A stretch of 38,491 nucleotides of DNA from NCBI GenBank assembly GCA_021741905.1, contig JAIOWZ010000011.1, positions 1-38,491 on the forward strand. Direction: 5' to 3'. The translations under genes were made by a program, and so were the position numbers. Position 1 is the stretch's first letter. Each line of letters starts with the position of its first letter. The notes below the pieces were generated by a model. The model did no database searches and was not told the origin of the DNA. It saw only the letters and a list, made by a program, of their open reading frames with translations. The DNA comes from Candidatus Planktophila sp. (GTDB lineage: Bacteria > Actinomycetota > Actinomycetes > Nanopelagicales > Nanopelagicaceae). Shown piece after piece: positions 1 to 38,491 of the stretch.

Positions 1-54
1 TAATCACCCGTATGCGCTTTAGGTTCGCCTTATCGAAAAGAGTTGAATAATAAG

Positions 55-67
55 CCTCAAGTTGAGG
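55..67. promoter_or_regulatory. 13-nt perfect palindrome upstream of ftsZ
   Basis: CCTCAA-G-TTGAGG lies 26 bases before the ftsZ GTG codon. It could be a weak hairpin or a protein-binding site. There is no T-tract after it, so it does not look like a rho-independent terminator. The surrounding bases 1-93 contain stops in all three forward frames, so no upstream gene (ftsQ would be expected) can be supported here beyond a possible few-codon tail. The ftsZ Shine-Dalgarno AGGAGG sits at 81-86. Confidence 0.3.
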
Positions 68-93
68 TTTATGGTTCATAAGGAGGAAATACC

Positions 94-1224
94 GTGGCTT
101 CACCACAAAATTATTTAGCGGTCATCAAAGTTGTCGGCATTGGTGGCGGTGGAGTTAACGCAATTAATCGCATGATCGATGTTGGATTAAAAGGCGTCGA
201 GTTCATTGCGATAAATACAGATGCACAACATTTATTGATGAGTGATGCCGATGTGAAATTAGATATTGGTCGCAAGACAACTCGCGGACTTGGCGCAGGT
301 ATGGATCCAGATAAGGGTCGTGAAGCTGCACTTGATCACGCAGATGACATTGAAGAAATACTTCGCGGCGCAGATATGGTATTTGTAACTGCAGGTGAAG
401 GTGGCGGTACTGGAACAGGTGCAGCACCAATCGTTGCAAAGATTGCGAAAGATATTGGTGCATTAACAATTGGTGTTGTTACCCGTCCATTTTCTTTTGA
501 AGCAAAGCTTCGTTCAGCACAAGCAGATGTTGGCATTGAGGCCTTGCGCGCTGAAGTGGACACATTGATTGTTATTCCAAATGATCGCTTGCTTGCAATC
601 TCAGATCGCACAATTACTTTAGCTGATGCGTTTAAGAGCGCGGATCAGGTATTGCTTTCTGGCGTTCAGGGAATCACAGAAATTATTACTCAACCTGGAT
701 TAATCAACCTTGACTTTGCAGATGTGAAAGCAGTTATGTCTGGCGCTGGCTCTGCGTTGATGGGAATTGGTTCGGCGCGTGGAGAAAATCGTGCACTGCG
801 TGCAGCTGAGTTAGCAATCTCAAGTCCACTGCTTGAAGCATCAATTGATGGTGCGATGGGTGTGCTGCTTTCAATTTCAGGTGGCTCAGATCTTGGCTTG
901 TTTGAAGTAAATGAAGCGTGTGAACTTGTTCAATCAGCGGTTCATCCCAACGCTAAATTCATCTTTGGAACAACGATCGATGATGCGCTGGCAGATGAAG
1001 TGCGCATTACCGTTGTTGCTGCGGGATTTGAGGGTGGAGAGCCAAGAAGGGTTGCTACGCCAATCATTGATGCAGCAACACTTGGTGGAGTGGCTAACCC
1101 GATTGCGTCAAATGACCCAATCTCTGTTGCTCTAGACCTTGGCAACGAGGTTCCAAAGCGCAGGGTTTCCTTTGAGCAACTGGTTGCAGAGGATGAAATC
1201 GACGTCCCTGACTTCATGAAGTAA
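94..1224 (+). CDS. ftsZ: Cell division protein FtsZ
   Basis: Tubulin-like GTPase that polymerises into the Z ring at midcell. The 376-residue product has the Actinobacteria-type N-terminus ([14 protein letters not shown]), a glycine-rich nucleotide loop near residues 15-20, the tubulin signature GGGTGTG at 103-109, and the T7 catalytic loop NLDFADV at 206-212. The linker after the globular core is short, and the C-terminal peptide EIDVPDFMK, which normally binds SepF and other partners, is intact. The GTG start at 94 is chosen because AGGAGG ends seven bases upstream and the N-terminus then matches the family. It is followed after 4 nt by pgeF, and sepF lies two genes on, as expected for the actinobacterial division cluster. 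Confidence 0.98.
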
Positions 1225-1228
1225 GGCT

Positions 1229-1879
1229 TTGCCTCACTTTTTTACTGATCGACGCAAAGGCGTAAGCCTTGGCGCGTATGAATCCTTGAACCTTGGCTTT
1301 CATGTGGGCGATGATCCCTCTGCAGTGACAGCTAACCGTGCATCTCTGGGCAAAACGCAGTTCATGAATCAAGTACATGGCGATGTTGTTGTCGTGATTG
1401 ATCATTTGCTGGATTATGAACCGAGGTGTGATGCCTTAATCACAACTAACAAAGACGTGTCCTTAGCGGTGATGGTTGCCGATTGCATTCCACTTTTACT
1501 GATCTCAGATAAGGCGGTTGCTGCGGTACATGTTGGTCGAGCAGGACTAGTCAACAAGGTTGCACTCAAAGCGCTACATCAAATGCGAGAGCTAGGTGCA
1601 ATCGATATTCATGCAGTGCTTGGGCCTTCAATTTGTGGCAGGTGTTATGAAGTTCCATTAGAGCTGCAGCAAGAAGTTGTAGCTGTTCATCCACGAGCCT
1701 TATCAACAACTTATAAAGGAACACCAGGACTTGATCTTTCCGCGGGATTGATTGCAGACTTAGCCGCAGAAGGTATTTCATATGATGCATCTGTAATTTG
1801 CACAATCGAAGAGCCGCTGTATTTTTCACACCGCAGGGATAATCCAACGGGACGTTTTGCTGGGGTGGTGAGCCTATGA
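1229..1879 (+). CDS. pgeF: PgeF / YlmD / YfiH-type multicopper-oxidase-fold (laccase-domain) protein
   Basis: Member of the DUF152/YfiH family, linked to peptidoglycan editing and also reported with purine nucleoside phosphorylase or polyphenol oxidase activity; the precise substrate here is not visible. The expected metal ligands are present: His50 in NQVHGD, Cys86 in ADCIPLL and His101 in AVHVGRAG, plus the family block GPSICGRCYEV near 132-142. At 216 residues it is slightly shorter than many homologues. The frame opens only at 1220, so the TTG at 1229 is the only reasonable start; there is just a weak AAGG close in front, suggesting translation coupled to ftsZ, whose stop is 4 nt upstream. 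It overlaps yggS by 4 nt. Confidence 0.9.
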   Translation: MPHFFTDRRKGVSLGAYESLNLGFHVGDDPSAVTANRASLGKTQFMNQVHGDVVVVIDHLLDYEPRCDALITTNKDVSLAVMVADCIPLLLISDKAVAAVHVGRAGLVNKVALKALHQMRELGAIDIHAVLGPSICGRCYEVPLELQQEVVAVHPRALSTTYKGTPGLDLSAGLIADLAAEGISYDASVICTIEEPLYFSHRRDNPTGRFAGVVSL

Positions 1880-2520
1880 ATCGCTTGGAAGAGTTATCGC
1901 AGAGTCTTGAAATAGTGCGTTCCAATATCGCCAAGGTTGCCCAGCATGAGGTCACACTAATTGCTGTTACAAAGACATTTCCGACCAGTGATGCTCAGAT
2001 TTTGCATGATTTAGGTGTTCGAGATTTTGGCGAAAACCGCGATGCAGAAGGTGTCGAAAAATCGGCGATCATTCCGGCAACTTGGCACTTTCAGGGCCAG
2101 ATTCAAAGTAATAAGTTGAAATCCATAACTTCATGGGCCACGGTCATTCACTCTCTTGATGACCCGCGACATTTCGAAATTATTGAAAAAGTAGCACCGC
2201 ACCCCTTGCAGATTTTTCTTCAAGTTTCACTAGATGGTGCCCATCATCGCGGGGGAGCAGGCCTTGAAGATCTCTATGCCCTTGCCGCTTTGGTTGAAAA
2301 ATCAGCATCCCACACCCTGGCAGGGCTGATGTCTGTGCCACCGTTAGGTCTGGCTCCCAATGATGCATTTGCTCAATTGTCATTGATTCATACTGCCTTT
2401 ATGGGGCAGTTTCCAGAAGCTAAATCTTTATCTGCGGGCATGAGTGGGGACTATGAAGCAGCTATTTCTCATGGTGCGACACATGTGCGCATAGGCTCAT
2501 CAATCCTCGGTTCTCGATAG
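1876..2520 (+). CDS. yggS: YggS-family PLP homeostasis protein
   Basis: Pyridoxal-phosphate-binding protein of the YggS/PROSC family, a non-catalytic PLP carrier thought to buffer vitamin B6 and amino-acid pools. The PLP lysine is Lys33 in AVTKTFP. Other family blocks are FGENR near 52-56, HFQGQIQSNK near 72-81 (usual form HxIGxLQxNK) and the C-terminal RIGSSILGSR phosphate-binding segment. Its 214 residues are slightly below the usual 220-240. The ATG overlaps the pgeF stop as ATGA, implying translational coupling. Conserved neighbour of sepF and yggT in Actinobacteria. Confidence 0.93.
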   Translation: MNRLEELSQSLEIVRSNIAKVAQHEVTLIAVTKTFPTSDAQILHDLGVRDFGENRDAEGVEKSAIIPATWHFQGQIQSNKLKSITSWATVIHSLDDPRHFEIIEKVAPHPLQIFLQVSLDGAHHRGGAGLEDLYALAALVEKSASHTLAGLMSVPPLGLAPNDAFAQLSLIHTAFMGQFPEAKSLSAGMSGDYEAAISHGATHVRIGSSILGSR

Positions 2521-2529
2521 CCGCGTTGG

Positions 2530-2541
2530 TAACCTTTAACC
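2530..2541 (+). promoter_or_regulatory. Possible -10 element giving a leaderless sepF transcript
   Basis: TAACCT at 2530-2535 fits the actinobacterial TANNNT -10 pattern and ends six bases before the sepF ATG at 2542, so transcription would begin at or next to the start codon. No Shine-Dalgarno is visible in the 21-nt gap, which supports a leaderless mRNA. The -35 region has no convincing match. Confidence 0.35.
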
Positions 2542-3012
2542 ATGTCTAATCCTTTGCGCGCCTTCACAAATTACCTTGGCTTAACTGAAGAACCTGAGTT
2601 TGATACTCCAGCAACAACTCCAGTTATCCCACCAACAGGTGATGTTCGCGTTAAAACTCGCCAACCTCATACTGTGACACCTGTTCGGACACCGACAGTT
2701 GTTGAGGTAGCCCCACAACTTGACCTTCCAGTTTTGGATCGCATCGTTACCTTGCATCCTCGCTTTTATAATGAAGCCCGCACAATTGGCGAGCACTTCC
2801 GTGAGGGAAATCCAGTAATTATTAATCTGACCGAAATGGATGAGTCAGAGCTCAAAAGAATTGTTGACTTCGCAAGTGGCCTTGCATTTGGCTTGCATGG
2901 AACTATCGAGCGCATCACAAAGAAGGTATTTCTTATCTCACCTTCAAATGTTAATGTCAGTAACGAAGACAAGTCCGCTGCTATACAAGCAAGCGTTTTT
3001 AATCAGAGCTAA
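2542..3012 (+). CDS. sepF: Cell division protein SepF
   Basis: FtsZ-associated division protein that tethers the Z ring to the membrane in bacteria lacking FtsA. The 156-residue product has an N-terminal amphipathic membrane-binding segment (about residues 1-13, beginning [14 protein letters not shown]), a low-complexity Pro/Thr linker (about 20-60), and the SepF domain from about 62 to 148, including the family blocks [19 protein letters not shown] and [16 protein letters not shown]. Located three genes after ftsZ, the typical actinobacterial position. Start ATG 2542 lacks a Shine-Dalgarno; a -10-like TAACCT immediately upstream suggests a leaderless start. Confidence 0.95.
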
Positions 3013-3015
3013 CCT

Positions 3016-3300
3016 ATGTTGAGCGTTGGCTCAATACTTGCAACAATTCTGCAGGTATTTTTGTATGCCTTACTAGGTCGGTTGATCTTTGATTATGTTC
3101 AAATGTTTTCCCGCACCTGGCGGCCACGTGGCATACTCATATATTTCGTTGAGGCTATCTACACAGTTACAGATAAGCCAATGAAATTCGTAGGACGATT
3201 TGTCCCACCACTTCGACTTGGCGCAGTCAGTCTTGATATGAGTTTCATTGTGCTCTTTTTCGGAACTCAGATCTTGATGGGTTTTGTTAGAAATATTTAG
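3016..3300 (+). CDS. yggT: YggT-family small membrane protein
   Basis: Integral membrane protein of 94 residues with two hydrophobic segments (about residues 3-25 and 70-92) separated by a loop containing RTWRPRG and the family motif YTVTDKPMKFVGRFVPPLR. The molecular function is not settled; the family is linked to division and osmotic tolerance, and the gene sits in the ftsZ-sepF cluster here. It starts 3 nt after sepF. Its TAG stop (3298-3300) overlaps the TAA stop of the convergent ileS gene. In most Actinobacteria divIVA would follow; here it does not. Confidence 0.88.
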   Translation: MLSVGSILATILQVFLYALLGRLIFDYVQMFSRTWRPRGILIYFVEAIYTVTDKPMKFVGRFVPPLRLGAVSLDMSFIVLFFGTQILMGFVRNI

Positions 3301-6300
3301 TTTTTAACTAGTACGACCTCAACACCAACTTCTGCATCTGTCACCGCTATTGAGCCATCACGGACCATCGATAGTGCTAAGACCTCATCTGCAATGTGCT
3401 GCTTGTCAGATTCAATCGCCTCAGCGATTTCATCAGTTGCATTCCAGGTGATATTGACTCGATCGGAGATATCTAGACCATCGCTCTTGCGTCGTTCTTG
3501 AATAAATCTGATCACCTCACGCACATTACCTGCTGCAAGTAATGCAGGGGTCAGTTCTAAGTCCAGCGCAACACTTTCTCCATCATGCGAAGAAACGCTC
3601 CATCCAGTTTTTGGAACCTCAGTTATCACAAGGTCTCCTAATGCTATTTCCCAGGTACCAATGGAAGTGAGGCCTGTTGAGCGCAAAGTCTTGACTAACG
3701 CAGTTGCATCAGTTGCAGCAATGGCTTTAGAGATCTCTTGAACAGCCCCACCAAATTTGGCCCCCAGTGATTTGAAGTTGGCTTTAATGCTGATATCAAC
3801 CAAATCACCATCTGCAGATGCGATGTCCTCCAGGCTTTGCACATTGAGTTCATCAGCGATCTGCTCACGCATCTGTTCTGGCAGTGCAGACCAACCACTT
3901 GCTGCAATCAGGGCGCGGCCTAATGGCTGGCGAATTTTGATTCCAGATTCGGCCCGTGTTGAACGACCAAGTTCAACGATTCGACGGGTTAAAGCAACCT
4001 GAGAGCCTAACTCTGAATTAATTGCAGTGCTTTGAGCAATTGGCCAATCTGCAAGGTGGACAGAGGCAACAGATGTTGAATCAGTTGGACGCACAAGCTC
4101 TTGCCAGACCTGCTCTGTAATAAATGGAACTAGGGGAGCCAGTAACTTTGTAAGGGTTACTAAGCATTCATGCAAAGTTCCAAGGGCTGCCGTGTCGCCA
4201 TCCCAGAAGCGACGACGAGATCGACGCACATACCAGTTTGATAAGTCATCGATGAAACGGGCAAGTGCTCGGCCTGCAATCTGTGAATCAAAATCTTCTA
4301 GGGCAGCATCAACCTCTTGAATCAAGATGTTGAGCTCAGAAATGATCCAGCGATCCATGAGTGGGCGTTCTGCAAGTGTTGGAGTTTGTGAAACTTCAAA
4401 GTTAGAGGCATTTGCATAGAGGGCGTGGAAAGAAACGGTGTTCCAGTAAGTCAGCAAAGTTTTTCGAACAACTTCATTGAGACTCTCATGTCCAACTCGT
4501 CGAGCCGCCCATGGCGATCCGGCGGCCAACATGTACCAACGAACAGCATCTGCACCATGTTGATCCATCAGCGCCATTGGCTCTAGAACATTGCCGAGGT
4601 GCTTACTCATCTTGCGTCCATCCTTATCTAGGATGTGGCCAAGGCAAAGAACAGTTTTATAAGAGGATTGATCAAAGACCAAGGTTCCAATAGTCATTAA
4701 TGTGTAGAACCAACCACGCGTTTGATCAATTGCTTCGCAAATAAAGTCTGCAGGATAAGAAGCTTTGAACTTTTCTACCGAGCCCTCTTTGTGCGGGTAT
4801 CCCCATTGCGCAAATGGCATCGCACCAGAGTCATACCAACAGTCAATAACTTCTGGAACTCGTGTCATGGTTTCTGAGCACTCTGCGCAGGCAAAGGAAA
4901 TGTCATCGACAAAGGGGCGGTGTGGATCAAGGTTTGAGAGCTCCTGTCCAGCTAAATCACCCAGTTCCTTAAGTGAGTCAACACAAATCTCATGCTTGTT
5001 ATCACAGCGCCAAATAGGTAGTGGTGTACCCCAAAAACGATTACGAGAGAGCGCCCAGTCGATGTTGTTATTGAGCCAATCACCATAACGACCCTCTTTG
5101 ATTGTTTCTGGATGCCAATCAGTTTTTGCATTTTCACGCAGCAGTGCATCTTTAATTGAAGTTGTACGGATATACCAGGAAGGTTGTGCGTAATACATCA
5201 AGGCTGTGTGACAGCGCCAGCAGTGTGGATATGTGTGCTCATACTGTTGATGCTTATAGAGCGCGCCATTTGCTTTTAACTCTTTTACTAAAGGCTTATC
5301 GGCATCTTTAAAGAACATTCCAGCAACAACTGGAACGTCAGGTAAAAAGTGTCCATCAGGTGCAATTGGATTTACAACGGGTAAGCCATAGCTACGACAC
5401 ACCGCTAAGTCATCTGCACCAAAGGCAGGTGCTTGATGGACCAACCCAGTGCCATCTTCAGTTGTCACATATGTGGCAAGAACAACAAAGTGGGCATCTG
5501 GGATTTCGATGTAATCAAATGGACGCTTGTAGGTAACGCGCTCAAGCTCTTTACCCAGCATGCTCTTTAGAATCTTCTTTTCACCCTTAACCGCATCCAT
5601 CAGATTTTGAGCGACAACTAATACCTCAGTTGACTCTTCTTCAGTAACTTCGATAGCAACATATTCAACATCTGGATGAACGGCTATGGCAGTGTTCGAA
5701 ACTAAAGTCCATGGGGTAGTGGTCCAAACCAACAAGGAAGCGTTCAGCGCTACAAGTTCACCGGATGTGATGGGAAAACGAACAAATACTGATGGATCGG
5801 TAACAGTTTCATATCCTTGAGCTAATTCGTGATCTGATAATCCAGTTCCACAACGTGGGCAGTACGGTGCAACGCGATGGTCTTGAACAAGAAGACCTTT
5901 CTTCCAGATTTCTTTGAGTGACCACCACACTGATTCAACATATTCAGGTGACATCGTCCAGTAGGCCTCATCAAAATCTACCCAGAAGCCCATGCGATCT
6001 GTCATATCTGTAAAGGCGGTCACGTGGCGCTGAACAGATTCGCGGCACTTGTCATTAAACGGCGCGATTCCAAATTTTTCAATATCGCCCTTGCCAGAAA
6101 ATCCCAACTCTTTTTCTACTGCGATCTCAACTGGCAAACCGTGACAATCCCATCCAGCTTTACGAGTTACCTGCTTTCCCTTCATTGTGTGAAAGCGTGG
6201 GAACAAATCTTTAAACACACGGGCTTCGATGTGGTGAGTCCCTGGCATTCCATTTGCAGTAGGTGGGCCTTCATAAAATGTCCATGTCGGTGCACCTTCA

Positions 6301-6407
6301 CGGGCGGCAACAGTTTTTTCAAAGATTGAGTTTTCGCGCCAGAACTTTAAAATCGAATGTTCGACGGCAGGCAGATCAACTGCTGCTGGGATGGCGCGAA
6401 ACGACAT
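3297..6407 (-). CDS. ileS: Isoleucyl-tRNA synthetase, IleS2-like with GXHH signature
   Basis: Charges tRNA-Ile in the cytosol. The 1036-residue protein carries the class I signature in the rearranged form PGTHH (Gly56-Thr-His-His59) instead of HxGH, the large CP1 editing domain, a zinc-type CPRCGTGLSDHEL segment, an HCWRC segment, the KMSKH loop (codons at 4599-4613), and an anticodon-binding C-terminal domain. Length, tail and motifs match the eukaryote-like IleS2 type found in Streptomyces. The start is placed at 6407 (MSFRAIPAAVD) because GGAGG lies just upstream; an in-frame ATG at 6473 lies inside the T-box leader and is not used. Expression is predicted to be controlled by the T-box at 6408-6571. 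The gene converges on yggT with a 4-nt overlap. Confidence 0.96.
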   Translation of the reverse strand: MSFRAIPAAVDLPAVEHSILKFWRENSIFEKTVAAREGAPTWTFYEGPPTANGMPGTHHIEARVFKDLFPRFHTMKGKQVTRKAGWDCHGLPVEIAVEKELGFSGKGDIEKFGIAPFNDKCRESVQRHVTAFTDMTDRMGFWVDFDEAYWTMSPEYVESVWWSLKEIWKKGLLVQDHRVAPYCPRCGTGLSDHELAQGYETVTDPSVFVRFPITSGELVALNASLLVWTTTPWTLVSNTAIAVHPDVEYVAIEVTEEESTEVLVVAQNLMDAVKGEKKILKSMLGKELERVTYKRPFDYIEIPDAHFVVLATYVTTEDGTGLVHQAPAFGADDLAVCRSYGLPVVNPIAPDGHFLPDVPVVAGMFFKDADKPLVKELKANGALYKHQQYEHTYPHCWRCHTALMYYAQPSWYIRTTSIKDALLRENAKTDWHPETIKEGRYGDWLNNNIDWALSRNRFWGTPLPIWRCDNKHEICVDSLKELGDLAGQELSNLDPHRPFVDDISFACAECSETMTRVPEVIDCWYDSGAMPFAQWGYPHKEGSVEKFKASYPADFICEAIDQTRGWFYTLMTIGTLVFDQSSYKTVLCLGHILDKDGRKMSKHLGNVLEPMALMDQHGADAVRWYMLAAGSPWAARRVGHESLNEVVRKTLLTYWNTVSFHALYANASNFEVSQTPTLAERPLMDRWIISELNILIQEVDAALEDFDSQIAGRALARFIDDLSNWYVRRSRRRFWDGDTAALGTLHECLVTLTKLLAPLVPFITEQVWQELVRPTDSTSVASVHLADWPIAQSTAINSELGSQVALTRRIVELGRSTRAESGIKIRQPLGRALIAASGWSALPEQMREQIADELNVQSLEDIASADGDLVDISIKANFKSLGAKFGGAVQEISKAIAATDATALVKTLRSTGLTSIGTWEIALGDLVITEVPKTGWSVSSHDGESVALDLELTPALLAAGNVREVIRFIQERRKSDGLDISDRVNITWNATDEIAEAIESDKQHIADEVLALSMVRDGSIAVTDAEVGVEVVLVKN

Positions 6408-6571
6408 AAAAAATCCTCCAGAAAACAATCTCTGGAGGGACGATCGCTGCATCTGCAGCTTTCGCGGTACCACCCGCCTTGCACACCGTGGTGTGCCACT
6501 TCATATCTTGCGTGCTGGTTCTAGATGAGCCTTGGCTCATTTCTTCCTGCTGGCTCGTGAGGTGATAGCCC
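6408..6571 (-). promoter_or_regulatory. ileS T-box leader, translational, ultrashort stem I
   Basis: Read on the minus strand. Stem I is short (GGCT at 6570-6567 with AGCC at 6555-6552) and its terminal loop begins with ATC (6566-6564), an isoleucine specifier codon. The T-box core GGGTGGTACCGCG is at 6475-6463, with the TGGT that pairs with the uncharged tRNA acceptor end. Downstream, CCTCCAGA (6438-6431) is perfectly complementary to TCTGGAGG (6422-6415), which contains the ileS Shine-Dalgarno. So when charged tRNA-Ile is abundant the ribosome site should be sequestered, and uncharged tRNA should release it. This matches the translational T-boxes described for actinobacterial ileS. No terminator with a T-tract is present. 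Confidence 0.9.
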
Positions 6572-6598
6572 CGTCTGTGCCATTAACGCGAGGTCTTA

Positions 6599-6604
6599 AG
6601 TGTA
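6599..6604 (-). promoter_or_regulatory. Possible -10 element for the ileS leader
   Basis: On the minus strand TACACT fits the TANNNT actinobacterial -10 pattern and would start transcription roughly 25 bases before T-box stem I. No clear -35 is visible upstream, so this is a weak call. The remaining intergenic bases 6605-6676 serve the divergent DksA-like gene. Confidence 0.25.
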
Positions 6605-6630
6605 GGACATAGAGATATGAAAAATTGACC

Positions 6631-6674
6631 GTGGCGCAATTGGTATCAGCGCTCTCTTGGGCCTAAGGTTCGCC
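6631..6674 (+). other. tRNA-like element in the 5' UTR of the DksA-like gene
   Basis: The stretch starts with GTGGCGCAATTGGTA and continues to GCGCTCTCTTGGG, closely resembling the D-arm half of a class II (Leu/Ser) tRNA: GCGC, an AATTGGTA loop, then GCGC. It ends with AAGGTTCGCCAC, whose GCCAC can pair with the initial GTGGC. There is no complete acceptor, anticodon or T arm, so it is not a functional tRNA. It overlaps the Shine-Dalgarno (TAAGG, 6664-6668) of the gene starting at 6677, so it may be a tRNA remnant or a cis-acting structure. Confidence 0.35.
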
Positions 6675-6676
6675 AC

Positions 6677-7471
6677 ATGCCAAAGAAGCCTGTTAAAAAA
6701 GCGGTAGCAAAGAGAGCCGCTGTTAAGAAGGCTCCTGCAAAAAAGGCGGTCAAAAAGGTAGTCAAGAAAGCGGCTAAGAAGGCTCCTGTAAAAAAGGTAG
6801 CCAAGAAGGCGGCTAAGAAAGCACCTATAAAGAAAGCCGCTCCTGTTAAAAAAACTGCGGTAAAAAGTATTCCTGTTAAAAAAGCTGCAGGAAAGCCATT
6901 TCCATCAAAGACCACTCTTACAGTTGATGAAAAGTCTCAAACAGTCTCAGTCTCTACTGTCACCGCACCTGTTGTTGCACCAGTAGTAGAAGAGCGCCGA
7001 TTGGTAATGCCGCCTCCACCACGACCTGTAAAGAGTGGCAAGAAGGTTGCACCACTTAAGCCAATCAAGGTGGCACCAACACCAGTAGTTGTTAGTGAAT
7101 CTGAGGCTCCATGGAGCAACGCTGAAATCAAGGCGGTTCGCACAGAGATTTCGAAGGAGCTAGAACGTCTTCGTAAAGAGTTGGTAATTGTTGAACTTGA
7201 AATGGATGAATTGATTCAGGAGTCTGGCGAAGGTGCTGGCGATGATCAAGCAGATGCTGGAACAAAAACATTTGAACGCGAACATGAAATGTCACTAGTA
7301 ATTAATGCTCGTGACATGGTTTTGCAAACTGAACGCGCGCTAGAGCGAATTGACAATAAAAGCTACGGAAATTGTGAAGAGTGCGGAGCCCCGATTGGCA
7401 AAGCACGCCTACAAGTGTTTCCTCGCGCAACTCTCTGCATGCTGTGCAAGCAGAAGGAAGAACGGCGCTAA
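6677..7471 (+). CDS. DksA/TraR-family C4 zinc-finger protein with histone-H1-like tail
   Basis: Two-part 264-residue protein. Residues 1-80 are a Lys/Ala/Pro tail made of KKA, PVKK and APAKK repeats, as in histone H1-like or HupS-type tails, expected to bind nucleic acid. A proline-rich linker runs to about 145. Then comes a coiled coil (about 147-220) whose tip holds DQADAG (190-195), reminiscent of the DxxDxA tip of DksA, and a C4 zinc finger with Cys233, Cys236, Cys254 and Cys257. Inferred role: RNA-polymerase secondary-channel regulator or nucleoid-associated protein; which one dominates cannot be told. Start ATG 6677 is preceded by TAAGG at 8 nt. It is followed by lspA, the usual actinobacterial order (ileS, dksA-like, lspA, rluD). 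Confidence 0.88.
   Translation: MPKKPVKKAVAKRAAVKKAPAKKAVKKVVKKAAKKAPVKKVAKKAAKKAPIKKAAPVKKTAVKSIPVKKAAGKPFPSKTTLTVDEKSQTVSVSTVTAPVVAPVVEERRLVMPPPPRPVKSGKKVAPLKPIKVAPTPVVVSESEAPWSNAEIKAVRTEISKELERLRKELVIVELEMDELIQESGEGAGDDQADAGTKTFEREHEMSLVINARDMVLQTERALERIDNKSYGNCEECGAPIGKARLQVFPRATLCMLCKQKEERR
6683..6895 (+). repeat. Degenerate DNA repeats encoding the Lys/Ala/Pro tail
   Basis: Imperfect short repeats built on AAGAAGGCTCCTG and CCTGTTAAAAAA units recur through this stretch, in frame with the reading frame of the DksA-like gene. The latter unit appears near 6687, 6842 and 6872. The purine bias is strong, with many AAA/AAG codons. Copy number is likely to vary between strains by slippage. 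Confidence 0.6.
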
Positions 7472-7473
7472 CG

Positions 7474-7953
7474 GTGCGCACATGGCGCACACTTTTTAGT
7501 GTTGCCTGGTTTGTTTGGATCCTCGACTTAGCAACAAAGATCTGGGCGGTCAGTACACTTTCGGAGAGATCAAATATCAAAGTGCTGGGATCATTTTTTC
7601 AATTAACTCTCATTCGAAATCCAGGAGCTGCTTTTTCCTTCGCAACAGGTGCCACAATATTTTTAACTCTTTTCTCAATTATTGTGTTACTTACAATTTT
7701 CTACTACTCGCCTCGAATTACCTCAAAGGGGTGGGCCGTTGTTTTGGGACTTGTGACCGGCGGAATCCTTGGTAATTTAATTGATCGTATTTTCCGCGAA
7801 CCAGGTGTTCTGCGCGGGCATGTCATTGATTGGATGCAGTTGCCAAACTGGCCAATTTTTAACATTGCAGACTCAGCTATTGTGATTGCCGCCCTATTGG
7901 CGATAGTTCTTACGGCACGAAATATTCCACCCATAACAAAGGTAGGCTCTTAG
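7474..7953 (+). CDS. lspA: Lipoprotein signal peptidase (signal peptidase II)
   Basis: Aspartyl protease in the cytoplasmic membrane that removes signal peptides from diacylglyceryl-modified prolipoproteins. The 159-residue protein has four hydrophobic segments and the family blocks RNPGAAFSF (48-56), GNLIDRIF (100-107) and FNIADSAI (129-136). The catalytic aspartates are Asp119 (VIDW) and Asp133 (NIAD). The GTG at 7474 is chosen over an earlier in-frame ATG at 7381 because the earlier one would lie within the preceding gene, and the GTG starts where homologues start. It begins 2 nt after that gene. It works downstream of Lgt, whose gene is at 23504; LivK is a likely substrate. Confidence 0.95.
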   Translation: MRTWRTLFSVAWFVWILDLATKIWAVSTLSERSNIKVLGSFFQLTLIRNPGAAFSFATGATIFLTLFSIIVLLTIFYYSPRITSKGWAVVLGLVTGGILGNLIDRIFREPGVLRGHVIDWMQLPNWPIFNIADSAIVIAALLAIVLTARNIPPITKVGS

Positions 7954-7955
7954 GT

Positions 7956-8897
7956 ATGAGCAATCGCATCTCCCGCACCTTGACTGTCCCTGAGGGTGTT
8001 GCTGGTGAGCGTATTGATAGCGCACTTACTCGGGTTCTAGGGTTGTCCCGTACAGCCGTTGTTAAGTTGCTAGAAGATGGTGACATTACAACTGCTGGTA
8101 AGGCGATGCCAAAGTCAGATCGCGTTACTGCAGGTCAAGTAATCGAAGTTTTGATGCCAGAGCCAATTAACTCTGATCCCATTCCTTTAACTCCAATCGA
8201 TGGCTTGAGCATTATTTATGACGATAGCGACATTGTTGTTATTGATAAGCCGGTTGGCTGTGCAGCACACCCAAGTCCAGGCTGGACAGGCCCAACAGTT
8301 GTTGGGGCTCTGATGGCAGCTGGTTACACAATTTCTACATCTGGTCCAGCAGAGCGTCAAGGAATAGTCCATCGCCTAGATGTCGGCACAAGTGGATTAA
8401 TGATTGTTGCCAAAAGCGATAAAGCCTTTCATGTTTTGAAAGATGCTTTTCGAAATCGCACAGTGGACAAGATTTATCATGCAATGGTGCAAGGGCACAT
8501 GGATCCCACTACAGGAACTATTGATGCACCTATTGATCGTCATCCAAAGGAAGACCACAGGTTTGCCGTAATGGCGACCGGAAAAGAATCCATTACTCAT
8601 TATGAGGTAATCGAGTTTTATCGCGGCGTATCAATGGTGAAGGTCGAATTAGAAACTGGTCGAACCCACCAAATCCGTGTTCACTTCTCCGCTTTGCACC
8701 ATCCATTGGTGGGGGATACGACCTATGGCGCCGATCCGGTATTGGGTAAGAGTTTAGGAATGTCTAGACCTTGGCTACACGCGGCCGAACTCAACTTCGC
8801 CCATCCGGTAACTGGCGCCTCACTTCACTTCGAGGCACCGTACCCAGCCGATCTCACAGGCTCACTGGCGTTGCTTTCCGACGCCGTTCTGCCATAA
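7956..8897 (+). CDS. rluD: RluD-family 23S rRNA pseudouridine synthase
   Basis: RluA/RluD-family pseudouridine synthase. Residues about 15-70 form an S4 RNA-binding domain (ERIDSALTRVLGLSRTAV), followed by the catalytic domain with the motif HRLDVGTSG and catalytic Asp142. ETGRTHQIRVH near 228-238 is the second family block. The usual target is the helix 69 region of 23S rRNA, but paralogues with other sites exist, so the exact position is inferred. Length of 313 is normal. ATG 7956 follows the lspA stop by 2 nt, with GGTAGG upstream inside lspA. lspA-rluD is a conserved pair. Confidence 0.92.
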   Translation: MSNRISRTLTVPEGVAGERIDSALTRVLGLSRTAVVKLLEDGDITTAGKAMPKSDRVTAGQVIEVLMPEPINSDPIPLTPIDGLSIIYDDSDIVVIDKPVGCAAHPSPGWTGPTVVGALMAAGYTISTSGPAERQGIVHRLDVGTSGLMIVAKSDKAFHVLKDAFRNRTVDKIYHAMVQGHMDPTTGTIDAPIDRHPKEDHRFAVMATGKESITHYEVIEFYRGVSMVKVELETGRTHQIRVHFSALHHPLVGDTTYGADPVLGKSLGMSRPWLHAAELNFAHPVTGASLHFEAPYPADLTGSLALLSDAVLP

Positions 8898-8901
8898 GCA
8901 C

Positions 8902-8907
8902 TAATCT
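8902..8907 (+). promoter_or_regulatory. Possible -10 element directly upstream of dnaE
   Basis: TAATCT lies 8 nt before the dnaE ATG in an 18-nt gap with no Shine-Dalgarno. It fits TANNNT and would give a transcript with almost no leader. The -35 region shows no good match. Confidence 0.3.
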
Positions 8908-8915
8908 CGCCAATC

Positions 8916-11900
8916 ATGTCCACTGAAAATTTCGTACATCTGCACGTCCATACTGAGTATTCAATGCTCGATGGCGCGGCTCGAGTTGGCGAATTAATGA
9001 CTGAAGTTGCCGCTCAAGGTATGCCGGCAATTGCAATGACAGATCATGGCAATGTTTTTGGTGCATTTGAATTTTATAAGGCTGCGAAAAGTGTTGGCGT
9101 AAAGCCCATTATCGGAATCGAAGCCTATGTTGCACCTGAATCACGATTTGATAAAAAGCGTGTTCAGTGGGCAGCTGGCGGGGAAGATGATGTTTCAGGT
9201 GGTGGCGCATATACACACATGACAATCTTGGCTGAAAATAATGAAGGCCTTGGAAATCTATTTAGATTGTCCTCACTTGCATCCCTAGAAGGTTTTTACT
9301 ACAAGCCACGTATGGATAGAGAATTATTGGCAAAGTATTCAAAGGGATTAATTGCTACGACAGGTTGCCCAGGTGGAGAGATTCAAACTCGACTACGCAT
9401 GGGCTCATATAAGGAAGCAATTAAGGCCGCAAGTGATTATCGAGATATTTTCGGTCCAGAAAACTTCTATTTAGAGATTATGGATCATGGGATTGATATT
9501 GAAACTCGTGTTAAGCAAGATTTATTGAAACTTGGAAAAGAGTTGGGATTACCTCTACTTGCCACAAATGACCTTCACTACACAAAACAAGCAGATGCAG
9601 CAGCCCACGAAGCACTCCTTTGCGTGCAGTCAGGGTCAACTCTGGCCGATCCCAAGCGATTTAAATTTGATAATGACACTTTTTATGTCAAGACTGCAAT
9701 TGAAATGCGAGAACTATTCAAAGAGCTTCCTGAAAGTTGCAACAACACACTGCTGATCGCCGAGCGATGCAATGTCACATTGCGCGAAGGTGAAAACTTG
9801 CTGCCCCAGTTTGAAGTTCCAGCTGGTGAAAGTGAAGATTCATGGCTCAAGAAGGAGGCAGAACGAGGTCTCAAAGAACGTATGGGGGAGCGCTTAACCC
9901 CTGCACATGAAACACGTTTGCAGTACGAGCTTGGCGTTATGGAAAAAATGGGCTTTCCTGGGTACTTCCTAGTAGTTGCTGACTTAGTTAGCCATGCAAA
10001 AAAGGTTGGTATTCGCGTAGGCCCAGGTCGAGGCTCTGCGGCAGGTTCTCTTGTTGCTTACTCACTAGGTATCACTGGCCTCGATCCATTAGAGCATGGC
10101 CTTTTGTTTGAGCGATTCCTTAATCCAGAACGTATCTCCATGCCCGACATCGATCTGGACTTTGATGAACGCCGTCGCAGCGAAATGATTCGTTATGCGA
10201 CTGACAAATATGGTGAAGACCGCGTTGCCCAGATCATTACCTTTGGCACAATTAAATCTAAGCAAGCGATTAAAGACTCAACACGAGTACTTGGCTATCC
10301 CTATGTTGTTGGTGAGAAGTTAACTAAAGCTCTGCCACCAAGTGTTATGGGCAAAGACATAACTCTCAGCGGAGTATTTGATACAAAAGATGATCGATAC
10401 GGAGAAGCTGGTGAGTTCCGCGCTCTTTATGACTCAGATCCGGATTCAAAGCGGGTTGTAGACACCGCTCGGGGACTGGAAGGTTTGAAGCGTCAATGGG
10501 GCGTCCATGCTGCAGGAGTTATCTTGTCTCGCGAACCATTACTAGATGTCATCCCAATTCATCGTCGAGACGCAGATGGTGCGATTATTACTCAGTTTGA
10601 TATGGGTGCATGTGAGGCAATTGGATTACTCAAGATGGATTTCTTGGGTCTTCGAAATCTTTCAGTTTTAGATGATTGCTTACTTAACATTAAAGCCAAT
10701 CAGGGAATCGATGTAGTTCTAGAAACTCTTACCCTGGATGATCCAAAGACTTACGAGTTACTAAGTCGCGGCGACACCTTGGGTGTCTTCCAGCTCGACG
10801 GTGGCCCAATGCGTGCCTTGCTAAAGAGCATGTCACCAGATTCATTCGAAGATATTTCAGCTGTTATTGCTTTGTATCGCCCAGGACCAATGGGTGAAAA
10901 CGCACACAACAACTACGCCGATCGTAAGAATAAACGAAAGCCGGTTGAGCCTATTCACCCAGAATTATCTGAACCACTTCAGGAAATCCTTGGCGATACC
11001 TACGGCCTGATTGTCTATCAAGAGCAGGTTATGGCGATTGCACAAAAGGTTGCAGGCTTCTCACTGGGTCGTGCTGATCTTTTGCGTAAGGCTATGGGTA
11101 AAAAGAATAAAGAGATTTTGGATAAAGAGTACGTTCCATTTGAAGAAGGTATGAAGGCCAATGGATTTTCAACGGCGGCAATTAAGCGTTTATGGGATGT
11201 TTTGATTCCATTTTCTGATTACGCATTTAACCGAGCACACTCTGCAGGATATGGAGTTGTTTCATATTGGACGGCTTATCTGAAAGCTAATTATCCCACT
11301 GAATATATGGCAGCTTTGTTGACATCTGTGCGAGATGACAAAGATAAATCTGCGCTCTACTTATCTGAATGCCGCCGGATGGGAATAAAGGTATTGCCTC
11401 CTGACGTAAACGAATCTGATGCTGAATACACACCTCGTGGGGCAGATATTCGCTTTGGGTTAGCTGCAATTCGAAATGTTGGAGAGGGTGTTGTGGCCTC
11501 AATTAAGAACTCCCGTGCAAGCAAGGGGCGTTACACATCCTTTGGCGATTTTCTTGCAAAGGTTGATGCGCAAGTCTGTAATAAGAAGACCATCGAATCA
11601 CTTATCAAGGCAGGTGCTTTTGGTTCTCTTGGCTCATCCCGCAAGGGTTTAATTGCGGTGCATCTTGAGGCAATTGATTCCGTCATCGAATCAAAACGAG
11701 CCGAAGCTATTGGTCAGTTTGATTTATTCGGTGTGGAAGCCGTCACTGCAGTTTCAGGATTAGATATCGAAGTTCCGACGGGTGAGTGGGATAAATCAAT
11801 GCTGCTTACCTATGAGCGCGAGATGTTAGGTCTCTACGTTTCAGATCATCCTTTGCTTGGCGTTGAACATGTATTGCGTGCAAACACAGATATGTCTATC

Positions 11901-12413
11901 AGCGAAATTGTTGATGATGGGGCACAGCACGAATCTATTGTCACCATTGGTGGATTGATCACTAGCGTGTCACGTAAAGTTTCTCGACAAGGAGCTTCAT
12001 GGGCTGTTGTCACAGTTGAAGATCTGGAAGGTGCGCTGGAAGTATTGTTTTTTGCTAAAACCTATACCCAGTATTCGATGTCATTGACTGAGGACCGTAT
12101 CGTCACAATCCGAGGGCGAGTAGATCGACGAGAAGAGAAGTTGCGATTTACGGCCCTTGAAATGTCGATGCCAGATATCAATATGGCTCCATCCGGGCCT
12201 TTAGTAATCTCTTTGCCTATTCAACAATGCACACCGCCTGTTGTGGAGCGGATCAAGGAAATCTTGCGTTCACATCCAGGTAAGCGAGAAGTGCATTTGC
12301 AATTAAATGACAATGGAAACAGCACCGTCATGAAGGTTGATGCCTTGATCACCTCATCTCCAAGTTTGAGCGCAGATCTGAAATCAATTTTGGGACCCAA
12401 CTGCCTGGTTTAA
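8916..12413 (+). CDS. dnaE: DNA polymerase III alpha subunit (DnaE1)
   Basis: Replicative polymerase of 1165 residues, full length. The N-terminal PHP domain keeps what appear to be all nine metal ligands of the proofreading exonuclease known in mycobacterial DnaE1: His10, His12 and Asp19 in HLHVHTEYSMLD, then the His of DHGN, the Glu of GIEAY, the His of YTHMT, the Cys of TTGCPGG, and the Asp and His of TNDLHYT. The polymerase core has the catalytic pair in MPDIDLDF and the third aspartate in KMDFLGLRNL. The C-terminal part contains helix-hairpin-helix and OB-fold regions (IGGLITSVSRK). Translation seems leaderless or SD-independent, since no ribosome site precedes ATG 8916. Confidence 0.97.
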   Translation: MSTENFVHLHVHTEYSMLDGAARVGELMTEVAAQGMPAIAMTDHGNVFGAFEFYKAAKSVGVKPIIGIEAYVAPESRFDKKRVQWAAGGEDDVSGGGAYTHMTILAENNEGLGNLFRLSSLASLEGFYYKPRMDRELLAKYSKGLIATTGCPGGEIQTRLRMGSYKEAIKAASDYRDIFGPENFYLEIMDHGIDIETRVKQDLLKLGKELGLPLLATNDLHYTKQADAAAHEALLCVQSGSTLADPKRFKFDNDTFYVKTAIEMRELFKELPESCNNTLLIAERCNVTLREGENLLPQFEVPAGESEDSWLKKEAERGLKERMGERLTPAHETRLQYELGVMEKMGFPGYFLVVADLVSHAKKVGIRVGPGRGSAAGSLVAYSLGITGLDPLEHGLLFERFLNPERISMPDIDLDFDERRRSEMIRYATDKYGEDRVAQIITFGTIKSKQAIKDSTRVLGYPYVVGEKLTKALPPSVMGKDITLSGVFDTKDDRYGEAGEFRALYDSDPDSKRVVDTARGLEGLKRQWGVHAAGVILSREPLLDVIPIHRRDADGAIITQFDMGACEAIGLLKMDFLGLRNLSVLDDCLLNIKANQGIDVVLETLTLDDPKTYELLSRGDTLGVFQLDGGPMRALLKSMSPDSFEDISAVIALYRPGPMGENAHNNYADRKNKRKPVEPIHPELSEPLQEILGDTYGLIVYQEQVMAIAQKVAGFSLGRADLLRKAMGKKNKEILDKEYVPFEEGMKANGFSTAAIKRLWDVLIPFSDYAFNRAHSAGYGVVSYWTAYLKANYPTEYMAALLTSVRDDKDKSALYLSECRRMGIKVLPPDVNESDAEYTPRGADIRFGLAAIRNVGEGVVASIKNSRASKGRYTSFGDFLAKVDAQVCNKKTIESLIKAGAFGSLGSSRKGLIAVHLEAIDSVIESKRAEAIGQFDLFGVEAVTAVSGLDIEVPTGEWDKSMLLTYEREMLGLYVSDHPLLGVEHVLRANTDMSISEIVDDGAQHESIVTIGGLITSVSRKVSRQGASWAVVTVEDLEGALEVLFFAKTYTQYSMSLTEDRIVTIRGRVDRREEKLRFTALEMSMPDINMAPSGPLVISLPIQQCTPPVVERIKEILRSHPGKREVHLQLNDNGNSTVMKVDALITSSPSLSADLKSILGPNCLV

Positions 12414-12418
12414 ATTCA

Positions 12419-12455
12419 GCGACAAGGTTTTAGCCTTAGCCGTTACAATTACCCA
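12419..12455 (+). promoter_or_regulatory. hisD promoter, predicted leaderless start
   Basis: TACAAT at 12444-12449 is a strong -10 match and is followed by exactly six bases and then the hisD ATG (12456), so the first transcribed base should be the A of the start codon. A partial -35, GCGACA (12419-12424), lies 19 bases upstream. There is no Shine-Dalgarno. This is the best promoter in the window and probably drives the his-trp supraoperon. Confidence 0.6.
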
Positions 12456-13766
12456 ATGATTCGTACCGTTGACCTGCGCGGGCGAACCCTGTCTAAAGCC
12501 CAATACAACTTGGAACTGCCTCGGGCCACGCTCAATGTCGCAGAGGCTATGGTGTTGATCCAACCCATTCTAGATCGTGTGAAAAATGGAACAGAGGCAG
12601 ATCTAATTGCCTTAGCCCAAGAGTTTGATGATGTAACACCAGCAAGTATTCGAGTTCCCCAGGAAGCACTTGATGAGGCCTTATCTCAATTAGATCCAGC
12701 AATTAGGGCCGCTCTGGAGCTCTCAATTTCAGGAGTGAAGAAAGTGCATAGCGATCAAGTTCGATCAGATACAACTACCACTGTCGTAGATGGCGGAACT
12801 GTTACTGAGAAGTGGATTCCAGTAGATCGCGTTGGGCTATACGTTCCTGGTGGACGCGCCGTATACCCCAGCAGCGTGATGATGAATGTTATTCCTGCAC
12901 AAATTGCAAAGGTTCGATCAATTGCAGTGGCATCCCCTCCACAAAAAGAGTTCGGCGGATTGCCTCACCCAACAATTCTTGCAACCTGCGCTTTACTTGG
13001 GGTTACAGAAGTTTATGCAGTTGGGGGAGCACAGGCGATAGCACTTTTCGCTTATGGCATGGAAGGTGTCTGCGAAAAGGCTGATCTCGTAACAGGGCCA
13101 GGAAATATTTATGTTGCTGCGGCAAAGCGCTCACTACGCGGAATCATCGGTATTGATTCAGAGGCAGGCCCAACTGAAATTGCAATTCTGGCTGATTCAT
13201 CTGCGCTTCCAGCAGATGTTGCCGCAGATTTAATCAGCCAAGCAGAACACGATGTGATTGCAGCAGCCGTTCTTGTTACCGATTCTCCGGAATTGGCTGC
13301 AGCAGTTGAGGCCGAACTAAAGGTTCGTGTGAACGCGACAAAGCACAGCGATCGAATCAAGAGCGCGCTCTCTGGTGTTCAATCGGCAATTGCCTTAGTA
13401 GATTCAATAGAACAAGGGCTAGATGTAGTTAACTCTTATGCTGCTGAGCATCTTGAAATTCAAACTCGCAATGCACGAGGCGATGCGGCAAAGGTTCGTA
13501 ATGCTGGAGCTGTGTTTATTGGTCGATTCTCACCGGTTTCACTTGGTGATTATTCGGCTGGCTCAAACCATGTGTTACCAACTGGTGGATGTGCCTGTCA
13601 TTCAAGTGGATTGTCAGTCCAAACTTTCTTACGCGGACTGCATTTCATTGAGTATGGTCAAAAAGCGTTTACGGAGATCGTAGATACCGTTGTAACTCTT
13701 GCCAATGCTGAAGATCTGCCAGCACACGGTGAAGCAATGACTGCCCGTTTGGAGAACCTCGAATGA
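12456..13766 (+). CDS. hisD: Histidinol dehydrogenase
   Basis: Catalyses the last two steps of histidine synthesis, L-histidinol to L-histidine, using NAD and zinc. The 436-residue product shows the family signature ([14 protein letters not shown], then [16 protein letters not shown]) and the C-terminal [19 protein letters not shown] region typical of actinobacterial HisD. The start ATG at 12456 gives MIRTVDLRG; the predicted promoter places the transcription start on this codon. First gene of the his-trp supraoperon, overlapping hisC by 4 nt (ATGA). Confidence 0.97.
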
Positions 13767-14848
13767 GTTGGCCCAACTGGTTGCCTCTGCGGGAAAACCT
13801 GCGTCCGCTCTCACCATATGGTGCACCGCAAGTTCCGGCCCAAGCATCACTTAATACGAACGAGAATCCTTACTCGCCATCACCTGCCTTGCAAAAGGCA
13901 ATTACCGATGCGGTTGCAACGGTTTCATCTGATTTAAATCGATATCCAGATCGTGATGCAACGGTATTGCGCACCAAACTTGCTGAATACATCAATGAAC
14001 TAAGCGGCACCAAAATCTCTACTGACAATGTCTGGGCAGCAAATGGTAGTAATGAAATCATTCAATCAATTTTCTTGGCATTTGCTCAAGGACCAGTTCT
14101 TGGCTTCACGCCTTCTTATTCAATGCACCCTCTCATAGCCAAGGTGACAGGTGCTCAGTGGATTGATGGTAAACGCAACGCTGACTTTTCCTTAGATACA
14201 TCAGCTGCCATAGTTGAAATTGAAAAGCACAAGCCAGTTCTCACCTTTATTACAACTCCTAATAATCCAACGGGTGGGGCAGTAACAATTGATGAGATTG
14301 CGTTGCTGGCAGATGCGTGCAAGGTAGTTGGTGGCTTACTTGTAGTTGATGAGGCGTATGCAGAATTTTCACAAGAAAAGTCAGCAGTTACATTAATTGC
14401 TGATAATCCACATGTAATCGTTATTCGGACAATGAGTAAAGCATTTGCTTTTGCTGGTGCTCGAGTTGGCTACTTAGTAAGTGATGCAGCAGTCAAAGAT
14501 GCGATGATGATCGTGCGCCTGCCATATCACTTGAGTGCATTGACACAAGCTGCCGCACAAGTTGCTATCGATCACCGAGCAGAGTTGCTAGGCGGAGTCG
14601 CAAGGATTATTGCTGCCAGGGAATCTGTAGTTCAAGCACTGCACGATATGGGCCTGACCACTGTTACCAGCAGTGCTAACTTCGTTTTGTTCACGGGATT
14701 CAAGGAAGAAGCGCCACAATTATGGGCGGAGTTGCTAGAAAAGGGTGTTCTGATTAGAGATGTGGGATTATCAGGGTACTTAAGAGTCACAATTGGCAAT
14801 GAAGCCGAGAACACTTTGTTTATATCAGCCCTCAAAGAGCTCATTTAA
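13763..14848 (+). CDS. hisC: Histidinol-phosphate aminotransferase
   Basis: PLP-dependent class I/II aminotransferase converting imidazole-acetol phosphate and glutamate to histidinol phosphate. At 361 residues it is the standard length. Family features visible: [12 protein letters not shown] near the N-terminus, the substrate loop [18 protein letters not shown], and the PLP lysine in [15 protein letters not shown]. The start is the ATG overlapping the hisD stop. Because it sits inside the his cluster, histidine synthesis is a much better assignment than another aminotransferase, although in Actinobacteria some HisC paralogues act on aromatic amino acids. Confidence 0.94.
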
Positions 14849-14859
14849 AGGAGAAAACC

Positions 14860-15444
14860 ATGAGAACAGCGCGCGTTGAAAGAAAGACCAAAGAGTCACA
14901 CGTACTTGTTGAACTCAATCTCGATGGTCAAGGCATCATCGATGTTGCTACGGGTGTGCCCTTCTTTGACCACATGATGTCTCAACTGGGTAAGCACTCT
15001 GGTTTTAACCTCACCGTGAAAACAACTGGTGATGTTGATGTTGATTCACACCACACTGTTGAGGACACATCACTTGCATTTGGTCAGGCACTTCGTGAGG
15101 CACTGGGCGATAAGGCCGGCATCCGTCGCTTTGGTGATTCCATGGTTCCCTTGGATGAGGTGTTAGTTCAAGCAGCCGTTGATCTTTCCGGTCGTCCATA
15201 CTTAGTGCACCGTCAACCAGAAATTGTTGAACTGATCGGAACATTTGATACAACACTTGGCAAGCACATCTGGGAATCAATTGTTGCCGAAGCGCACATC
15301 GCATTGCACATTCGTGTTCTAGAGGGACGCAATGCTCACCACGTTTTTGAAGCGCAGTTCAAGGCTGTTGCCCGCGCACTACGCGATGCGGTTTCATTAG
15401 ATGGCAGAGTCGCCGGGATTCCATCGACTAAAGGTTCTCTTTGA
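14860..15444 (+). CDS. hisB: Imidazoleglycerol-phosphate dehydratase
   Basis: Dehydrates IGP to imidazole-acetol phosphate with manganese. The 194-residue protein is the monofunctional form without the HisN phosphatase domain found in Escherichia coli HisB. The two duplicated metal-binding blocks are visible: FDHMMSQLGKHSGF with SHHTVEDTSLAFG, and LGKHIWESIVAEAHIALH with NAHHVFEAQFKAVARAL. The ATG is preceded by AAAGGAG at 6 nt, one of the few strong ribosome sites in the operon. Histidinol phosphatase must be encoded elsewhere. Confidence 0.96.
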   Translation: MRTARVERKTKESHVLVELNLDGQGIIDVATGVPFFDHMMSQLGKHSGFNLTVKTTGDVDVDSHHTVEDTSLAFGQALREALGDKAGIRRFGDSMVPLDEVLVQAAVDLSGRPYLVHRQPEIVELIGTFDTTLGKHIWESIVAEAHIALHIRVLEGRNAHHVFEAQFKAVARALRDAVSLDGRVAGIPSTKGSL

Positions 15445-16043
15445 TAGCAATTCTTGATTACGGATCTGGAAATCTACGATCTGCAGAACGTGCATTTGCA
15501 ACTGCCGGTAAAGATGTTGTTGTTACATCAGACCGAACTGTTGCACTTGAGGCTGAAGGATTAGTAGTTCCAGGTGTTGGTGCATTCGCTGCGTGTATGA
15601 ATGGATTAAGTGCCGTTGATGGTGCTTCGATTGTGCGTGAGCGTTTAGCAAAAGAACGTCCAACGCTAGGTATCTGTATTGGTATGCAAATCATGTTTAG
15701 TCAGGGCACCGAGCACTCTGCTGGCACACCACATGCAGGAATCGGAATTTGGGATGGAACTGTTTCCCAATTAGATGCACCCATCTTGCCGCACATGGGT
15801 TGGAACACAGTTGAAGCAGCTTCCACATCAACATTATTTAGCGGTGTTGAAGGAGAATCCTTTTACTTTGTTCACTCCTATGCAGCCAAAAAAGCTGTTG
15901 GAACAACACAGGCATGGAGCATGCACGGTGAAAGGTTCCTCGCTGCGGTAGAAGATGGATACATCAGTGCAACTCAATTTCATCCAGAAAAATCTGGCAC
16001 GGCTGGATTAGCCCTGATTAAGAATTGGGTGGAATCGCTATGA
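15441..16043 (+). CDS. hisH: Imidazole glycerol phosphate synthase, glutaminase subunit
   Basis: Class I glutamine amidotransferase that feeds ammonia to HisF. Catalytic residues: Cys79 in LGICIGMQ, and His181 and Glu183 in QFHPEKSG. N-terminus [18 protein letters not shown] is typical. It begins with TTG at 15441, overlapping the hisB TGA as TTGA, so initiation likely depends on coupling. 200 residues is standard. The partner hisF lies two genes downstream. Confidence 0.95.
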
Positions 16044-16765
16044 GTTACTTGGAGTTGTTGCCTGCAGTCGATGTTAAAGATGGGCGCGCAGTCAGATTAG
16101 TTCAGGGTGAACTCGATAAAGAAAGTATTTATGGAGCGCCGCTAGATGTGGCACTTGAGTTTCAAGCAGCAGGTGCTGAATGGCTACACCTTGTTGATTT
16201 AGATGCTGCCTTTGGTCGCGGTGAAAACTCAGCTCTTCTGGCCGAGGTAGTTGGAAAGTTAGATATCAAAGTGGAGCTCTCTGGTGGTATTCGTGATGAT
16301 GAATCACTCAAGCGAGCATTAGCTACTGGTTGTCGGCGGGTTAATTTAGGAACAGCTGCGCTAGAAGATCCAGAATGGACTGCGCGAGTAATTGCAGAGT
16401 ACGGAGATCGAATTGCAGTTGGCTTAGATGTTCGTGGTCACACACTTGCAGCACGCGGTTGGACTAAAGAGGGTGGGGATCTATTTGACACACTAGAGCG
16501 CCTAGATCGTGATGGGTGCGCGCGCTATGTTGTTACAGATGTTGCAAAAGATGGCACGTTGGCTGGGCCAAATATTGAACTCCTCAAGTCTGTTTGTGCT
16601 GCAACGACTAAGCCGGTAATTGCAAGTGGTGGAATTTCTTCCCTTGATGACATCGCAGCCCTTGCCGAGCTTCGCAGCGCAGGCGTGGAAGGCGCAATTG
16701 TTGGTAAGGCGTTATACGCCGGCAAGTTCACATTGCAAGAAGCGCTAAAGGTCAGTGGAAAATGA
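16040..16765 (+). CDS. priA: Phosphoribosyl isomerase A (HisA/TrpF dual function, PriA)
   Basis: TIM-barrel isomerase acting on ProFAR in histidine synthesis and, in Actinobacteria, also on phosphoribosyl anthranilate in tryptophan synthesis. The catalytic aspartates are Asp11 (PAVD) and Asp171 (AKDGT). Residues that mark PriA rather than plain HisA are in place: Arg19 in AVRLVQG, Asp130 in VGLD, and Arg139-Gly-Trp141, matching Mycobacterium PriA with a small offset. No separate trpF is seen in the adjacent trp cluster, which agrees with dual function. The ATG at 16040 (ATGA with the hisH stop) is chosen over an in-frame TTG at 16025 because it gives the family N-terminus. Confidence 0.93.
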
Positions 16766-17535
16766 CATTGTCCGTTCGCATCATTCCCTGTCTAGATGTC
16801 ACCGATGGTCGTGTGGTTAAAGGTGTTAACTTCACAGATTTAGTTGATGCGGGCGATCCAGTTGAAATGGCATCGCTGTATAACCTTGAAGGTGCTGACG
16901 AACTAACTTTTCTAGATATTTCAGCAAGTGTTGTGGGACGCGAAACAACTTTAGATGTTGTTCGTCGAACAGCAGAGCAAGTTTTTATTCCATTAACAGT
17001 TGGTGGCGGAATCAGAAGTGTTGAGGATGTAGATCGCCTACTACGGGCAGGTGCTGACAAGGTCTCGATTAATACATCAGCAATAGCGCGTCCTGAACTC
17101 ATTGCTGAAATCGCAGATCGTTTTGGCTCACAAGTTCTTGTCCTTTCAGTTGATGCACGCCGGGCTAATACTGATTCTGGTTTTGAAGTGACAACACATG
17201 GCGGGCGAGAAAGTGCGGGGCTAGATGCGTTGGCATGGGTTGAGAAAGCTTGTGCATTAGGTGTTGGTGAAATTCTTCTTAATTCAATGGACGCAGACGG
17301 TACTCGTGCTGGCTATGACATCGGAATGATCACTGCAGTTCGCGCAGTTTCAAAGGTTCCCTTGATTGCAAGTGGGGGAGCCGGAAGCCTTGAAGATTTC
17401 TCTGCTGCACTCGATGCAGGGGCAGACGCCCTACTTGCTGCCAGTGTCTTTCACTTCGGTATTCACCGCATAGGCGATGTGAAGTCATACCTGGGCAAGC
17501 ACAATTATCCAGTGCGCACGCTGGCTCCGCGTTAA
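16762..17535 (+). CDS. hisF: Imidazole glycerol phosphate synthase, cyclase subunit
   Basis: TIM-barrel partner of HisH; converts PRFAR and ammonia to IGP and AICAR. The N-terminus [21 protein letters not shown] carries the first catalytic Asp (Asp12); the second lies in the NSMDADGT segment. The phosphate-binding loops VGGGIRS and ASGGAGS are intact. 257 residues is normal. It overlaps priA by 4 nt (ATGA), fitting tight coupling of the his genes. Confidence 0.97.
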
Positions 17536-17549
17536 GGCAGAATAAGCAC

Positions 17550-17891
17550 ATGACAACAATTGATCCTGGGGTTGAAGCACTTCTCAAGGATCCCGCGGCA
17601 CTGATTCCAGCAATTGTTCAGGATATTTCTAGCAATGAAGTGTTGATGCTCGCCTATATGAATGCAGAATCGTTGACGTTGACACTTTCAACTGGCAAAG
17701 CCACATATTGGAGCAGAAGTCGCAATGAACTGTGGGTAAAGGGTGCAACATCTGGACATTTTCAAGATGTGCATACGGTTTCTTTAGATTGTGACGGAGA
17801 TGCGCTCTTATTAAAGGTGACACAAACTGGAGTTGCATGCCATACGGGTGATCGCACCTGTTTTCACACCCCACTTGAGCTTGGTCAGTAA
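17550..17891 (+). CDS. hisI: Phosphoribosyl-AMP cyclohydrolase
   Basis: Zinc enzyme for the third step of histidine synthesis. The 113-residue product is the single-domain cyclohydrolase without a fused HisE. Visible blocks: [22 protein letters not shown], and the metal-binding LDCDGDALL and [12 protein letters not shown]. It starts 14 nt after hisF with a weak TAAGG upstream. Its TAA stop abuts the ATG of trpE with no gap, joining the his and trp blocks. hisE and hisG are not in the window. Confidence 0.95.
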
Positions 17892-19382
17892 ATGAACCTG
17901 GAAGAGTTTCGCGCTTACGCAAAGGTTTCAAATGTAATTCCAGTTTCTAGGCGATTGCTTGCAGATGGTGAAACTCCACTTGGTGTTTATCGCAAATTAG
18001 CAAAGAGTGCAGAAAACACATTTTTACTGGAATCAGCAGAACATGGCGGAGCATGGTCACGGTATTCATTTGTAGGTGTGCGCAGTGAAGCAACACTCAG
18101 TGAAAAAGATGGCCTTGCCTATTGGCAGGGCACAGCACCTGCTGGTGCACCAACTGGAATTGATCCATTAGACGCCTTGAGACTTTCTGCTGCTCATTTG
18201 AAGTCTCCGAAAATCCCAGGGTTGCCACCACTGACAGGTGGATTAGTTGGCTTCATGGGGTATGACGTTGTGCGACGTTTGGAGCGGTTACCTGATTTAA
18301 CAGTAATAGATATTCCTCTGCCTGAACTTTCATTCATGTTAACGAGTGATCTAGCAGTCTTAGATCACAGCGATGGAACGATCACCTTGATTGCTAATGC
18401 GATTAACTGGGATGGAAGTGATGATCGAATCGATGAGGCATATGAATCCTGTGTGCAGCGCTTAGACCGTATGCAAGCAGATCTTGCGAATCCTTTATCG
18501 GGAGAAGCGGCAGAGATTCCTGATTTCTCACTCCCTGATTACATTGGCAATATCTCCGGGGAGCAGTTCAAGGAGAATATTCTTAAGGTGAAGGAAGAAA
18601 TCCTTGCAGGAGAAGCCTTTCAAGTAGTTCTATCGCAGCGATTTGCAATGCCATGTCAGGCAGATGCCATAGATGTTTACCGCATGCTTCGTCTTAATAA
18701 TCCTTCGCCATATATGTATTTGTTCCGCTTTACAGATGGCATCGAGATCGTTGGATCTAGCCCGGAAGCGCTAGTTAAGGTCAATCAAAAAGATGTAATG
18801 ATCCATCCCATTGCAGGAACTCGTAAGCGTTCATCAAACCCGGAAGAAGATCACCGTTTAGGTGAAGAGTTGCTGGCTGATCCAAAGGAGCGTGCAGAGC
18901 ACCTGATGCTTGTTGATTTAGGTCGCAATGATTTAGGGCGGGTGTGTGCTCCTGGCACAGTAGAGGTAGTTGATTTCATGCACATAGAGCGATATTCACA
19001 TGTGATGCATATTGTTTCTACCGTTGTTGGAAAGCTGGCAGATAAGGCCACCCCAGTTGATGCACTCTTTTCAGTCTTTCCTGCAGGAACATTATCTGGT
19101 GCACCAAAGCCGCGTGCGATGGAGATTATTGAAGAGTTAGAGACCACGCGCCGCGGTGTTTATGGCGGCATCGTTGGTTACATAGATTTCACGGGCAACA
19201 TAGATACATGCATTGCTATTCGCACAGCGTTGCTCTATCAAGGAACTGCCTACGTGCAAGCAGGTGCAGGAGTAGTTGCTGATTCAGATCCTGAGTCAGA
19301 AAACCAAGAGTGCAGAAATAAAGCAGCTGCTGTTCTAACCGCCATTCATGCTGCAAATCGTTTGGGGCACAACCATGAGTGA
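17892..19382 (+). CDS. trpE: Anthranilate synthase component I
   Basis: Chorismate to anthranilate with TrpG, the first committed step to tryptophan. The 496-residue protein has the regulatory LLES segment (45-48), whose serine is part of the tryptophan feedback site in characterised enzymes, so feedback control is likely kept. The chorismate-binding core includes AFQVVLSQRF, HPIAGTRKR, ERAEHLMLVDLGRNDLGRV, SVFPAGTLSGAPKPRAMEII and QAGAGVVADS. The trpG and trpD partners are not in the window. It starts directly after the hisI stop and overlaps the next small gene by 8 nt. Confidence 0.97.
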   Translation: MNLEEFRAYAKVSNVIPVSRRLLADGETPLGVYRKLAKSAENTFLLESAEHGGAWSRYSFVGVRSEATLSEKDGLAYWQGTAPAGAPTGIDPLDALRLSAAHLKSPKIPGLPPLTGGLVGFMGYDVVRRLERLPDLTVIDIPLPELSFMLTSDLAVLDHSDGTITLIANAINWDGSDDRIDEAYESCVQRLDRMQADLANPLSGEAAEIPDFSLPDYIGNISGEQFKENILKVKEEILAGEAFQVVLSQRFAMPCQADAIDVYRMLRLNNPSPYMYLFRFTDGIEIVGSSPEALVKVNQKDVMIHPIAGTRKRSSNPEEDHRLGEELLADPKERAEHLMLVDLGRNDLGRVCAPGTVEVVDFMHIERYSHVMHIVSTVVGKLADKATPVDALFSVFPAGTLSGAPKPRAMEIIEELETTRRGVYGGIVGYIDFTGNIDTCIAIRTALLYQGTAYVQAGAGVVADSDPESENQECRNKAAAVLTAIHAANRLGHNHE

Positions 19383-19545
19383 TCTCTTACCTATTGGTAT
19401 TGCAGCAGTCTTTGTTATGGCAATCGTTTTATTGCTTGCTCGAAAGTTTAAGATTTCCTCAGGGTATGAACGTGCTCCTCGCCAGCTCAACTCTTGGTCA
19501 GCACTTGATAAGGGGATAGACCCAACAGAGGATCAGAAGCAATGA
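19375..19545 (+). CDS. Minimal Trp-region single-pass membrane protein
   Basis: A 56-residue protein between trpE and trpC. Residues 4-26 are one hydrophobic helix (LLPIGIAAVFVMAIVLLLA), followed by a basic patch RKFK and a soluble tail with WSALDKGIDPTED. From memory, the larger Trp-biosynthesis-associated membrane proteins at this position in other Actinobacteria end with a similar WxALDxGxDPT motif, so this looks like a shortened version keeping only the last helix and tail. Function is unknown. The ATG at 19375 is preferred over an earlier in-frame TTG (19348) because it forms a coupled overlap with the trpE stop. It overlaps trpC by 4 nt. Confidence 0.75.
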   Translation: MSDLLPIGIAAVFVMAIVLLLARKFKISSGYERAPRQLNSWSALDKGIDPTEDQKQ

Positions 19546-20321
19546 GCGTTCTTGATTCGATTATTGAAGGTGTGCGCGAGGATTTAGCCACTAGACGCCT
19601 ACCGATGTCTCAGTTACTAGAGGCGATTGCAGTAGCACCACCTGTGAGAGATTGCCTAGCAGCGTTATTAACTGATGATATTTCTGTGATTGCTGAAGTA
19701 AAAAGATCTTCACCTAGCAAAGGCGCTCTTGCTCCGATTACAGATCCCGCCGGCCTTGCTGCGAATTACGCAGAAGCAGGTGCAACAGTGATTAGCGTGT
19801 TAACGGAACAACGTCGATTTGGTGGGACATTGGCAGATCTTGACGCAGTGCGCAGAGCTGTCGAGTTACCAATTTTGAGAAAAGATTTCATGATTGATGA
19901 GTATCAATTCTATGAAGCAAGAGCACATGGCGCAGATGTGATTTTATTGATTGTTGCGGCCTTAAGTAAAAATCAACTAGATGACTATTTTCATTTGTCG
20001 AAAGAACTTGGCATGAGAGCGTTGATTGAAGTTCACACACCTGGTGAACTCGAAAGTGCACTTGAAATATCACCGGAAATTGTTGGCGTTAACTCGCGTA
20101 ACTTAAAGACTTTAGATGTTGACGTGCAGGCATTTGCAGAATTAATACCGCAAATCCCGAATTCAATTGCACGTGTTGCTGAATCAGGAATATCTACTCG
20201 TTCAGATGTTGAGTTCGCCCATGAACATGGTGCAACAGCGATTCTGGTGGGAGAAGCCTTAGTTCGCTCAGGAAATCCAAATGTTGCGATGGCTCAATTG
20301 CTCGGTAGGCTTGCACAATGA
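19542..20321 (+). CDS. trpC: Indole-3-glycerol phosphate synthase
   Basis: TIM-barrel enzyme closing the indole ring from CdRP. The 259-residue protein is monofunctional, with no fused TrpF domain. Family blocks: [13 protein letters not shown] with the catalytic Lys, [46 protein letters not shown], and VAESGIST. It overlaps the small membrane protein by 4 nt and trpB by 4 nt (ATGA). Confidence 0.96.
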
Positions 20322-21499
20322 CTACTGAGGGCCACTTTGGCGAGTATGGTGGCCGTTTTGTGCCAGAAGCTCTCATTGGAGCTCTCGAAGAGTTAGAAGC
20401 TGCACACAATGCGGCGCAAAAAGATCCTTCATTTATTGCTGAGCTAGCAGAGCTTCACCGCACCTACACCGGTCGTCCAAGCATCATCACTGAAGCAAAG
20501 AGATTTGCTGAGCATGCTGGTGGGGCTCGAGTATTTTTAAAGCGTGAAGATTTAAACCATACCGGTAGCCACAAAATCAATAATGTTTTGGGCCAAGCTT
20601 TGTTAACAAAGCGCATGGGCAAAAAGCGCATCATCGCCGAAACTGGCGCTGGTCAGCACGGTGTTGCATCCGCAACAGCCGCTGCCTTGATGGGACTAGA
20701 TTGCGTCGTCTATATGGGCGAAGAAGACACTCGTCGCCAAGCACTCAATGTTGCGCGTATGAAGTTACTAGGGGCACAAGTTGTTCCGGTTACATCTGGA
20801 TCTAAGACATTAAAAGATGCAATCAATGAAGCCATGCGTGATTGGGTGACTAACGTTGCCGACACTCACTACATGCTCGGCACGGTTGCAGGACCACATC
20901 CATTCCCAACAATGGTTCGAGACTTTCATAAAATTATTGGCAATGAAGCGCGTGAACAAATGCTTGCGCTAACAGGCAGACTTCCAGATGCAGTTCTTGC
21001 TTGCGTTGGTGGGGGATCAAATGCGATAGGAATCTTCAATGCATTTATTCCAGATGCTGGTGTTCGACTCATCGGTCTTGAAGCAGGCGGTGATGGTGTT
21101 GAAACTGGTCGCCACGCTGCAACGATTACTGGTGGCTCACCAGGCGTGCTACATGGAACGCGTTCTTATGTTTTGCAGGATGAAAATGGTCAGACAGTCG
21201 AGTCACATTCAATTTCAGCTGGCCTTGACTATCCCGGAGTTGGTCCTGAGCACGCTTATTTACACGATATTGGACGCGCTGAATATCGCGCGATCAATGA
21301 TGACGCGGCCATGGCTGCATTTGAATTGCTCTGCAAAACGGAAGGAATTATTCCTGCGATAGAAACTGCCCATGGGTTAGCTGGGGTCTTAATCATCGGT
21401 AAAGAGCTGGGTCCGAGTGCGAACCTTTTGATCAATTTGTCTGGTCGGGGAGACAAGGATGTTCAAACAGCTGCTGAGTACTTTGGAATTCCTCTGTAA
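20318..21499 (+). CDS. trpB: Tryptophan synthase beta chain
   Basis: PLP enzyme joining indole and serine to give tryptophan, in an alpha2-beta2 complex with TrpA. PLP lysine is Lys86 in HTGSHKINN, one position from the Lys87 of well-studied enzymes. Other markers: the N-terminal [21 protein letters not shown], the glycine-rich phosphate loop GGGSNAIG, and GRGDKD near the C-terminus. This is the TrpB1 type, 393 residues. Its TAA stop shares its last base with the trpA ATG (TAATG). Confidence 0.97.
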
Positions 21500-22299
21500 T
21501 GACGCAATTAGATTCAGTTATGGCCAAGGTGCGTTCAGAAAATCGCGCAGCACTCATCGCCTATATACCAGCCGGCTTTCCATCTAAAGCTGGATGCGCC
21601 AAGGCAATTAAGGCATTAGCTGCTGCAGGCGTTGATGCCATAGAAATCGGTTTTCCTTATAGTGATCCGGTTATGGATGGTCCTGTTATTCAAGAGGCGG
21701 CGGATATTTCACTCAAAGCCGGAACAAACGCTGCTGATGTATTTGAAGCGCTCTACGTTGCAGCAAGCACAGGTGTGGCAGCGGTTGTTATGACTTATTG
21801 GAATCCAATAGCAAGGTATGGCGTGGAAAAATTTGCACAATCTATTGTTGATAATGGTGGCTCAGGTGTGATTACGCCTGATCTAACAATTGAAGAGTCT
21901 GATTCATGGATTGCTGCGACTAAGAAGAGCGGTATTAATCCAATTTATGTAGTTGCACCTAGTACAAAAGATGAGCGTTTAAAGAATGTGACTGCAAAGA
22001 CAGGTGGCTTTGTATATGCAGCTAGCATGATGGGAGTCACCGGATCTCGAGACGCTGTTGCTTCAACGGCAAATGAGCTCGTCGCTCGTGTTCGCACAGT
22101 TACTGATTTACCTATTTCAGTAGGACTAGGTGTTTCAACTCGTGAACAGGCAAAGTCATTAGCTGCATATGCAGATGGAGTGATTGTTGGCTCAGCATTT
22201 ATTAAGTTATTATTAGATGCACCATCAGAGCAAGAGGGATTAGATGCAATTACCCATCTGGCTAAAGAGTTAGCGTTGGGAGTGCGTGAGGGACGATGA
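21499..22299 (+). CDS. trpA: Tryptophan synthase alpha chain
   Basis: Cleaves indole-3-glycerol phosphate and channels indole to TrpB. The catalytic pair is Glu49 (AIEIGFPYSDP) and Asp60 (VMDGPVIQ), at the same numbers as in Salmonella TrpA. The phosphate-binding VGLGVST and GSAFIK segments are intact; 266 residues. It overlaps the next gene, a MauE-like membrane protein, by 4 nt, so the operon continues into redox and lipoprotein genes. Confidence 0.96.
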   Translation: MTQLDSVMAKVRSENRAALIAYIPAGFPSKAGCAKAIKALAAAGVDAIEIGFPYSDPVMDGPVIQEAADISLKAGTNAADVFEALYVAASTGVAAVVMTYWNPIARYGVEKFAQSIVDNGGSGVITPDLTIEESDSWIAATKKSGINPIYVVAPSTKDERLKNVTAKTGGFVYAASMMGVTGSRDAVASTANELVARVRTVTDLPISVGLGVSTREQAKSLAAYADGVIVGSAFIKLLLDAPSEQEGLDAITHLAKELALGVREGR

Positions 22300-22790
22300 G
22301 AAATTTCAATGAACGGTTCCAGCCAGTAATTACTTTGTTGGCTCGACTTGTACTGGGCGGCGTTTTATTGGCTGCTGGTGGGTTAAAGGTATTTAAGCCA
22401 ACTGAATCAGCAAATGCTGTTGCCGCCTATAAAGTGCTGCCAACTAACCTCTCACACTTAATTGGTTATGCCCTGCCGTGGTTAGAAGTTGCAATTGCAC
22501 TTCTCTTAATTATCGGATTCATGGTTCGCCCTGCAGCTGTTGTTAGCGGACTGATCATGATCGTTTTTATAGGGGCAATCGCCTCGGTCTGGGCTCGCGG
22601 AATGCTGATCGACTGTGGCTGCTTTGGCGGAGGCGGGGAAATTGACCCAGCTTTGGCTTCAGAGGTTCGTAGGACCTATTTCATAGAGATTATGCGCGAT
22701 TTAGGCTTGGCTCTAGCCGCGGTTTATCTGTACTTTTTCCCCTACGGAAAGTTATCACTTGAAAAAGCGGCACCTTCGACTAAGGAGTAA
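22296..22790 (+). CDS. MauE/DoxX-family redox-associated membrane protein
   Basis: Integral membrane protein of 164 residues with about four hydrophobic segments (roughly 12-32, 55-75, 80-100, 128-148) and the motif DCGCFGGGG with Cys107 and Cys109, characteristic of MauE-like proteins. These are thought to pass electrons to or from periplasmic thioredoxin-fold partners. Immediately downstream (2 nt) is a membrane-anchored DsbA-like thioredoxin, so the two likely form a disulfide-exchange pair outside the membrane. The exact direction, oxidising or reducing, is not known. Confidence 0.82.
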   Translation: MRNFNERFQPVITLLARLVLGGVLLAAGGLKVFKPTESANAVAAYKVLPTNLSHLIGYALPWLEVAIALLLIIGFMVRPAAVVSGLIMIVFIGAIASVWARGMLIDCGCFGGGGEIDPALASEVRRTYFIEIMRDLGLALAAVYLYFFPYGKLSLEKAAPSTKE

Positions 22791-22792
22791 GA

Positions 22793-23500
22793 ATGGCTAA
22801 GCAACAAGTTAAAAGTGGCGACAACGTAACTCGCTGGATCGTTATCGCAATGGTTACCTTAGTCGTTGTTACAGGTGTGGTTTTTTCAATGTTAAGCCAG
22901 AACAATAAGGAGAATGCTTCACTTGCTGGATTAGACGGCATGAAGTTAAAGCCGGCGGTTGCTTCCACGATTGATGTTGATAATGGATCGGCAATCGTTC
23001 TTAATCCTGGCTCGACTACAGTTATTGATATTTGGGAAGATCCTCAGTGTCCTGTGTGTAAGAACTTCGAAGATTCATTTGGTGATTATGTTGACTCTCT
23101 AGTTCGCGAGAAGAAAGCAACTGTGCGTTTCCACGTTCTTTCATTCTTAGGTGATGAATCAGTTCGTGCCGCTAATGCTTCCTTCTGCGCAGCAGATGAA
23201 GGACAGTATCTGGATTTTCACCATGCTTTATATGCCGTTCAATCTCCGCTAGAAAACTCTGGATTCTGGAGTAATGAAACATTGATCGCAATTGGAGCAA
23301 AAATAGGAATTAAATCCGACAAATTCACTAAGTGTGTGAGCGACGGAGAAAAAGTTGATTTAGTAAAAGCTAATTATGATTCAATGCCGAAGTTTGGCGT
23401 TCAAGGAACACCGACAGTGTTTATCAATGGGAAACTTTGGGAACGCACCAATCCAAACTTTGACCTAGGTGAATTTAGTGCAGCTGTAGAGGCTGGTTAA
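22793..23500 (+). CDS. Membrane-anchored DsbA-like thioredoxin-fold protein
   Basis: 235 residues with an uncleaved-looking N-terminal membrane anchor (about 14-34, preceded by basic residues) and an extracytoplasmic thioredoxin-fold domain of the DsbA type. Active site Cys86-Pro-Val-Cys89 in WEDPQCPVCKNF; the cis-proline loop is in QGTPTVFINGK. Two further cysteines (in ASFCAADE and TKCVSD) could form a structural disulfide. Probably oxidises or isomerises disulfides in exported proteins together with the MauE-like neighbour. A Shine-Dalgarno TAAGGAG precedes the ATG. Confidence 0.88.
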   Translation: MAKQQVKSGDNVTRWIVIAMVTLVVVTGVVFSMLSQNNKENASLAGLDGMKLKPAVASTIDVDNGSAIVLNPGSTTVIDIWEDPQCPVCKNFEDSFGDYVDSLVREKKATVRFHVLSFLGDESVRAANASFCAADEGQYLDFHHALYAVQSPLENSGFWSNETLIAIGAKIGIKSDKFTKCVSDGEKVDLVKANYDSMPKFGVQGTPTVFINGKLWERTNPNFDLGEFSAAVEAG

Positions 23501-23503
23501 ACT

Positions 23504-24310
23504 TTGTTACTTGCCTTTCCAACGCCAAGTAATTCGGCGTTAGAGATTGGTCCACTAACAATTCACTTTTATGCCCTATGCATCATTACTGGTGTTGCTG
23601 TTGCTGTTTGGTTGGGTGATAGAAGATTTCGCGCGGCAACTCCTCTCGGTGCAGGTGTTGTGTCAGAAGTTGCAATTACCGCTGTCCCGGTGGGTGTCAT
23701 CGGCGGTCGGATCTATCATGTGATTTCTTCACCATCAAATTATTTTGGCGCAAATGGCTCTCCTCTCGATGCCCTAAAAATTTGGGAAGGCGGCCTAGGA
23801 ATATGGGGTGCTATTTCTCTGGGGCTATTTGGGGCATATGTGCGGTATCGAGTACTACAAAAACGGATTGATTTACCCCCATTTGCTGTATTCATTGATG
23901 CGTTAGCACCCGGGATTTTATTTGCGCAAGCTATTGGTCGGTTTGGTAATTGGTTTAATGGTGAATTATTTGGTCGCCCCTTAGATACCTGGTGGGCACT
24001 TGAAGTTCCCTCTAGATATCGTCCCTTTGGATATAACGAATTTGAATCATTTCATCCTACATTTTTGTATGAAGCCATCTGGTGTGTGCTCATCGCAATA
24101 CTTTTGATGAAATTTGGCAAATCACTCAAATCTGGACAGGTCTTTGCCGCCTATGTAGCTGCATATTGCTTCGGCAGGTTCTTCATTGAACTAATTCGTA
24201 TTGATTCGGCTAATACAATCGCAGGTTTGCGCGTAAATGTATGGGTGAGTGTGATCGTTGGTATCGGGTCACTCATATTTTTTGCTCGTGGCTCAAGAAA
24301 GATTGCATAG
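23504..24310 (+). CDS. lgt: Prolipoprotein diacylglyceryl transferase
   Basis: Membrane enzyme that transfers diacylglycerol to the lipobox cysteine of prolipoproteins, the step before LspA. The 268-residue protein has about seven hydrophobic segments, GGRIYHVI (67-74), and the Lgt signature GRFGNWFNGELFGRP (145-159). The only sensible start is TTG 23504, which gives MLLAFPTPSNSALEIGPL and aligns with mycobacterial N-termini; ribosome-site support is weak, with GAGG 11 nt upstream. It starts 3 nt after the DsbA-like gene. Substrates in this window include LivK. Confidence 0.94.
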   Translation: MLLAFPTPSNSALEIGPLTIHFYALCIITGVAVAVWLGDRRFRAATPLGAGVVSEVAITAVPVGVIGGRIYHVISSPSNYFGANGSPLDALKIWEGGLGIWGAISLGLFGAYVRYRVLQKRIDLPPFAVFIDALAPGILFAQAIGRFGNWFNGELFGRPLDTWWALEVPSRYRPFGYNEFESFHPTFLYEAIWCVLIAILLMKFGKSLKSGQVFAAYVAAYCFGRFFIELIRIDSANTIAGLRVNVWVSVIVGIGSLIFFARGSRKIA

Positions 24311-24330
24311 CTTTCAGGTAGGCTAATTAA

Positions 24331-25038
24331 ATGGCACTTGAAGAGGTTTATAAGCGCAATCTAGAACACCGCACTCATCGTGCGGGTTGGCTACGCGCTG
24401 CTGTCCTTGGTGCAAATGATGGTCTGGTATCAACCGCCTCATTGATGGTTGGTGTTGCAGCAGCAGGCAAAACTGATTTCTTGGTCACCGCTGGCATCGC
24501 AGGTATTACAGCAGGTGCGATGTCGATGGCAGTTGGAGAGTATGTTTCAGTACGTTCACAAAATGATGTTGAAGCATCAGATCGCTTATTAGAAATTGAA
24601 CATCTGGCAGCAGATCCAGAAGGTGAATTGCAGGAGCTGCAGCACATTTATATTAATCGTGGTTTGACACCGGCTCTTGCTCTGCAGGTTGCATTAGAAA
24701 TGCACCGCAAAGATCCATTGGAAGCACATTTACGAGATGAGCTTGGGCAACATCCTCATACCAAGGCCAGACCAGTTCAGGCTGCTGTTGCCTCTGCAAT
24801 CGCATTCACAACCGGTGGCTTGATTCCATTTGCAGGTGCTTTCGCACCGACTCTGGGCGCTAAGGCGTGGAGCATTGTTATCTTTACCCTGGGCGGCTTA
24901 ATTCTGACCGGTGTGGTCAGTGCCAAAATTTCAGGGTCAAAAGTTCTGGCACCGACGGTCCGTGTCTTGATCGGTGGCTGCTTGGGTATGTCGATCACAG
25001 CGGGAATAGGCCAACTCGCCAATATTTCTGGGCTCTAA
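24331..25038 (+). CDS. VIT1/CCC1-family iron/manganese transporter
   Basis: Membrane protein of 235 residues. N-terminal block GWLRAAVLGANDGLVSTASLMVG and second block ITAGAMSMAVGEYVSVRSQND are the VIT/CCC1 family signatures; then a charged cytosolic region rich in Glu (about 85-150), which in family members binds metal, then three more hydrophobic segments to the C-terminus. Likely exports or stores Fe2+ or Mn2+; specificity is inferred. Upstream AGGTAGG gives a ribosome site at 8 nt; the overlapping TAGGCT could also be a -10, so a leaderless start is a lesser alternative. Confidence 0.88.
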   Translation: MALEEVYKRNLEHRTHRAGWLRAAVLGANDGLVSTASLMVGVAAAGKTDFLVTAGIAGITAGAMSMAVGEYVSVRSQNDVEASDRLLEIEHLAADPEGELQELQHIYINRGLTPALALQVALEMHRKDPLEAHLRDELGQHPHTKARPVQAAVASAIAFTTGGLIPFAGAFAPTLGAKAWSIVIFTLGGLILTGVVSAKISGSKVLAPTVRVLIGGCLGMSITAGIGQLANISGL

Positions 25039-25055
25039 TTTCCCTCTTTTGACTC

Positions 25056-25083
25056 TTCACATATAACTAGTTGTTGCTACGCT
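25056..25083 (+). promoter_or_regulatory. Possible gltB promoter
   Basis: TTCACA (25056-25061) and TACGCT (25078-25083) are spaced 16 bases apart and fit -35 and TANNNT -10 patterns. Transcription would start near 25090, leaving a leader of about 60 bases with TAGGAG (25138-25143) 8 nt before the gltB ATG. No riboswitch fold is evident in the 113-nt gap. Confidence 0.35.
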
Positions 25084-25151
25084 TTCCCACTAAGCAAGTC
25101 GGGCCAAGGATGTCCCTCCACACATAGGACCATTCTGTAGGAGCTTCGCAC

Positions 25152-28100
25152 ATGGCACTTGCATCCAATTATCCACAAGCACAAGGGCTCTATAACCCTG
25201 CCCAGGAACATGATGCTTGTGGAGTTGCGATGGTTGCGACCCTGAACAAGATCCCAACGCACGAAATTGTTGCCAAGGCGTTAACAGCTCTTCGCAATAT
25301 GGAACACCGTGGTGCATCAGGTGCTGAACCCGATAGCGGTGATGGCGCAGGTATTTTGATTCGTGTTCCAGATGCTTATTTCCAAGCAGTAGTTGAGTTC
25401 AAACTTCCGGCAGCAAATGCATATGCAACAGGTATTGCATTTGTTGCTCAAGGTGCTGATGTTAAAAGCGATATCTCAAAAATCGCTGAGCAAGAGGGTT
25501 TGGTTGTTCTTGGTTGGCGCGAAGTTCCGATTAATTCCAGTTCATTAGGCAAAACTGCGCTATCAGTCATGCCTGAGTTCCAACAATTATTCATTGCTGG
25601 CAAAAATGGCGAAACAGGCATTGAGTTAGATCGCCTTGCCTTTTGTTTGCGCAAACGTGCTGAGCACGCACTTGATCTCTACTTCCCATCATTGTCATCA
25701 CAAACCATTGTCTATAAAGGAATGCTCACAACCGGTCAGCTAGAAGAGTTTTTCCCAGAGCTATCTGATGAGCGCGTAATTTCACCGTTGGCTCTAGTTC
25801 ACTCTCGTTTTTCTACAAATACTTTTCCATCATGGCCACTTGCGCACCCTTACCGCTTTATTGCCCACAATGGTGAGATCAATACCGTTAAAGGAAATCG
25901 CAACTGGATGCGGGCACGCGAATCTTTACTTGCCAGCGATGTTATTCCAGGAGACCTTAAGCGGTTATTTCCAATCGTTGAAATGTCAGGATCAGATTCA
26001 GCCTCTTTCGATGAAGTACTAGAACTTTTATACTTGGGTGGGCGCTCACTTCCGCATGCTGTATTGATGATGATTCCTGAGGCTTGGGAAAACCATGCAA
26101 CGATGCCGCAGAACCGACGTGACTTTTATGCCTTCCACGCTTCCATGATGGAACCTTGGGATGGTCCGGCATGTGTGACATTTACTGATGGACATCAAGT
26201 CGGCGCGGTACTAGACCGCAATGGATTGCGTCCTTCACGTTTTTGGGTTACCAAAGATGGTCTCGTTGTTCTGGCATCTGAAGTTGGCGTACTAGATATT
26301 CCTGCTGAAAACATTGAGCGCAAGGGTCGCTTGCAGCCTGGAAAAATGTTCTTAGTAGATATTGAAGCGGGTCGCATTATTGAAGATGATGAAATTAAGG
26401 ATGATCTAGCTAATGCTGCCCCTTATAGGGATTGGATTGATGCTGGAATGGTCAAGCTCAGTGATCTTCCTTCACGCGAGCACATTGTTTATCCGCACTC
26501 ATCTGTTGTTCGACGCCAGCGTGCATTTGGATACACAGAAGAAGATCTGCGCATCCTTGTCACGCCTATGGCCAAGAACGGCATGGAAGCACTGGGATCG
26601 ATGGGAACAGATTCTCCCATTGCAGCACTCTCTGACAAGCCACGTTTAATCTTTGATTACTTCTCCCAACTCTTTGCACAGGTAACAAATCCACCACTAG
26701 ATGCAATTCGGGAAGAGCTAGTAACAAGTCTTGGAACATCCATGGGTCCAGAGCACAATTTGTTGGATCCAGGACCATCTAGCTGTCGTCAGATTTCTTT
26801 GGCATTTCCTGTGATTGATAATGATGAACTTGCAAAGATCATTCACGTTAACGCTGATGATGACTACCCAGGCTTAAGTGCGCATGTAGTTCGTGGCTTA
26901 TTTAGCATTGCAGATGGTGGAGATTCACTGCGTGATCGCCTAAAGGAGATCATGGTTGAAGTTTCACAAGCTATCAACGATGGTGCTCGCATAATTGTTT
27001 TATCTGATCGAGATGGTGATGCTGAAAACGCTCCAATTCCTTCTTTGCTACTTACATCTGCCGTGCATCATCACTTGATTCGGGAAAAGACTCGCACAAA
27101 GGTCGGTCTAGTTGTTGAAGCTGGCGATGTTCGGGAAGTCCACCATGTTGCATTACTTATTGGTTACGGCGCAGCATGTGTAAACCCATACCTTGCTATG
27201 GAGTCTGCTGAAGATTTAGTTCTACAAGGTGTCATCACGGGAATCACTCCAGAAAAGGCTGTTAAGAATCTGATTAAGAGCCTTGGCAAAGGCGTTCTCA
27301 AGGTGATGTCAAAGATGGGTATCAGCACGATCGCTTCCTATACAGGAGCTCAAGTTTTCGAAGCTATTGGGTTGTCACAAGAAGTTGTTGATGAGTACTT
27401 CGTGGGTACAACCTCTCGCCTTGGTGGAGTTTCGCTAGACATCATTGCCGAAGAGACAATTGCCCGTCACCACATTGCATATCCACCTGGGGGAGAAGTG
27501 CCAGGCACCAAGCGACTTCCAATTGGTGGGGAGTACCAGTGGCGCCGCGAGGGTGAACCACACCTGTTTGATCCAGAAACTGTCTTTACTTTGCAGCACT
27601 CAACCCGCAATAAGCGTTACGATATTTTCAAGCGCTATACCGATCGCGTCAATGAGCAAAGCACACGCCTGATGACACTTCGTGGATTGTTTGAATTTAA
27701 AGATGGTGTGAATGCGCCAATTTCTATTGATGAGGTGGAATCAATTCACGACATCATTAAGCGTTTTTCAACAGGTGCAATGTCCTATGGCTCTATTTCA
27801 GCAGAAGCTCATGAAACATTAGCGATTGCAATGAATCGTATTGGCGGAAAATCCAATACGGGCGAGGGCGGAGAAGAGCCTGAGCGTTATCTTCCAATGG
27901 CAAATGGTGATTCCAAGCGCTCTGCAATCAAGCAGGTTGCATCTGGTCGATTTGGCGTGAGCAGTAATTACTTGGTCAATAGCGATGATATCCAGATCAA
28001 GATTGCACAAGGTGCAAAACCAGGTGAAGGCGGTCAACTACCTGGTAATAAGGTTTATCCATGGATTGCTAAGGCACGTTACTCAACACCTGGTGTTGGT

Positions 28101-29669
28101 TTGATTTCACCGCCACCGCATCACGATATTTATTCAATTGAAGATCTGGCACAGTTAATTCATGATCTTAAGAACGCGAATAAGAATGCGCGCGTTCACG
28201 TGAAGTTAGTCGCAGAAGTTGGTGTCGGAACTGTTGCAGCTGGTGTTTCTAAGGCACATGCAGATGTTGTTTTGATTTCAGGCCATGATGGTGGAACCGG
28301 TGCTTCACCTCTTACATCTCTCAAGCACGCTGGTGCGCCATGGGAGTTAGGTCTGGCTGAAACACAGCAGACATTATTACTAAACGGACTTCGTGATCGG
28401 ATTGTTGTTCAGACAGATGGTCAGTTAAAAACTGGTCGAGATGTTGTCATCGCAGCGCTACTAGGTGCTGAAGAGTTCGGATTTGCCACGGCTCCGCTCG
28501 TTGTTTCTGGTTGCATCATGATGCGCGTGTGCCATTTGGATACCTGTCCGGTTGGAGTTGCAACACAAAACCCAGAGCTTCGCAAAAATTTCTCGGGTAA
28601 GCCTGAATTTGTTGAAACTTTCTTTGAGTACATTGCAGAAGAGGTTCGTGAAATCTTGGCTCAGCTTGGATTCCGCACACTTCTTGAAGCAGTTGGTCAT
28701 GTTGAGTCTCTTGATACCCGAAAGGCTATCGATCACTGGAAGGCGGCAGGGCTAAATCTGGAGCCGCTTTTGGTGCGCCCAAATGTTGACAGTCCTTTAC
28801 ACAACACTATTCAGCAAGATCATGGCTTAGCTGCTGCATTGGATAATACTTTGATCGAACTTTCAGAGGCAGCGCTGTCAAAGGGCGAAGCGGTCAGGAT
28901 TGATCTGCCGGTCCGAAATGTTAATCGCACAGTGGGAACGATGTTGGGTGCTGAGATAACACGCAAGTATGGCGCTGAGGGACTACCTGAGGGAACTATT
29001 GATGTGACACTGCATGGATCTGCCGGTCAGTCATTGGGTGCCTTTATTCCGAAGGGTCTAACAATTCGTCTGTATGGCGATTCAAATGATTATGTTGGTA
29101 AGGGAATTTCTGGGGGACGAGTAATTGTGCGCCCAGATGAAAAAGCCTCTTTCAAGTCCCAGGACAATGTTATTGCTGGAAATGTTATTGGCTATGGGGC
29201 AACAGCAGGAGACATTTTTATCCGAGGTGTTGTGGGAGAACGATTCTGTGTTCGAAATTCTGGTGCATTAGCTATCGTTGAAGGAATAGGTGATCACGGT
29301 TGTGAATACATGACCGGTGGAACAGTCGTTGTTCTTGGACGCACGGGTCGCAATATTGCCGCAGGTATGTCTGGTGGACGTGCTTTTGTTCTAGACCTTG
29401 ATACCGCAAATGTGAATGCTGACATGGTTGATGTGTTGGCCGTTCCAGAAGATCAGAAAGTGATTCTAAAAGCACATATTTCTTCATACTTTGCTGAAAC
29501 AGGTTCTGAGATCGCATCTGCATTATTAAGGGATTGGGAGAAGAGCATAAGCCGGATCTCATTGATCATGCCGCGTGATTATGCACGTGTGCTTGCGGCG
29601 ATGGAGCGAGCGGTCCGCGAAGGACTGCCGGCAGATGCACTAGTGATGGAGGTTGCAGCCAATGGCTGA
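25152..29669 (+). CDS. gltB: Glutamate synthase (NADPH) large subunit
   Basis: Makes two glutamates from glutamine and 2-oxoglutarate. The 1505-residue chain has a 22-residue propeptide ending before the catalytic Cys23 ([10 protein letters not shown]), a class II amidotransferase domain (about 23-430, with [15 protein letters not shown] and HNGEINT), a central domain, an FMN-binding synthase domain including [11 protein letters not shown] and [14 protein letters not shown], the [3Fe-4S] cysteines in [15 protein letters not shown], and the C-terminal GXGXG beta-helix domain. Start ATG 25152 has TAGGAG at 8 nt. It overlaps gltD by 8 nt. Together with glutamine synthetase (elsewhere) it forms the GS-GOGAT ammonia route. 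Confidence 0.98.
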
Positions 29670-31116
29670 TCCAAAGGGATTTATGACAACTCCTCGAGAG
29701 CTTCCTACTCGTAGGCCAGTTGATGTTCGCATTCAAGATTGGCGTGAAGTGTATGAACCACAAAGCTTTGAGCATCTACAAAAGCAAGCTGGTCGCTGCA
29801 TGGATTGTGGAATTCCTTTTTGCCACAACGGTTGCCCGCTCGGCAATTTGATTCCTGAGTGGAATGACTTAATCTGGCGTGGCGACAAAGAAGAAGCAAT
29901 TGATCGCTTGCACGCGACTAATAACTTTCCAGAGTTCACCGGACGGCTATGTCCTGCGCCTTGTGAGACGGCATGTGTAGTTGCAATTAACCGTGATGCT
30001 GTAACCATTAAACAAATCGAACTACGCACAATTGAAGAAGCATTTGATGCGGGCAATGTGAAGCCAATGGCACCTGATCGCTTAACTGGCAAGACCGTTG
30101 CAGTAATTGGTTCAGGCCCCGCAGGCCTTGCTGCGGCGCAGCAACTAACTCGTGCTGGGCACACCGTTGCTGTGTATGACCGTGCGGACAAAATTGGTGG
30201 GCTGCTTCGCTACGGTATCCCTGAATTTAAAATGGAAAAACACATTCTTGATCGTCGCCTAGAACAAATGGAAAAAGAGGGAACACGTTTTCGCCCAGGT
30301 GTTGATGTTGGTCTGGAATTGACTGGCTCTGATCTACGCAAAAAGTATGACGCTGTTGTGTTAGCAGTTGGTGCAACTCAATGGAGAGATCTTCCCATTA
30401 AGGGCCGTGATTACAAGGGTATTTATCAAGCTATGGAGTTTTTGCCATGGGGCAATAAACAAGCGCTAGGTGAAATTGAAAATCCAGATATCAATGTTGC
30501 GGGTAAACATGTTGTTATCCTTGGTGGTGGCGATACTGGTGCCGATTGTTTAGGAACTTCTATTCGTCAGGGCGCTGCAAGTATCACTCAACTAGAAATC
30601 ATGCCTCGTCCGACAGAAGAGCGACCTGAGGGACAACCCTGGCCTACGTATCCAATGATTTATCGTGTTTCTAGTGCGCATGAAGAAAATGACAACCGAG
30701 TATTTGCTGTTAGCACTGAGGAGTTCTTGGGGGATGAGCAAGGAAATCTTCGCGCAATCAAGATTGTCGAAACTGAATTCATAGACGGCAAATTCGCCCC
30801 TGTTGCAGGATCAGAGAAAGAAATTAAGTGTGATTTTGTTTTCATGGCTATGGGATTTACTGGACCAGAGAAGTCACCTTTGCTGACACAACTTGAGGTC
30901 GAATTAGATGAGCGTGGCATGATTAAGCGGGATAAGAACTTTCAATCAACAGAGGAAGGGATTTTCGTTGCTGGCGATGCTGGACGCGGACAATCATTGA
31001 TTGTGTGGGCAATTGCTGAAGGGCGAAGCACAGCTGCAGCAGTTGATAGATATCTCACTGGGCGTACTCAACTTCCTGTGCCGATTGCGCCAACTGACCG
31101 CCCACTGATGGTTTAA
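29662..31116 (+). CDS. gltD: Glutamate synthase (NADPH) small subunit
   Basis: FAD protein that takes electrons from NADPH and passes them through 4Fe-4S clusters to GltB. Cluster cysteines: Cys46, Cys49, Cys54, Cys58 in [17 protein letters not shown], and a second set in [14 protein letters not shown] site [20 protein letters not shown] site [16 protein letters not shown], and the C-terminal [20 protein letters not shown]. The ATG at 29662 is chosen because GGAGG (29648-29652) lies 9 nt upstream; an in-frame TTG at 29653 is too close to it. 484 residues, typical. Confidence 0.97.
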
Positions 31117-31125
31117 GGTTGACGC

Positions 31126-32565
31126 ATGCGTAGAGCCAAGATTGTTTGCACGATGGGTCCAGCAGTTGAATCTCCTGAGAAGGTTAAGGAGCTCATCGAG
31201 GCGGGCATGAATATGGCTCGACTCAACCTGTCACATGGCGGTTATGAGGAGCATCAAACACGTTTAGATCGTGTGCGCGCTGCTGCAAAGGAGGCAGGAA
31301 CGCCTGTTGCAATCCTGGTTGACCTTCAAGGCCCGAAGATTCGCCTTGCACGATTTGCCAATGGTCCACATGAGTTAGAGCGTGGAGATATCTTCACAAT
31401 AACGACCGATGATGTTGAAGGAACCAAAGATCGCGTTGGAACTACCTATAAAGGTTTACCAGGAGATTGCAAACCCGGAGATCGCATTCTGATTGATGAT
31501 GGCAAAGTAACCGTCGAAGTTGTTGAAGTAAAAGGTAATGATGTTGTAACAAGAGTAATTCAGCCAGGCGCAGTAAGTAATAGCAAGGGTATTAACCTTC
31601 CAGGCGTAGCGGTTTCAGTACCGGCTCTTTCAGAAAAAGATAAAGAAGATCTGCGTTGGGGAATGAAAGCTGGTGCAGATTTTATTGCGCTTTCCTTTGT
31701 TAGAAACGCTGCTGACATTAAAGATGTCCACGCAATCATGGATGAAATTGGTTTCCGCATTCCGGTAATTGCTAAAATTGAAAAGCCACAAGCTGTCGAT
31801 AATCTGGAAGAAATTGTCGCAGCCTTTGATGGCATCATGGTCGCACGTGGCGATCTTGGAGTAGAGATGCCAATTGAAGAAGTGCCACTAGTTCAAAAGC
31901 GCTGTATTGAGTTAGCACGAGAGGCTGCGAAGCCGGTCATTGTTGCAACCCAGATGCTGGATTCAATGATCACTAACTCTTCACCTACTAGAGCTGAAGC
32001 AACAGATTGCGCCAACGCAGTACTAGATGGCGCAGATGCATTGATGTTGTCAGGTGAAACATCTGTTGGAGCATTTGCTATCGAAGCTGTTGCAACAATG
32101 GCACGCATTATTGCTCGCACCGAAGAAGGTGGATTCGAAATGATTCGCGCGTTGCGAACAACACCAAAGACAAAGGGTGGGGCAATTACCCGTGCAGCAG
32201 CTGAAGTAGGCGCAATTGTTGGCGCTAAGTACTTGGTGACCTTCACGCAATCAGGTGACTCTGCTCGCAGAATGGCGCGTCTGCGTTCACCCATTCCTAT
32301 TGTTGCTTTCACGCCAGAAGTTGGAACATATAACCGTCTTGCCTTGTCGTGGGGAGTTGAACCAGAGGTAACCCCAATGGTTAAGCACACCGATGAGATG
32401 GTCAAGCAGGCCGATACTTTGTTAATTGAATCTGGCCGCGCTCAAATCGGCGAAAATGTAGTCATCGTTGCAGGATCTCCTCCAGGAATTCCTGGCTCAA
32501 CCAATGCAATGCGTGTTCACGTTGTGGGAGATGCAGTTGGCGGGGTAGTAGCGGCATACCGCTAA
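31126..32565 (+). CDS. pyk: Pyruvate kinase
   Basis: Last glycolytic step, PEP and ADP to pyruvate and ATP. The 479-residue product starts MRRAKIVCTMGPAVESPEK, with the substrate blocks NMARLNLSHG, LVDLQGPKIR, the signature IAKIEKPQAVDNLEEI, VARGDLGVEMP, ATQMLDSM and LDGADALMLSGETSVG, and a C-terminal regulatory domain. ATG 31126 is preceded by TAAGG. The stop codon lies within TAAGAT, which may act as a -10 for the downstream tRNA. Conserved neighbour of pdtaR and gltD in Actinobacteria. Confidence 0.97.
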   Translation: MRRAKIVCTMGPAVESPEKVKELIEAGMNMARLNLSHGGYEEHQTRLDRVRAAAKEAGTPVAILVDLQGPKIRLARFANGPHELERGDIFTITTDDVEGTKDRVGTTYKGLPGDCKPGDRILIDDGKVTVEVVEVKGNDVVTRVIQPGAVSNSKGINLPGVAVSVPALSEKDKEDLRWGMKAGADFIALSFVRNAADIKDVHAIMDEIGFRIPVIAKIEKPQAVDNLEEIVAAFDGIMVARGDLGVEMPIEEVPLVQKRCIELAREAAKPVIVATQMLDSMITNSSPTRAEATDCANAVLDGADALMLSGETSVGAFAIEAVATMARIIARTEEGGFEMIRALRTTPKTKGGAITRAAAEVGAIVGAKYLVTFTQSGDSARRMARLRSPIPIVAFTPEVGTYNRLALSWGVEPEVTPMVKHTDEMVKQADTLLIESGRAQIGENVVIVAGSPPGIPGSTNAMRVHVVGDAVGGVVAAYR

Positions 32566-32568
32566 GAT
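32563..32568 (+). promoter_or_regulatory. Possible -10 element for the tRNA, overlapping the pyk stop
   Basis: TAAGAT fits TANNNT and ends 13 bases before the mature tRNA 5' end. TTGGCG at 32537-32542 is a poor -35 candidate with a 20-base spacer. The tRNA could equally be processed from the pyk transcript. Confidence 0.25.
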
Positions 32569-32581
32569 TGCCCCAACAAAT

Positions 32582-32654
32582 GCCTCGGTACTCCAACGGT
32601 AGAGAGGGCAGTCTCAAACACTGCATAGTGTCGGTTCGAATCCGACTCGGGGCA
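32582..32654 (+). tRNA. tRNA with CAA anticodon (Leu by anticodon), class I with short variable loop
   Basis: A complete 73-nt cloverleaf: acceptor GCCTCGG with TCGGGGC (one T-G and one G-T pair), D arm with GGTA and a stem of only three CTC/GAG pairs, anticodon stem GCAGT/ACTGC with loop CTCAAAC (anticodon CAA at 32615-32617, A37), variable loop of five bases (ATAGT), T arm GTCGG-TTCGAAT-CCGAC, and discriminator A73. CCA is not encoded. CAA reads UUG, a leucine codon, but bacterial tRNA-Leu normally has a long variable arm, which is absent here. The tRNA call is strong; the amino-acid identity is uncertain. Confidence 0.85.
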
Positions 32655-32688
32655 CGCTAGAAGTACTAATTGAAAGGATCACTTGAAC

Positions 32689-33264
32689 ATGAGCGTTCGG
32701 ATCCTTGTGGCAGAAGATGAAGCCTTAATTCGCATGGACCTTGTTGAAATGTTGCAAGGTGCCGGGTATGAAGTTGTTGCCCAAGCAACAAATGGACAAG
32801 AGGCAATTGATTTAGCCATAGAACATAAACCGGATCTTGCAATTCTTGATGTGAAGATGCCGATCCTTGACGGAATTTCTGCGGCAGAAAAGATTATTGA
32901 GATTGCTCCGGTTTTAATGCTGACCGCTTTTTCCCAAAAGGAGTTGGTGGATCGTGCACGCGATGCAGGAGTGATGGCCTATGTCGTCAAGCCCTTCACT
33001 ATCGGGGATTTAATGCCCGCCATAGAAATTGCAATTAGTAGGCATGTGCAAATGAGAACTTTGGCCGAAGAAGTAGCAGATCTCCATGACCGCCTTGAAA
33101 CACGCAAGCTCATAGACCGAGCAAAGGGCATTTTGATGAAAGCACTCAATCTTTCAGAGCCAGAAGCTTTCTCATGGATTCAAAGAGCGGCTATGGACCG
33201 TCGCCTTTCAATGAAAGATGTAGCTGAAGCGGTAATTAACCCCAACGCGGTGCCTGATAAGTAG
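32689..33264 (+). CDS. pdtaR: PdtaR-type response regulator with ANTAR RNA-binding domain
   Basis: Two-component regulator of 191 residues. The receiver domain (about 1-120) has acidic residues in AEDEA, phospho-acceptor Asp54 in AILDVKMP, Thr in MLTAFS and Lys in VVKPF. The C-terminal ANTAR domain (about 130-185) has the pattern LIDRAKGILMKALNLSEPEAF. ANTAR proteins bind paired hairpins in nascent RNA and prevent termination. Its usual partner is the PdtaS kinase, which is not in this window. The ATG at 32689 is chosen over TTG 32683 because AAAGGA (32673-32678) is then 10 nt away. It lies 34 nt after the tRNA. Confidence 0.92.
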   Translation: MSVRILVAEDEALIRMDLVEMLQGAGYEVVAQATNGQEAIDLAIEHKPDLAILDVKMPILDGISAAEKIIEIAPVLMLTAFSQKELVDRARDAGVMAYVVKPFTIGDLMPAIEIAISRHVQMRTLAEEVADLHDRLETRKLIDRAKGILMKALNLSEPEAFSWIQRAAMDRRLSMKDVAEAVINPNAVPDK

Positions 33265-33418
33265 GTTTAGTTTTCGTCTCACTACTTGATACAAAGAGTC
33301 CCAAATATAACGAAAGAGAAACAATTTACGCTTGATTTACTCTTGTCTATTCCTCACCCCTGGCATTACCCTTTCAGCCTCCCTGTCCCGGGATGGATTT
33401 ACAACAGGAAGGAACACA
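33265..33418 (+). other. livK upstream region (154 nt)
   Basis: Non-coding leader between pdtaR and livK. It contains CCTGT (33382-33386) able to pair with ACAGG (33404-33408), which touches the AGGAAGGA ribosome site (33406-33413), and a CCTCCCT (33378-33384) partly complementary to the same site. A weak regulatory hairpin is possible. No clear -35/-10 pair, terminator or paired ANTAR hexaloops could be identified. Confidence 0.3.
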
Positions 33419-34552
33419 ATGAAGAAGATTCAAGCTGGCGTCATTGCCGCTCTTGCTCTTGTTCTGAGCTTTACCTTGAGTGCATGTGGTGGCGGATCAG
33501 ACACCATCAAGATTGCATACCAAGGTCCACTAAGCGGTGGAGAAGCTCAAACAGGAATTGACGAGCAAAACGCAGTCAAGTTCGCAATTGAACTTTATAA
33601 CGCAACAAACCCAGAGAAGAAGATTGAACTAGTTTCAGCAGATGATCAGGGCGATGGAACAGTAGCTGCAGGAGTAGCTCCAGGAATTGCAAACGATGAA
33701 AGCATCGTTGCTGTTGTTGGACCAGCATACTCAGGCGCAACAATTGCATCACTTCCTTATTACAAGGAAGCTGGAATGCCAATGATCTCTCCATCAGCAA
33801 CAAAGGTTTCACTAACAGATCCAGCAGTTGCAGGTGAATTTGGTGGTCCAGTATTCCACCGTATTCCAGCAACAGATAAGATCCAAGGACCAGCACTAGG
33901 AAAGCTTGCTGTAAGTGGCGTAGCTGCACCTAAGGTGTTTGTTGTTGACGATCAGACCGCTTATTCAGTTGGTCTAGTTGAGTACCTATTGCCTTCACTA
34001 CCTAAGGCTTCACTTGTTGGAACAGACAGCACAAAGAATGACACTGCTGACTTTGCTCCAACAGTTGCAAAGATCAAGGCTAAGGGTGCAAACGTTGTTA
34101 TCTACACTGGTTACTACTCACAGGCTGCAGTTCTCGTAAAGCAGCTTCGTGATGCGGGTTACAAGGGCATCTTTGCTGGCGGCGACGGAGTTCTTAACTC
34201 AGAGTTTGCTGTTCTAGCAGGAGCTGCTGCAGAAGGCGCACGCCTAACTGGAGCAACTGTTCCACTTGGTGAGCTTTCACCTGAGTTGGCTGCCAAGTTC
34301 AAGGAGTCACAAGGCGTTGAGCCAGGTGTATATGCAGCTGAATCATTTGATGCAGCGAACATAATCATCGAAGCAATCAAGGCTGGAAACACAACTCGCG
34401 CAACAATCCTTGCTTACATCAAGACCGTCGCATACGTCGGTGTTGGTGGACAGACAATTTCATTTGATGCAAACGGAGATTCAACTCTCGGTTTCATCAA
34501 TGGCTTCCTGGTCAAGGATGGCAAGGTTGTTAGTACTGGAGCTGTAAAGTAA
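33419..34552 (+). CDS. livK: LivK-type substrate-binding lipoprotein
   Basis: Extracytoplasmic binding protein of a HAAT-family ABC transporter. The N-terminus is a lipoprotein signal peptide: MKK, a hydrophobic stretch (about 8-20), and lipobox LSAC with Cys23, followed by GGGSDTIKIAYQGPLSGG. The two-lobed periplasmic-binding fold follows, with PAYSGATIA and MISPSATKVSL typical of leucine-family binders. 377 residues. The ATG at 33419 is chosen because AGGAAGGA precedes it and the signal peptide then starts correctly; an upstream in-frame TTG (33332) is not supported. The ligand is probably an amino acid, branched-chain or other. Lgt and LspA should process it. Confidence 0.93.
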   Translation: MKKIQAGVIAALALVLSFTLSACGGGSDTIKIAYQGPLSGGEAQTGIDEQNAVKFAIELYNATNPEKKIELVSADDQGDGTVAAGVAPGIANDESIVAVVGPAYSGATIASLPYYKEAGMPMISPSATKVSLTDPAVAGEFGGPVFHRIPATDKIQGPALGKLAVSGVAAPKVFVVDDQTAYSVGLVEYLLPSLPKASLVGTDSTKNDTADFAPTVAKIKAKGANVVIYTGYYSQAAVLVKQLRDAGYKGIFAGGDGVLNSEFAVLAGAAAEGARLTGATVPLGELSPELAAKFKESQGVEPGVYAAESFDAANIIIEAIKAGNTTRATILAYIKTVAYVGVGGQTISFDANGDSTLGFINGFLVKDGKVVSTGAVK

Positions 34553-34558
34553 TAACAA

Positions 34559-34575
34559 TTCACGTATTTCGTGAA
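34559..34575 (+). other. Small inverted repeat after livK
   Basis: TTCACG-TATTT-CGTGAA forms a 6-bp stem with a 5-base loop just after the livK stop. Too small and without a T-tract to be a standard terminator; it may act with the larger hairpin 17 nt downstream. Confidence 0.5.
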
Positions 34576-34591
34576 AAGTAAGACTGTTAAG

Positions 34592-34630
34592 GTGAGTACC
34601 TCAGGAGCATTAAGTTCCTGAGGTACTCAC
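34592..34630 (+). terminator. 15-bp perfect hairpin between livK and livH
   Basis: GTGAGTACCTCAGGA (34592-34606) is exactly complementary to TCCTGAGGTACTCAC (34616-34630), with a 9-base loop. There is no run of Ts after it (TACATTAAAG follows), so it is more likely a partial terminator or 3'-end stabiliser that lets livK mRNA outnumber the permease genes, as often seen for binding proteins, than a full stop to transcription. Confidence 0.65.
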
Positions 34631-34669
34631 TACATTAAAGATCTATTTATGGCTCATTGAGAGGGCAGA

Positions 34670-35620
34670 ATGTTTTCAACTTTAATTGATCAATTTTGGT
34701 CGCTGACTCTCTCTGGAATCGCTTTAGGATTTATTTATGTTCTGATCTCACTTGGCTACACCATGGTGTACGGCGTTCTTCGTATGATCAATTTCGCGAA
34801 CTCTGAGATCTTTATGTTTGGCACATTTGCCACAATCGTTATTTCCAGAGATTTTCTTGGCAATGTTGATGGCACTAAATCGCTTCCGCTGCCTAAGCTG
34901 ATATTAACTATTACTCTCTGCTTGCTAGGGTCAATGCTCGTTTCAGGATTAGTGGCAGTTTTTGTCGAGTTAGTTGCTTATCGCCGTCTCCGTGCGCGTG
35001 GCACAAACAAATTAGCGACACTCATTTCTGCTATCGGTATTTCAATTGTTCTCAGTGAGTTTATGCGCATCATCACAAATTCTCGCCCGACTCTCAATCC
35101 CCGTGTTTTAGAAAAGAAATCCTTATTTGAAATTGCTGGTGCAAGTTTTAGAATGGACACCGTACTTACCATTATCTTTGCCGCGGTTCTTTTTGTAGTC
35201 CTTGATCGCTTTGTAAAGTTCAGCAGATTGGGTCGAGCCATTCGCGCAGTCTCAATGAATGAGGATGCATCAAAGTTAATGGGAGTGGATCTCAATAAGG
35301 TGATTTCAGCTACCTTCTTAATCGGTGGGTTGATGTCAGGTGCGGCGGCGTTCTTCTACACTCTGACCTATGAAAATACTAAGTTTAATGTTGGATTTAC
35401 TTTGGGATTAGCTGCATTCACTGCTGCTGTTATAGGTGGTATCGGAAACATTCGCGGGGCATTTTTTGGGGGGCTCTCACTTGGACTTGTTGAGGTTTAT
35501 GCATCCTCAATTTTAGGAACGGAATGGAAATCGGTGACTGTCTTTATTATCTTGGTACTGGTCTTAGTGCTCAAACCGAATGGAATTTTCGGCGAAGCTG
35601 TTCAGCAGACGAGGGCATAG
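34670..35620 (+). CDS. livH: LivH-type ABC permease
   Basis: Inner-membrane permease of the HAAT family, 316 residues, with about eight hydrophobic segments. The N-terminal SGIALGFIYVLISLGYTMVYGVLRMINFANSE is the LivH hallmark, and the EAA-like cytosolic loop includes AIRAVSMNEDASKLMGVDLNKVI, where the ATPases dock. ATG 34670 has GAGAGGG upstream. It follows livK after a 117-nt gap containing a strong hairpin and is directly followed by livM (no gap). Confidence 0.95.
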   Translation: MFSTLIDQFWSLTLSGIALGFIYVLISLGYTMVYGVLRMINFANSEIFMFGTFATIVISRDFLGNVDGTKSLPLPKLILTITLCLLGSMLVSGLVAVFVELVAYRRLRARGTNKLATLISAIGISIVLSEFMRIITNSRPTLNPRVLEKKSLFEIAGASFRMDTVLTIIFAAVLFVVLDRFVKFSRLGRAIRAVSMNEDASKLMGVDLNKVISATFLIGGLMSGAAAFFYTLTYENTKFNVGFTLGLAAFTAAVIGGIGNIRGAFFGGLSLGLVEVYASSILGTEWKSVTVFIILVLVLVLKPNGIFGEAVQQTRA

Positions 35621-36673
35621 ATGATGAAACTACTCAACAGATTACGCGAGGGAAATCTGCGCGATTGGGGTGCCTCTTTCTGGGAACAATCCTCACCTAC
35701 TAAGAGAAAAGTTATAGCAACCTCTCTCATTGGTTTTGCCGCACTTGCTCCATTCATGGGATTTGGCCTCCTAGACACACCTGTGAGTGACTACGGCGCA
35801 GTTCTTGTCTATCCAGTTGGCATGTTTATTTTGATGGCTTTGGGTCTTAATATTGTTGTGGGTAAGAGTGGCTTACTTGATTTGGGTTATGTTGCATTCT
35901 TTGCAATCGGTGCCTACACAATGGCCATACTTGGAACCAGAACTTCGCTTAACACCTGGGAAATTATGCCTATCGGTATCGCACTTGCGATGCTGGCTGG
36001 ACTAATTCTTGGTCTACCTGCCTTGCGTCTGCGCGGGGATTACCTGGCGATTGTGACCTTAGGATTTGGTGAAATTGTTCGTATCTCGGCTCTCAACACC
36101 CGTGAAATTGGTGGACCTAACGGAATTGCAAACGTCCCAGTTCCTCCCTCAATTGGCCCGATTAAATTCTCATTAAATGATCAGAAAGCATTTTTCTGGG
36201 TTGTTCTCATTATGATTTTGTTAACGATTTGGATGATTCGTCGTCTCTCTGTTCGTCGTGCTGGTAGAGCATGGGAAGCGATTCGCCAAGATGAAGATGT
36301 TGCCGAACTGATGGGCGTCCATACATTGAAGTACAAGTTGTGGTCATTCTCCTTAGGAGCAGCAGTTGGTGGAGCAGCAGGAGTTCTCTACGCCTCAAAG
36401 ACCCTTTTCATCGCACCTGAGATGTTTACGCTCAATGTTTCAATTCTCATCCTGGCATGTGTGGTGTTTGGTGGAATGGGAAATATCTGGGGTGTAGTTC
36501 TTGGTGCTGCTATTTTGGCTTATCTGCCTGAACGCATTCGCTTCATCTCAGATGCGCGTTTACTTGTATTTGGGTTAGCTCTAGTGATCACAATGAATTT
36601 CCGCCCAGATGGACTACTACCACGCAAGAAGCGTGAAAAAGCCATAGTTAAATCAACACAGGATGGGATATAA
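35621..36673 (+). CDS. livM: LivM-type ABC permease
   Basis: Second HAAT permease, 350 residues, paired with LivH. An N-terminal charged region (1-27) precedes the first membrane segment. Family blocks: GLNIVVGKSGLLDLGYVAFFAIGAY, PALRLRGDYLAIVTLGFGEI, and the docking loop AWEAIRQDEDVAELMGV. About eight to nine hydrophobic segments. Starts with tandem ATG codons immediately after the livH stop. The C-terminus overlaps the start region of the LivG gene. Confidence 0.94.
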   Translation: MMKLLNRLREGNLRDWGASFWEQSSPTKRKVIATSLIGFAALAPFMGFGLLDTPVSDYGAVLVYPVGMFILMALGLNIVVGKSGLLDLGYVAFFAIGAYTMAILGTRTSLNTWEIMPIGIALAMLAGLILGLPALRLRGDYLAIVTLGFGEIVRISALNTREIGGPNGIANVPVPPSIGPIKFSLNDQKAFFWVVLIMILLTIWMIRRLSVRRAGRAWEAIRQDEDVAELMGVHTLKYKLWSFSLGAAVGGAAGVLYASKTLFIAPEMFTLNVSILILACVVFGGMGNIWGVVLGAAILAYLPERIRFISDARLLVFGLALVITMNFRPDGLLPRKKREKAIVKSTQDGI

Positions 36674-36677
36674 AATT

Positions 36678-37586
36678 ATGTATAACGTCCTATTCGTTTA
36701 CTTAGCAATGGCTGTCCTTATTTCAATAGACACAATTCGGAGAGACCGCATACAAAAAGGTAAAGACCAGGAACGTTATGTCCAAGAGCGCACCCTACTC
36801 GGACAAAAGACGAAGAGAGTGTTACTAGAGCTAAAGAATCTCACGATCACCTTCGGTGGAGTTACCGCCCTAAATGCAGTAAACCTTAAGATTTATCAAG
36901 GTGAAATTCTGGCTCTGATTGGGCCAAACGGAGCGGGCAAAACAACTGTGTTCAATGTTGTAACAGGGGTTTACCGTGCCACATCGGGTGAAGTTTTATT
37001 GAATGAGCAATCTCTCGATGGCATGAAACGCCACCACATTACAAAAATTGGAATCGCAAGAACATTTCAAAACATTCGACTATTTGGTGATATGACAGCT
37101 TTAGAAAATGTCATCACAGGAACTGATGTTCATAAGAGATCTGGCCTCTTAGGCGGATTGTTTGGAATGCCACGGGCTCGTCGAGAAGAAAAAGCTGGTC
37201 GAGTAAAAGCTCATGAAATTCTTCAATTCATTGGAATCGATGAGTACTCCGATCGATTGGCTCGCAATCTTCCTTATGGTGTTCAGCGCAGATTAGAGAT
37301 CGCCCGTGCTCTTGGTACTAATCCACAATTGCTCTTGCTAGACGAGCCTGCAGCCGGATTTAATCCTGCTGAAAAAGTTGAGTTAGCAAATACGATCAAA
37401 AAGATTAGAGATGCTGGATATACCGTGCTACTTATTGAGCATGACATGTCCCTCATCATGGGTATTTCTGATCGAGTAGCGGTTTTAGATTTCGGCCAGA
37501 AAATTGCTGATGATCTACCTTCAGTTGTTCAAAACGATAAGCGCGTTATTGAAGCGTATTTAGGAGTGCCAGCTGATGCGTCTTGA
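36678..37586 (+). CDS. livG: LivG-type ABC ATPase with N-terminal membrane segment
   Basis: ATP-binding subunit of the HAAT transporter. Walker A GPNGAGKTT (82-90), signature LPYGVQRRLEIARAL, Walker B LLLLDEPAAG and switch His in LLIEHDM are intact. The unusual part is residues 1-48: a hydrophobic helix (about 3-19, NVLFVYLAMAVLISI) followed by a basic linker (RRDRIQKGKDQ), placing the ABC domain about 45 residues later than in standard LivG. The ATG at 36678 is preferred to the overlapping ATG at 36663, which would have no ribosome-site spacing; a GTG at 36819 would give a conventional LivG but has no good ribosome site. Overlaps livF by 11 nt. Confidence 0.9.
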   Translation: MYNVLFVYLAMAVLISIDTIRRDRIQKGKDQERYVQERTLLGQKTKRVLLELKNLTITFGGVTALNAVNLKIYQGEILALIGPNGAGKTTVFNVVTGVYRATSGEVLLNEQSLDGMKRHHITKIGIARTFQNIRLFGDMTALENVITGTDVHKRSGLLGGLFGMPRARREEKAGRVKAHEILQFIGIDEYSDRLARNLPYGVQRRLEIARALGTNPQLLLLDEPAAGFNPAEKVELANTIKKIRDAGYTVLLIEHDMSLIMGISDRVAVLDFGQKIADDLPSVVQNDKRVIEAYLGVPADAS

Positions 37587-38295
37587 AATCAAAGATTTAA
37601 GGGTTCACTACGGAAAGATTGAAGCCATTAAGGGCGTCTCCGTTGTCGTCAACCAAGGTGAAATTGTTACGCTAATTGGTGCTAATGGCGCCGGCAAGAC
37701 AACGATGCTAAAAACCATCTCTGGATTGCGTCCCGTGACAAGTGGTCAAATCTTGTTTGATGGTGAAGACATTTCAAAGGTGCCAGCACACAAGCGCGTT
37801 GATTTGGGATTGTCACAAGCCCCTGAAGGCCGAGGCATCTTTCCCGGTATGACTGTTTTAGAGAATCTCGAAATGGGTAAGTACAACCGCAAGAATCGCA
37901 GAGCTGAGATGCATGAAGATTTGGAGATGGTGTACCACCTATTTCCTCGCTTGAAGGAGCGAACATCGCAATCTGGTGGAACTCTTTCTGGGGGAGAGCA
38001 GCAGATGCTTTCTATCGGACGCGCTCTAATGGCACGCCCTAAAGTTTTGTTACTGGATGAGCCTTCTATGGGACTTGCTCCGCAGATGATTGCCAATATT
38101 TTCAGGATCATCACTGAAATTAATAAGCAAGGTGTGACAATTTTGTTAGTAGAACAAAATGCGCAACAAGCTCTGCAGCGCGCACATCGCGCTTATGTTC
38201 TGGAAATCGGAAAAGTTGTGAAAGAGGCTAAAGCGTCAGACCTGCTCAATGATCCAGCGGTGCGTGCGGCATATCTTGGTACTGGTGCTCACTAG
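37576..38295 (+). CDS. livF: LivF-type ABC ATPase
   Basis: Second ATP-binding subunit of the HAAT transporter, 239 residues and conventional in layout: starts MRLEIKDLRVHYGKIEAIKG, Walker A GANGAGKTT, signature LSGGEQQMLSIGRAL, Walker B VLLLDEPSMGL and His switch replaced by Gln in LLVEQN, as is usual in LivF. The APEGRGIFPGMTVLENLEMG segment is typical. The ATG lies inside the end of livG. Its TAG stop overlaps the TAG stop of the convergent thioesterase gene. Confidence 0.95.
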   Translation: MRLEIKDLRVHYGKIEAIKGVSVVVNQGEIVTLIGANGAGKTTMLKTISGLRPVTSGQILFDGEDISKVPAHKRVDLGLSQAPEGRGIFPGMTVLENLEMGKYNRKNRRAEMHEDLEMVYHLFPRLKERTSQSGGTLSGGEQQMLSIGRALMARPKVLLLDEPSMGLAPQMIANIFRIITEINKQGVTILLVEQNAQQALQRAHRAYVLEIGKVVKEAKASDLLNDPAVRAAYLGTGAH

Positions 38296-38491
38296 CGTTC
38301 AGCGAGAATCATGCAGGTGATACGGGCAGTGCAGGTGCGCTGTCCGTCTTCATTTGTAATCACAATATCCCAACAGCAGAGAGTTTTTCCGATTGAAACA
38401 GCGGTTGCTACACCCGTAACAATTCCTGTTGCGGTGGCTTTGTGATGTGTTGCATTGATATCTATTCCAACGATCCGTCGATTCTCACCAG
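38292..38491 (-). CDS. PaaI-like hotdog thioesterase, C-terminal part
   Basis: Partial gene running off the right edge; the last 66 codons are present. The encoded tail reads IVGIDINATHHKATATG, then VATAVSIGKTLCCWDI and RTCTARITCMIL, which matches the second half of PaaI/YdiI-type hotdog-fold acyl-CoA thioesterases (VGxxIxxxHxxxxxxGxVxxxAxxxxxGrxxxxwxv). The N-terminal part with the catalytic region is outside the window, so substrate and full length cannot be judged. The stop codon (38292-38294) overlaps the livF stop. Confidence 0.8.
   Translation of the reverse strand, partial: GENRRIVGIDINATHHKATATGIVTGVATAVSIGKTLCCWDIVITNEDGQRTCTARITCMILAER

Follow-up and report, generated by a model that had tools for sequence, protein, structure and literature searches.

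The long variable arm of tRNA-Leu was described in a 2023 review as being kept everywhere but in animal mitochondria, and the passages found in a 2020 review of non-canonical tRNAs contain no bacterial class I tRNA-Leu. In the tRNAscan-SE 2.0 paper a short human tRNA-Leu-CAA is treated as a doubtful gene by the long-arm criterion. Animal mitochondrial tRNA-Leu(UUR) is a UUR leucine tRNA without the long arm, whose identity is conferred by A73 and A14 (PMC9976931). Among bacteria, a tRNA-Leu(TAG) with a short variable loop occurs in an acquired tRNA cluster of M. mucogenicum/M. phocaicum, as an extra copy beside a class II isoacceptor (PMC6582537). For M. tuberculosis, long loops were stated for Leu-2, 3 and 5 only, implying that the other tRNA-Leu are short; this was a passing mention made for a toxin, and the structure was neither described nor interpreted (PMC11541572). 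A full-text literature search, with subscription journals outside its coverage, returned no paper describing the general class I tRNA-Leu pattern. Beyond the single cases mentioned or implied in these two mycobacterial papers, class I bacterial tRNA-Leu is apparently an undescribed and real exception to the long-arm rule.

Here we analysed a class I tRNA-Leu(CAA) gene in the window, the whole stretch of 38,491 nucleotides of Candidatus Planktophila sp. DNA. Unlike the mitochondrial molecule, which is organellar and served by a mitochondrial LeuRS, the encoded tRNA is stable, fully paired, chromosomal and accompanied by class II tRNA-Leu in the same cell, and unlike the M. mucogenicum/M. phocaicum copy it is the sole UUG-specific decoder. 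The class II tRNA-Leu(CAA) of other Actinomycetes shares with it the anticodon, A73, the 3-bp D stem, A14, A15-U48, the GGYAGA D loop and the pyk/ANTAR locus, but has an arm of 13-17 nt, G9 and G13 where the window tRNA has 5 nt, A9 and C13. Short tRNA-Leu of phages (Felixounavirus, cyanophages, Streptomyces and Mycobacterium phages) mostly have the same A9, C13, 5-nt variable loop, A15-U48 and A73, but are phage-carried and often have a UAA or UAG anticodon. With a probability of about 0.92, we regard the window gene as encoding a functional class I leucine tRNA that reads UUG and would be charged with leucine by the single bacterial-type LeuRS of the cell.

Structure of the tRNA gene

A tRNA-Leu(caa) was called by ARAGORN at 32582-32655 (+) as the sole tRNA gene of the window, and the Rfam model RF00005 matched 32582-32654 over its full length with 52.1 bits (gathering threshold 29), which assigns the sequence to the tRNA family. 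The features of the gene are as follows:

32582..32654, + strand: class I (short variable loop) tRNA-Leu(CAA) gene, G1 to A73 (ARAGORN, Rfam, direct reading)
32589..32590, + strand: U8 A9
32591..32606, + strand: leucine-type D arm with a 3-bp stem CTC/GAG and loop CAACGGTAGA; C13, A14, A15, G18 G19, A20a
32615..32617, + strand: anticodon CAA, reader of UUG
32625..32629, + strand: 5-nt variable loop ATAGU in place of the class II arm; U48 pairs with A15
32654..32654, + strand: discriminator A73, the main leucine identity element (sequence; PMC9976931)

Direct reading of the sequence gave a 7-bp acceptor stem (GCCTCGG/TCGGGGC), a 5-bp anticodon stem (GCAGT/ACTGC) closing the loop CTCAAAC, and a T arm GTCGG-TTCGAAT-CCGAC with a 5-bp stem; position 26 is G and CCA is absent from the encoded gene. 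These values agree with the first-pass annotation, which had listed the same acceptor, anticodon and T stem lengths, a D stem of 3 bp and a variable loop of 5 nt. The variable region, 5 nt (ATAGT), falls short of the 10 nt or more of a class II tRNA-Leu, while the 3-bp D stem with a GGYAGA loop, also typical of class II tRNA-Leu, is present and the stem covaries. The molecule combines a class I body, with its 5-nt variable loop and rebuilt core (A9, C13, NYAGU), with a leucine-type D arm and all the known leucine identity elements. An antisense Rfam match to Plastid-ycf2 (20.7 bits, below the cut-off) was discarded, being the tRNA read backwards.

Conservation and covariation

In searches of 60 relatives, the 74-nt gene was 96-100% identical in nearly all same-genus genomes with a match, and identity to the window gene was 76-88% in other families of the class. 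A scan of GTDB genomes located the gene in Candidatus Planktophila, other Nanopelagicaceae and Nocardioides albus, a distribution that puts the window in the Nanopelagicales. Positional orthologues with a long arm, proposed at first pass as the mark of a sequence error, do occur in other genera and in sister species. Within the genus and family, however, every copy is short, so the short variable loop characterises the lineage and is no such error.

Covariation was assessed on an alignment of 15 diverse class I tRNA-Leu with CAA and UAA anticodons. Standard pairs filled 99.7% of the pair cells, a value that fell to about 50% when the partners were shifted by one base. Both sides had changed in 14 of the 20 pairs, every arm covaried, and none of 500 shuffles matched the observed covariation. 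The D stem occurs as CTC/GAG, GTC/GAC, GCC/GGC, GGC/GCC and TCC/GGA, and of 63 distinct class I sequences, 60 have A-U and 3 have G-C at the Levitt pair 15-48, a regularity equalled by none of 10000 shuffles.

These data bear on whether the gene could be a pseudogene, an assembly error or a relic that is not expressed, while a normal class II tRNA-Leu(CAA) lies elsewhere in the genome. Its ARAGORN and Rfam scores (52 bits) are lower than those of most tRNAs of the genome, which speaks for a relic; however, the stems are unbroken and constrained, relatives covary strongly, and the identical sequence recurs in independent genomes, complete ones included. Moreover, a complete congener has no class II CAA tRNA, and the class I and class II forms were alternatives, never occurring together, in the genomes sampled. 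We therefore consider a relic extremely improbable, and the pseudo-tRNA envisaged by the first-pass annotation is contradicted by the near-identity within the genus and the covariation. Tools that take the long arm as the mark of leucine would misjudge class I tRNA-Leu.

Leucine tRNA set and amino acid identity

The complete congener G014 has 41 tRNA genes, and its leucine set consists of CAA (74 nt), UAA (74 nt), GAG (85 nt) and UAG (84 nt), so that UUR codons are read by class I tRNAs and CUN codons by class II tRNAs. Two class I matches were likewise obtained in other complete genomes of the group. In this congener no UUG-specific tRNA other than the short Leu(CAA) was found, and a second, class II tRNA-Leu(CAA), the presence of which had been raised as a check, is absent. 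The window tRNA and its sister class I tRNA-Leu(UAA) together form the whole UUR-decoding set of the lineage, CUN being left to ordinary class II tRNA-Leu.

Two unusual tRNA-like genes were also observed. One is a low-scoring but conserved gene called as tRNA-Gly(ACC) (L092:961-1035, corresponding to G000:C3:29263-29334 on the - strand; also L116 in G014), whose D region is Gln-like and whose anticodon arm is ill defined. The other is an odd, low-scoring Ala(TGC) call in G014 (L115, C1:1036066-1036139) with the anticodon loop tttttgcc, beside a normal Ala(TGC).

The meaning of UUG was evaluated on five window proteins (IleS, DnaE, GltB, GltD and Pyk) of this one genome, aligned to E. coli as the one reference. 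UUG stood opposite an E. coli leucine at 42 of 86 sites (49%), compared with 45% for UUA and 42-53% for the four CUN codons. The CAA anticodon belongs to a leucine codon and that codon is used for leucine, as expected of a leucine isoacceptor, and these alignments do not support a reassignment of UUG.

As to charging, E. coli LeuRS requires A73, A15-U48, G18G19, A20a and D/T-loop contacts, whereas the long arm is dispensable and a truncated tRNA-Leu without it is still charged (PMC9976931). A14 and A73 have been named as identity elements of both E. coli and mitochondrial tRNA-Leu (PMC9976931). The window tRNA has all of A73, A14, A15-U48, G18G19 and A20a, and the same letters are present in essentially all class I relatives. 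A single leuS was counted per genome in 11 genomes of both kinds, with class I and with class II forms. Because the identity elements are present and the arm is dispensable for the E. coli enzyme, we strongly infer that the window tRNA is most likely a leucine tRNA charged by the single LeuRS; with these elements kept, the long arm would not be needed for charging.

The first-pass annotation had also suggested that the molecule might carry another amino acid, which would imply either reassignment of UUG or deliberate mistranslation. A class I body unlike the classical bacterial tRNA-Leu gives this idea some ground, but UUG aligns with leucine as the CUN codons do, the identity set of A73, A14, A15-U48, GG and A20a is intact, and the complete congener has no other UUG-specific tRNA. 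The sequence also differs from the tRNAs of two mischarging candidates: a serine tRNA would have a long variable arm and G73 in place of the 5-nt loop and A73, and an alanine tRNA would have the G3-U70 recognised by AlaRS, where the window tRNA has C3-G70. SerRS depends on the long arm, so a tRNA without it would be unsuited to that enzyme, and most other synthetases read the anticodon. Charging with a non-leucine amino acid is accordingly very unlikely. Cells in which a single LeuRS serves leucine isoacceptors of both classes offer a ready natural test of the purpose of the arm.

The pyk/ANTAR locus

The tRNA gene lies between two protein genes, in agreement with the position given at first pass:

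31126..32565, + strand: pyk, pyruvate kinase, a conserved neighbour; its stop codon is 16 nt before the tRNA
32689..33264, + strand: ANTAR-type response regulator (pdtaR-like), adjoining both class I and class II tRNA-Leu(CAA)

A tRNA-Leu(CAA) of class I or II is found beside the ANTAR gene in 170 of the 171 loci that hold an ANTAR gene, with gaps of 1-252 nt, and pyk is usually next to this pair across the class. The tRNA is on the ANTAR strand in Nanopelagicales and mostly on the opposite strand elsewhere.

The conserved linkage to an RNA-binding regulator, and the placement of the tRNA close upstream of the ANTAR gene on the same strand in the window, could suggest a regulatory tRNA-like RNA acting on the adjoining gene. 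An ordinary class II tRNA-Leu(CAA) shows equal linkage, however, the tRNA is usually on the opposite strand outside Nanopelagicales, and in the complete congener it is required as a decoder. ANTAR proteins, furthermore, target paired hexaloop motifs and not a tRNA. A regulatory role, one of the options initially put forward for this gene, is thus highly improbable, the neighbourhood being conserved for both classes and often with opposite orientation.

Distribution and class switching

With an exact pattern that allowed for either anticodon and either tRNA class, 88 genomes of the class were searched and the matches were counted by hand. Leu(CAA) was class I in 44 genomes and class II in 24; for Leu(UAA) the corresponding numbers were 49 and 7. 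The rest had no exact match, and class I genes were retrieved from several of them with a covariance model. Other classes of the phylum have the short form as well. The first-pass suggestion of a class I tRNA-Leu(CAA) in this lineage is well supported, and the form is far broader than had been supposed: many actinobacteria read UUG and UUA with arm-less leucine tRNAs, although the arm was thought universal in bacterial tRNA-Leu. In a few hosts a class I tRNA-Leu(UAG) or (CAG) was observed (L156, L160, L168, L171; G049, G126, G101), the short form there reaching CUN codons. Several environmental MAGs titled Bifidobacterium breve or Streptomyces griseus (L200, L213, L255 and others) carry the Nanopelagicales-type tRNA and synteny, and their titles look wrong.

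Comparison of the orthologous pyk-pdtaR gap in relatives, as advised at first pass, revealed either a short or a long tRNA-Leu(CAA), with switching even within genera: both classes occupy the locus in g48, g17, g41, g19 and g79. When the tRNA class is mapped onto a tree of 162 ANTAR proteins, at least 15 changes are required, against a mean of 30.5 and a minimum of 24 for shuffled labels; the number of changes is approximate, as the tree is built from a short protein, and the within-genus pairs are independent of it. Each of the 43 host class I sequences whose variable loop is 5 nt long has A9 and C13, whereas class II sequences have G9 in 33 of 33 and G13 in 29 of 33, and the D and anticodon stems also differ between the two forms. 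Since the classes differ beyond the arm, the switch looks like whole-gene replacement rather than arm trimming.

A simpler origin, compatible with a functional leucine tRNA, would be deletion of the arm from a resident class II gene followed by vertical inheritance without horizontal exchange. The unchanged locus and anticodon are in its favour, as is the T-stem GTGGG common to many class I and class II forms. We nevertheless hold this origin to be possible but doubtful, given that the D arm, positions 9 and 13 and the anticodon stem change along with the arm, that congeners switch, with at least 15 changes, and that the A9/C13/NYAGU core recurs in tRNAs whose anticodon is UAA, UAG, CAG or GAG, as well as in phages of many phyla. 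A 73-nt gene carries little phylogenetic signal, and the common A9/C13 could be partly a convergent structural compensation.

Phage relatives of the short gene

The same class I body was found in phages of Streptomyces, Mycobacterium, Rhodococcus and cyanobacteria, as well as in phages of Salmonella/E. coli (Felixounavirus), Pseudomonas, Bacillus, Lactobacillus, Acinetobacter and Myxococcus. One query, assembled from two mycobacterial-type tRNA sequences, was used solely to locate phage records. Phage class I sequences have A9 in 18 of 20 cases and A15-U48 and A73 in all 20. A search of a plasmid collection gave no match.

A class I tRNA-Leu(UAA) is represented by its 3' half at M. abscessus prophage record ends (L184:1-48) and, in Rhodococcus phage REQ2, beside the integrase (L328:269-345), which marks short tRNA-Leu genes as phage attachment sites. 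The host tRNA-Leu-CAA is the integration site of mycobacteriophages Omega and Gaia, the latter of which carries its own tRNA-Leu-CAA (PMC10865867). Attachment at tRNA-Leu combined with a phage-borne copy might provide a route by which a phage tRNA replaces the host gene. More tentatively than for its function, we propose that the class I form moves as an entire gene, perhaps between phages and hosts, and has repeatedly taken over the site of the class II gene; replacement driven by phages is plausible. A bolder version, which we regard as speculative and on balance improbable, is that arm-less tRNA-Leu is a mobile phage-borne kind, repeatedly displacing the class II gene at a fixed Actinomycetota locus, perhaps since toxins and defences that cleave or modify tRNAs miss its changed shape, which LeuRS still accepts. 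The coexistence of the two classes would equally allow tests of target choice by tRNA-targeting toxins and of the reshaping of essential host tRNA genes by phages. Finally, Rhodococcus phage Trina was seen to carry a class I tRNA-Leu(UAA) directly adjoining a class II tRNA-Leu(CAA) (L326:298-478).
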